Shown here piece by piece: positions 1 through 40,600 of a stretch of DNA of 40,600 nt (position 1 is the first letter of the stretch; every line of letters starts with the position of its first letter). The stretch spans positions 1-40,600 of IMG/VR virus record IMGVR_UViG_3300050119_000110, one strand, 5' to 3'. The DNA comes from a virus. Position numbers and translations under genes: made by a program. Under the pieces are notes generated by a model. The model was not told the origin of the DNA and ran no database searches. It worked only from the letters and a program-made list of their open reading frames with translations.

Positions 1-127
1 CGCTTCTCTCTCTCTCATTTCATTTTCTTTTTTTCCAAAGCCAGAACATTACGAACTTGGCCGAAAAAAGGGCATGGACAAAACCATGGTGAATAACTGC
101 ACAGCTAAGTTCATTGAGCATTATATG
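1..127. repeat. Terminal overlap, left copy (circular closure)
   Basis: Bases 1-127 match bases 40474-40600 exactly. Joining at this overlap keeps the initiator gene in frame across the junction, so the molecule is circular or circularly permuted and 40,473 bp long. A 127-base overlap equals a k-mer size often used by short-read assemblers, so it is more likely an assembly trace than a biological terminal repeat. Confidence 0.95.
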
Positions 128-475
128 GCCAAGGGTGTTCAGAAGCTTGATTGGGATTTGTCATTGAGTGAATGGCTAGAAAATGAGCGAGTGTTAAATC
201 CCGTAAAAGTTTCGAAGAAAAGTGATTTTGAAATCGTTGAAGGATTTTTAAGAGGCATCAGGCATTTTTATCCTGATGACCCGAAATTTAGTTTGAAGAA
301 GGATATCGAAAAAAAGAAATGGATGAATATCATGTATGTGTTGGATGAATTTGCTAGACGCTCAATCCCTGAAGGTGCTGCATTTTACAGAAAATACATG
401 TTTGAGATAAATGGCTCAGACATTGAAAAATTGTTACCTAAATACTTCGAGGATATGCATGACAACCAAAATTGA
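2..475 (+). CDS. Replication initiator (O/DnaD-like), C-terminal part; gene begins at 40004
   Basis: This is the second part of a 314-residue protein that starts at 40004 and runs through the circular junction; the frame is open from base 2. The first internal ATG (74) is codon 182, not the real start. The segment with PEHYELG, KFIEHYMAKG and DWDLSLSEWL resembles the C-terminal helical domain of phage replication proteins, where a 'KF..Y..AKG..K.DW...W..WL' pattern is usual. The last 100 residues are helical, lysine-rich and unassigned. Its stop overlaps the next gene's start (459), suggesting coupled translation. Inferred role: origin binding and recruitment of host replication proteins. Confidence 0.75.
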   Translation, partial: ASLSLISFSFFPKPEHYELGRKKGMDKTMVNNCTAKFIEHYMAKGVQKLDWDLSLSEWLENERVLNPVKVSKKSDFEIVEGFLRGIRHFYPDDPKFSLKKDIEKKKWMNIMYVLDEFARRSIPEGAAFYRKYMFEINGSDIEKLLPKYFEDMHDNQN

Positions 476-881
476 ACTCAGCAGATTATTTAATAATCCA
501 ACGTGGATTAAAATCCAGGAGATGATTGCAAACGGAAAGGCGGTTGCGAAAGAACGCGGGACAGTTCATCCGACGTGGGAAGCAATTAAGCTTTTTCCTG
601 GAAAAGAAAATCTTTTGTTCGACAAAGATTATTATATTGCGAGGAAACGCTACCTGTTAGCGCTAGACTTCGAAGATTCCATGAGTTTGAGTCATGCAGA
701 TTTGTACGATCGCATGATGTATCTCGGCGAATTAGATACTTTGCAGAAAGAATATGCCGACAAACTCGAAGCAGAGGAGCGCGGAGAGAGCAAAGAGAAA
801 CCAAACGAGGAGTTCAAAAAGAAGTATAAAAATAAATCACCCTACCTTCCTAATCAAAGATATCGAAGAGATGGAGACTAA
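459..881 (+). CDS. Hypothetical protein in the helicase-loader position
   Basis: A 140-residue protein with no family I recognise. I start it at the ATG at 459 because GAGG lies six bases upstream; an in-frame ATG at 411 would overlap the initiator gene by a further 48 bases. The protein is charged and helical, with an acidic middle (about residues 60-110) and a lysine-rich end. It directly follows the initiator gene and overlaps its stop. In lambda that place is taken by P, the helicase loader, but I see no Walker motif or P-like signature, so this is only a positional suggestion. Confidence 0.7.
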   Translation: MTTKIELSRLFNNPTWIKIQEMIANGKAVAKERGTVHPTWEAIKLFPGKENLLFDKDYYIARKRYLLALDFEDSMSLSHADLYDRMMYLGELDTLQKEYADKLEAEERGESKEKPNEEFKKKYKNKSPYLPNQRYRRDGD

Positions 882-1011
882 ATACCCTTCTAATAATTCA
901 TACAAAATCATACAAGGTCTAAACTAGGGTAGACTACTACGTAGGTGGCGGGTAAATGAGAAAAGAGCGTGGCGAGGATATATGGAGCTCATGCTTATTT
1001 CTAATAACCTG

Positions 1012-1041
1012 TTGACATCTTTACGCAGAGTAAAGTATTAT
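1012..1041 (+). promoter_or_regulatory. Right early promoter with dyad operator
   Basis: The -35 is TTGACA (1012-1017) and the -10 is TATTAT (1036-1041), 18 bases apart. The spacer holds a perfect inverted repeat, CTTTACGCAGAGTAAAG (1019-1035), so a protein bound there would block polymerase. CAGAGTAAAGTATTAT (1026-1041) occurs exactly, on the other strand, at 38849-38864 near the XRE gene. The promoter would drive the nuclease and the small early genes downstream. The 174 bases between 881 and 1056 hold nothing else I can support. Confidence 0.8.
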
Positions 1042-1055
1042 TTTTGGGGTGAGGT

Positions 1056-1427
1056 ATGAGGATAAAGATTCCGAGTGAAGATGAAGAGTCTATCGCGCTA
1101 ATGAAATGGGTGAATTATGTTGGGATTAAGAAATTTCCTGCTCTTGAGTTGTTCCATCATATTCCTAATGGTGGTTACAGGCATGTTTCTGTGGGTGCTC
1201 GACTTAAGCAGATGGGAGTTATGGCTGGGGTGCCTGATTACTTTTTACCTTGGGGGACTGTTAATTTTCATGGTCTTTACGTCGAACTCAAAGGTATGAA
1301 GGGTAAAGCATCAGCATCTCAGAATTATTTTATTGAGCGAGTGAGAGTGAATGGTTATAGGGCTGAAGTTTGTTACGGATGGGAAAGTGCGAAGCGAGTA
1401 TTGGAGGATTATTTGAAATGGGAATAA
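1056..1427 (+). CDS. VRR-NUC domain nuclease
   Basis: A 123-residue protein of the VRR-NUC (PD-(D/E)XK) family, common in phages as a stand-alone nuclease possibly acting on branched DNA. The fold's key elements are visible: an N-terminal ESIALMKWV helix, an FHHIPNGG segment, GVPDYF with the first catalytic Asp, and YVELKGMKGKAS with the E-x-K pair and the trailing lysine region. Length is normal for the stand-alone form. A GGTGAGG ribosome site precedes the ATG. It is the first gene after the 1012-1041 promoter. Likely role: processing recombination or replication intermediates, possibly in place of a resolvase. Confidence 0.85.
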   Translation: MRIKIPSEDEESIALMKWVNYVGIKKFPALELFHHIPNGGYRHVSVGARLKQMGVMAGVPDYFLPWGTVNFHGLYVELKGMKGKASASQNYFIERVRVNGYRAEVCYGWESAKRVLEDYLKWE

Positions 1428-1606
1428 CAAAAGAAGAAGTTTGTGAAATGATGGATGAGATGTCGAAAAGATTTTTTATGGAATTTTTGAGTCGTGAGCG
1501 CATTGTTGATAATAAGACGAATGAGTTAGAGGGTCAAATAAAAGATTTGCAAGAAAGAATGGTCGAGCAGGAAAAAAATTATAAAAAAGTTAAAGTGAGA
1601 ATTTAG
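1418..1606 (+). CDS. Small coiled-coil protein
   Basis: A 62-residue, highly charged protein. I chose the ATG at 1418 because GGAGG sits nine bases upstream and because it overlaps the nuclease stop, as most starts in this operon do; an upstream in-frame codon at 1370 lies inside the nuclease gene. The second half (NELEGQIKDLQERMVEQEKN) has a clear heptad pattern. First of a run of short coiled-coil genes. Function unknown. Confidence 0.65.
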   Translation: MGITKEEVCEMMDEMSKRFFMEFLSRERIVDNKTNELEGQIKDLQERMVEQEKNYKKVKVRI

Positions 1607-1607
1607 A

Positions 1608-1832
1608 ATGACATTAGAAAAAGATAAAGAATTTCATCCTGATATTTACATGGTTGATGGTACACCTAATACTGAATTAGAAAAGCATGCGATTAGGTTG
1701 GATGAGATTGAGAAAATTTTGGATAGTAATGCAAAAGCATTAGGAATGAATTTGAGAATTTTAAGTATGATTCGAAAGACAATAACTAATATTATTCAAA
1801 GAATTGATTTACTGGAGACAAAAGATGAATAG
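1608..1832 (+). CDS. Small coiled-coil protein
   Basis: A 74-residue acidic protein that starts two bases after the previous stop. Residues from about 22 to the end form one amphipathic helix with leucine and isoleucine heptads (RLDEIEKILDS, RILSMIRKTITNIIQRIDLLE). No family recognised. A 12-codon frame (1825-1863) follows in the gap before the next gene and is too short to call. Its neighbours suggest an early accessory role. Confidence 0.6.
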   Translation: MTLEKDKEFHPDIYMVDGTPNTELEKHAIRLDEIEKILDSNAKALGMNLRILSMIRKTITNIIQRIDLLETKDE

Positions 1833-1872
1833 GGTTGAAAATAAACTGATATCAACTAAATAGGAATTAAGT

Positions 1873-2073
1873 ATGAGTATTGTAAATGATTTGGCGCCTT
1901 ATAGAGATGAGGATGGAGAGATAAGGCTTAAGGTTGAAAGTTTTGATGATTGTAAGAATTGGATTGTTTCTTTGATGAGATGTCAATTGAATGTCCTTCA
2001 GTGTGTGGAGAGTCATAAAAAAAAGATTGATGAATTGATTCTTAGTATTAGGGATTTAGAAAATGAAGTATGA
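1873..2073 (+). CDS. Small early protein, predicted helical
   Basis: A 66-residue acidic protein preceded by AGGAATTAAGT, a weak ribosome site. The C-terminal half (KKKIDELILSIRDLENE) has heptads like its neighbours. The middle contains DDCKNWIVSLMRCQLNVLQC with three cysteines. No family recognised. It overlaps the next gene by 11 bases. Confidence 0.6.
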   Translation: MSIVNDLAPYRDEDGEIRLKVESFDDCKNWIVSLMRCQLNVLQCVESHKKKIDELILSIRDLENEV

Positions 2074-2251
2074 CCCTGTTCAAATCCTTACTAAGGGTGA
2101 AGGCACTGATTTTGATTATCTTAGTAAGAGGATGGATGAGTTACAAGAGAAAGTAAGGTTGCATGCGTGTAGGATTTTATCGATGGAGATAAAGATGGGG
2201 TGGGTTAATTTACCTGAGGATTTTAAAACAATAATAAATGAGGGGGAATAG
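2063..2251 (+). CDS. Small early protein
   Basis: A 62-residue protein with a short coiled-coil stretch (DYLSKRMDELQEKVRLHACRI), starting at an ATG 11 bases before the previous stop. No known family. Tight overlap on both sides argues for a real translated gene in a single early transcript. Confidence 0.6.
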   Translation: MKYDPVQILTKGEGTDFDYLSKRMDELQEKVRLHACRILSMEIKMGWVNLPEDFKTIINEGE

Positions 2252-2252
2252 G

Positions 2253-2426
2253 ATGCCTGGAATTGATGGATTAAGTTTGATGGAAATTTCATTAATGATA
2301 GTCGGAGTTGGAACAACTTATTGTATTTTTCAGATTATAGACTTGCAATGCAAAATATATAATTTAGAGAGATTGTTGATGTTCAAGAATTCAAAAAAAA
2401 ATAGAGATAAAAACAATGACAAATGA
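2253..2426 (+). CDS. Small single-pass membrane protein
   Basis: A 57-residue protein. I place the start at 2253, just after the previous stop, with GAGGGGG upstream. Residues about 9-29 (LMEISLMIVGVGTTYCIFQI) form a membrane helix. The tail is short and very basic (KNSKKNRDKNNDK), which suggests a cytoplasmic end. Function unknown. Its stop overlaps the next start by 11 bases. Confidence 0.6.
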   Translation: MPGIDGLSLMEISLMIVGVGTTYCIFQIIDLQCKIYNLERLLMFKNSKKNRDKNNDK

Positions 2427-3348
2427 AAAAGATAATACAACGAGTTTAGATGAATATATTTTGAGGAATTTAGTGAAAGACGTTGCTGATTTTAGAGAAA
2501 GAGCAGCATATGATATTCATGAACATCATCGATGCATTCACAATCATGCTGAATATGTGGATGCTTTGAGGAGTGATTTTGAAACGTTAAATAAAGCCGT
2601 CTCTACTAATGCTGAGTTTGTTCAATGGATGTTTGGGGTTTTCCAAAAGTTTGAATTAGATACTAATGAGGGATTGAGTAGACTTGAGAGTCAAAATAAT
2701 TCTGCTAAGTTTGAAGGAGACATTAATTCTAGGGTGGAGATTCTTGAGAGCCAAAATCATTTGAGATGGAATGAGGTCGGAATATCGAAAGAAGCGCGCT
2801 TTGAACTATTGGATTTGGTTGATACCTATATTTTGAGGATTACTAAAACAATTGATAAGATGGAGACATCTAGACAATTATCAATTCCATCTAATAATAT
2901 TTCGATTCAAACACTTTTGGATAAGATAGATAAGTTGGAAGAAGTTGTTAGTAAGAATGCTGAATATTGTTTAGATCAAAAACAAAGAATGGTTGCCCTT
3001 GAAAATTCATTTGAGGAATTCTTGGATGAGTCTATCGAAGAATTCGATGATGATAAGGAAGAATTAGAGAAAGCGGCTCAAACGATTCAAAAGATTAATT
3101 CTACTTATTCATTTGATATTGTTGTGCCCAACATTCTGACTCAAGAATCGGGTGTATGGTTTCATACCCAACATACGCTTCCTAATAATAATCACACCCA
3201 AGTTATTCTTGTAAAAGATGAAGATGGAGACTTTCAGGAACTTTATTATTTTCATAACCAATGGCATTGGACGAAATGTGGTGATTATTTCCCTTATGAC
3301 GTCAAATGCTGGATGTATATTCCTGAGATTCCTAATGAAGCCCGTTAA
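2416..3348 (+). CDS. Long coiled-coil protein with C-terminal DUF551-like domain
   Basis: A 310-residue protein. Residues 1-235 are mostly acidic coiled coil with repeated blocks: 'ES-QN' phrases recur (RLESQNNS, ILESQNHL) and 'VSTNAEFV' is echoed by 'VSKNAEYC'. The last 65 residues (from VWFHTQHTLP to WMYIPEIP) match the DUF551 pattern: an N-terminal W and LP, a central beta strand with VILV, a W-rich part and a closing 'CWM-IPEIP'. It is the largest gene of the early region. Three short genes further on have the same domain alone, so this looks like a DUF551 module fused to an oligomerising stalk. Function unknown. Confidence 0.7.
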   Translation: MTNEKDNTTSLDEYILRNLVKDVADFRERAAYDIHEHHRCIHNHAEYVDALRSDFETLNKAVSTNAEFVQWMFGVFQKFELDTNEGLSRLESQNNSAKFEGDINSRVEILESQNHLRWNEVGISKEARFELLDLVDTYILRITKTIDKMETSRQLSIPSNNISIQTLLDKIDKLEEVVSKNAEYCLDQKQRMVALENSFEEFLDESIEEFDDDKEELEKAAQTIQKINSTYSFDIVVPNILTQESGVWFHTQHTLPNNNHTQVILVKDEDGDFQELYYFHNQWHWTKCGDYFPYDVKCWMYIPEIPNEAR

Positions 3349-3610
3349 TTTAACTGACTTCACGGTTGAACTTAATTCTCATGTTGAAGACTTATTTGAA
3401 AGATTTAAATATGGATTTAATAAGTGGCTCATTAAGGAATATGATTTACCAATTGAGGCGCTTCAATTAATTGAAGGTGACTTTTGCGACATGATGAATG
3501 ATTTATGCCGGCAGAATATTAATTTGATTGGTAAGTTTTCAGAACGAATGTTTGTGTTACTTAAACCTTATTTGGAAGTGGAGAATGAAACTATACCCAA
3601 AGAAATTTAA
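3335..3610 (+). CDS. Hypothetical small protein
   Basis: A 91-residue protein. I start it at the ATG at 3335, which overlaps the previous stop; more distal in-frame ATGs lie inside the previous gene and give an implausible sequence. The body is amphipathic helical (FTVELNSHVEDLFERFKYG, ALQLIEGDFCDMMNDLC) with no motif I recognise. Same strand and same tight packing as its neighbours. Confidence 0.6.
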   Translation: MKPVNLTDFTVELNSHVEDLFERFKYGFNKWLIKEYDLPIEALQLIEGDFCDMMNDLCRQNINLIGKFSERMFVLLKPYLEVENETIPKEI

Positions 3611-3857
3611 AGATATGGGAACAGAAGAATTTGGCCCACCCCTTTTAACTCATATTGGAATCACTCACATAGATGACTATTTTAAGGAGAAAACTATGTA
3701 TCAGGAAGAGAAGGAAGAGATAAAGAAGTTGATGGCTGAAATTATTACTGATGCCAGCCAAATTGAATTGGCAGTTAAGGTTTTGGTTTGCGATAGTGAT
3801 TCACTCCAAATGAAATTAGATAGAATGTATGAAAAGTTTAGCAGGCATTTTAGCTAA
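3585..3857 (+). CDS. Hypothetical small protein (start uncertain)
   Basis: The frame is open from at least 3528. The ATG at 3585 overlaps the previous stop and gives 90 residues but has only a weak ribosome site. The ATG at 3696 has the best one in the neighbourhood (AAGGAGA, five bases away) and gives 53 residues. I report the longer form because the segment between (FGPPLLTHIGITHIDDYF) reads like protein, but 3696 is a serious alternative. The C-terminal part is helical. Function unknown. Confidence 0.55.
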   Translation: MKLYPKKFKDMGTEEFGPPLLTHIGITHIDDYFKEKTMYQEEKEEIKKLMAEIITDASQIELAVKVLVCDSDSLQMKLDRMYEKFSRHFS

Positions 3858-4069
3858 TGAAGATTGGGGATGGCGTCAGTGAAAAAGTTGACTTGGTTTC
3901 TTTGCGGGAACTTTTTCTCAAGGCTGTGGCCAATACTCGCGAACTTCAAGACAAAGTGGATATACTTCGATTCATTAATGAATCACTCATTGAAGATAAT
4001 AAAACATTAAAAAAAGAAAACTGGAGAATAAGAGATGAATTGGATTTCTATAAAAGACAGAATCCCTGA
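3857..4069 (+). CDS. Leucine-zipper-like small protein
   Basis: A 70-residue protein whose ATG shares a base with the previous TAA. Residues 10-66 form a continuous coiled coil with leucine at regular spacing (LRELFLKAVANTRELQDKVD, then ESLIEDNKTLKKENWRIRDEL). No DNA-binding basic region precedes the zipper. It overlaps the next gene by 35 bases. Function unknown. Confidence 0.6.
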   Translation: MKIGDGVSEKVDLVSLRELFLKAVANTRELQDKVDILRFINESLIEDNKTLKKENWRIRDELDFYKRQNP

Positions 4070-4241
4070 ATTAGGGCAAGAAGTGATTGTATGTGGGGAA
4101 CTTACTTATCGCTCGAAGAAAAGTATTGTGTACTGCATGGCTCAGTTGTCGTCACTTGGTTGGAACTTTATTACTTGTCCTTATCCTTTTAGTGGGCAAT
4201 GTATTGCCGTAAGTAAATGGTGTGAGATTAGCGATGATTAA
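4035..4241 (+). CDS. DUF551 family protein
   Basis: A 68-residue protein that fits DUF551 well: it opens with NWISIKDRIPELGQEVIVCG, the family's 'WISV.DRLP..G..VLV' signature, and ends with VSKWCEI in place of the usual 'THWMPLP'. DUF551 proteins are short phage and prophage proteins of unknown function. This is the first of three consecutive DUF551-like genes, overlapping on both sides. Confidence 0.8.
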   Translation: MNWISIKDRIPELGQEVIVCGELTYRSKKSIVYCMAQLSSLGWNFITCPYPFSGQCIAVSKWCEISDD

Positions 4242-4473
4242 TTCATGGAGTAGAGAGTGGGTATTAGTAGAAGAGGGCTTGCCTTTTGACGGAACCCATA
4301 TTGTGATTTCATGTGAATATGATGGAGATATCATTAATTTTCCCTCTTTTTATTATAACGACATCTATGCGCCGTTTAGATGGGATTTGAGTTATATAAT
4401 TACTTACTGGCCTGAGGATGAGATAGATTATAAGAAGATAGTCGTTCGGTCTTGGAGATATATTGATGAGTGA
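4234..4473 (+). CDS. DUF551-like protein
   Basis: A 79-residue divergent DUF551-like protein. The start is the ATG at 4234, which overlaps the previous stop; a GTG at 4222 is also in frame. It keeps REWVLVEEGLPFDGTHIVIS at the N-terminus and a late ITYWPEDE that replaces the usual THWMPLPE. The tail (KKIVVRSWRYIDE) is extra. Function unknown. Confidence 0.65.
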   Translation: MINSWSREWVLVEEGLPFDGTHIVISCEYDGDIINFPSFYYNDIYAPFRWDLSYIITYWPEDEIDYKKIVVRSWRYIDE

Positions 4474-4663
4474 ATGGATTAAATTTGACGGGACTTTTGA
4501 TGAGATTCCTAACAATAAGAAGCTACTATTACTTTTTAATGATAATAGTGTTGAGAGTGGGATTAGATTTCTAGAACAGTTTACAAATTTAGAGCGATTT
4601 GGATGTTGGGATAAATCTAGGATTACTCATTGGATGGAAATGCCGGAGGTTAAAGATGCTTAG
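4466..4663 (+). CDS. DUF551-like protein
   Basis: A 65-residue protein. The ATG at 4466 overlaps the previous stop and is preferred over a TTG just upstream. It opens with SEWIKFDGTFDEIPNNKKLL and closes with RITHWMEMPEV, which is the DUF551 closing motif. The middle is short and divergent. Its stop overlaps the endolysin start by eight bases. Confidence 0.7.
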   Translation: MSEWIKFDGTFDEIPNNKKLLLLFNDNSVESGIRFLEQFTNLERFGCWDKSRITHWMEMPEVKDA

Positions 4664-5192
4664 ATTCGACACTGCGGTTAAATATGTGATGGGATGGGAA
4701 GGAGGTCTTGAGAATAATCCTAAAGACCCTGGTGGACTAACCAACAAAGGAATAAGTTTGCGCTTTCTTCAATCTATTCCTGGACAGTATTGCTCAAACG
4801 ATGATGAGTCGCGCCGTGCGCTTCTTCTTTCATTATCTGATTTCATTTCTACTAAGATTTACTATGAACAGTTTTGGAATAAGCAATTCGATTTTATTAA
4901 CAATCTTGATACCGCTACTTATCTTTTTGATATGACTGTGAACTTAGGAAGAGAAGAGGCGGGTCGAATGGCTCAACTAGCTTTATGTGCTCATTATCCT
5001 ACTAAAAGGTCTACTATAATCATTGATGGTATAGTGGGACCTCAAACTGTAGCATTACTTAACAACATTGGAGCATATATAATGCCCACACTTCGGGCTA
5101 CGCGTGTTGGTTACTATCGGGAATTGGCTGCGTTACGACCGGCTGATGCGGGTTTTCTTAAGGGATGGGAAGATAGGGCTTATGGGTTATGA
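4656..5192 (+). CDS. Endolysin, glycoside hydrolase 108 (N-acetylmuramidase)
   Basis: A 178-residue peptidoglycan hydrolase. I start it at 4656, where GGAGGT lies six bases upstream. The GH108 catalytic motif is clear: VMGWEGG with the catalytic Glu at residue 15, followed by NNPKDPGGLTNKGIS. A C-terminal peptidoglycan-binding part (DGIVGPQTVALLNN, then GWEDR) completes the usual two-domain family form at normal length. There is no signal peptide, so release needs a holin. The small membrane protein that overlaps its stop is the first candidate. It would cut the cell wall from inside at lysis. Confidence 0.9.
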   Translation: MLRFDTAVKYVMGWEGGLENNPKDPGGLTNKGISLRFLQSIPGQYCSNDDESRRALLLSLSDFISTKIYYEQFWNKQFDFINNLDTATYLFDMTVNLGREEAGRMAQLALCAHYPTKRSTIIIDGIVGPQTVALLNNIGAYIMPTLRATRVGYYRELAALRPADAGFLKGWEDRAYGL

Positions 5193-5323
5193 ACATACTT
5201 AATGGAATTAAGATGTATTTCATGTTTGTAGGTGCTGTTGCATTGGGTATAGTGACTATTGCGGCTTTGACTTGGTATTGTGGATTTGTGTTTCGAATGT
5301 TTGGATTGTTTGGTATGGGGTAA
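5189..5323 (+). CDS. Small membrane protein, candidate holin
   Basis: A 44-residue protein whose ATG overlaps the endolysin stop. Residues 9-36 are one hydrophobic stretch (MYFMFVGAVALGIVTIAALT, then WYCGFVF) with few charges. Position beside the endolysin fits a holin or pinholin, but the length is at the low end and there is no family motif, so the role is inferred from place and hydrophobicity alone. Confidence 0.6.
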   Translation: MNILNGIKMYFMFVGAVALGIVTIAALTWYCGFVFRMFGLFGMG

Positions 5324-5343
5324 TAATGTGTTGGAGAACAAGA

Positions 5344-5874
5344 ATGGATCCAAGACCGCCGATTAGGACCTATGAAGAATGGGTTGAAGAGACTTCTACA
5401 GCTATGGGTATTGCTGACAGCCCGCGCGCTACAAGCCCATTGATTCAGCCTCCCGTAAGATTGCCCAATGGTGAATACAATTTAGAGATTAAAGAGGCTC
5501 AAGCGGCTGATAGAAACTTCCATGCATCTATTGGTTTACAGTTCGGAGCGGCTATTGCCCGAGTTCATGCTCAAGATAGAAGGAGTCATGCCCGAAATGA
5601 AACTATCGGTCAAGCAGCTTCTGCTTCCGCTTTATTGAATAGCAGTCCAGCTTTCTTTAGAGCAGCTAGAGAGAGAAATAATGTTCCGAATGAAGAGCTC
5701 GTATATCACCCAATCTCGGAAACTTTCGTACCTATTAAATCATCGATTAGCGAGCCATTACCTGCAAGACGATTGTCTCAATCTGACCAAGATGCTCTTC
5801 GAATATTGGAAGGAATTGCTAGGGTAAAAGCGCAAGAAGAAGAGTTGGCTAGAAAATATGGGGGTGCACCTTAA
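5344..5874 (+). CDS. Hypothetical protein in the lysis region
   Basis: A 176-residue protein. I prefer the ATG at 5344, with GGAG seven bases upstream; an ATG at 5326 is also in frame. The N-terminus is proline-rich (MDPRPPIRTYEEWVEE). The middle is alanine-rich and helical (IGLQFGAAIARVHAQDRRSH) and the end is a charged helix (ILEGIARVKAQEEELARKYG). No signal peptide and no membrane segment. It lies between two predicted membrane proteins. No family recognised. Confidence 0.7.
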   Translation: MDPRPPIRTYEEWVEETSTAMGIADSPRATSPLIQPPVRLPNGEYNLEIKEAQAADRNFHASIGLQFGAAIARVHAQDRRSHARNETIGQAASASALLNSSPAFFRAARERNNVPNEELVYHPISETFVPIKSSISEPLPARRLSQSDQDALRILEGIARVKAQEEELARKYGGAP

Positions 5875-6059
5875 TGGACATGAAATCGTTATTGATTCTA
5901 GATGGAGTGATTATATTTTGGATGTGCGTGTTTTATTATTTAATCTCAGCACGAATAGCCGAATGTTTTGACAAATTACTTCATATTCAGCATTCGCTAT
6001 TAACATTAAAAGAAAAAAAAGAGGAGAACGAACATGCTAGGTTTAGACATACTAAATGA
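5874..6059 (+). CDS. Small membrane protein with coiled-coil tail
   Basis: A 61-residue protein starting on the last base of the previous stop. Residues 5-24 (SLLILDGVIIFWMCVFYYLI) form a membrane helix, followed by a charged helix (HIQHSLLTLKEKKEENEHAR). An N-terminal anchor plus a helix is the shape of an inner-membrane spanin, and it sits in the lysis region, but it is shorter than usual spanins and no outer-membrane partner is clear. Lysis role is an inference. Confidence 0.6.
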   Translation: MDMKSLLILDGVIIFWMCVFYYLISARIAECFDKLLHIQHSLLTLKEKKEENEHARFRHTK

Positions 6060-6288
6060 TTTATTTTGTGAGACTAATTATGCTGATGGGCTGGACCCTC
6101 AAAGAACGGCATTTATGTCAGAAGATGAGAAGATAGATTATCTGATTAAGGTTACTGGCGACCTGCACGAATCAGGAATAAGAGCACAGTTTGCAGCTAA
6201 AAAAGAGTGGGAAAACGCTCAAAAACATGAATGGCCGCGTGCTAATCGTAAAGTATTTTATTATGATAAGAGTTGGCGCTATCCATGA
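6034..6288 (+). CDS. Hypothetical small protein
   Basis: An 84-residue acidic protein with a good ribosome site (GAGGAG) before the ATG at 6034. Soluble, with aromatic residues near the end (VFYYDKSWRYP). No family recognised. It contains a GTAAAGTATT sequence (6248-6257) like the operator motif elsewhere, followed by TATGAT, which may be chance or an internal promoter. Confidence 0.65.
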   Translation: MLGLDILNDLFCETNYADGLDPQRTAFMSEDEKIDYLIKVTGDLHESGIRAQFAAKKEWENAQKHEWPRANRKVFYYDKSWRYP

Positions 6289-6431
6289 GAAGGATGAGAT
6301 GTGCAGCCATATTCTGGTTGCTAATGTTAGTTTCCATTTCGTTCGTGCTTCACATGATTCACAGCCATAAAGCATTGGATGAGCTTGGCGTAGTTGCCAA
6401 TGTAGCTCAAGTGTTAAGTGTATTTAATTAA
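6285..6431 (+). CDS. Small membrane or exported protein
   Basis: A 48-residue protein whose ATG overlaps the previous stop. It starts MRRMR, then a hydrophobic stretch at residues 7-25 (AAIFWLLMLVSISFVLHMI), then a short polar tail (HSHKALDELGVVANVAQVL). Positive residues before the helix predict the tail outside the cytoplasm. No lipobox. It could be a lysis accessory or an unrelated membrane peptide. Confidence 0.55.
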   Translation: MRRMRCAAIFWLLMLVSISFVLHMIHSHKALDELGVVANVAQVLSVFN

Positions 6432-6443
6432 TAAGGATTTAAA

Positions 6444-6875
6444 ATGATAAAAAAAGAATTAGTAGTATGTCCTGCATGTAAAAGCGCTAAAAAAGTGATG
6501 GGAATGGGGATGATGACATCTGATTGCTCTCACTGTGGTGGAATAGGTTGGGTTGAGAAGCCTGAAGAGATTCAAGTGGCTGAAGCGCCCCCTATTAAAG
6601 ATTTAGGTGAGGTGTTAAAAAAGAGAAAGAAGAGAAATAAGGTCATTAAGACTGAGGATGTATCGCCATCTGATTTCCATAAGCCTATTCAAATAAATAA
6701 GGTATTTGAGTCTGAAAGAGACTGTGTTCAACCTGAAAATGCTTCTGAATATGTTGCATGCCTTACTCCTGGAACTGCAGTGAATATAACTGGAGCTGTC
6801 TCCCATATTGTTGATGGAGAAGTTAAAGACGTCCAATTATCCATGAAAAATGATATGGCGGTAAAGTGCGAATGA
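6444..6875 (+). CDS. Zinc-ribbon protein
   Basis: A 143-residue protein with an AAGGA ribosome site. C9-x2-C12 and C28-x2-C31 (VCPACK and DCSHCGGIGW) form a DnaJ-type or zinc-ribbon metal site. A lysine-rich stretch (KKRKKRNKVIK, about residues 57-67) may bind nucleic acid. The C-terminal half (TPGTAVNITGAVSHIVDGEV) looks like beta strands. It lies directly ahead of the Hfq-like gene with overlapping stop and start, so the two are probably translated together. Function unknown. Confidence 0.7.
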   Translation: MIKKELVVCPACKSAKKVMGMGMMTSDCSHCGGIGWVEKPEEIQVAEAPPIKDLGEVLKKRKKRNKVIKTEDVSPSDFHKPIQINKVFESERDCVQPENASEYVACLTPGTAVNITGAVSHIVDGEVKDVQLSMKNDMAVKCE

Positions 6876-7075
6876 ATATGACTACGGAAAATGATTATTT
6901 TAATGACTTGATAAATTGCGAAACCACACTTCAAATTAATTTTATGGAACGTACTCATATAGTCGGAAAGCTACTTAATTATGATGATATTTGTATTATC
7001 GTAAAATCAAATCATACTGGGGCAACTCCGGTTTTACTTTATAAACATGCAATAATATCCATTCACGAGCACTAA
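6872..7075 (+). CDS. Hfq-like Sm-fold RNA-binding protein
   Basis: A 67-residue protein that aligns along the core of bacterial Hfq. Residues 8-17 (DYFNDLINCE) match the N-terminal helix (DPFLNALRRE in E. coli). Residues 19-45 match the Sm1 strands, keeping G32 and D38 in the 'G-I-x-x-[FY]-D' turn and K45. After a three-residue insertion, LLYKHAIISI (55-64) matches the Sm2 signature VYKHAIS, with the Y-K-H triplet at 57-59. E. coli Hfq Q41 and F42 (proximal face) read D39 and I40 here, and there is no long C-terminal tail. Hfq hexamers pair small RNAs with messages and protect RNA. The start at 6872 overlaps the previous stop. Paralogue or capture from a host is possible. Confidence 0.75.
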   Translation: MNMTTENDYFNDLINCETTLQINFMERTHIVGKLLNYDDICIIVKSNHTGATPVLLYKHAIISIHEH

Positions 7076-7077
7076 TA

Positions 7078-7359
7078 ATGAAAAGAGAAACAACAGAGCA
7101 AAGAACAAATAGAATCAAGATTAGGAATGCCACTCTCACTCTAGATTTCCTCAATGGAGTGGAGCGGGATGAATTGGCCGATAAGTATTGCATGTCATAT
7201 CGAGGAGTATGTGCAGTGATTAGAAGCTTTCATGGACCTCATCCTTGGGCTTTGGCGTATTATGTGGAGAAGGTAGGTAAGTATTTGGTTGATTCTGAGA
7301 ATGGTATCGAAGTGAAAGCTGTATTGTTGGCATATTTGGAGAAGGAGGTTAAGTTTTAA
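7078..7359 (+). CDS. Helix-turn-helix-like small protein
   Basis: A 93-residue protein. DFLNGVERDELADKYCMSYR then GVCAVIRSFHG (about residues 24-54) looks like a sigma-70 region 4 or resolvase-type helix-turn-helix. The rest is helical. It begins three bases after the Hfq-like stop. A regulatory role, for example in late gene control ahead of the packaging genes, is plausible but not shown. Confidence 0.6.
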   Translation: MKRETTEQRTNRIKIRNATLTLDFLNGVERDELADKYCMSYRGVCAVIRSFHGPHPWALAYYVEKVGKYLVDSENGIEVKAVLLAYLEKEVKF

Positions 7360-7622
7360 TGGAGAAGTTAACATTAGAAAAATTTAATCAGGGATTGGAG
7401 AGAGTCAATACCGTATTGTCAGAACTATTTCTTTATATGGAAGAGAGCTCAAAAAAGTCCAGAGAATATGTTAATGAACAATTAACCGAATTTCGAACGG
7501 ATATAATAGATGGTCCCATGGGAGTTCATAAATTGTATCAACGCATGTCTACTCTAGAGGGCAATCTAAACTTGCAGCATTTAGTGGCAAGATTAAAAGC
7601 AGAATTGATTAAGGACGAATAA
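7359..7622 (+). CDS. Coiled-coil protein upstream of terminase
   Basis: An 87-residue acidic helical protein; the ATG overlaps the previous TAA and its own stop overlaps the terminase small subunit start. Heptads are visible in LERVNTVLSELFLYMEES and in the C-terminal LEGNLNLQHLVARLKAEL. No family recognised. Confidence 0.6.
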   Translation: MEKLTLEKFNQGLERVNTVLSELFLYMEESSKKSREYVNEQLTEFRTDIIDGPMGVHKLYQRMSTLEGNLNLQHLVARLKAELIKDE

Positions 7623-8065
7623 TGTCATCATGCACACCAGCGTTCATGACGGCTAAGCAACGTAAGTTCTGCAAGGCTTATATCCTTACTGGTGATAAAG
7701 TGAAGTCTGCATTAGTAGCCGGCTATTCTGCCTCTACAGCTAATAGTAGAACAGCCACTATCATGGCCGCTCCCTTGGTTAAATCATTTATTGAACATAT
7801 GCAACGTAGGAGTAAGCGACGCGTGTTATTAAATAGAGAATATATTATCAAAAAGCTTGGATTAGTGATTGAGCGTGCCATTCCTGATGACATGTGCGTA
7901 ATTGTTCCTGATGGCTATGAGCCCAATGTGGGACTGAAAGCTATCGATATCACTAACAAGATGCAACAGAATTACGGCGCTAATGAATCAGTTAGTGAGG
8001 AAGAAGCTAGCAAGGCTAAAGCTATCCTTGATGCTTATGTTCAACAGAATAGAAAGGAATTTTAA
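7622..8065 (+). CDS. terS: Terminase small subunit
   Basis: A 147-residue protein of the Terminase_2 type, which recognises the packaging site and hands DNA to the large subunit. The N-terminal DNA-binding helix-turn-helix is recognisable: TAKQRKFCKAYILTGDKVKS, then ALVAGYSASTANSRTATIM, with the typical 'GYS..TA' turn, followed by a helix ending LVKSFIEHM. A C-terminal acidic helix (ESVSEEEASKAKAILDAYV) probably contacts the large subunit. The large subunit follows after three small genes (8065-8889), an unusual separation but still the same transcript. Confidence 0.85.
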   Translation: MSSCTPAFMTAKQRKFCKAYILTGDKVKSALVAGYSASTANSRTATIMAAPLVKSFIEHMQRRSKRRVLLNREYIIKKLGLVIERAIPDDMCVIVPDGYEPNVGLKAIDITNKMQQNYGANESVSEEEASKAKAILDAYVQQNRKEF

Positions 8066-8130
8066 TGATAGGAATTATAATAGTTGGTTTATGTATTGTC
8101 TCTTGCGTGTTAGCAGCTAGATTCTTGTAA
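8065..8130 (+). CDS. Membrane microprotein
   Basis: A 21-residue frame beginning on the last base of the terminase small subunit stop. Nearly all of it is a hydrophobic helix (MIGIIIVGLCIVSCVLAARF). Coupled start and composition suggest it is translated, but it is too short to be sure. Its last bases overlap the GTAAAGTATT element of the next promoter. Confidence 0.4.
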   Translation: MIGIIIVGLCIVSCVLAARFL

Positions 8131-8146
8131 AGTATTGTGATAAAAT
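8118..8146 (+). promoter_or_regulatory. Candidate promoter with GTAAAGTATT element
   Basis: TAAAAT (8141-8146) is a fair -10; a weak -35 (TAGATT, 8118-8123) lies 17 bases upstream. Between them is GTAAAGTATT (8127-8136), the same decamer found at the right early promoter and in the 12868-12896 promoter. A gap of 51 bases without a gene follows, which is unusual in this crowded operon and supports an internal start. Confidence 0.45.
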
Positions 8147-8181
8147 GTTGAGCTTAATAAATAAAGAATAAGGTAAATAAA

Positions 8182-8583
8182 ATGAAAAAGAAGCCAATAA
8201 AGAAAGTTATAAAGAAAAAATCTAAAGTTTTGCCATTAAAAAAACCAGTTAAAAGAATATCAAAACAAGATAAAAAGATTATCGATTTAAATAAAGCTGT
8301 TGAGGGCTTAACTTTGGGTTATTTAAAAATAACAGAAAAGATGGAGCTTATTCAAAAACAACAAATGGCCAATTATAAGCATCTCGGGGGCGTCATTGAG
8401 ACAGTTAATGAAATAATTCACAATTACAGTCTTTTAAAAGAAAGAATAGAAGGATATTGCGCCCAAGTGAAGCAAGTAGTTAGCATTTGCGATAATGTTG
8501 CCCTTTATGTTAAGAGCATTAAGCACATTTATGTGGTAGATAATGCTGACAAACAAGCGCTAGAAAAATATACTGAAAAATAA
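8182..8583 (+). CDS. Lysine-rich coiled-coil protein
   Basis: A 133-residue protein with a strongly basic N-terminus (KKKPIKKVIKKKSKVLPLKK) that may bind DNA or RNA, followed by a helical body (EKMELIQKQQMANYKHLGGV and ETVNEIIHNYSLLKERIEG). It follows the candidate promoter at 8118-8146 and an AAGGTAAATAAA ribosome site. Located between the two terminase subunits; function unknown. Confidence 0.65.
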   Translation: MKKKPIKKVIKKKSKVLPLKKPVKRISKQDKKIIDLNKAVEGLTLGYLKITEKMELIQKQQMANYKHLGGVIETVNEIIHNYSLLKERIEGYCAQVKQVVSICDNVALYVKSIKHIYVVDNADKQALEKYTEK

Positions 8584-8598
8584 TAATAAGGATTAATA

Positions 8599-8889
8599 AT
8601 GTTAATAAGAATAAACGAGCACCTATTCATAGACCCTGCTGATATCACGATTTACTGGGCAGATGTTATGAAGGATAGAGTGTTTATTAAGACTAAGAAT
8701 GACTCGGTGGCATGGTTTCTCCCAATTGTTTATCGGGAACAAATCTCTAATGCTATCCAAGAATATTTGAGCCAACCTGATAACTGTGTTGCTAGAAGTA
8801 ATTGGGAGCCTGGAACAAGTCCAAACGATGATAAGCATCCCCCCGAAGATAAGCGAAAGCGCATCAAAACACGAATTTCTACAGTCTAA
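8599..8889 (+). CDS. Hypothetical protein overlapping terminase large subunit
   Basis: A 96-residue protein with AAGGATTAATA ahead of the ATG. The first 60 residues look like a small alpha-beta fold (LIRINEHLFIDPADITIYWA, then RVFIKTKNDSVAWFLP). The tail is charged and proline-rich. Its last 62 bases overlap the terminase gene in another frame. No family recognised. Confidence 0.65.
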   Translation: MLIRINEHLFIDPADITIYWADVMKDRVFIKTKNDSVAWFLPIVYREQISNAIQEYLSQPDNCVARSNWEPGTSPNDDKHPPEDKRKRIKTRISTV

Positions 8890-10435
8890 ATCCACTCTTT
8901 TAGGCTCGTTATTAGCGTTTACTCATTTCTTCTATAAGCTAAGAACGGGCCGAGAGTTTGAGTTATCTTTCCCGGATGGTCGGGAATCTCACTACATATC
9001 GATTAGTCGCGTTCTTACCAAAGCCCAACTTCAAGAGATATGGCGATTAATCATTAATCTGCCTCCACGTTATGGTAAGACTGAAATGGTAATTCATTTC
9101 ATTGCGTGGGCCATGGCGCATTACCCTGATTCAAATTTCATTTACGTCTCTTATTCCCATACTTTAGCTAAGAAACAAACTCAGACTATTAGGCAAATCA
9201 TGAGTATGCCGATGTATCATTATTACTTTGGTATTAAAATATCTGTTGAAACCTCGGCTAAGGATAACTTTGAAACTAACTTTGGAGGAAGTGTTTATGC
9301 TGCAGGAGCGGGTGGCTCAATTACCGGACGTGGTGCGGGTATTAAGGGAGCTCAGCGGTTTGGTGGAGCTATTATTATTGATGACATTCATAAACCTTCA
9401 GAGGTCACATCTGACACAATCCGTCAGGGAATTAATGAATGGTTTTATAATACTCTTCAGTCTCGGGTTAATGGTCCACATACTCCGATTATTTTCATAG
9501 GGCAGCGTCTTCACGAAGATGATTTGGCGTCAAATCTTGTAGAGACTGGCCAGTGGGAAACATTGATTATCCCGGCGCTTGATATGCATAATAATCCGTT
9601 GCATAAAGAGATGCATTCTCGAGAACAATTACTTCAAATGAAGGAGCAATCACCTTATGAATTTGCAAGCCAATATCAACAGGATCCAGTTCCAGCAGGC
9701 GGAGGCATATTTAAACCTGAGTGGTTTGTGCTATTGGATGACGAACCGCAAATTATTGCAACGTTCATTACAGCAGATACAGCAGAGACCGATAAGTCCT
9801 ATAACGACGCAACAGTCTTCAGCTTTTGGGGCCTATACAAACTTAGGAATGGCGACATCGTTACTGACGAATATGGAGTGCACTTACTCGATTGCGCTGA
9901 ACTTAGATTAGAACCGAAAGATTTGAGAAACTCCTTCATGGATTTCTATACTACTTGCATGCGCCATTCTATCAAGCCAAAAGTAGCTGCGATTGAAAGA
10001 AAATCGACAGGGGTAACATTGGTTAGTGTCTTGAGTGAGCTCCAAGGACTTCGCATTCTTGCCATAGACCGCTCCGCTTATTCTGATGAAATGCCCGCAG
10101 GCATGCTGAATAACAAAACTAATCGTTTCCTCATGATTCAACCCTTCATCGCCGCTAAACATGTTTCGCTCCCAAGATATGGAAAACATACTCACATGGT
10201 TGTCGAACATATGCGTAAAATTACCGCAAATAATTCACATCGACATGATGATATTGCAGATACTGTCTATGATGCTATCAGAGTTGCCCTCATTGACAAA
10301 ATAATACTCACGACTGTACCATCCAAAGGAAAGCGGGAGGAAATTGCCAATTATTTAATGGGTAATCAACTGAAAGCACAAGCGGCACGGGCTAATTATC
10401 ATGACAGTAGCAAAAACTTATCAAGAAGACCTTGA
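8828..10435 (+). CDS. terL: Terminase large subunit
   Basis: A 535-residue packaging motor and nuclease. The ATPase motifs are clear: Walker A LPPRYGKTEM (about residues 78-87) and Walker B GGAIIIDDIH with the paired acidic residues. The RNase H-like nuclease domain begins at FITADTAETDKSYND, which carries the first catalytic Asp, and ends with HRHDDIADTVYDAIR, which supplies the last acidic residues. I start at the ATG at 8828, the only one that keeps the N-terminal helix (ASKHEFLQSKSTLLGSLLAF); a GTG at 8786 is also open. The ribosome site is poor, so reinitiation from the overlapping gene is likely. With a P22-like head this suggests headful packaging. Confidence 0.9.
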   Translation: MISIPPKISESASKHEFLQSKSTLLGSLLAFTHFFYKLRTGREFELSFPDGRESHYISISRVLTKAQLQEIWRLIINLPPRYGKTEMVIHFIAWAMAHYPDSNFIYVSYSHTLAKKQTQTIRQIMSMPMYHYYFGIKISVETSAKDNFETNFGGSVYAAGAGGSITGRGAGIKGAQRFGGAIIIDDIHKPSEVTSDTIRQGINEWFYNTLQSRVNGPHTPIIFIGQRLHEDDLASNLVETGQWETLIIPALDMHNNPLHKEMHSREQLLQMKEQSPYEFASQYQQDPVPAGGGIFKPEWFVLLDDEPQIIATFITADTAETDKSYNDATVFSFWGLYKLRNGDIVTDEYGVHLLDCAELRLEPKDLRNSFMDFYTTCMRHSIKPKVAAIERKSTGVTLVSVLSELQGLRILAIDRSAYSDEMPAGMLNNKTNRFLMIQPFIAAKHVSLPRYGKHTHMVVEHMRKITANNSHRHDDIADTVYDAIRVALIDKIILTTVPSKGKREEIANYLMGNQLKAQAARANYHDSSKNLSRRP

Positions 10436-12563
10436 GCGTATCAAAGAAAATGTTGTCCGAGCCAATGATTACTTTAAACCCAATTACGAGCGATATGCCT
10501 ACTTTATGGATTTCGTTTTCAACACCTCTATTACCGAAGCCGACCGAGTAGTTGGAAATTCCCTCCAAAAGCCTGTCCTGGAATTTAATATCCTGGAGGC
10601 TTACCTTTCACGGCAATACGGTGAATTTTCAAAGCATGAACCCTCCATCACAGTCACCTCAGACGATGGGACGCCGGTTAGTCCTGAAACTATCCAAGCT
10701 ATTGAAGACCACTTAAGACATATCATATTTGAAAGTGCTAAGGATGGAGTTCAATACAATACCTATCGCGAAAGCATGGGTGGTGGATTTAGCATGCTCA
10801 AAGTTGTCACTGAATATGCATCAAAAATGGGAAATAATGCATTTAAGCAAGTCATTAAGCTAAAGAAAGTGTTCAATCCTGTTCTATGTGGATTTGACCC
10901 CTACTCAACTGCCCCTCATAAAGGTGATGCTGACTTCTGTTATGAGCTCTACCCCATGAAACGGGATGATTTCGAGAAGCAGTTCCCTTCAGCCAATACT
11001 AACAATGTTAATTATTCTCGAAGCTTTGAGGGAATTAATTGGTCATATGTTAGCGACCGTGAAGAGTACATCATGGTCTGCAACTATTTCGAGAAGAAGA
11101 AAAAGAGAATTAAGATTGTCGAAATACCCGATGGCTCTGTAATGACCAAAGATGATTATAAAACAATGATTGAAGAGTGGAATGCTAGTGGAAAATTAGA
11201 ACAAGCCCCAATCATTGTGAATGAGAGATGGACTAATCAAGATATTATCTGTCGATACATCCTCATGGAAACTGAAGTTTTAAGTCATACAGAGACAGAT
11301 TTTGAATCGCTACCCATCGTCTTCTTTGATGGAAACTCTGTAGTTTTACAACACAATAGCAATAACTCATTCCGTCAAATGACGCGTCCTTATGTATATC
11401 ACGCCAGAGACTTACAACGCTTAAAGAACTTCGCAGGCTCAACACTGGCTAATGAACTTGAGAACATGGTTCAGCACAAGTTTATTGTGAAGCGCGAGGC
11501 TCTTCCTGAAGAGAAGGCCTACCTTGATATCATTACAAACATTCAACAACCAGGAACCGTTATCGTTAATGCGTTCATGGAAGACAATCCTAATCAGCCC
11601 ATTCCAGACCCAATACGCGAGATTGCACGTGTTCCCGCCCCTCCAGAAGTGATTAATACTTTTCAAATGATGGAACAATCGGTGCAAGGCGTATTGGGTT
11701 CTTATGATGCAGCGCTGGGGGTGAATGATAATCAATTGAGCGGCGTTGCAATCATAGAAAGCGCGAGCCAATCCAATGCAACTGCAATGCCATACGTAGT
11801 CAGCTATCTTCAATCGTTGTCTTGGGCTGCAAACATAATGGTTCAGATTATACCTAAATATTATACAACTCCTCGAACCATTCCTATTGTAAGAAAGGAT
11901 GGAACGCGTGCTTATCAAAAGATTAATCAGCCAGGGGGCATTGACTTCAATTATGATTCTAATGCCATGCAGGTTAAGGTTGAAGCAGGCGTTAATTTCC
12001 AAATTCAGAAGAGGCAGGCACTTGAGCAAATGATAAGTTTCTCAAAAGCAATCCCCGCCTTTGGTGAGTTTGTTAATGATGATGGACTAGATATCGCACT
12101 TGATAACTTTGATGTAAGGGGGGCGGACGTATTGAAAGAGCGTGCCATGGAATGGATGAAAAAGAGAGCCGCCCAAAAACAACAAGCCGAACAGATGCAA
12201 CAACAAATGATGCAGAACAATCCTCAGATGATGAAAGCCAAGACTGATGCTGCGCGTCTTCAGCATGATGTCCAAATGGAAAAGGTTAATGCAGTTCTTG
12301 ATTCTCAGAAGATTGAGATTCAAAGAATGGAGGCCCAGATTAAACATATTCAGGCTATTGCTGGCATTCAAGATTCACGAGTACAAATGGGCGCCACTGT
12401 TGCTAAAGCTCACGCCGAAGAGGTTAGGGCCACGGCCGACCTGAATATTGAAAGAGAGAAGATGCATCATGAGCACTCAATGAACGTATTGGAACATCAT
12501 CACAAAGTAGAAAGCCATAAAGAGGAGATGAAGAATGCCAGGAAAGAAAAAGTTTTGGATTGA
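10401..12563 (+). CDS. Portal protein (P22 gp1-like)
   Basis: A 720-residue portal, close to the 725 residues of P22 gp1. It forms the dodecameric ring for DNA entry. Typical parts are the N-terminal helical region (EDLERIKENVVRANDYFKPN), the ILEAYLSRQYGEFSKHEP segment, RYILMETEVLSH in the wing, and QSVQGVLGSYDAALGVNDNQ followed by LSGVAIIESASQSN, the motif shared by this portal family. The last 130 residues are a glutamine-, methionine- and histidine-rich helix like the P22 barrel. The start overlaps the terminase gene by 35 bases. Confidence 0.9.
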   Translation: MTVAKTYQEDLERIKENVVRANDYFKPNYERYAYFMDFVFNTSITEADRVVGNSLQKPVLEFNILEAYLSRQYGEFSKHEPSITVTSDDGTPVSPETIQAIEDHLRHIIFESAKDGVQYNTYRESMGGGFSMLKVVTEYASKMGNNAFKQVIKLKKVFNPVLCGFDPYSTAPHKGDADFCYELYPMKRDDFEKQFPSANTNNVNYSRSFEGINWSYVSDREEYIMVCNYFEKKKKRIKIVEIPDGSVMTKDDYKTMIEEWNASGKLEQAPIIVNERWTNQDIICRYILMETEVLSHTETDFESLPIVFFDGNSVVLQHNSNNSFRQMTRPYVYHARDLQRLKNFAGSTLANELENMVQHKFIVKREALPEEKAYLDIITNIQQPGTVIVNAFMEDNPNQPIPDPIREIARVPAPPEVINTFQMMEQSVQGVLGSYDAALGVNDNQLSGVAIIESASQSNATAMPYVVSYLQSLSWAANIMVQIIPKYYTTPRTIPIVRKDGTRAYQKINQPGGIDFNYDSNAMQVKVEAGVNFQIQKRQALEQMISFSKAIPAFGEFVNDDGLDIALDNFDVRGADVLKERAMEWMKKRAAQKQQAEQMQQQMMQNNPQMMKAKTDAARLQHDVQMEKVNAVLDSQKIEIQRMEAQIKHIQAIAGIQDSRVQMGATVAKAHAEEVRATADLNIEREKMHHEHSMNVLEHHHKVESHKEEMKNARKEKVLD

Positions 12564-12726
12564 GGGCGCAGTAAAACACAAGGGAGCGCTCCATAAAGAG
12601 CTAGGAGTTCCTGAAGGCAAGAAGATTCCTCAAAAGAAATTAGAGAAGGCTGAGCATAGTAATAACCCAACTACGAGAAAGAGAGCTGCCCTGGCTGAAA
12701 CGCTCAAAGGATTTAAAAAGAAATGA
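12535..12726 (+). CDS. Small basic protein downstream of portal
   Basis: A 63-residue lysine-rich protein overlapping the portal end by 29 bases, with GAGGAGATGA as ribosome site. The pattern 'GALHKELGVPEGKKIPQKKL ... TTRKRAALAETLKG' is a recurring type of small phage protein found beside structural genes. Its role is unknown; it may be a virion-associated or DNA-binding peptide. Confidence 0.75.
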   Translation: MPGKKKFWIEGAVKHKGALHKELGVPEGKKIPQKKLEKAEHSNNPTTRKRAALAETLKGFKKK

Positions 12727-12881
12727 AGAATGATGAATATTGTATTCCAAGTATTTTTACGAATGAATTTTGTTCAGAATCATTAGAAATAATTAAGGAA
12801 TCTAAATGTTTTGAGAATGGAGCTGTTGCGAATTTAAAATTTACTGATGAGGAATTAAAAGAAATAATTGACTCTAAGTAA
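12723..12881 (+). CDS. Hypothetical small acidic protein
   Basis: A 52-residue acidic protein whose ATG overlaps the previous TGA. It has three cysteines and a short acidic helix at the end (TDEELKEIIDSK). No family recognised. The last codons overlap the -35 of the promoter at 12868-12896, so it closes the portal operon. Confidence 0.55.
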   Translation: MKNDEYCIPSIFTNEFCSESLEIIKESKCFENGAVANLKFTDEELKEIIDSK

Positions 12882-12896
12882 AGTATTTAGTAATAT
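12868..12896 (+). promoter_or_regulatory. Strong promoter with operator-like spacer
   Basis: TTGACT (12868-12873) and TAATAT (12891-12896) are 17 bases apart. TTGACTCTAAGTAAAGTATT closely matches the reverse strand of the divergent control region (TTGACTCAGAGTAAAGTATT, 38851-38870), so the same regulator may bind. Predicted start near 12903; the first terminator lies only 40-60 bases downstream. Confidence 0.7.
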
Positions 12897-12902
12897 AACT
12901 GG

Positions 12903-12966
12903 GCATTAAATATCTTAGAGGATAGTTATGCACCGCACGAAGGGCGCCCTAAAAAGCGCCCTTTTT
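12903..12966 (+). ncRNA. Candidate small RNA 1 (about 64 nt)
   Basis: It is bounded by a strong promoter and a strong intrinsic terminator, with no gene of normal size between. A 20-codon frame with a good AGAGG ribosome site starts at 12928 but runs through the terminator stem, so it would be cut off. The alternative reading is a leader and attenuator for the scaffold and coat genes downstream. Either way it should give a short transcript of about 64 nt. Confidence 0.45.
12942..12966 (+). terminator. Intrinsic terminator 1
   Basis: Perfect stem GGGCGC (12942-12947) with GCGCCC (12956-12961), eight-base loop, then five T. It would end the portal operon transcript and the short RNA started near 12903. 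Confidence 0.85.
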
Positions 12967-12986
12967 GCATTTTTGGGTAATTATAG

Positions 12987-13085
12987 TTGACGAAAAGTAA
13001 AGATAGGAATAGCGTTATACCTTCAGTGCTGATTAGGGATTGGGGCTGAATCGCCGAGAGGGCGCCTTAAAAAAGCGTCCTTTTT
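12987..13085 (+). ncRNA. Candidate small RNA unit 2, diverged copy of unit 1
   Basis: The second unit repeats the plan of the first 118-119 bases later: TTGACG (12987-12992), AGTAAAG (12996-13002), a weak -10 (TAGCGT, 13010-13015, 17-base spacer), about 60 bases, then a nearly identical terminator. The transcript would start near 13022. The middle (13022-13059) is not similar to unit 1. The promoter is much weaker than that of unit 1. Confidence 0.35.
13060..13085 (+). terminator. Intrinsic terminator 2
   Basis: Stem GGGCGC (13060-13065) with GCGTCC (13075-13080), one G-U pair, then five T. The terminator and its flank are a diverged duplicate of terminator 1 (both end CTTTTTGCATTTT). Confidence 0.8.
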
Positions 13086-13112
13086 GCATTTTATGAGTTC
13101 TACCATTTCTAC

Positions 13113-13190
13113 GCCCGAGTACCTCAACACTTAGAGTCCCGCCTACACAAAGAGGGAGGATGCGGAGTGAAAATCCCGCCTCGGGCACCA
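13113..13190 (+). tRNA. Degenerate tRNA-like element (pseudo-tRNA or mimic)
   Basis: A 78-base cloverleaf: acceptor stem GCCCGAG (13113-13119) pairs fully with CTCGGGC (13180-13186), then A and an encoded CCA. The D arm has CTC/GAG with an eight-base loop. The anticodon arm is CCGCC-TACACAA-AGAGG with two mismatches. The T arm is GCGGA/CCCGC with one mismatch and an eight-base loop, GTGAAAAT. The GG of the D loop, T33 and the T-loop TTC are all missing, so it should not work as a normal tRNA; a formal anticodon would be CAC. The acceptor stem resembles that of bacterial tRNA-Leu, but the long variable arm is absent. It could be a decayed tRNA, a tRNA mimic, or the trace of an attachment site. 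Confidence 0.45.
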
Positions 13191-13826
13191 TTCATTTTCA
13201 CTTCGCTTCACTCAAAATAACATTGTATTTTCACCTCCCTATATCCCTTTCAATATCCCCCTCAATAAATATATACATATTGATCAATTCTAATCTTTAT
13301 TCATATTGGGAATGGAATTTTGTCCTGAGCGCATATTTTCGTTCCCGTGTCACAGTGGCGTAATCTATGTAAAATTGAGAGGGGTTACGTATCTGTAAAA
13401 TTTGTAGGGTTAAACCCCCCAACATACCCCCCCTTATCCCTCAGACATACTTCTAAAAATAATATAAGGACAACTCGACCTTTATTTTTTTCATCGAGTT
13501 GTCCTTTCACGTGGTGTTTCACATTGTGAAAGCGTGAAACTAGACGTGAAACTATTTACGGAAATAAACCTTCAAAAATTTCCGAAAATCTCCCGTTGAC
13601 TTTCTGAAAATCACAAGGACCAAACTACCTCGGACTTAACTCCTTTTCCTTTTCTAACAATCTGTCCACATCTATTGCAATGACCGATAATACCTGTTAT
13701 TTTGTGATTATCGGAACTCATCCGTTAAATGAGGCATCTACGCAGCCATGCGGAAAAATGGTCGTTGACTCTAACGTTAATTGAGGCACTTACCGTGACG
13801 GGGAAATAGTCGAGAAGGAATATTTA
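13191..13826. other. Noncoding island with inverted and direct repeats
   Basis: No convincing gene in 636 bases; open frames here have implausible sequences. Visible structure: an imperfect tandem repeat (13363-13387 and 13391-13413); the palindrome GGGTTAAACCC (13407-13417); a long hairpin (13466-13506); five GTGAAA or TTTCAC hexamers in 47 bases (13505-13551); CGGAAAT/ATTTCCG arms (13559-13584); CCGATAAT/ATTATCGG arms (13684-13714); and a direct repeat CGTTAA-TGAGGCA--TAC (13723-13741 and 13775-13793). TTGACTCTAA (13765-13774) equals the first ten bases of the promoter at 12868. It precedes scaffold and coat and may be a late control or structured leader region, a packaging site, or both. 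Confidence 0.6.
13466..13506. other. Long perfect hairpin
   Basis: AAGGACAACTCGA (13466-13478) pairs over 13 bases with TCGAGTTGTCCTT (13494-13506) around a 15-base T-rich loop. There is no T tract after it on the plus strand, so it is not a standard terminator there; on the minus strand the T-containing stretch after it is interrupted. Possibly a protein-binding or RNA-processing structure. Confidence 0.6.
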
Positions 13827-14489
13827 ATGCAAGACATGGGTCAAGAAGAAGTTAATCAGAATCAAGAGCAAGTTGCTCCAGAGCAAGTTCAGCAACAACC
13901 TGCCGAGAAGATGATACCTGTTAGTCAGGTAAATGAAATCGTTAAGTCTCGAATGGCTGCGGCTGCGAACAAAGCGAGGGAGGAGATGAGTCAATCTAAT
14001 CAGTCTCAGGGCATGGGTGGTATGCAGTCCGTGAATGAGGACCAGATTAGAAGGATGATTGATGAAGCTGCTGAGAAGCGCTCCAACGAACATATGGCCC
14101 ATCGAATCGCCACTAACTTTGTATCAAAACTTGAGCCTGGTAGGGCTAAATACTCTGATTTTGATAGTGTAATAGGCGATTTAGATTTAGCGAATAATCC
14201 GCATATTGTGGCATTAACGGAAGGGATAGATAACACATCTGATGTTCTTTACGAAATGGGTGTAAACCCTAGTAAGTTCTCAGCGGTAGTTAACTTGGCT
14301 GTCCGAAATCCTCATCTTGCGGCGAGGGAATTAAGAAAGATTTCCGAATCGATTAAAACTAATGAGCAGGCTGCTTCTTATCCTAAGGCTAACGAGCCTT
14401 TGTCCGAACTTAAATCTTCCACTGTAGGTGTCGACAATGGCAAGATGAGTGTCCGCGATTTACGAAAGATGCCCTGGCTTAGAGGGTAG
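13827..14489 (+). CDS. Scaffolding protein
   Basis: A 220-residue protein between portal and coat, the place of P22 gp8. The N-terminus is glutamine- and glutamate-rich (QEEVNQNQEQVAPEQVQQQP), then a helical middle with VNEIVKSRMAAAANKAREEM and QIRRMIDEAAEKRSNEHMAH, and a folded part with LEPGRAKYSDFDSVIGDL. The end is basic (VRDLRKMPWLRG), as scaffolds need for coat binding. It is shorter than P22 gp8 (303). AAGGAA precedes the ATG. It would guide procapsid assembly and then leave the head. Confidence 0.8.
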   Translation: MQDMGQEEVNQNQEQVAPEQVQQQPAEKMIPVSQVNEIVKSRMAAAANKAREEMSQSNQSQGMGGMQSVNEDQIRRMIDEAAEKRSNEHMAHRIATNFVSKLEPGRAKYSDFDSVIGDLDLANNPHIVALTEGIDNTSDVLYEMGVNPSKFSAVVNLAVRNPHLAARELRKISESIKTNEQAASYPKANEPLSELKSSTVGVDNGKMSVRDLRKMPWLRG

Positions 14490-14538
14490 GAAAAGCTCAG
14501 CTGTCATTGTCTCTAATTAATTTTCATTGGAGATTGTA

Positions 14539-15843
14539 ATGACTACCCCAACTAATATTTTACAGCAAGTACAAACTTATCAGAGATCTAACCTTGCTCT
14601 GCTTCAAAACCAAAGTCCTTTTGTTGCAACTGCTAATACGAAATTTAAAGATTTCGAAAAGATTGTTGCGAACTTAGGTTCATCTGTAACATTTGATTTG
14701 CCACCTCGTTTCACGACTACTGGCTCTCTTGTTGCCACCTTCCAAGCTGCAAACCAACGTGTTCAAACTCTTACTGTTAATCAAGCTGCTAATACCTCTT
14801 ATGCATTCTCTGCACAAGAACGTATTTTTAACGTTGATAAAGATGTTGAGCCTTACATGGCTGTTTACGGAAGAAGTGCTGTTGCTGAACTAGGAACTTT
14901 GGTCGAGTCTAACTTGGCACTGAATGCAATTAGTGCTGTGACAGACCCAGCTACTTTCTTGCCTGACCCAACTTCTGGTCCTTTCCGATTCTTCGGTGAT
15001 GGCTTGACTCCAATTAATTCATTCACTCAGCTTGCCCAAATGATTGCTAATTTCAAGAACTTTGGTGCGGTACGTGAAGGGATTAAAGTTTATTTATCAG
15101 ACCTTATGATTCCAAATATCGTAGGTACTGGATTAAACCAATTCGCACCTCGTCGTAATGATGAGATTTCCATGAGTTGGGAAGTAGGAGAATTTGGTAC
15201 GCCTCCTGTTGAATATTTCCAATCTAACTTATTGGCTACTCAAATTGCCGGTAATGTTGGTAACAACCAATCTGTTATGACTGTGGTAGCAACTAACGAT
15301 CCTACTGGGCAATACATTAATACGATTACTTTTAGTGGCGCAACTGCAAACGATCCAAACGCTATTGCATATGGCGATATGTTCCAATTCCAAGATAACG
15401 TTAGTGGGTTTCCAAACCTCCGTTATTTAACTTTCATTGGACATGTAGCTTCTGGTCAGCCAGTGCAAAATCGCGTAACTAGCTCCGCAGGCTCGAATGG
15501 AATAGGACATGTTACAGTAACTTTGGCCAATCCTTTGGTTGCGGCTGCTGGTCCTAATCAAAACATTACAACCAACATTGTCGCTGGTATGCAAGTTAAG
15601 TTCTTACCTAGCCACAGAGCAGGCCTTGTTGTTGGTGGCGATGCGCTTTTCTTAGGGATGCCACGATTACCTGACCAATATCCATACCCAACTGCTGCTG
15701 AATATGACGAGCATACCGGCGTATCGCTTCGTATGACTTACGGTTCCTTATTCGGTCAAAACCAAACTGGGATGATTCATGACTGTGTGTGGGGAAGCAC
15801 TTTAGTTCCTGAATATAGTCTTCGAATCGCAATTCCTCTCTAA
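14539..15843 (+). CDS. Major capsid protein (P22 coat-like)
   Basis: A 434-residue coat protein, close to 430 in P22 gp5. I start at the ATG at 14539, with TTGGAG upstream; a TTG at 14527 is that ribosome site itself. Recognisable features are NLALLQNQSPFVATANTKFK, the FDLPPRF strand, the VNQAANTSYAFSAQERIFNV segment, and an inserted beta domain (about residues 235-360) like the P22 I-domain position. It ends CVWGSTLVPEYSLRIAIPL. It forms the head lattice. An intrinsic hairpin directly follows. Confidence 0.9.
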   Translation: MTTPTNILQQVQTYQRSNLALLQNQSPFVATANTKFKDFEKIVANLGSSVTFDLPPRFTTTGSLVATFQAANQRVQTLTVNQAANTSYAFSAQERIFNVDKDVEPYMAVYGRSAVAELGTLVESNLALNAISAVTDPATFLPDPTSGPFRFFGDGLTPINSFTQLAQMIANFKNFGAVREGIKVYLSDLMIPNIVGTGLNQFAPRRNDEISMSWEVGEFGTPPVEYFQSNLLATQIAGNVGNNQSVMTVVATNDPTGQYINTITFSGATANDPNAIAYGDMFQFQDNVSGFPNLRYLTFIGHVASGQPVQNRVTSSAGSNGIGHVTVTLANPLVAAAGPNQNITTNIVAGMQVKFLPSHRAGLVVGGDALFLGMPRLPDQYPYPTAAEYDEHTGVSLRMTYGSLFGQNQTGMIHDCVWGSTLVPEYSLRIAIPL

Positions 15844-15850
15844 TAAGAAT

Positions 15851-15880
15851 GCGCGGGGTAATTCCCGCGCTTCCTCATTA
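15851..15880 (+). terminator. Hairpin after coat gene, probable terminator
   Basis: GCGCGGG (15851-15857) pairs perfectly with CCCGCGC (15864-15870) around a six-base loop. The T-rich tail is interrupted (TTCCTCATTAATTTT), so termination may be partial, which would lower expression of the genes after the coat. Confidence 0.65.
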
Positions 15881-15896
15881 ATTTTAAAGGTGAAAT

Positions 15897-16655
15897 ATGA
15901 CTGAATTTACGCAAGTAGTTAATCAGGGATTTATGTATGTAAATGGATTGGGAATGGAATGGTTGTCGTCCAGTACTCTTCAGGTTTCTCCTGGAATGTG
16001 TCGAGATTCAACCAATAGTATCGACATTCCAGTTAATGTAGAACTGACTCTAAATACCGCTCTTCTTGGGGCTGGCGGTTTAGACCAAGGCGTTATGGCC
16101 ATCAATTCATCTTATAATGTTTATGTGATTTTCGATCCAACATTAAGATTGCCCCCATCTGTTATTTGCGGATTGTCTAAAGATTCAGATAATAATTTAA
16201 TTTCACTCCCTCAAATCCCATATGGTTATGCGATATATCGAAGAATTGGATATTTTACAACTGTAGCCAATACCAATATCTACAATTTTTGGCAAAATGG
16301 AAGTGGGTCACAAAAATTTTATAACTTAGATTATCCAGTAACTATTGGTTTCACTACTAACTCTCCAAGTTATACAACTGTCGACCTTACTCCTGCTCTG
16401 CCTTCTTCTGAAGAAATTACAGCAATTCTAAATGTAAATATGAACGCAGGAAGTACCGTAGTTGGAATAAGAACATTAGGCTCTCCTAATGGAGTTAACA
16501 CGTCAAATTACATAACTGTAAATTCTGCAAATGGTCAGTATCCAGGTCAATTCCAAATTATTACTGCATTAAACGGCTCGAATAATCCTTCTGTAGAATA
16601 TTCCGCTAATGGCGGTGGCAACATAAGAGTTGTTGGCTACATTGATTCATTATAA
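15897..16655 (+). CDS. Tandem virion-type paralogue 1 of 5
   Basis: A 252-residue, asparagine- and serine-rich beta protein without signal peptide. It shares with the next four genes the frame YVNGL near the N-terminus, PGMCRDSTNSIDI, GGLDQGVM, YAIYRRIGYFTT, NSPSYTTV and the C-terminal IRVVGYIDSL. It is the most diverged copy: it lacks the VITGGT block found in the others. Placed between coat and the gp4-like gene, so probably a structural component such as head decoration or a tail part; this is inference from position. The AAAGGTGAAAT ribosome site recurs before every copy. Confidence 0.8.
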   Translation: MTEFTQVVNQGFMYVNGLGMEWLSSSTLQVSPGMCRDSTNSIDIPVNVELTLNTALLGAGGLDQGVMAINSSYNVYVIFDPTLRLPPSVICGLSKDSDNNLISLPQIPYGYAIYRRIGYFTTVANTNIYNFWQNGSGSQKFYNLDYPVTIGFTTNSPSYTTVDLTPALPSSEEITAILNVNMNAGSTVVGIRTLGSPNGVNTSNYITVNSANGQYPGQFQIITALNGSNNPSVEYSANGGGNIRVVGYIDSL

Positions 16656-16669
16656 TTAAAAGGTGAAAT

Positions 16670-17446
16670 ATGTCTCAACTTACTAGTATTGTTAATAATC
16701 CTTATCGTTATGTTAATTCATTAACATTTACATGGACTTCTAGAACACAAGGTTATGTTAATCCGGGCCAATGCAGAGATTCCACTAATAACTTTGATAT
16801 GTATGCTTATTCTGGGATTACTTTGAATCTGGCATCTGAAGGTCTTGGCGGTTTAGACCAAGGCGTTTTGGTTGCAAATCAAAGCTATTCAATTTATTTG
16901 GTTGCAAATATTGAAAATCTTTCATTGCCCTCTGTTGTTGCTTCATTAACTTCAAGCATTGGACCATTTTTGCCTGTTGATTATCAAGTTTTTCGTCGTA
17001 TTGGATATTTCACTACTGATGGCAGTGCGCTCGTTAATACTTATTTAATGAGCGGATATAGTAACGACAAAATAATTAACCTGGACCAACAATTTATTAT
17101 TTCAGTTGCTTCAAATTCATCTGCTTATACAACTCTTCCTCTAGATACAAATTTTCCTCAATTTGTCGGATTAGTAGGTCTTATTTCAATAGCGGGAATA
17201 TCAACGGGAAGTCCTGCTACGCCTATGGTTATGGGAATAAGAGCTACTGGGGTTTTAACAGTTGGTCCAAATACTTCATGTTTTCTTACAAATTATTCTA
17301 ATAATAATATTGGTTCTCCCAATGGAGTTGCTTATCAAACTGCGCCGGCTCCTGTAATAACGGGCGGCACTAATGTTCCATCCATTGACTATAGTTGTAA
17401 TTCTGCATATCAAATTAGAATTGCAGGTTGGATTGATTCCTTATAA
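16670..17446 (+). CDS. Tandem virion-type paralogue 2 of 5
   Basis: A 258-residue copy of the array protein. It has YVNSLTFTW, NPGQCRDSTNNFDM, GGLDQGVLVANQSYSIYLV, YQVFRRIGYFTT, and the end block APVITGGT..PSIDYS..SAYQIRIAGWIDSL. Only 14 bases separate it from the previous stop, and that gap nearly repeats the other gaps of the array. Closest to copy 3 in sequence (both have TAP-PVITGGT and NNKVINLD-type segments). Function as for copy 1. Confidence 0.8.
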   Translation: MSQLTSIVNNPYRYVNSLTFTWTSRTQGYVNPGQCRDSTNNFDMYAYSGITLNLASEGLGGLDQGVLVANQSYSIYLVANIENLSLPSVVASLTSSIGPFLPVDYQVFRRIGYFTTDGSALVNTYLMSGYSNDKIINLDQQFIISVASNSSAYTTLPLDTNFPQFVGLVGLISIAGISTGSPATPMVMGIRATGVLTVGPNTSCFLTNYSNNNIGSPNGVAYQTAPAPVITGGTNVPSIDYSCNSAYQIRIAGWIDSL

Positions 17447-17460
17447 TTAAAAGGTGATAT

Positions 17461-18231
17461 ATGTCTCAAACTACAACTATTAATTTTGCGCCAAATCGCT
17501 ATGTAATGGGTCTAAATGTTACATGGTTGAATAATGTGGTTGCAACAATTAGTCCTGGGCAATGCAGGGATGCCAATAATTTATTTGATATGTATGTCAA
17601 TGAGCCATTGACACTAGGAGTTCTAAATAATGGCATTGGCGGATTAGATGTAGGAGCGTTGCTGCCAAACAATAGTTATTCTATTTATATTGTTTCAGAC
17701 CCGCAAAACACCATTCCACCTTATGCAATTGCCAGTTTGACCTCAAACCCTCTCCCTTTGATGCCTTACAATTATCAGATATACCGTCGTATTGGATATT
17801 TCACAACTAGCACCACTCCAGTTGTAAATACATATTTAACTAGCGGACAGAACAACGATAAAGTTATTAACTTGGATGTTGAAGTCAGCATTTCATTGAC
17901 AGCAAATTCTCCGAGTTATACGACTGTTGCTTTGGCAACGAATTTTCCTCAAGTTCCTGGATTAACTGCATATTTGAGCATTGCTCCATTTATTGATGGA
18001 AGCACTCCAGCTAATTATGTTGTGGGAGTTAGAGGAACAGGAGTTGTTTTATCTGGGCCGAATACCGCATGTTATCTTACGATGCATGCAAGTAATAATT
18101 CATCCGATGGTATTGGTTATCAAACTGCTCCTACACCAGTTATTACCGGTGGAACGACATTTCCGTCTATTGATTATAGTGGCAATTACGCTTCTCAACT
18201 TAGAATTGCCGGCTGGATTGATTCTTTATAA
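17461..18231 (+). CDS. Tandem virion-type paralogue 3 of 5
   Basis: A 256-residue copy. The N-terminus (MSQTTTINFAPNRYVMGLNV) differs from the others, then SPGQCRDANNLFDMYVNEPL follows with CRDAN in place of CRDST. Other shared blocks are GIGGLDVGALLPNNSYSIYI, YQIYRRIGYFTT, SPSYTTVAL and the end SQLRIAGWIDSL. It uses a GGTGATAT ribosome site. Divergence is concentrated in loops between the shared blocks. Confidence 0.8.
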   Translation: MSQTTTINFAPNRYVMGLNVTWLNNVVATISPGQCRDANNLFDMYVNEPLTLGVLNNGIGGLDVGALLPNNSYSIYIVSDPQNTIPPYAIASLTSNPLPLMPYNYQIYRRIGYFTTSTTPVVNTYLTSGQNNDKVINLDVEVSISLTANSPSYTTVALATNFPQVPGLTAYLSIAPFIDGSTPANYVVGVRGTGVVLSGPNTACYLTMHASNNSSDGIGYQTAPTPVITGGTTFPSIDYSGNYASQLRIAGWIDSL

Positions 18232-18251
18232 TTTTAATTAAAAGGTGAAAT

Positions 18252-19046
18252 ATGTCTTCAACATTCAAGCAAATTGTTTTCAATTCTGGCCTGTATGTTC
18301 GCGGATTATTAACACAATGGATTACCAGATCTAGCTTTTCATTAAATCCCGGTCAATGCAGAGATTCAACCAATACATTTGACATGGATTTCTCATCACC
18401 TGTAACTGTAGATTTAACTAAGAATGGAATTGGCGGATTAGATGTTGGGGACTTGGCGCCTAATGAAGGCTATTCAATATATGCAATAGGAGGATTTGAA
18501 AATTCTATCCAGCCTTCTGCCATTGCTACGCTGAGTACTAATGTATTGCCAGCGATGCCAAATAGTTATCAGATATATCGCCGAGTTGGTTACTTTACTA
18601 CTCGCGCAGATAGCCTTGTTAATACCTATGTGATGAATGGAAATAATAATGAAAAGCTCATCAATCTTGATGTGGTGGGCACATTTACTGTTACTGCAAA
18701 TTCTCCTAGTTACACCACTTTGCCATTGACTATTGAAGCCACTGGAAAGTTAGCAATGCCTCAAATTCCAGGATTAAGCGCACTGATTTCTGGATTTATT
18801 CTCTTTGACAGAAATCTTGTCGTCACGGGTGTTTTCGGAATCAGAACTACGGGACTTGTAGATACGACAGGAGCAAATACGAATAACTTTTTAACGCTTA
18901 ATACTTCCAATAATGGTCTGCTTCAAAACCAATATCAGACAGCACCTACAGCGGTAATTACCGGAGGGACGACCGCTCCATCTGTTGATTACAGCGTCAA
19001 TTCACCAGGGCAAATAAGAGTTTGCGGTTGGATTGATTCCCTATAA
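18252..19046 (+). CDS. Tandem virion-type paralogue 4 of 5
   Basis: A 264-residue copy, the longest. It has LYVRGLLTQWITRSSF, NPGQCRDSTNTFDM, GIGGLDVGDLAPNEGYSIYA, YQIYRRVGYFTT, SPSYTTLPL and an end block TAVITGGTTAPSVDYS..GQIRVCGWIDSL. It pairs with copy 5 in its TRSSF, AIGG-EN, ATLSTN-LP and FGIRTTGLVDT-type segments, so these two are the most recent relatives of the array. Confidence 0.8.
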   Translation: MSSTFKQIVFNSGLYVRGLLTQWITRSSFSLNPGQCRDSTNTFDMDFSSPVTVDLTKNGIGGLDVGDLAPNEGYSIYAIGGFENSIQPSAIATLSTNVLPAMPNSYQIYRRVGYFTTRADSLVNTYVMNGNNNEKLINLDVVGTFTVTANSPSYTTLPLTIEATGKLAMPQIPGLSALISGFILFDRNLVVTGVFGIRTTGLVDTTGANTNNFLTLNTSNNGLLQNQYQTAPTAVITGGTTAPSVDYSVNSPGQIRVCGWIDSL

Positions 19047-19060
19047 TTTAAAGGTGATAT

Positions 19061-19846
19061 ATGAATGTATTCACACAAATTGTTAATGCACCATTTTTAT
19101 ATGTAAATGGATTGATAACCAAATGGCTCACGCGTTCTAGTTTTAATGTAATGCCTGGAATATGCAGAGACTCAACGAATTCATTTGATATGATTTTCAA
19201 TGAATTAATTAGCGTTGATTTAAATAAAAAGGGAATTGGCGGTTTAGATAATGGAGTTTTACTACCCAATCAAAGCTATTCCATTTATGCCATCGGGGGA
19301 ATTGAAAACAATATTCTTCCCAGCGCTATTGCTACTTTAAGCACTAATATTTTGCCTTCTTTACCCACAATATATGAAGTCTATCGTCGTATTGGATATT
19401 TCACGACTCGTGGCGATTCTCTTGTTAATACTTATACGATGTGTGGAAATAACGCTGAGAAAACCATTAATTTAGATGCCGTAGTAACTTATTCTCAACA
19501 ACCAGCTGGCGATTGGACCACGCTGCCATTAAATGTTGGATTGCCTCAAATTCCAGGAATAAATGCAATTATTTCTACGATCGTAATTTCAAATGATACT
19601 TATCCCGTGGCTGTAAGTATTGTTGGAATAAGAACTACTGGCCTCGTTGATACAAGCGCAGCCCAGGAAAATGCTTATTTCGTTCAAAATTCATATGTAA
19701 CTCAAGGGGGCATACCACCTCCTTTTTATATAACCACTCAAGCACAGTCATATGTAATTACAGGGGGCGATACAATTCCTTCTGTTGACTATAAAAGCAA
19801 TACTCAATCTCAAGTCAGAATATGCGGTTGGTTAGATTCACTGTGA
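19061..19846 (+). CDS. Tandem virion-type paralogue 5 of 5
   Basis: A 261-residue copy with LYVNGLITKWLTRSSF, MPGICRDSTNSFDM, GIGGLDNGVLLPNQSYSIYA, YEVYRRIGYFTTR, and an end SYVITGGDTIPSVDY..SQVRICGWLDSL. The SPSYTT block is altered to PAGDWTTLPL. It closes the array seven bases before the gp4-like gene, so the array is transcribed with the head-completion genes. Confidence 0.8.
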   Translation: MNVFTQIVNAPFLYVNGLITKWLTRSSFNVMPGICRDSTNSFDMIFNELISVDLNKKGIGGLDNGVLLPNQSYSIYAIGGIENNILPSAIATLSTNILPSLPTIYEVYRRIGYFTTRGDSLVNTYTMCGNNAEKTINLDAVVTYSQQPAGDWTTLPLNVGLPQIPGINAIISTIVISNDTYPVAVSIVGIRTTGLVDTSAAQENAYFVQNSYVTQGGIPPPFYITTQAQSYVITGGDTIPSVDYKSNTQSQVRICGWLDSL

Positions 19847-19853
19847 GGTTTAT

Positions 19854-20561
19854 ATGCCATATACAACACGACAACTAATTATTTCTGCTTACTATAAGTC
19901 TGGCGTTGTGGCGCGTGAATTACAGACTGTAAGTGGAACTCAAATCAATGATGGATTGGAATCTCTGAATGATACATTGACCGAGAAGTCAGTGGTGAGC
20001 CAACTTGTTCCGTATTACACAAAATATAGTTTTACTGCGGTCATTAACCAGGAAATGTATTTCATTCCTAACCTAATCGAAGTTGAAACATTTACTTTTA
20101 ATATTGGGCCGGTCAGATATCAAATGAGTTCTGTTCCACGTAGAACATATTTTGGCGCAGGTCGAATTAATGATGTTGATTCACTCCCTTTCAATTGGCA
20201 TTTAGAGCGCTGTTTAAATGGAGCAAATCTATTTGTCTATTTCCTTCCTTCTCAAGATTTTCCAATGGAAATTTGGGGTAAATTTTCTCCCCCTAAAATT
20301 ACTTCTCTAGACCAAGACTTAGAATTAACCTTTGATGATTATTATATCGGGTATTTGAAGTATGCTCTTGCCCAAAGAATATGTGTTGATTTCACCATGA
20401 ATCTACCACCCCAAGCGCTAGAAACTCTCAGAAGTTATGAGGCGAAGTTTTCTTATATTAGTCCGCCAGATGTGACACTTTCAAAGTTATCTTCCTTGCA
20501 AGGCGGAAACCCTATGAATTGGGGTGATATCAATATCGGCAAAGGCTGGAGACCTCAGTAA
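19854..20561 (+). CDS. Head-completion protein (P22 gp4-like)
   Basis: A 235-residue protein. The N-terminal helices (TTRQLIISAYYKSGVVAREL, then GLESLNDTLTEKS) match the P22 gp4 tail accessory family, which extends the portal and plugs the filled head. It is longer than P22 gp4 (166), with extra beta-rich sequence (YYTKYSFTAVINQEMYFIPN). It overlaps the gp10-like gene by one base and comes in the P22 order. Confidence 0.8.
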   Translation: MPYTTRQLIISAYYKSGVVARELQTVSGTQINDGLESLNDTLTEKSVVSQLVPYYTKYSFTAVINQEMYFIPNLIEVETFTFNIGPVRYQMSSVPRRTYFGAGRINDVDSLPFNWHLERCLNGANLFVYFLPSQDFPMEIWGKFSPPKITSLDQDLELTFDDYYIGYLKYALAQRICVDFTMNLPPQALETLRSYEAKFSYISPPDVTLSKLSSLQGGNPMNWGDINIGKGWRPQ

Positions 20562-22081
20562 TGCTCAAGCAGAAACCTGAAAATGTTGGGGTTATCCCAC
20601 TTAAGATGGTTGGGTCAACGGTGTTTGGTCGCTATCCAAAGATATCGGTGGAGCAGACTTGGAATATGATCGAATCTGATGGCTTCCTTGTCCCTTACGC
20701 CGGTTACAAGCAAGAATTAATACTTTCAGATTTAGGAGTGGGACGAGGAATTTTTACAAGTGTTCGCCTTGGAAATATGATTGTTGTGGTTGACAACGAA
20801 GTCTATAGAATCAATCAAGCATTAACTGCAACTTTAGTGGGAACAATTGATTCCTTTACTGGAGATGTGTTCATTGATGAAAATGATAATAATCAAATTG
20901 CTATTTGCGACAAGCAAAACATATATATATATGATTATGTTGCAAGTACTTTTGGAATTGCTTCGACACCTCCAGGCTCTTCATTAGACTTTACGCCTGG
21001 ATATGTAGCGTTCCAAGATGGATATTTAATAGCCCCAGCTATTGGCTCCCCCGTTGGATTTTCTCAATGGAGACTATCCAATCCTAATGATGGATTAACG
21101 TGGCCGGCAGCCCCCAATAATATTGGTGGATTTCAGACGAAACCTGATACACCTCAAGCATGCATTAGATTTCCATCGAAAGGGAATCTTCTATTTGTAA
21201 TGGGCTCAACGGTAACCGAACCTTGGTTTGACGTGGGTAACTTTCCCTTCCCATACCAAAGAAGTAGCCAAAACAATATTGACTATGGATGCTTAAATCC
21301 TGCGACCATTGCTTCTGGAGACACTTTTGTTGTATGGCTAGGCGCTAATGAAAAATCAGGCCCCGTTATCCTTGTTAGCACAGGCGGGGATGCCATTCCA
21401 ATTAGTACAGAAGGTCTTAATTTTAAATTTGCGAACTTAAACCATCCTGAAATTTCATATGGATTTTTGTTTAAGCAAGACGGTCATTTGTTTTATCAGA
21501 TTACCTTTCCAGACCCAACGGATAATCTGACTTACACCTACGACTTTACTAACAAGAAGTTTTATACGTTATGCGACGAGAATTATAATGCGCATATTGC
21601 AAAGCGGGTAACATTCTACAATAACAAGTATTACTTCATTAGCTTCATTGATGGTAATTTGTATCAATTAAGCAGCGACTTTACTTATTACGATTACGGA
21701 TTGGATGAGAATAGCATTCCTCTTATTTATCAAATTCCAAGAATAAGGATTGTTCCGACTCTTAGGTTTCAAGATAGTACGCCCGCTATTTGGCAGAATT
21801 TGAATTTTGTTATAGAACAAGGTGAGCCTGTTTCTATGCCTCAGTCTTATTTAGTCGCTCACCCTGAGGCTTTAAGTATGAGAGTGGATTTGTCCATCTC
21901 AATTGATGGAGGCTCAACTTTCGGAAATTATGTGAGCCAGGAATTAAATCCAGCTGGCATACGAAAGAATTTACTCAGATTTTGGAATTTGGGCTACGCA
22001 AACGAAATGACCATGCAGTTTAGGTTTTACGGATTTGGCAGATTCGTCTTTGGTAATGGCGAAGTGAAGGCCTATCAATGA
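20561..22081 (+). CDS. Tail hub / DNA stabilisation protein (P22 gp10-like)
   Basis: A 506-residue beta-rich protein, near the 472 of P22 gp10. The opening (VGSTVFGRYPKISVEQTWNM, then DGFLVPYAGYKQE) and the repeated WD-like blades (GNMIVVVDNEVYRI, NQIAICDKQNIYIYD, GYLIAPAIGSPVGF) fit the family. It follows the gp4-like gene and would form the hexameric hub linking portal extension, fibres and needle. It overlaps the next gene by four bases. Confidence 0.85.
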   Translation: MLKQKPENVGVIPLKMVGSTVFGRYPKISVEQTWNMIESDGFLVPYAGYKQELILSDLGVGRGIFTSVRLGNMIVVVDNEVYRINQALTATLVGTIDSFTGDVFIDENDNNQIAICDKQNIYIYDYVASTFGIASTPPGSSLDFTPGYVAFQDGYLIAPAIGSPVGFSQWRLSNPNDGLTWPAAPNNIGGFQTKPDTPQACIRFPSKGNLLFVMGSTVTEPWFDVGNFPFPYQRSSQNNIDYGCLNPATIASGDTFVVWLGANEKSGPVILVSTGGDAIPISTEGLNFKFANLNHPEISYGFLFKQDGHLFYQITFPDPTDNLTYTYDFTNKKFYTLCDENYNAHIAKRVTFYNNKYYFISFIDGNLYQLSSDFTYYDYGLDENSIPLIYQIPRIRIVPTLRFQDSTPAIWQNLNFVIEQGEPVSMPQSYLVAHPEALSMRVDLSISIDGGSTFGNYVSQELNPAGIRKNLLRFWNLGYANEMTMQFRFYGFGRFVFGNGEVKAYQ

Positions 22082-22515
22082 ACCAAGTACCAGCGTTTGA
22101 ACGAGTTCAATATACGGATAAAGAGGGAAACTTAACCCCTGGAGTTAATAATAATTTACAGCAGTTGTATGCGACGTTGAGAGGATATGCGCAGCTTATA
22201 AATGTGACTGCCTCTCCTCAAATTATTTCGCCAAGTATTAAGTATTACGATAATTTTCTGGGAACAACAGTTTTCACATTGCCAACCGTTGCTCAGTTCG
22301 GAGATTTCTTCGCAATTATTGGAGGTCCTTCAGGTGGATGGTCTCTTCATCAGAGCGCATTACAACAAATCCAGTATGGGACTTTGTTTACTACTGTTGG
22401 GATAACTGGAAGTTTGAATGCAGCTGCTATTGGAAGCTGCGCATTTTTAATATGCACCAATCCTAATTTGGGATTTAGTGTTGAGAGTTTTGTTGGTACT
22501 TTGACAGTCACATAG
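22078..22515 (+). CDS. Short tail protein with knob-like C-terminal domain
   Basis: A 145-residue protein in the place of the P22 tail needle gene. The C-terminal 90 residues (TVFTLPTVAQFGDFFAIIGG, SGGWSLHQSALQQIQYGTLF, GSCAFLICTNPN) match the C-terminal domain of the fibre at 34216-35283 block by block. The N-terminal 50 residues are helical with VNNNLQQLYATLRGYAQL. It may be a trimeric knob on a very short needle; this is inferred from position and the shared domain. Confidence 0.7.
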   Translation: MNQVPAFERVQYTDKEGNLTPGVNNNLQQLYATLRGYAQLINVTASPQIISPSIKYYDNFLGTTVFTLPTVAQFGDFFAIIGGPSGGWSLHQSALQQIQYGTLFTTVGITGSLNAAAIGSCAFLICTNPNLGFSVESFVGTLTVT

Positions 22516-22525
22516 GAATTAAAAT

Positions 22526-23245
22526 ATGTTACCTACACCTAATTTTGGAAAAGCAAATATCCCAGCTCCTTTTGGTGGCGACATGGGCCAAGGAATGGGC
22601 GGGAATAATAACTACGGACTATCAACTGGCGTCACTGGAATTGCTAGTGGATTAGCCGCTTTATTCGGTGCGGGTGGCAAAAATCCTGCCGATGCGGGAA
22701 TGGGTTATCTCAATCAAGTTCCTGGTGCCACAAGCCAATATACTAATCCTTATTTGAATGCGGGTAAGCAGGCCACAGGCGTCCTTCAGGGTGAGTATGG
22801 GAAGGACATTAACGATCCAAACGCTCAGTACAACAAGTTCGCACAAGGCTATGAAGAGTCTCCCGGATATAAATTCAGCGTTGACCAAGCAACGAAAGGC
22901 GCCAATCAAGCAGCCGCTGCGGGCGGAATGTTAGGTAGCCCTGCTGAACAACAAGAGTTATCAAAAGTAATCCAAGGATTGTCGAGCCAAGACTTCGAAC
23001 AGTTCTTAAGTCATATCATGGGAATCTATGGCCAAGGTATTTCAGGCCAGCAAGGAATGTTTAATACTGGCGCTCAAACGGCTAATAATATGGCTCAAAG
23101 TGCTCAATCAAATTTAAATAACCAAGCGCAATTGGCATACCAAGGGCAGGCCAGTCAGAACCAGGCTCAAGGCGGCGGCTTTAATCAATTGATTAACGGA
23201 ATTGGAAGCGCTCTCCCTTCTTTATTAAGTTACATTGGATTATAA
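22526..23245 (+). CDS. DNA ejection protein (gp7-like position)
   Basis: A 239-residue glycine-, alanine- and glutamine-rich protein. It has a GVTGIASGLAALFGAGG hydrophobic segment, a middle with EESPGYKFSVDQATKGANQA, and a long polar helix-prone tail (MAQSAQSNLNNQAQLAYQGQ). That composition is typical of phage internal-head proteins ejected with DNA (P22 gp7 or T7-like core proteins). First of three such genes after the tail hub. Confidence 0.7.
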   Translation: MLPTPNFGKANIPAPFGGDMGQGMGGNNNYGLSTGVTGIASGLAALFGAGGKNPADAGMGYLNQVPGATSQYTNPYLNAGKQATGVLQGEYGKDINDPNAQYNKFAQGYEESPGYKFSVDQATKGANQAAAAGGMLGSPAEQQELSKVIQGLSSQDFEQFLSHIMGIYGQGISGQQGMFNTGAQTANNMAQSAQSNLNNQAQLAYQGQASQNQAQGGGFNQLINGIGSALPSLLSYIGL

Positions 23246-23246
23246 A

Positions 23247-24425
23247 ATGATTAATTTTCCTTCATTAACGAATGAACAGATAAATGGATTGCCTTCAAAT
23301 GCAGCCGATTCTTTTTTGTCGGGAATTTATAAGCCACAATCAATGCAGGCTGAATTATTAAAGCAGCATTTAGCTAATGCCCTATCTGAGGCAAAAGTTC
23401 CCTATGCGGGACAAGAAGCCGAAGCTGATTTAGGATTAAAAAAGGCTCAAACGAAACGAGAAGAAGCATTAGCCAATCTTCCTTTTGGGGGCCATGATTT
23501 GCCGGGACCTGCGGGCCAACTATTAGCAGTCGAGGCCATTGGAAAGATGTTTGGTAAAGATAGTCCTCAGTATCAACAAGCGGCTCAAGCTTTTGATTTG
23601 GAGCAAAAAAAAGCACAAACATTGATGAAATATCAAGAAGGCCTTACAAATACATTGGGTCCGAGATATGAGACTCCTCATGGTAGAGCAATTGAAGAGC
23701 AAGCAAGAACAGCTGCGGGTCTTACTCCAAGCGGCGGAACATTTGAACAACTTGTGGGTCAACCCCCTCCCCTTCCGATTTCACAGGGCGCTCTTAATCA
23801 GGTTAAAGACTTAACTTCGGGACTTCAGCAACAAGGCATACCACAAGGTGCGGCACAAGCGACTCCCCAAGCTCCAGCCCAATCTCCATATTCTCCATCG
23901 AGCCCTAAAGAATTATCTGACCAATATGGTTTGAAACTTCAAAAGGAAGCTACTGATGCCGATACAAGGAAAAGGAATTTATTCGCTACTAATATTGAGA
24001 AAACATTAAGCCAAATTAATCCAGTTGATTTGTCCAGATATGCGGGAGTGGGAGGTGTTAAAAAATTAGAAGAACAATCCAAGGCCCCATTGGGTAAAGA
24101 ATCAGAAGAATATGATAAATATCAAGATGCAGTTCTTGCGGCAGAATTTTTATCCCGACAAACAAGACAGTTCTACGGCGATTCAATTCAGCCTGCCATG
24201 TTAGAAAGAATTGATGCGGTATCAAATCCTGCTACCTGGAAAAACAATCCAGCATTGGCCGTGAGATTGTTTAATCAGATGACAAAGATTTTGAAAATGG
24301 AAACTGGAACTTATCGAGAGGCACTTAAAAGTACAGATGTTTATCAAGGGAAGGGGGCTTCTGCGCCTGAAGCATCACCCAATAATTATCCAACCTATGA
24401 CCCAAAAACCAGGACATTTAAATAA
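23247..24425 (+). CDS. Ejection-type internal protein
   Basis: A 392-residue protein. I use the ATG at 23247, directly after the previous stop, rather than a TTG at 23235. It is alanine-, glutamine- and proline-rich: a helical first half (KQHLANALSEAKVPYAGQEA), a low-complexity linker (QATPQAPAQSPYSPSSPKEL), then a helical end. It occupies the gp20 position of P22. No enzymatic motif seen. Confidence 0.65.
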   Translation: MINFPSLTNEQINGLPSNAADSFLSGIYKPQSMQAELLKQHLANALSEAKVPYAGQEAEADLGLKKAQTKREEALANLPFGGHDLPGPAGQLLAVEAIGKMFGKDSPQYQQAAQAFDLEQKKAQTLMKYQEGLTNTLGPRYETPHGRAIEEQARTAAGLTPSGGTFEQLVGQPPPLPISQGALNQVKDLTSGLQQQGIPQGAAQATPQAPAQSPYSPSSPKELSDQYGLKLQKEATDADTRKRNLFATNIEKTLSQINPVDLSRYAGVGGVKKLEEQSKAPLGKESEEYDKYQDAVLAAEFLSRQTRQFYGDSIQPAMLERIDAVSNPATWKNNPALAVRLFNQMTKILKMETGTYREALKSTDVYQGKGASAPEASPNNYPTYDPKTRTFK

Positions 24426-26302
24426 TGGCCATTAAGAATATTCCAGGCTTCGGCCCCATGAATTTTCCTGATGAAATGTCAGACGCTGAAATAGCAGATG
24501 CCATTGATAGAGATATTTTGCCAAAAATAAATTCAAAACAAAAAGAATCCCCTAAAATTGGAGCCGGAATGGCTGCGCTTGACGCTTTTAATGCTGGAGG
24601 CAGCTCCATTGCTCGAGGCGTATTGGCTCCTCTATATAAACATTGGGGAACCCAATCCGATAAAGATGCTTTTAATAAATATCAAAAAGAACAAGAACAA
24701 AATTTAGCCCAAGCTCAACAACAACATCCCGATTCTGCCTTCGCTGGAGAGCTTGGCGGTGGTATTGCAGGACAAGGCCCCTTAGCTGCTATTCCAGGAA
24801 TAGGTGAGTTTGGACCCCTTATGAAAGCAATTACTCAAGCCGGGCTTCAATCTGGTGCATCTGGATTTTTATCTAATCAGGGCGGAATTGGAGAGCGATT
24901 AAAGTCAGCATTAAGCAATGCTGAGACAGGCGGTGGTTTAGGAGCTCTATTTCACGGTGCAGGGCAAGTGGTCAATAAGGCACGACCGTCTTCATGGCTT
25001 AGAGGGACTCTCCCTCCTGAAGAACTTGCCAAGAATCTTGAAGTAGCTCAAGGAACAAATACAGGATTGGGCGATATTGTTGGAAGTCCCTATCTTAAGA
25101 AGACTCTTGAAAATAGATTACCTCAGATTCCATTGTCTGGGGCATCTCAGAAAGCTCAACAAAATGCTCAGTTAATTGCTAAACATGGTGAAGATTTGAT
25201 GCAATCCTTAATTGAAGGGCATGAGCCTTCCGATGTGGGGGAGCATATAAATACCGCCTTGAAAGATAAGATTGGTAATCTGCATAAAGAAAAAAATGCA
25301 AATTATCGTGGAGTTGAAAAGGCGGCCGAAGAAGCTGGAATTAAGATTCCTTTATCCAAAATTAAAGGGAAGGCTCGCGAAGCATTAGAAGGTTCCGGAG
25401 TAGAGGAACTTGTAGCAGCAGACCCGAAAATGAAATCAGATTTGACTCATATAACAGAGAACAAAGGTCGTGATGAAATATCACTAAAAGAGGCCAATAT
25501 TGCCCGAAGCTTATTAAGAGAAAAAAGCGCTAAGGCTTATGAGAATGGAGATAAACATGAGAGTGGCATATATAAAGATTTGGTGTCTAAACTAGATGAA
25601 GAAATAAATGGGGCTCTCGATAAGTCTGGAAATGAAGATGTAAAAGGACAATTTGGAGAAGCACAAAAGTTTTACAAAGAACATATTGCGCCATTTGAAA
25701 ATGAAGATTTGAGAAAATTTGTTAACAAAGGTAAAGATACAGATTTATTAATCTCCCATTTCATCAAGGGCGGAAAAGAGGATAGAGGAAACCTGGCCAA
25801 GAAATTGGTGGAGGCGCTTCCTGAAGACAAGAAGAGCCTTCCTCTTTATGGGCATCTATCTAAGGCCTATGAGGAAGATGGTAGGTTAAATCCTTTGAAA
25901 CTTAGGACTTTGATTAAACAATTGGGGACTAAGCAAAAAGAAGCGCTTTTTAGAGACCCAAAACAGCGTCAAGAATTTGAGAATTTTGCGAGACTAGCGG
26001 GATTAAATACTGAGTCTTTTAATACTATGTTTAACCCTCATAACGGTCAGCGTGTAAATGACTTAGTTGGATGGGGCGCATTATCAGGCATATTAGGCTC
26101 TGGATTTGCAATGGGGCATCTCCCAGGTGCGGCAGCCGCAGCGGGTTTAGCAGTGGGTGGTGGAAGAACTGCCCAGAAACTATTAACTTCACCTAAAGTT
26201 AGGGAAAAGCTTGTGAATAAAATGTTAAAGCCAGAAGACAAAGAATCTTTATTTATGGGCTCTTTAAGTGCTGAATTATCTAGAATGCTAGGGGGCAAAT
26301 AA
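24425..26302 (+). CDS. Ejection-type internal protein, large (gp16 position)
   Basis: A 625-residue helical protein. It starts with a short segment NFPDEMSDAEIADAIDRDI, common at the head of ejected phage proteins. A glycine-rich region follows (FAGELGGGIAGQGPLAAIPG), then long charged helices, and near the end a membrane-prone stretch (LSGILGSGFAMGHLPGAAAA, about residues 550-575). P22 gp16 (609 residues) acts in DNA transfer across the membrane, and this protein has similar size and place. I see no transglycosylase motif. Confidence 0.7.
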   Translation: MAIKNIPGFGPMNFPDEMSDAEIADAIDRDILPKINSKQKESPKIGAGMAALDAFNAGGSSIARGVLAPLYKHWGTQSDKDAFNKYQKEQEQNLAQAQQQHPDSAFAGELGGGIAGQGPLAAIPGIGEFGPLMKAITQAGLQSGASGFLSNQGGIGERLKSALSNAETGGGLGALFHGAGQVVNKARPSSWLRGTLPPEELAKNLEVAQGTNTGLGDIVGSPYLKKTLENRLPQIPLSGASQKAQQNAQLIAKHGEDLMQSLIEGHEPSDVGEHINTALKDKIGNLHKEKNANYRGVEKAAEEAGIKIPLSKIKGKAREALEGSGVEELVAADPKMKSDLTHITENKGRDEISLKEANIARSLLREKSAKAYENGDKHESGIYKDLVSKLDEEINGALDKSGNEDVKGQFGEAQKFYKEHIAPFENEDLRKFVNKGKDTDLLISHFIKGGKEDRGNLAKKLVEALPEDKKSLPLYGHLSKAYEEDGRLNPLKLRTLIKQLGTKQKEALFRDPKQRQEFENFARLAGLNTESFNTMFNPHNGQRVNDLVGWGALSGILGSGFAMGHLPGAAAAAGLAVGGGRTAQKLLTSPKVREKLVNKMLKPEDKESLFMGSLSAELSRMLGGK

Positions 26303-28155
26303 TGCCAACAAATCTATTATATGTGCCATTGCCTATCCTTCAATACTACTTTGTAGATAAAGATAGTGGGCTACCTTTAGCAGCTGGGATTGTTACGTTC
26401 TATCAAGATGAGAACCGAACGATATTAAAGCCGGTATTTACCATTACTGGAAGTCCTCCGGATTATACTTTTACTCAATTACCCAATCCCCTTATTTTAG
26501 GCAGTGGCGGAACATTCTTGGATGGGAGTGGAAATGATATTATTCCTTATCTTTATCCCTATGATGTTGATGGAAACCCTCAGCTATATTATATAACAGT
26601 TGATAATTATCTTGGTGTTCCTCAATTCACAAGAGAAGGTGTTCCATCTGGCATAGCAGCAGCTCCTATTGCTTCGGCCACTGGCACAGTTAATTATATC
26701 CCTAATGGTCAGTTTGAATTAAATGTTGGATCTATTATTAATGTTCCGGCACGGGGTGTTGTCATTGCATCAGGCGCTTCTCATGGATTGATTAACACAG
26801 ACATTCAATTCTATAAGCCGGTCGGGGGACAAACTGATAGTATTACATTTACAAGATTTTCTGGCGGTCCTCAGTTAGTAGAACCGGACCCCACTCCAAG
26901 TTATTATCTTACTTATAACTGCTCCACTATCGTTTCTGACTCTCCAAAATATATTGAATTTGTTATTTCTAACAATGCGCGAATGTTTGACTCTCAAAAC
27001 TTAGTTGTAACATTCCAAGCAAGAAGTTCCAACAATAACACTCTTGAGGCTCAATATGTTCAATATATGGGAGATAACGGGGGTTCAGTAACTACAATAT
27101 TGACTCATGTTAATACTTTTAATTTATTACCTGGAGTTTGGACTAGATTTTCACAAACATTCACTGTGCCATCTACCGTTTCATATCCAATTGGTACTTG
27201 TGGAAATGATTTCAATTCTATACGACTTCTTATTCAACCTGGAACCTTGGTAAATATTGATTTGGCAGTTGTTCAATTGACATATGGAACTGAGGCGATT
27301 CCATTTATTTATGAAGTAGCAGATGTCATTGCGGGTCAAACTACTGTTCCAAGAAGTGGCGATGTAAGAATGAGTGTTCGTCCTCCAGACCCAACATGGC
27401 TTCTCATGAATGATGGGACTATTGGAAGTGCAACATCGGGCGCAACTACTCGCGCAAATATCGATACTTTTCCTCTTTATTATTACATATACCAGAATGT
27501 TACGAATGCGAATGCGCCTGTTGTAGGGGGCCGGGGAACGAATGTTTACACCGATTTCGTAGCCAATAAACCGATTACTTTGACTAAAGCATTAGGAAGA
27601 GCATTTTCTGGAATTAATCCTACTGGTGCATCTATTTCACCGCTGCCTGCGACAGCCGACCATACAACCAGTTTATTTAGCGTTTCTGCAACCTCTGGTT
27701 CTTTCTTGGAAGGAGATGCTGTTTATCTCACGAGTACAGGCGCATTGCCAACTGGATTAAGTGGTTATCCCACTTTGTATTATGTAATTTACGTGAGTAA
27801 TACTTCATTTCAATTAGCCACTACTGAAGAGAATGCATTTAACGATGTGGTTGAAACATTTTCAGATAACGGGACGGGGACTTTAACTGTTTCATTGGCG
27901 AATTCTATTGTTCGGAATTTGGGTGATTTTGCGGGTCAAGAGACGCATACTCAGATTATTCCTGAGCTTGCTGCCCACAATCATACTACCGCAAATATTC
28001 CTAGCACCAGAATATCCACAACAGCCACGGCATCAAGTAACCTTAGTCTTTATGAAACCGGAGTAACTACTGTATTTTCATCGACTACTGGCACGAGCAC
28101 TCCTTTCAATATCATTCAGCCAACAACATTTATGAATTTTTACATTAAATTATAG
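26302..28155 (+). CDS. Tail fibre with collar-type C-terminal domain
   Basis: A 617-residue fibre. The N-terminal part (LPILQYYFVDKDSGLPLAAG, then VTFYQDENRTILKPVF) is a known phage fibre attachment module. A carbohydrate-binding-like beta region lies around residues 135-340. From about residue 352 (SGDVRMSVRPPDPTWLLMNDG) to the end (QETHTQIIPELAAHNHTTA, FNIIQPTTFMNFYIKL) is a phage tail-collar domain with the His-rich loop. A short insert (about residues 460-530) repeats in the next gene. Likely receptor binding. Confidence 0.8.
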   Translation: MPTNLLYVPLPILQYYFVDKDSGLPLAAGIVTFYQDENRTILKPVFTITGSPPDYTFTQLPNPLILGSGGTFLDGSGNDIIPYLYPYDVDGNPQLYYITVDNYLGVPQFTREGVPSGIAAAPIASATGTVNYIPNGQFELNVGSIINVPARGVVIASGASHGLINTDIQFYKPVGGQTDSITFTRFSGGPQLVEPDPTPSYYLTYNCSTIVSDSPKYIEFVISNNARMFDSQNLVVTFQARSSNNNTLEAQYVQYMGDNGGSVTTILTHVNTFNLLPGVWTRFSQTFTVPSTVSYPIGTCGNDFNSIRLLIQPGTLVNIDLAVVQLTYGTEAIPFIYEVADVIAGQTTVPRSGDVRMSVRPPDPTWLLMNDGTIGSATSGATTRANIDTFPLYYYIYQNVTNANAPVVGGRGTNVYTDFVANKPITLTKALGRAFSGINPTGASISPLPATADHTTSLFSVSATSGSFLEGDAVYLTSTGALPTGLSGYPTLYYVIYVSNTSFQLATTEENAFNDVVETFSDNGTGTLTVSLANSIVRNLGDFAGQETHTQIIPELAAHNHTTANIPSTRISTTATASSNLSLYETGVTTVFSSTTGTSTPFNIIQPTTFMNFYIKL

Positions 28156-28164
28156 GATAAATAT

Positions 28165-28785
28165 ATGCCTCAATCTATTTCATTAGGTAACGATATTAAA
28201 GGGTTTAATACTGGCTCCCCTATACCATCAACATTGATTTATTCTGCCGTATTAGCTATTGGTTCTCAGAGTTTAACTATTCCAGGAAATTCAAGTCCTC
28301 AATTTAAAAATTGGGAAATGTATATTACAAACAGTAGTGATATTTATGTAAGTTTTGATGGCGATATTACTATTCCTGTTGGAAATAGTTTTTTACAAAC
28401 AAATACTGTTTTAAATCCAAAAAAGAGAGTAGTTAAAGCTGGGGATATAATCAGCTTTCAGCCTGCGGGATATTCAAATGTTATATATCTACCCGATAGC
28501 ATTAATGTTGGCCAAAATTCCATTGTTACAACAAATCTACATGATTTGGTATCTTCAGGTGATGCCTTTACTTTTACTTCTACTGGTACGCTTCCTGGAG
28601 GCATAGTTGCTGGTACATATTATTATGCAATACCTTTTGAAAAGACAGGTATCCAAGTAGCCAGTTCTATTCAAAATGCGCAGAACAATAGTTCTATATC
28701 TTTAACATCTACTGGTACTGGATATATGACAATGACAGGATTTTTACCTTCTAATGTAACAATAGAGCTTTATGAAGCTCCATAG
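28165..28785 (+). CDS. Small beta-rich virion-type protein
   Basis: A 206-residue protein with two beta modules. The first 100 residues (VLAIGSQSLTIPGNSSPQFK, MYITNSSDIYVSFDGDITIP) form a jelly-roll-like part. Residues from about 115 (LHDLVSSGDAFTFTSTGTLP, GTYYYAIPF) match an insert in the fibre just upstream (GDAVYLTSTGALPTGL, YYVIYV). Probably an accessory fibre or cap protein. No catalytic motif. Confidence 0.65.
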   Translation: MPQSISLGNDIKGFNTGSPIPSTLIYSAVLAIGSQSLTIPGNSSPQFKNWEMYITNSSDIYVSFDGDITIPVGNSFLQTNTVLNPKKRVVKAGDIISFQPAGYSNVIYLPDSINVGQNSIVTTNLHDLVSSGDAFTFTSTGTLPGGIVAGTYYYAIPFEKTGIQVASSIQNAQNNSSISLTSTGTGYMTMTGFLPSNVTIELYEAP

Positions 28786-28815
28786 ACGAATTTTTAATTT
28801 AACGAGGATATATAC

Positions 28816-31200
28816 ATGACTACGAACAATAGTTTTAACAATTTGATTCCCGGTTCCATTGATGGAAACAATCGGCATCTTATAGCAAACGACGCAACTA
28901 CTGTGAGCGTTGATTTTAGCAACCCAACCTCAACAAGGTTTAACTCTTCATCGGGCTTGGAATTTGTTGTTATTGCGGGAGGATCTCCGGTAGTCAATCA
29001 TTTGCAAATTAGCGGCGCCCCCACTACTAATGAACCAATTCTTAATGCTGCGGGCTCAGATACAAATGTTGGCATGACCCTCCAAACTAAAGCATTAGGG
29101 ATTATTGATTTTACCAGCAACTCTGATGGCACCATGCTGATTTTATCGCCTGTCGCAAGTGGGGTTAACAATCTTGAGATAATTAATTCTGCAACGGGTA
29201 CTCCTGTGGTATTACAGGCCATTGGTTCAGATACAAATATCAGTGTAAACGTAATAACTAAGGGCACAGGTGTATTTGAAGTCAATGGCTCCCCGATTCT
29301 TGGTGTTTCATATCCTACGATTATTCCTAATGGTAGTAACAATGCGATTTATATTACATCCACGACCGCACCTACTTCGCAAGGAACTGAAGCGGTAGCG
29401 ATTGGTGACGGAGCAGGCCTAACATCCCAAGGTGTTCATAGTGTTGCTATTGGTTGGTTAGCGGGTCAAACGAGTCAGGGTGGAAATTCCATTGCTATTG
29501 GTCTTAATGCGGGCGAAACGACACAACAAAGTCAAAGTGTTGCTGTGGGTGCTTATGCAGGTTACGTGTCCCAGGGAACTCAAAGTGTTGCTATTGGTTA
29601 TCAAGCAGGTGGCACATCACAAGGCGACGGCTCAGTTGCTGTTGGTTGTGGAGTAGGCGGCACATCACAAGGCGCTAATTCTGTTGGGGTTGGTTTTCAG
29701 GCGGGTTACATATCTCAAGGAACCGAAAGCGTTGCGATTGGTGATAGCGCGGCTTATTCGGCACAAGGAACTTATAGTGTTGCTATCGGCTACAGTGCAG
29801 GCGGAACATCACAAGGCGGTAATAGCGTTGCCATTGGAAATAATGCGGGTAACTCGACTCAGGCAGATACTAGCATTGCGATTGGTTATCAAGCAGGTCA
29901 AAACACGCAAGCAACTAATTCGGTCGCCATTGGAACTAGCGCGGGTACAACGAATCAGGCCGCTAATAGCGTTGCTATTGGATACAATACAGCTACTACT
30001 TCACAATCCACCGATGCCGTTGCTATTGGTACTGGCGCAGGTCAAACCACTCAGGGAGCTTTTAGCGTTGCTATTGGTACTGATTCAGGTCAAACCACTC
30101 AGGCAGCTAGTAGTGTTGCTATTGGTCAGTCAGCAGGAACTACATCACAAGCGACACAAAGCGTTGCCATTGGTTATTTAGCGGGTAATGCATCCCAAGC
30201 CACGCAAAGTGTTGCCATTGGTTATCAAGCAGGTCAAACCACGCAGTCAGCTAATAGCGTTGCGATTGGTCCTGGTTCAGGCACCACGACTCAAGGGGCT
30301 AATAGTGTTGCCATTGGCTACAATGCAGGCACTACATCCCAAGCGACCCAAGCCGTTGCGATTGGCCAAGGGGCAGGAACTACATCTCAAGGCGCTCAAG
30401 GCGTTGCGATTGGTTATGGAGCCGCTAGTGGGACACAAGGGATTCAATCTGTTGCCATTGGTTATCAAGCAGGTCAAACCACGCAAGGGGCTAATTCTGT
30501 TGCCATTGGATATTTGGCGGCTCAATCGGTACAAGGCGCTAATGGCATTGCCATTGGTAATGCTCCAGTTAATACCGGTTCAGGCTCTATTGTTATTGGT
30601 CATGGGGCATCGGATGGTGGTTTTTCAGGCGCTATTGCATTAGGTGCGGCTACTGCAACAGCAGGCAATCAAGCCATTCTACCAGCAAGCACTTATTGGA
30701 CTGCAGGCTCATTAGGTTCTGGCTCACCTTCTAGCTCTAATTTCTTAAGAGGGGATGGCTCATGGGCTTCTGCTAGCTCAATATTACATACTGCTCATGG
30801 TGTGTTTACTGATACCAATGTTACGTCATTTTGGGCGAGTGGGTTTACCTTAATCGCTGCCCAGGGTGCTAATTTAATCATTGTTCCGCAGTGGGCATCC
30901 ATAGGGCCATGTAGTGCTCCTACCTATACGGGCGGCGGTAATCTAAATATTCAAATTGGATCGACTGCCGGAAATTATATGACTACTACTCTGTCCAGTA
31001 CTTTTTTTACGGGTGGGACATCTGAAATGGCATTTTTTGGTCCTTTTGTAACGGCCGGTATTAGTACTTATACAAATATGGTGAATGGTGCTGTAGTTAT
31101 TACGCAAGCATCGGCGCCTTTTGCTGGAACTCCTGGCGCTTCCACTCCATGGGCAATTTCATATTATGTAATAAATGTAACTACAGGCGCGTTTGTGTAA
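28816..31200 (+). CDS. Tail fibre with YadA-like head repeats
   Basis: A 794-residue fibre. Residues 1-190 are beta-rich with a repeated 'GSDTN...TKALGIIDF / GSDTN...TKGTGVFEVNG' pair usual in fibres. Residues 193-576 are 24 exact-length repeats of 16 residues with core SVAIG-x2-AG-x-T-[TS]-Q, the left-handed beta-roll repeat of YadA-type adhesin heads. A C-terminal domain (about residues 650-794, from ILHTAHGVFTDTN) caps it. Likely a long trimeric fibre for host binding. The nearly identical repeat DNA can change copy number by recombination. Long frames in other phases across this region are by-products of the repeats. Confidence 0.85.
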   Translation: MTTNNSFNNLIPGSIDGNNRHLIANDATTVSVDFSNPTSTRFNSSSGLEFVVIAGGSPVVNHLQISGAPTTNEPILNAAGSDTNVGMTLQTKALGIIDFTSNSDGTMLILSPVASGVNNLEIINSATGTPVVLQAIGSDTNISVNVITKGTGVFEVNGSPILGVSYPTIIPNGSNNAIYITSTTAPTSQGTEAVAIGDGAGLTSQGVHSVAIGWLAGQTSQGGNSIAIGLNAGETTQQSQSVAVGAYAGYVSQGTQSVAIGYQAGGTSQGDGSVAVGCGVGGTSQGANSVGVGFQAGYISQGTESVAIGDSAAYSAQGTYSVAIGYSAGGTSQGGNSVAIGNNAGNSTQADTSIAIGYQAGQNTQATNSVAIGTSAGTTNQAANSVAIGYNTATTSQSTDAVAIGTGAGQTTQGAFSVAIGTDSGQTTQAASSVAIGQSAGTTSQATQSVAIGYLAGNASQATQSVAIGYQAGQTTQSANSVAIGPGSGTTTQGANSVAIGYNAGTTSQATQAVAIGQGAGTTSQGAQGVAIGYGAASGTQGIQSVAIGYQAGQTTQGANSVAIGYLAAQSVQGANGIAIGNAPVNTGSGSIVIGHGASDGGFSGAIALGAATATAGNQAILPASTYWTAGSLGSGSPSSSNFLRGDGSWASASSILHTAHGVFTDTNVTSFWASGFTLIAAQGANLIIVPQWASIGPCSAPTYTGGGNLNIQIGSTAGNYMTTTLSSTFFTGGTSEMAFFGPFVTAGISTYTNMVNGAVVITQASAPFAGTPGASTPWAISYYVINVTTGAFV
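29392..30543 (+). repeat. 24 tandem 48-bp coding repeats
   Basis: Exactly 1,152 bases, made of 24 units of 48 bases inside the fibre gene, each coding for a 16-residue beta-roll turn. Units 18 and 23 (from about 30208 and 30448) share more than 30 identical bases in a row, and several others share 15 or more, so recombination could add or remove whole units without breaking the frame. Confidence 0.9.
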
Positions 31201-31245
31201 GAATTGATTGTATTATTTATTTTTTAATTTAACTGGAGATTTGTC

Positions 31246-31365
31246 ATGAAAAAGAAAGTTGGCGGAAGCCCTAAAGCTGTAGAGAAGAAAGAAAATTCTA
31301 AAGGTTCTTCTAAGTCTGCACCTATGAAAAACAAAGGCATGAAGAAAATGAAAGACTGTAAATAG
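31246..31365 (+). CDS. Small lysine-rich protein
   Basis: A 39-residue protein with a good GGAG ribosome site eight bases from the ATG. One third of it is lysine (MKKKVGGSPKAVEKKENSKG to KKMKDCK). No fold can be assigned. Like the next gene, it sits between two fibre genes. Possibly a virion or DNA-associated peptide. Confidence 0.6.
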   Translation: MKKKVGGSPKAVEKKENSKGSSKSAPMKNKGMKKMKDCK

Positions 31366-31377
31366 TAGAGGTGATTT

Positions 31378-31545
31378 ATGAAACTTAAGAAAGAGAGTTT
31401 TTCAGGAATGGATAGGTTAATTCATGAAGAAAATAAATCTGGCCCTTCGGCAGTTTCTGATGATTATATGGACCATGGAAAGAAGAATCGTGAAGATAAT
31501 TCGCCTGGTAAACTTCAAGAACGTGAAAGACGCGGTAATAAGTAA
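31378..31545 (+). CDS. Small charged protein
   Basis: A 55-residue protein preceded by AGAGGTGAT. It is polar and probably unstructured (ESFSGMDRLIHEENKSGPSA to LQERERRGNK). No family recognised. Twelve bases after the previous gene; followed by an ACGAGGAA ribosome site for the next fibre gene. Confidence 0.6.
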   Translation: MKLKKESFSGMDRLIHEENKSGPSAVSDDYMDHGKKNREDNSPGKLQERERRGNK

Positions 31546-31565
31546 TAAATTAACGAGGAACATTT

Positions 31566-34175
31566 ATGCCAATTATAAGTTTAGTTTTTAATGTTACTGG
31601 TTTTCAGGGCATTGTTCCTCGTATTGTTTATGTCGAATCTACTGATGATATAGCTGATATTTTAGAGCCAAATTATCTAATTAATAATTCTTTGAGCTCG
31701 GTTTATGCATATCAATTTTTACCTACTGATGTTTTCTTTATATCTTATCAAGATGTAAATTTTAATATTTTTAGGCCGGTATTTACAGATAATGGTATTA
31801 CTATAACGCTGTATTTATTTTCCGCAGGAACATCGGTAGTTCTTCCTGTATTTCCTAATCATTTTGCTATTTTTTCGGATAATGAGGGAACCATTAAAGA
31901 TGGTGGTTTGCAAGGACAGGCATCCTTAAAGAATGTAACTGATAATTCTCAACCCTTAGTTGTTTCTATTTTCAATCCATCGGTCGTCCATGATATTCCG
32001 TATTTTCGAGATATTAATGGAACGATTCAGGATAGCGGAGTTAAATTTAGTAATGCTTCATTGGGAACTGCTGTTACTGTTCAGGCTCCTGTGATTTCTG
32101 GTGCTATTGCGATTTTTGATGATACAGCTGGAAGTCTTAGTTCGGGTGGAATTTCACCATCAGACCCTTCATTACCCACGGTTGCATCTGTTATTGTTCC
32201 AACGATAGTAAATCATATTGCTCTGTTTGCTGATACAAATGGAACTATTCAAGATATTAATATCTCTCCTACAAACGCCGCTCTAAATAAAGTTGTATCT
32301 TTCCAAGGTACAAGCTCTATAAATAACATTGCATTATTTGCTGACACGGTAGGAACTATAAAAGATTCGTTTATTAGGCCTTCTAATCCTGCATTAACTA
32401 CAGTTGCATCTGTAGCGGGTCTTTCGGTCATAGGCCATTTTGCAATGTTCGGGGACGCTAACGGCACTATTCAAGACTTAAATATATCTCCTACTAATAT
32501 TTCATTCCCCTTTGTAGCTTCTGTTCAGGGGCCTACGGTAGTGGGTACTTTTGCATTATTTACTGACACAAGGGGAACAATTCAGGCAGTGGCGAGTACT
32601 GGCATACGCCCTACAGACCCCACGAAGCCTTTAGTAGTATCACTAGATTCAGCGCCTGTTGTTTTTGGAGATATCCCAACTTTTACTGCGACAAGCGGAA
32701 CTATTGGAGATACTGGATTAAGCCCAACAGATGGAACGAAACATAAATTAGTATCTCTAAATGCAGCGCCTGTAATTGTGGGAAATTTTCCGAAATTTAG
32801 CGCTACGAATGGGACTGTGGTGGATTCAGGTTTGAGCCCTTCAGATCCAACTCAGCTCGTATTGGTAGCTATGGATGGTTTAGCAACCATTCATAATATT
32901 CCATTTTTTGAAGATGTTTCTGGAACTGTTATAGATTTAGGAATTACCGCTACAGATATAACGAAGACTAAATTAGTTTCTCTAGATTCAACTCCCGTTG
33001 TAGTTGGAAATTTTTCAACATTTAGCGCAACTAACGGAACTATACACGATTCTGGAATAAGTCCGTCGGACTCTGGTCTATCTAAAGTAGCCTCCGTTGT
33101 AACGCCTGTAATGGTTAATCATATCCCTTTATTCTCTGATATAGATGGCACTCTTGCAGATGTAAATATAGAGCCAAGCAATCCTCTCTTTCCCTTTTTA
33201 GCTTCTGTTTCCGGAGCCGGCATTGTTGGTCATTTTGCATCTTTTCAAGATGTGGCTGGAAGCATACAAGATTCTGGGCTTACGCCTACAGACCCAACAA
33301 GGGCAAAATTAGTTTCATTAAACTCAGCTCCAGTTATTGTCGGAGATATCGCAACGTTTAGCGCTACTACTGGAACGATTCAAGATAGTGGAATAAGTCC
33401 AACTGATAGTTCTCAACCAAAAGTAACCTCCTTAACTGCTGCACCTGTTGTAAGTGGAAACTTTCCAACATTTGTGGCAACAAATGGAACATTACATGAT
33501 AGTGGAACGAGCCCATCAAGTACTGCCTTATCAAAAGTAGCTTCTGTTGTAAATCCAGTTGTCGTTAATCGTATTCCTGTGTTCTATGATACTAGCGGTA
33601 CCATACAAGATGTTGGAATAAGTCCTAGTGATGCTGGATTTGCTAAATTAGCTTCTGTTTCGGGAGCTACTGTTGTTGGTAATGTTGCAATATTTTCTGA
33701 TATTGTTGGATCTATTCAAGATTCAGGGGTTCTACTTGTCCCCACTTATTTTGCCGCCTTAAATAATGCCGGAGCTCCCATTACAGTTCTTGCAACCCAT
33801 AATACTCAGCTAATTTGCACAACAATCGTATTAGATAATGCATCTGGATATAGCAACATCAATGCAAGATATACAGTCCCAGCAGGAAGGGGCGGTATTT
33901 ACAGAATGACTTACACACTAAATATTGGAATAACGCCCGGAAGTCCTCCTATTGAATTTTATGTGCAAACTTCATTTATTATAAATAATTCAACGGCGGT
34001 TAATACACAAAATCAGGTTTATACAATCCAATCGGGGTCTGAATTTCTTACATCTTCAAATGCTATTTTATACTCACTTTCAGCCGGAGATACCGTTGCC
34101 GTGCTATTTGTTAATACTGGGCCAGCCGACGTTCAATTATATGGTTGCTGGTTTGAGGGTTCTTTAATTACATAA
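31566..34175 (+). CDS. Long tail fibre with 17 repeats and C1q-like tip
   Basis: An 869-residue fibre. After an N-terminal module (residues 1-95, with VYVESTDDIADILEPNYLI) there are 17 repeats of about 36 residues with the core 'F-x-D-x2-GTI-x-DSGISPSD-x4-KVASV'. The last 145 residues (AALNNAGAPITVLATHNTQL, YTVPAGRGGIYRMTYTLNIG, LSAGDTVAVLFVNTGPADVQ) look like a C1q or TNF-type jelly-roll tip. The next gene is a shorter paralogue. Likely receptor-binding. Confidence 0.8.
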   Translation: MPIISLVFNVTGFQGIVPRIVYVESTDDIADILEPNYLINNSLSSVYAYQFLPTDVFFISYQDVNFNIFRPVFTDNGITITLYLFSAGTSVVLPVFPNHFAIFSDNEGTIKDGGLQGQASLKNVTDNSQPLVVSIFNPSVVHDIPYFRDINGTIQDSGVKFSNASLGTAVTVQAPVISGAIAIFDDTAGSLSSGGISPSDPSLPTVASVIVPTIVNHIALFADTNGTIQDINISPTNAALNKVVSFQGTSSINNIALFADTVGTIKDSFIRPSNPALTTVASVAGLSVIGHFAMFGDANGTIQDLNISPTNISFPFVASVQGPTVVGTFALFTDTRGTIQAVASTGIRPTDPTKPLVVSLDSAPVVFGDIPTFTATSGTIGDTGLSPTDGTKHKLVSLNAAPVIVGNFPKFSATNGTVVDSGLSPSDPTQLVLVAMDGLATIHNIPFFEDVSGTVIDLGITATDITKTKLVSLDSTPVVVGNFSTFSATNGTIHDSGISPSDSGLSKVASVVTPVMVNHIPLFSDIDGTLADVNIEPSNPLFPFLASVSGAGIVGHFASFQDVAGSIQDSGLTPTDPTRAKLVSLNSAPVIVGDIATFSATTGTIQDSGISPTDSSQPKVTSLTAAPVVSGNFPTFVATNGTLHDSGTSPSSTALSKVASVVNPVVVNRIPVFYDTSGTIQDVGISPSDAGFAKLASVSGATVVGNVAIFSDIVGSIQDSGVLLVPTYFAALNNAGAPITVLATHNTQLICTTIVLDNASGYSNINARYTVPAGRGGIYRMTYTLNIGITPGSPPIEFYVQTSFIINNSTAVNTQNQVYTIQSGSEFLTSSNAILYSLSAGDTVAVLFVNTGPADVQLYGCWFEGSLIT

Positions 34176-34215
34176 AATTTTAACCATTTAACTTTTCCAT
34201 AATAGGAGTTTTACA

Positions 34216-35283
34216 ATGCCCATTAAGTCAGTTTCACAAACATTAACCGGAACCGTACAAGTTAATCCCCAAACAGGAGAAGTTTCTCCTCAAGTTACTT
34301 ATATAACTACTACCGATGATTTGGCTACTTTCACGACACCTAACTATATTTATTATTTAAAAGCCCAAGGTTTTACTTTTGGTCCCCAAGATATTGTATG
34401 GGTAACTTGTCCTGCTCCTGATGTAACTCCACTTCAATGGATGACACTACTTTGCAATTTAGATCTGAATGACAACCAAATTACTTTGGTTCCTGATTCC
34501 ACTAATGGAAATGTTATTGGCCCAGTAACCCCAAGCCATATCGCAGTATTTGCTACCATGGAAGGCGCCGTTTCTGACGGGGGCGTTCTTGGAAATGCCG
34601 CTCATAAAAATGTTTCAGATAATACGAAGCCCGCATTAGTATCTATTAATGGCTCAACAGCAATCGGAGACTTAGCTGCATTTTCTGATGTTAATGGCAC
34701 TCTAATTAATAGCGGTGTTACTCCATCTGATAACACTAAGGCACGAGTTGCATCAGTATTTAGCTCTACAGCCGTTGGAAATATTCCTATTTTTAGTGAT
34801 ATCTTAGGAACAATTTCAGATTCAGGAACGGCCCCAAGTAGCACTACATCCCATGTTTCAGCAGTAAGCGGTTCCGTAGTAATAGGACATTTGCCGGTGT
34901 TTAGTGACGTATTGGGAACAATTATTGACTCAGGAATATCCCCATCCGCAACTACATTTGTTTGGAGTGGCATTGCAGGAACTTCACACGCGCTTGCGGC
35001 AGCCAATGGTAATTGGACAGAGAATGCAGGCCTAACAACCTTTACGTTGCCTACGACAATTGCTGCTGGTGATGTATGTGCGGTTGTCGGCTCATCTGCT
35101 GGTGGATGGACAATAACCCAAGGAACTGGACAACAAATAAGGAATGGAACTTCATTAACCACATTAGGATCTGGAGGTTCTTTATCTTCTACTGCTCGAG
35201 GGGATTGTGTATATCTTCTGTGCACTACAGCCAATACTATCTTTATAGTAATCAATAGTTCAGGAAATTTGACGCCAGTTTAA
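34216..35283 (+). CDS. Short fibre paralogue with alternative tip
   Basis: A 355-residue protein with the same N-terminal plan as the previous fibre (TYITTTDDLATFTTPNYIYY against VYVESTDDIADILEPNYLI) and four of the same repeats (GTISDSG, GTIIDSG). Its tip differs: residues 255-355 (TTFTLPTTIAAGDVCAVVGS, AGGWTITQGTGQQIRNGTSL) match the knob-like domain of the protein at 22078-22515. The gene ends at 35283, directly against the stop of a convergent gene, with no terminator visible between them. Confidence 0.8.
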   Translation: MPIKSVSQTLTGTVQVNPQTGEVSPQVTYITTTDDLATFTTPNYIYYLKAQGFTFGPQDIVWVTCPAPDVTPLQWMTLLCNLDLNDNQITLVPDSTNGNVIGPVTPSHIAVFATMEGAVSDGGVLGNAAHKNVSDNTKPALVSINGSTAIGDLAAFSDVNGTLINSGVTPSDNTKARVASVFSSTAVGNIPIFSDILGTISDSGTAPSSTTSHVSAVSGSVVIGHLPVFSDVLGTIIDSGISPSATTFVWSGIAGTSHALAAANGNWTENAGLTTFTLPTTIAAGDVCAVVGSSAGGWTITQGTGQQIRNGTSLTTLGSGGSLSSTARGDCVYLLCTTANTIFIVINSSGNLTPV

Positions 35284-35475
35284 TTATTTCCAAACATGAT
35301 GGTGGTCCGGAACAAAGACTAGAGATACCGAGTCCGGGGCGCCATCTGCGGAAGCTGATTCAGAAGTGCATCGAACGAGCCATCCTCCGTAAACAGGACA
35401 TCTTTGTGTATCTATAGTAGATATTGTTCCTTCATACGCATTACTTTCATGTAAATTTTCCCATTCTAAATTCAT
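35284..35475 (-). CDS. Hypothetical small protein
   Basis: A 63-residue protein on the minus strand, with AGGAAATAAAATA before the ATG. It has two cysteines in a strand-like context (RCPVYGGWLVRCTSES) and ends SVSLVFVPDHHHVWK. That pattern, GGWLVR then 'VFVPD..H.W', looks like a small beta-barrel phage protein, but I cannot name a family. It is the last gene of the leftward operon, stop to stop with the fibre gene. The 116 bases to the next gene hold a weak inverted repeat (AAGGTG/CACCTT, 35492-35518). Confidence 0.65.
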   Translation of the reverse strand: MNLEWENLHESNAYEGTISTIDTQRCPVYGGWLVRCTSESASADGAPDSVSLVFVPDHHHVWK

Positions 35476-35591
35476 TATTTTATTTCCTGATAAGGTGGGC
35501 CAGAAAAGTGTTCACCTTTTCATCTTCACTGAAATCCTCGGAGGGGATTAATCTCAATGATGTTCTACACTTGAACTATGGCCCAAAACGA

Positions 35592-35954
35592 TTACGAAGT
35601 TGCTACAGGAGTTGCAGGCGCCGTTTCTACCACAGGAGCAGCGTTTGCAGCGGTATTAGCAGCAATCTCAGCGGGTGTTTCAGGTGTTACGCCCATGCTC
35701 TTTTGTACGCTATTCCAGGTATTGTTAATAGCGAACTGAGCAATACGCATGATAATGCTACCCACTTCTCCAGTTCCTGAATTTGCCAACATACTTGTTT
35801 CTAATTGAACCAAGATTCCAGAGAGTGCATTACACACAATATTCAAGAAATCAGGATCGCCTTGTTGAGCTGTAATAAGAGGCGAAATGCTTCCCATTAA
35901 ACTTTCAATCTTCGTTTTTAAATCTGTTTCAACAGTACCTATGATATCGACCAT
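35592..35954 (-). CDS. Hypothetical protein of leftward operon
   Basis: A 120-residue protein with AGGAG seven bases before its ATG. Helical N-terminus (MVDIIGTVETDLKTKIESLM), a hydrophobic middle (FLNIVCNALSGILVQLETSM), and an alanine- and proline-rich disordered tail (ANTAANAAPVVETAPATPVA). It overlaps the start of the preceding membrane microprotein by 16 bases. No family recognised. Confidence 0.6.
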   Translation of the reverse strand: MVDIIGTVETDLKTKIESLMGSISPLITAQQGDPDFLNIVCNALSGILVQLETSMLANSGTGEVGSIIMRIAQFAINNTWNSVQKSMGVTPETPAEIAANTAANAAPVVETAPATPVATS

Positions 35955-36034
35955 AATAAAGCTCCTAATAAATAAACGCTGGCAACAAATGCCACCGTGG
36001 TTAATAATTCTGTGATTATATACTTGATACTCAT
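35939..36034 (-). CDS. Membrane microprotein
   Basis: A 31-residue protein (MSIKYIITELLTTVAFVASV, then YLLGALLWSIS) with GGAGCTATAAA before the ATG. Residues 10-29 form one membrane helix. It lies one base after the gene at 36036-36308 and overlaps the next gene, so coupling is likely. A second holin candidate, but unproven. Confidence 0.55.
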   Translation of the reverse strand: MSIKYIITELLTTVAFVASVYLLGALLWSIS

Positions 36035-36035
36035 T

Positions 36036-36308
36036 TTATAGCTCCTTTATTTGTTGTCCATCCATAGCATATTTTATCAAAAGTGAATATTTTATATCTT
36101 TAACAAATGCTTCTAAAAGCGAATCGATACTTTCTAAAGTTGGTGAAATATTTTGATATAAAATCAAAATAGCAGACGCGTTTAATGTGCATAAATATTT
36201 AAACAATTCATGATTTCTAACTTTTGTTTCTAATTTTTCTTCATTCTCTTTCATAAAATTAAAAATATCATCGAGATGCTTTTCATACATCTCATAAGTC
36301 TTCTTCAT
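36036..36308 (-). CDS. Helical protein, paralogue of 36513-36812
   Basis: A 90-residue protein with a strong AAAGGAGATATAA ribosome site. It aligns with the product of 36513-36812: TYEMYEKHLDDIFNFMKENE against SFDMYARHVDDVVSYIRTMK, and LNASAILILYQN against LSASTILSFMGD, then SIDSLLEAFVKDIK against AIDDVLRAYVNAVK. The two flank the AlpA-like gene. Function unknown. Confidence 0.65.
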   Translation of the reverse strand: MKKTYEMYEKHLDDIFNFMKENEEKLETKVRNHELFKYLCTLNASAILILYQNISPTLESIDSLLEAFVKDIKYSLLIKYAMDGQQIKEL

Positions 36309-36491
36309 TTATATCTCCTTTTTTTGTTTTTTTTCAATCCATTCATTTACGTCTGTCTCGCACCATCCAACTATTTGGTCACTCAATTGAATCTTCCTTG
36401 GGAAATGTTCGGTATGACTCCATCTCCAAAGAGTCGCTCTACTTATACCACCTAACTTCTCTAACATCGCTTTTGTTCTTAATATTTTCAT
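36309..36491 (-). CDS. AlpA-like transcriptional regulator
   Basis: A 60-residue protein of the AlpA / MerR-like DNA-binding type: LGGISRATLWRWSHTEHFPR then KIQLSDQIVGWCETDVNEWI keep the family's 'S..TLYRW....FP..I.L....VGW...DV..W' pattern at full length. Such proteins regulate phage or prophage genes, including excision. It is one base from the next gene and has a weak ribosome site. Confidence 0.85.
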   Translation of the reverse strand: MKILRTKAMLEKLGGISRATLWRWSHTEHFPRKIQLSDQIVGWCETDVNEWIEKKQKKEI

Positions 36492-36512
36492 TATTATTTT
36501 TATTCCTATTAT

Positions 36513-36812
36513 TTAAGAGTTCATGGCGCTTATGTCGATGGGTATTCTTTCGGCCGCATCTTCCCGGTCTAACATCAATGTCTTAACTGCATTGACGTAA
36601 GCCCTCAGAACATCATCTATAGCACTATCATTTTGGTCACCCATAAAGGATAAAATTGTGGATGCACTTAAATGAGTGATATATAAATACAAGCCTTCTC
36701 CAATATTTTCACTGGCGCCTAGTTTTTTCATAGTCCTAATATAACTTACCACATCATCTACATGCCTCGCATACATGTCAAAAGAGGGCTTTAATTCATG
36801 CTTCTCATCCAT
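36513..36812 (-). CDS. Helical protein, paralogue of 36036-36308
   Basis: A 99-residue protein. MYARHVDDVVSYIRTMKKLG, YLYITHLSASTILSF and SAIDDVLRAYVNAVKTLM are shared with the gene at 36036-36308. It has GGAATAAAAATA upstream and a longer acidic tail (DREDAAERIPIDISA). No family recognised. Confidence 0.65.
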   Translation of the reverse strand: MDEKHELKPSFDMYARHVDDVVSYIRTMKKLGASENIGEGLYLYITHLSASTILSFMGDQNDSAIDDVLRAYVNAVKTLMLDREDAAERIPIDISAMNS

Positions 36813-36827
36813 TATTTTTATTCCTAT

Positions 36828-37256
36828 TTAAAACGGAATATCATCATCAAAAGGCTTTTCAGGGGTCTTAGCGCCTTCTGGCAATGATTCCTTGTAACCA
36901 TTAATCTTATTCTTAGGTCCGTACTTTCCACTATCGTCAGTCTCAATACCTAGTGCCAAAATACCACCTTTCCCGATGCAATCATCAGCAGTGATATTAC
37001 CAGCCTCATATTTTTCAAGAAGCCCTGTAATCTTGCAGAAAGCTTTGAGCTTAGCAGCTGCAGGCAAAGGAGACTCCAATAGATAATCAAAGATGGTTCT
37101 GGTTTTACCTAATCTATCCCAAACTTTAATGGTGAGCTTAATCATCTCATTGCCATTCTTTGAGGTAGTTTCTTCAGCATTAGCCACTTCAAATTGATAT
37201 TGCCCAATATCCCAGATATCTACTAATTCTTCGTCACTCTTCGGATTTGTTCTCAC
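36828..37256 (-). CDS. Single-stranded DNA-binding-like protein (DUF669 type)
   Basis: A 142-residue protein. The start is GTG at 37256, with AAGGGG seven bases upstream. The body (YQFEVANAEETTSKNGNEMI, KLTIKVWDRLGKTRTIFDYL) has the beta pattern of DUF669 proteins, and the last residues are FDDDIPF, the acidic tip typical of SSB proteins, used to recruit partner proteins. It follows the Sak4-like gene by 11 bases; phage Sak4 recombinases are usually paired with an SSB. Likely role: cover single-stranded DNA in phage recombination and replication. Confidence 0.8.
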   Translation of the reverse strand: MRTNPKSDEELVDIWDIGQYQFEVANAEETTSKNGNEMIKLTIKVWDRLGKTRTIFDYLLESPLPAAAKLKAFCKITGLLEKYEAGNITADDCIGKGGILALGIETDDSGKYGPKNKINGYKESLPEGAKTPEKPFDDDIPF

Positions 37257-37267
37257 TCTTTTTCCCC

Positions 37268-38206
37268 TTAATTGTCTTCAATAGATCGTAATATTCCATC
37301 TTCAGCGATTGCCTTAACTTCTTCCTCTGAAAAAACCTCAGGTAAGTTAACTTTTATTTCAACTTTTTTTTTAATCTTTGCATTTAAAAATGCAATGCAC
37401 TTCTTAATTGAATCTTGACCCATTTCGCCAAATGATTGAGCGCCAGCTTTATCCAACCATTTCATAAACACATCTTCTGGAACTTTGAGCAATTCAATTA
37501 AATGCTCTAACTCTTCAATCTCTTCTTTGGACGCAAGCACCTCAATTTCAGACTCTTTCTCTAGAATATCTCGCCCATACATCTTAGCCATTGACTCGTA
37601 ACTAAATGGAAAGACTTCACCATCAGGGAAGGTTTCAATGCGGGATTTCTTTACGAGAGCAAACCGCTCCTTTCCTCTCTTTTGAATCTCAAATACAAGG
37701 TCGAAAAGATAATCTAGCTTCTTATAGCAATCAAAAGTCTGACCCAACACAGCCATGTTCTGGCCGTATTCATTCTTTGAATGAGAAGTAATGATTATAT
37801 TCATGTCTAGACGAAGCAACAAACTTAATAAATGTTTTATTTGTTTATTAGCATCTGAATAATGACGGCCAAAATCAGTCCCATTCTTCAGCGCAGACTT
37901 ATCTAGCAAATCATTGTAGAGGGTAGTCAATGGATCTATAATTAAAGTCTTGTAATCATGCCTCTCTGTCAACAATGCCTTCACTTCATGAATCAATTCA
38001 TCAAAGTCCCCCGTTTGAAATAAGGCGCCATTATTCTGATTTAATATTCGAATGTATTGAGCATTCTCAGCGCCCTTTTCCGTATCTATTAAATAAGGAT
38101 TTGGGAATTGAATTGCAGCTGTCGTTTTACCAACACCAGCTGCTCCATAAAAAAGAGCCTTTAACCTCTTCTTAATTTCGTCTGGCCGCTTGCCTCTAAG
38201 AGCCAT
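37268..38206 (-). CDS. Sak4-like recombination ATPase
   Basis: A 312-residue RecA-fold ATPase. Walker A is YGAAGVGKTT (residues 20-29) and Walker B is KTLIIDPLTTLY with Asp91. NIIITSHSKNEYGQ follows as the sensor region. This is the phage Sak4 / AAA_24 type, a single-strand annealing or strand-exchange protein related to Rad51. GAGGAG precedes the ATG, and the gene overlaps its upstream neighbour by 11 bases. The C-terminal 80 residues are helical and acidic. Together with the SSB-like protein it forms the phage recombination module. Confidence 0.85.
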   Translation of the reverse strand: MALRGKRPDEIKKRLKALFYGAAGVGKTTAAIQFPNPYLIDTEKGAENAQYIRILNQNNGALFQTGDFDELIHEVKALLTERHDYKTLIIDPLTTLYNDLLDKSALKNGTDFGRHYSDANKQIKHLLSLLLRLDMNIIITSHSKNEYGQNMAVLGQTFDCYKKLDYLFDLVFEIQKRGKERFALVKKSRIETFPDGEVFPFSYESMAKMYGRDILEKESEIEVLASKEEIEELEHLIELLKVPEDVFMKWLDKAGAQSFGEMGQDSIKKCIAFLNAKIKKKVEIKVNLPEVFSEEEVKAIAEDGILRSIEDN

Positions 38207-38498
38207 GACTAATCTCCTCTGTGTGCGCTTCTAACCAATGTGAATATAAATCTAATCTAGGAGAAGGAGTGCCATCTTGTTTAGCTCGATGCTCCCACCA
38301 TTGCATGCATTCTTGAATCAACTGACTCTTAAATCTTTCTTCTTTTATTTGGCGACGTTCTTTATCAAATTCTTTGTAGGTCTTCTTCAAAATATTTATC
38401 TCTGTCAACAAGCTATCCAGATAATGATGAATGTCTTTTGATTCTGTGAACATCTTTGCAGTCTCAACTCTAATCTTCGATATAATTTTCTTATGCAT
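38196..38498 (-). CDS. Hypothetical helical protein
   Basis: A 100-residue charged helical protein. TKMFT-like start aside, the main visible feature is a coiled coil (INILKKTYKEFDKERRQIKE) followed by LIQECMQWWEHRAKQDG and a polar end. The pattern 'W..HR...DGTPSPR....Y..WL' is unfamiliar to me. It overlaps the Sak4-like gene start. Confidence 0.6.
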   Translation of the reverse strand: MHKKIISKIRVETAKMFTESKDIHHYLDSLLTEINILKKTYKEFDKERRQIKEERFKSQLIQECMQWWEHRAKQDGTPSPRLDLYSHWLEAHTEEISHGS

Positions 38499-38510
38499 GA
38501 TTAATTCCTT

Positions 38511-38759
38511 TTATTTTAAATCTTGAGTACGTCTAATAATACCAATACATTCCCTAACTTCAGTAATGAGTTTTATGCTTCGCGAAGAAATTTCCAATAA
38601 TTCTTCTTCCAATTCAGCTAAATTATCAATGGCCGTTATAGTCAGTTTATATCTTTCTGAATTTTCTTTTTTTATTTGAGCCGCCATTTCTTTCCATTCT
38701 TCACTTTGATTTTCAACATTACCAAACGGAAACATTTCTCTAGCTTCTTTACTGTCCAT
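38511..38759 (-). CDS. Hypothetical coiled-coil protein, first gene of left operon
   Basis: An 82-residue acidic protein with AAGGAGAATAAAA ahead of the ATG. Coiled coil in LTITAIDNLAELEEELLEIS and in IKLITEVRECIGIIRR. It is the first gene after the leftward promoter (38842-38870), so it is expressed earliest in that direction. No family recognised. Confidence 0.6.
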   Translation of the reverse strand: MDSKEAREMFPFGNVENQSEEWKEMAAQIKKENSERYKLTITAIDNLAELEEELLEISSRSIKLITEVRECIGIIRRTQDLK

Positions 38760-38790
38760 TTTTATTCTCCTTATTATTGATTTATGGTAA

Positions 38791-38806
38791 CTTTACACAA
38801 AGTCAG
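38791..38806. promoter_or_regulatory. Second operator candidate in control region
   Basis: CTTTACACAAAGTCAG (reverse strand CTGACTTTGTGTAAAG) keeps the TGACT and GTAAAG parts of the operator seen in the promoter 64 bases away. It lies between the leftward promoter and the first leftward gene, where a bound protein would act as a roadblock or support looping. Confidence 0.45.
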
Positions 38807-38827
38807 TAAAACATCTGAACAATAACA

Positions 38828-38870
38828 TTGACTTCAGGTTAAATATATATAATACTTTACTCTGAGTCAA
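38828..38870. promoter_or_regulatory. Divergent overlapping promoters with shared operator
   Basis: Leftward: -35 TTGACT (reverse of 38865-38870), 17-base spacer, -10 TATATT (reverse of 38842-38847). Rightward, for the XRE gene: -10 TATAAT (38848-38853), with TTGACT at 38828-38833 only 14 bases upstream, so the -35 is uncertain. The operator CTTTACTCTGAGTCAAG (38855-38871) covers the leftward spacer. ATAATACTTTACTCTG (38849-38864) is the exact reverse of the right early promoter element. The plan is like the operator region of a lambdoid switch. Confidence 0.7.
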
Positions 38871-38897
38871 GTATTTATTTCAAATAAAGGTAGCGAA

Positions 38898-39122
38898 ATG
38901 CCGTTGAATGAAAAGATTAAAGAGATTAGAAAGCTATTAGACATGACTCAAATTGAATTAGCCCAGGAATTAGGGCTTAGGATTTCATATGGAAGGAATA
39001 ACAGTAAGAGCAGTCCTAGCATTAGTTCTTACGAGAATGGTCGTAGGGTGCCTTCCGTGGCAGTTTTAACCAAATTAATTAAGCTATGTAAGCGTTATAA
39101 TCTTCTAGTTGAACTTCCATAG
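38898..39122 (+). CDS. XRE-family repressor or Cro-like regulator
   Basis: A 74-residue helix-turn-helix protein. The core reads KIKEIRKLLDMTQIELAQEL then SPSISSYENGRRVPSVAVLT, the classic XRE pattern. Between helices 2 and 3 there is an insert of about 8-10 residues (RISYGRNNSKSS) compared with Cro. There is no C-terminal LexA-like protease domain, so it is not a full CI. An AAGGTAGCGA ribosome site precedes the ATG. It probably binds the CTTTAC-N5-GTAAAG operators next to it and at 1019-1035. Its last 44 bases overlap a convergent gene. Confidence 0.85.
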   Translation: MPLNEKIKEIRKLLDMTQIELAQELGLRISYGRNNSKSSPSISSYENGRRVPSVAVLTKLIKLCKRYNLLVELP

Positions 39123-39384
39123 GTCTTGCGTTTATCTTTTCTAATTCATCTTGAGCTATTAGAAGGGGTCCTCGATTTTTAAGTGCGTCATCTTTTTGCA
39201 AATAAAGTTCTTGGCAGATAAAGTTTTCAAGCATTCTCTTTTTCTCACTCGTATTATTCATTCTCGAAATATCTCGAACTCTTTCTATTCGTTCAGCATA
39301 GGGATATTTGAACATATCGGTAAGATTCTTTTGCGCTTCTTTTCTAATTTGAGCTGCTAGGGATGGGGTTTTGTAGTTAATCAT
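39079..39384 (-). CDS. Hypothetical protein, paralogue of 39400-39783
   Basis: A 101-residue protein on the minus strand. It shares MFKYPYAERIERVRDIS, KKRMLENFICQELYL and NRGPLLIAQDELEKI with the product of 39400-39783 (MFKYPYQQRMDKVISII, KKHLLEEFVREEWYL, NRGYALYAARKELAEI). The 3' end overlaps the XRE gene by 44 bases in antisense. No known family. Confidence 0.65.
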   Translation of the reverse strand: MINYKTPSLAAQIRKEAQKNLTDMFKYPYAERIERVRDISRMNNTSEKKRMLENFICQELYLQKDDALKNRGPLLIAQDELEKINARPMEVQLEDYNAYIA

Positions 39385-39399
39385 TTTTATTTTCCTTTA

Positions 39400-39783
39400 T
39401 TAATTATTTTTAATTGAAAAGTTTTCTTCGGTTATTTCATCTTCAGGGATGTCCATTAAATCTAGAAGTTCTTCATTTGCTTCCAGCAATTCAATCTCCG
39501 CTAATTCTTTTCGCGCTGCATATAAAGCATATCCTCGATTAGGATGCACTCCCTCCATCAAATACCATTCCTCTCTTACAAACTCCTCTAGCAAATGTTT
39601 TTTGATAGAGCGCGATTCAGAAATCTTAATAATTGAAATTACTTTATCCATGCGTTGTTGATAAGGATATTTAAACATGCTGGGAATGTAGATTTGTGGT
39701 GAAGGTTGAGGAACTAATTCAGGAGTTTTTTCAGCTAAAATATCGGAGGACTTTTCTTCGGGAATGGGATGTAAGTTGAGCAT
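39400..39783 (-). CDS. Hypothetical protein, paralogue of 39079-39384
   Basis: A 127-residue protein with AAAAGGATAATATA before the ATG. It has a 35-residue proline-rich start (EKTPELVPQPSPQIYIPS), the shared MFKYPY domain, and an acidic end (LLEANEELLDLMDIPEDEIT). It reads away from the ncRNA promoter at 39816-39843, and the two starts are only 33 bases apart. Function unknown. Confidence 0.65.
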   Translation of the reverse strand: MLNLHPIPEEKSSDILAEKTPELVPQPSPQIYIPSMFKYPYQQRMDKVISIIKISESRSIKKHLLEEFVREEWYLMEGVHPNRGYALYAARKELAEIELLEANEELLDLMDIPEDEITEENFSIKNN

Positions 39784-39815
39784 TATATTATCCTTTTTTT
39801 ATTTTTGTTGGAGTA

Positions 39816-39843
39816 TTGATAGTTGTAACAAGTGCGGTATATT
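39816..39843 (+). promoter_or_regulatory. Promoter of the structured RNA
   Basis: TTGATA (39816-39821) and TATATT (39838-39843) with a 16-base spacer. The expected start is 39850-39851, which is exactly where the closing stem of the RNA begins. The spacer has a small palindrome, TTGTAACAA (39823-39831), a possible regulator site different from the GTAAAG operator. Confidence 0.7.
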
Positions 39844-39849
39844 GGATCC

Positions 39850-39989
39850 AGAAGTTGCCACGCCCCCTTAAGTGCGTTAGAAACACTTAAGGAGAGCGGC
39901 AGACCCGACGGGATTGGTTACCGACTTAGAACAAACCGGATTGTAATTTCGTTGTGTCTGCAAGGCAACTTCTTTTTAAATCTTTTTTT
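39850..39989 (+). ncRNA. Candidate structured noncoding RNA with paired ends
   Basis: Noncoding, between a good promoter and the initiator gene. The 5' end AGAAGTTGCC (39850-39859) pairs over ten bases with GGCAACTTCT (39964-39973), followed by TTTT and, at 39983-39989, TTTTTTT. Inside, CCTTAAGTG (39866-39874) pairs over nine bases with CACTTAAGG (39884-39892), and GCAGAC (39899-39904) with GTCTGC (39956-39961); GGTT/AACC (39916-39937) may add a small stem. This gives a three-way junction of about 128-140 nt. The initiator's ribosome site begins right after the last T, so the RNA is either a separate transcript or an attenuator leader for the initiator. No known RNA family is recognised. Confidence 0.65.
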
Positions 39990-40003
39990 AAGAAGGCGCC
40001 TAA

Positions 40004-40600
40004 ATGTCCTATATTTTCGACTTAATTAATCATCTCCACAGTGAGAATGATTGCTATTCCTTCCTTACTGCTCGCGAACAAATCCTGTTAATCAAAATAG
40101 TTAATGCCATTGGCAATAAAGAAGAATGGTATCATTCTTACCCAAAACTAGCCCAAATGGGAAAGATTAGCGTTAGGCATGCTATTAAATTTATGAATAA
40201 ATTTGTTGCAAATAATATCCTCCTTAAAAAAACTTCATACAAAAATCACTACCAAATTCATCCTGAATTCATCCAAAACATCTCCAATAAGAAACAAAAG
40301 ACAGTGACCCTAGGGTCACCGTGTCAGGAAGGTCACCGTGACCCACGGGTCACCCTTTTTCCAAAAGACAGTGACCCTGGCGACACCCCAACCGTGACCC
40401 ACGGGTCACCCCTATATAAGGAAGAAAAGAGTAAGAGAAAAGTAAAAGAGCAGAAGAGTAATGCGCGCAAGCGCGCTTCTCTCTCTCTCATTTCATTTTC
40501 TTTTTTTCCAAAGCCAGAACATTACGAACTTGGCCGAAAAAAGGGCATGGACAAAACCATGGTGAATAACTGCACAGCTAAGTTCATTGAGCATTATATG
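40004..40600 (+). CDS. Replication initiator (O/DnaD-like), N-terminal part; continues at base 2
   Basis: First part of the 314-residue protein that continues through the circular junction to 475. AAGAAGG (39990-39996) lies seven bases before the ATG. Residues 1-90 form a winged helix (FLTAREQILLIKIVNAIGN, SYPKLAQMGKISVRHAIKFM, then NKFVANNILLKK), the usual DNA-binding domain of phage O and DnaD-type initiators. Residues about 95-160 are a linker whose DNA carries the iterons, as in lambda O. After this comes the domain described for 2-475. The expected role is to bind the internal origin and load the replisome. No primase, helicase or polymerase gene is visible, so host enzymes are needed. 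Confidence 0.8.
   Translation, partial: MSYIFDLINHLHSENDCYSFLTAREQILLIKIVNAIGNKEEWYHSYPKLAQMGKISVRHAIKFMNKFVANNILLKKTSYKNHYQIHPEFIQNISNKKQKTVTLGSPCQEGHRDPRVTLFPKDSDPGDTPTVTHGSPLYKEEKSKRKVKEQKSNARKRASLSLISFSFFPKPEHYELGRKKGMDKTMVNNCTAKFIEHYM
40295..40410. repeat. Palindromic iterons, probable replication origin
   Basis: Inside the initiator gene. GTGACCCTAGGGTCAC (40304-40319) is a perfect palindrome; GTGACCCACGGGTCAC occurs twice (40338-40353 and 40394-40409); GGTCACCGTGACC (40331-40343) overlaps one of them. CAAAAGACAGTGACCCT is repeated directly at 40295-40311 and 40362-40378, 67 bases apart. An AT- and purine-rich stretch (40412-40460) follows, suited to unwinding. The plan equals lambda ori within O. 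It falls in the linker, where the protein can tolerate the DNA constraint. Confidence 0.75.
40474..40600. repeat. Terminal overlap, right copy (circular closure)
   Basis: Identical to bases 1-127. Directly before and into it is GCGCGCAAGCGCGC (40463-40476), a short inverted repeat, followed by a CT-rich run. Confidence 0.95.

Follow-up and report, generated by a model that had tools for sequence, protein, structure and literature searches.

Structured RNA upstream of the replication initiator gene

The window, meaning the whole stretch of DNA that was analysed, is the entire 40.6-kb IMG/VR viral record of an uncultured phage. A replication initiator gene lies at its right edge, and weak matches to two replication-initiation families, phrog_270 (E 3.5e-4) and phrog_678 (E 5.9e-4), point to its function. 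The start codon of this gene is found 30 nt 3′ of a structured RNA, and the following features were recognized around it, all on the plus strand:

39816–39843 (+), candidate sigma-70 promoter TTGATA-16-TATATT, 10/12 match
39850–39973 (+), structured RNA of 124 nt, closed three-way junction, top folding outlier of the contig
39850–39859 (+), 5′ closing arm AGAAGTTGCC, 10/10 pairs with 39964–39973
39866–39892 (+), 9-bp hairpin CCTTAAGTG-CGTTAGAAA-CACTTAAGG with a 9-nt loop, arms 39866–39874/39884–39892
39899–39961 (+), second arm, a 6-bp stem GCAGAC/GTCTGC (39899–39904/39956–39961) plus an inner 11-pair stem
39964–39973 (+), 3′ closing arm GGCAACTTCT, with the ribosome-binding region as its alternative partner
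39973–39989 (+), interrupted U-rich stretch TTTTTAAATCTTTTTTT, no terminator reported
39990–40000 (+), ribosome-binding region AAGAAGGCGCC, in which 39991–40000 matches the 5′ arm at 8/10 positions
40004–40600 (+), O-like replication initiator gene, truncated at the contig end

To the left, the genes are mostly on the opposite strand and include one for a Sak4-like protein, and an HTH repressor-like gene is located nearby at 38898–39122; the RNA thus sits in what looks like a divergent early control region, in sense orientation to the initiator. A sequence-only reading of this DNA had placed a structured RNA of no known family immediately before the initiator gene, and this was upheld both by the phrog matches and by Rfam 15, which gives no match in the window at the gathering cut-off (best E 5.5, outside the RNA). 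Inside the initiator gene, four iteron-like repeats with GTGACCC/GGGTCAC palindromes are present at 40295–40410, resembling the origin layout of lambda O. Elsewhere in the window, a region of some 1.1 kb (12730–13825) that separates the portal gene from the next large gene lacks a convincing gene. It contains a pair of almost identical terminator-like hairpins, whose repeats at 12951 and 13070 share 96% identity, along with two strong folds of z −3.3 and z −4.3; these may represent small RNA genes.

Fold and chance level

The RNA fold at 39850–39973 is real and lies far beyond chance. The 140-nt region reaches a minimum free energy (MFE) of −55.6 kcal/mol (z −6.7), which none of 200 shuffles equalled, and the 124-nt RNA is the top GC-corrected folding outlier among 1349 plus-strand windows of the contig when these are ranked by GC regression. 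The perfect 10-bp closing stem described earlier is present, as are the two further perfect stems of 9 and 6 bp that complete a three-way junction; the inner 11-pair stem (39906–39916/39944–39954), with its four G·U pairs, had been overlooked. Taken singly, a 10-bp long-range pair arises in about 1% of intergenic shuffles (n = 5000) and occurs 8 times in the window; for a 9-bp hairpin the frequency among these shuffles is likewise about 1%. The two together appear in none of the 5000. The whole RNA closes only once the 3′ arm emerges: its energy is −39.8 kcal/mol when it extends to 39961 and −55.0 kcal/mol when it extends to 39973. This closed three-way junction is a significant, uncatalogued structure and probably a leader.

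Promoter and U tracts

The −10 box of the candidate promoter lies 7 nt before the RNA and sets +1 near 39850, so that the position and spacing proposed earlier for a good promoter starting the RNA at 39850 do fit; the match itself, however, is no commoner than in shuffles, with seven promoter-like matches found against 5.6 ± 2.1 expected. From sequence alone the promoter is plausible and statistically indistinguishable from background. T tracts do follow the closing stem as had been noticed (39973–39977 and 39983–39989), but they are split by AAATC, and a terminator scan reports no terminator-like site at 39964–39990. The G+C-rich stem, short loop and uninterrupted U tract expected of an intrinsic terminator or attenuator are not what is seen at the closing stem.

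Search for homologues

Searches of IMG/VR with stem patterns recovered no homologue of the window RNA, and BLAST of the region against annotated phages and plasmids gave nothing, or chance matches at E 8. Three IMG/VR contigs with the exact closing-stem pattern and two with the inner hairpin pattern were rejected, all five being chance repeats in apparent coding DNA (long-range ones for the closing stem). A single-sequence covariance model matches only the window RNA itself among 90 sources totalling 799 kb, made up of the window and the relatives' loci described below. The initiator, the terminase and the neighbouring 127-aa protein, used as baits, recovered no relative in the collections searched, and the portal bait yielded one short contig at 47% identity; the phage is thus without a close relative in these collections. 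As no homologue was found, covariation of the window RNA's stems cannot be assessed, and the RNA is a singleton class, separate from the RNAs of relatives.

Leader RNAs in Sak4-type relatives

Relatives were defined as loci sharing the Sak4 gene, of which 80, with 59–74% identity in that gene, were kept. From the stretch before their initiator genes, the same slot as that of the window RNA, a leader RNA termed class I was recognized, for example at these four loci and at about 25 others (covariance model R1, alignment A6):

L069:1317–1460 (−), class I leader RNA
L084:2684–2829 (−), class I leader RNA
L037:3243–3393 (−), class I leader RNA
L017:3113–3257 (−), class I leader RNA

Class I is about 150 nt long and consists of a 5′ H-type pseudoknot hairpin, P2 (loop CCGCCAAG), P3 and a likely second pseudoknot. 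With model R1, 21 of the 80 loci give a class I match at E below 1e-6; a further 10 loci, taken from a pattern scan, also match, and several of the matches are near-duplicates. When 25 distinct sequences are compared, pairing is intact in 97.8% of cells across P2, P3 and the proposed pseudoknot, and 41 cells have both partners changed. The covariation score of 0.255 compares with 0.105 in shuffles, none of 500 reaching it, and in slid controls the paired fraction falls to 22–44%. This alignment was fitted to P2 and P3 and hence favours both, but a structure-free MAFFT alignment of 14 class I sequences gives the same picture. It is P2 and P3 that supply the covariation support. The proposed pseudoknot has four core pairs that are invariant and thus neutral either way, and the 5′ H-type pseudoknot shows slight covariation only (14-sequence alignment). 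Rfam returned no match to the L069 member even at E 5.

Many class I members lie directly behind a TAnnnT or YATAAT −10-like box, and in 13 of the 21 loci with a downstream frame found the start codon follows the model end by 13–18 nt, the remaining loci having a longer gap or a short intervening frame. The genes 3′ of class I match replication-initiation families in all ten cases tested and are diverse among themselves. No terminator is seen in the class I leaders, which run directly into the ribosome-binding site (RBS) of the initiator. A genome-wide scan with the class I pattern gave 95 stretches, of which 80 were searched with the model and one proved real; it lies on a contig binned to a Planctomycetota genome, which is not good host evidence. 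The window RNA shares the class I position, directly before an initiator gene and behind a −10-like box, yet the best R1 score at 39400–40200 of the window with filters off is 0.9 bits, versus 52–163 bits for clear members. The string CTTAGAACAA(A)CCGGA, common to the window RNA and class I, resembles homology and was set aside as unproven, the covariance model giving no match.

Class II is a closed element upstream of the initiator, seen at L087:1313–1394 (+) with a hairpin GGGCATAG...CTACGCCC and the motif TTAGGAACA. It has three members only (L008, L029/L087 and L047), its fold energy in L087 is not significant (z 0), and an nhmmer profile of the three does not match the window RNA, giving only a chance match at 35191. 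L029/L087 carries the only initiator detectably related to that of the window. Dense inverted-repeat arrays with CCGACAGAC, CGGACAGAC and GGTTAACT units were also observed at L042:36–208, L043:292–560 and L059:2358–2544; these are probably origin or operator arrays.

A second uncatalogued RNA was observed directly upstream of the Sak4 gene in 40 of the 80 relatives (model R3, E up to 0.002; alignment A7), for example at these three loci in addition to 37 others:

L077:4870–4969 (+), Sak4-leader RNA
L081:4904–4969 (+), Sak4-leader RNA
L012:4885–4975 (+), Sak4-leader RNA

In the Sak4 leader a closing stem (AGATAAAC/GTTTATCT) is combined with two hairpins, an inner one that varies and a small one, GTCC-TTAAAT-GGAC. 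On a structure-free MAFFT alignment, 98% of cells are paired, 9 of the 19 pairs have changes on both sides and no shuffle reaches the covariation score. No Rfam family attains its gathering score in the loci scanned; the best weak match to a bacterial family is the ribosomal S15 leader, which scores 16.3 bits where the cut-off is 39.5. This RNA is absent from the window, where R3 reaches at best 9.3 bits (E 1.1) at 38845–38886, away from the window RNA. With a class I leader in about one quarter of the relatives' loci and a Sak4 leader in half, the earlier remark on the rarity of such RNAs in phages of this size does not apply to this group.

A probable cis-acting leader and a possible Shine-Dalgarno gate

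The slot before the initiator repeatedly holds a structured RNA, which covaries in many related phages. Promoter, RNA from +1, short spacer and initiator succeed one another in the window as they do in class I, the fold being different, and on this shared anatomy a cis-acting leader is the simplest reading. The window RNA most likely controls the initiator in cis, and we regard it as probably a 5′ leader of the initiator mRNA rather than an independent small RNA.

The sequence around the ribosome-binding site suggests a translation switch at this point. The segment AGAAGGCGCC (39991–40000) is an 8/10 copy of the 5′ arm, a likeness with P 0.004 when the spacer is shuffled and 0.024 when the Shine-Dalgarno (SD) sequence is kept fixed, which is suggestive only; it could also stem from the AGAAG of the arm being SD-like itself. 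As the RBS copies the 5′ arm, the 3′ arm is able to pair with either one, with duplex energies of −16.4 kcal/mol for the 5′ arm and −12.8 kcal/mol for the SD region. When the 5′ arm is blocked in silico, the 3′ arm moves onto the SD at a cost of 5.7 kcal/mol and the unpaired probability of the SD core becomes approximately 0. Among 166 ATG frames of at least 100 codons in the contig, it is the upstream region of the initiator with which the 3′ arm pairs best. In the ground-state model the SD is already mostly paired with the U tract; thus, ON and OFF states may differ little. No comparable SD alternative was seen in class I, where a pairing proposed by eye was dropped, the spacer being constant while P2 changes.

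While the fold, its position, the alternative pairing and the same-slot leaders of relatives were obtained by computation, transcription, switching and the signal are what we infer, as follows. Transcription from the promoter at 39816–39843 would begin in the 5′ closing arm, and the leader would fold as a closed three-way junction with the initiator start codon 30 nt further on. In the closed form the 5′ arm would hold the 3′ arm, leaving the SD region under weak A-U pairing only. If the 5′ arm were captured, trimmed or still unpaired, the 3′ arm would instead pair with AAGAAGGCGCC, hiding the SD. The balance may be shifted at the two side arms, by an RNA, by a protein or by the state of RNA polymerase, and pairing of the 5′ end may additionally make the mRNA more stable. 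Given that the RNA is a leader, such an SD gate has about an even chance of being correct; the full explanation, a leader with this gate or a close cis variant, is held tentatively, at somewhat below an even chance.

Alternative explanations

The sequence-only reading had favoured a free promoter-to-terminator RNA, and in the corresponding explanation the closing stem and U tracts terminate transcription, either releasing a 124–140-nt RNA or acting as an attenuator that limits initiator transcription. The stem does end at TTTT followed by a T7 tract, and the RNA closes just as its 3′ arm emerges. Against this, the terminator scan is silent there, the base of the stem is A-U-rich, the loop measures 104 nt, the U tract is broken by AAATC, and class I leaders occupy the same slot and run into the initiator RBS with no terminator; nor was any antisense target found, there being no complementarity of at least 11 nt to the rest of the phage. 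The free RNA was therefore not borne out and is less likely than the cis-acting leader, and termination in either form is considered unlikely. The main cis rival is a protein-independent antitermination leader like the putRNA of HK022, in which the nascent RNA would bind polymerase and early-operon terminators would be resisted. The putL RNA of HK022 is found directly downstream of an early promoter and comprises about 70 nt in two stem-loops (PMC9378689). The window RNA similarly begins behind an early promoter, and in relatives one and the same class I RNA precedes very different initiator genes, as would be expected of a module acting on polymerase and not on a single mRNA. A putRNA is, however, characterized by two adjacent stem-loops that bind the zinc-binding domain of the RNA polymerase beta′ subunit, whereas the fold here is a closed three-way junction, and the contig end puts downstream terminators out of view; antitermination appears rather improbable.

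An origin of the pattern outside RNA function is less probable still. DNA-level inverted repeats, whether a repressor operator or an origin hairpin between divergent early promoters, could yield an RNA fold as a by-product, and the position between the leftward operon and the initiator, the nearby repressor-like gene and the palindromic 9-bp repeat would agree with this. The four G·U pairs of the inner 11-pair stem, however, exist on the plus strand only, folding of the minus strand is somewhat weaker (z −5.6 vs −6.7), and a 10-bp stem with 104 nt between its arms is not operator-like, making this explanation quite improbable. A chance structure without function gains from the lack of homologues, in that conservation cannot be demonstrated, and from the fact that a whole-contig scan gives some outliers anyway; the z-score, the top rank among all contig windows, the shuffles that never contain both stems and the conserved RNA in the same slot of relatives argue against it, and it is judged the least probable of all.

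Turning back to the cis-acting leader, if it gates the initiator, an RNA fold within the mRNA that encodes the initiator would set the timing of phage replication. In the uncultured Sak4 phages, a large group, the gap between early promoter and initiator could be reserved for RNA control modules that replace one another (class I, class II and the three-way junction) and time the start of replication without a dedicated protein regulator, with the window RNA founding its own class; this broader idea is speculative, being possible rather than probable. The same-slot structured RNA, together with two strongly covarying families that Rfam does not contain, points to RNA control as a little-explored layer, which would cover replication and recombination genes of small uncultured phages.

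Comparison with known systems

The OOP RNA of lambda, with which the window RNA was first compared for its location near a replication gene, runs antisense to cII up to an ordinary terminator; the window RNA differs in being sense to the initiator, with no terminator or target found. ROOL and GOLLD are, like the window RNA, ornate RNAs found in phages, but are far larger and form homo-oligomers (PMC12286853), and the window has no Rfam match. The putL and putR RNAs of HK022 resemble the window RNA in being structured and in lying close to a promoter, at the 5′ end of an early phage transcript or not far from it; they differ in having two adjacent stem-loops in about 70 nt, versus a closed, three-way fold of 124 nt. 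In class II a closing stem likewise surrounds inner hairpins, although the profile of its three members does not match. Class I is pseudoknotted, with P2 and P3 in place of a three-way junction, and its model R1 does not match the window; it nevertheless has the same arrangement as the window RNA, in which a −10 box, a structured RNA (about 150 nt in class I), a short spacer and a replication-initiator gene follow one another.
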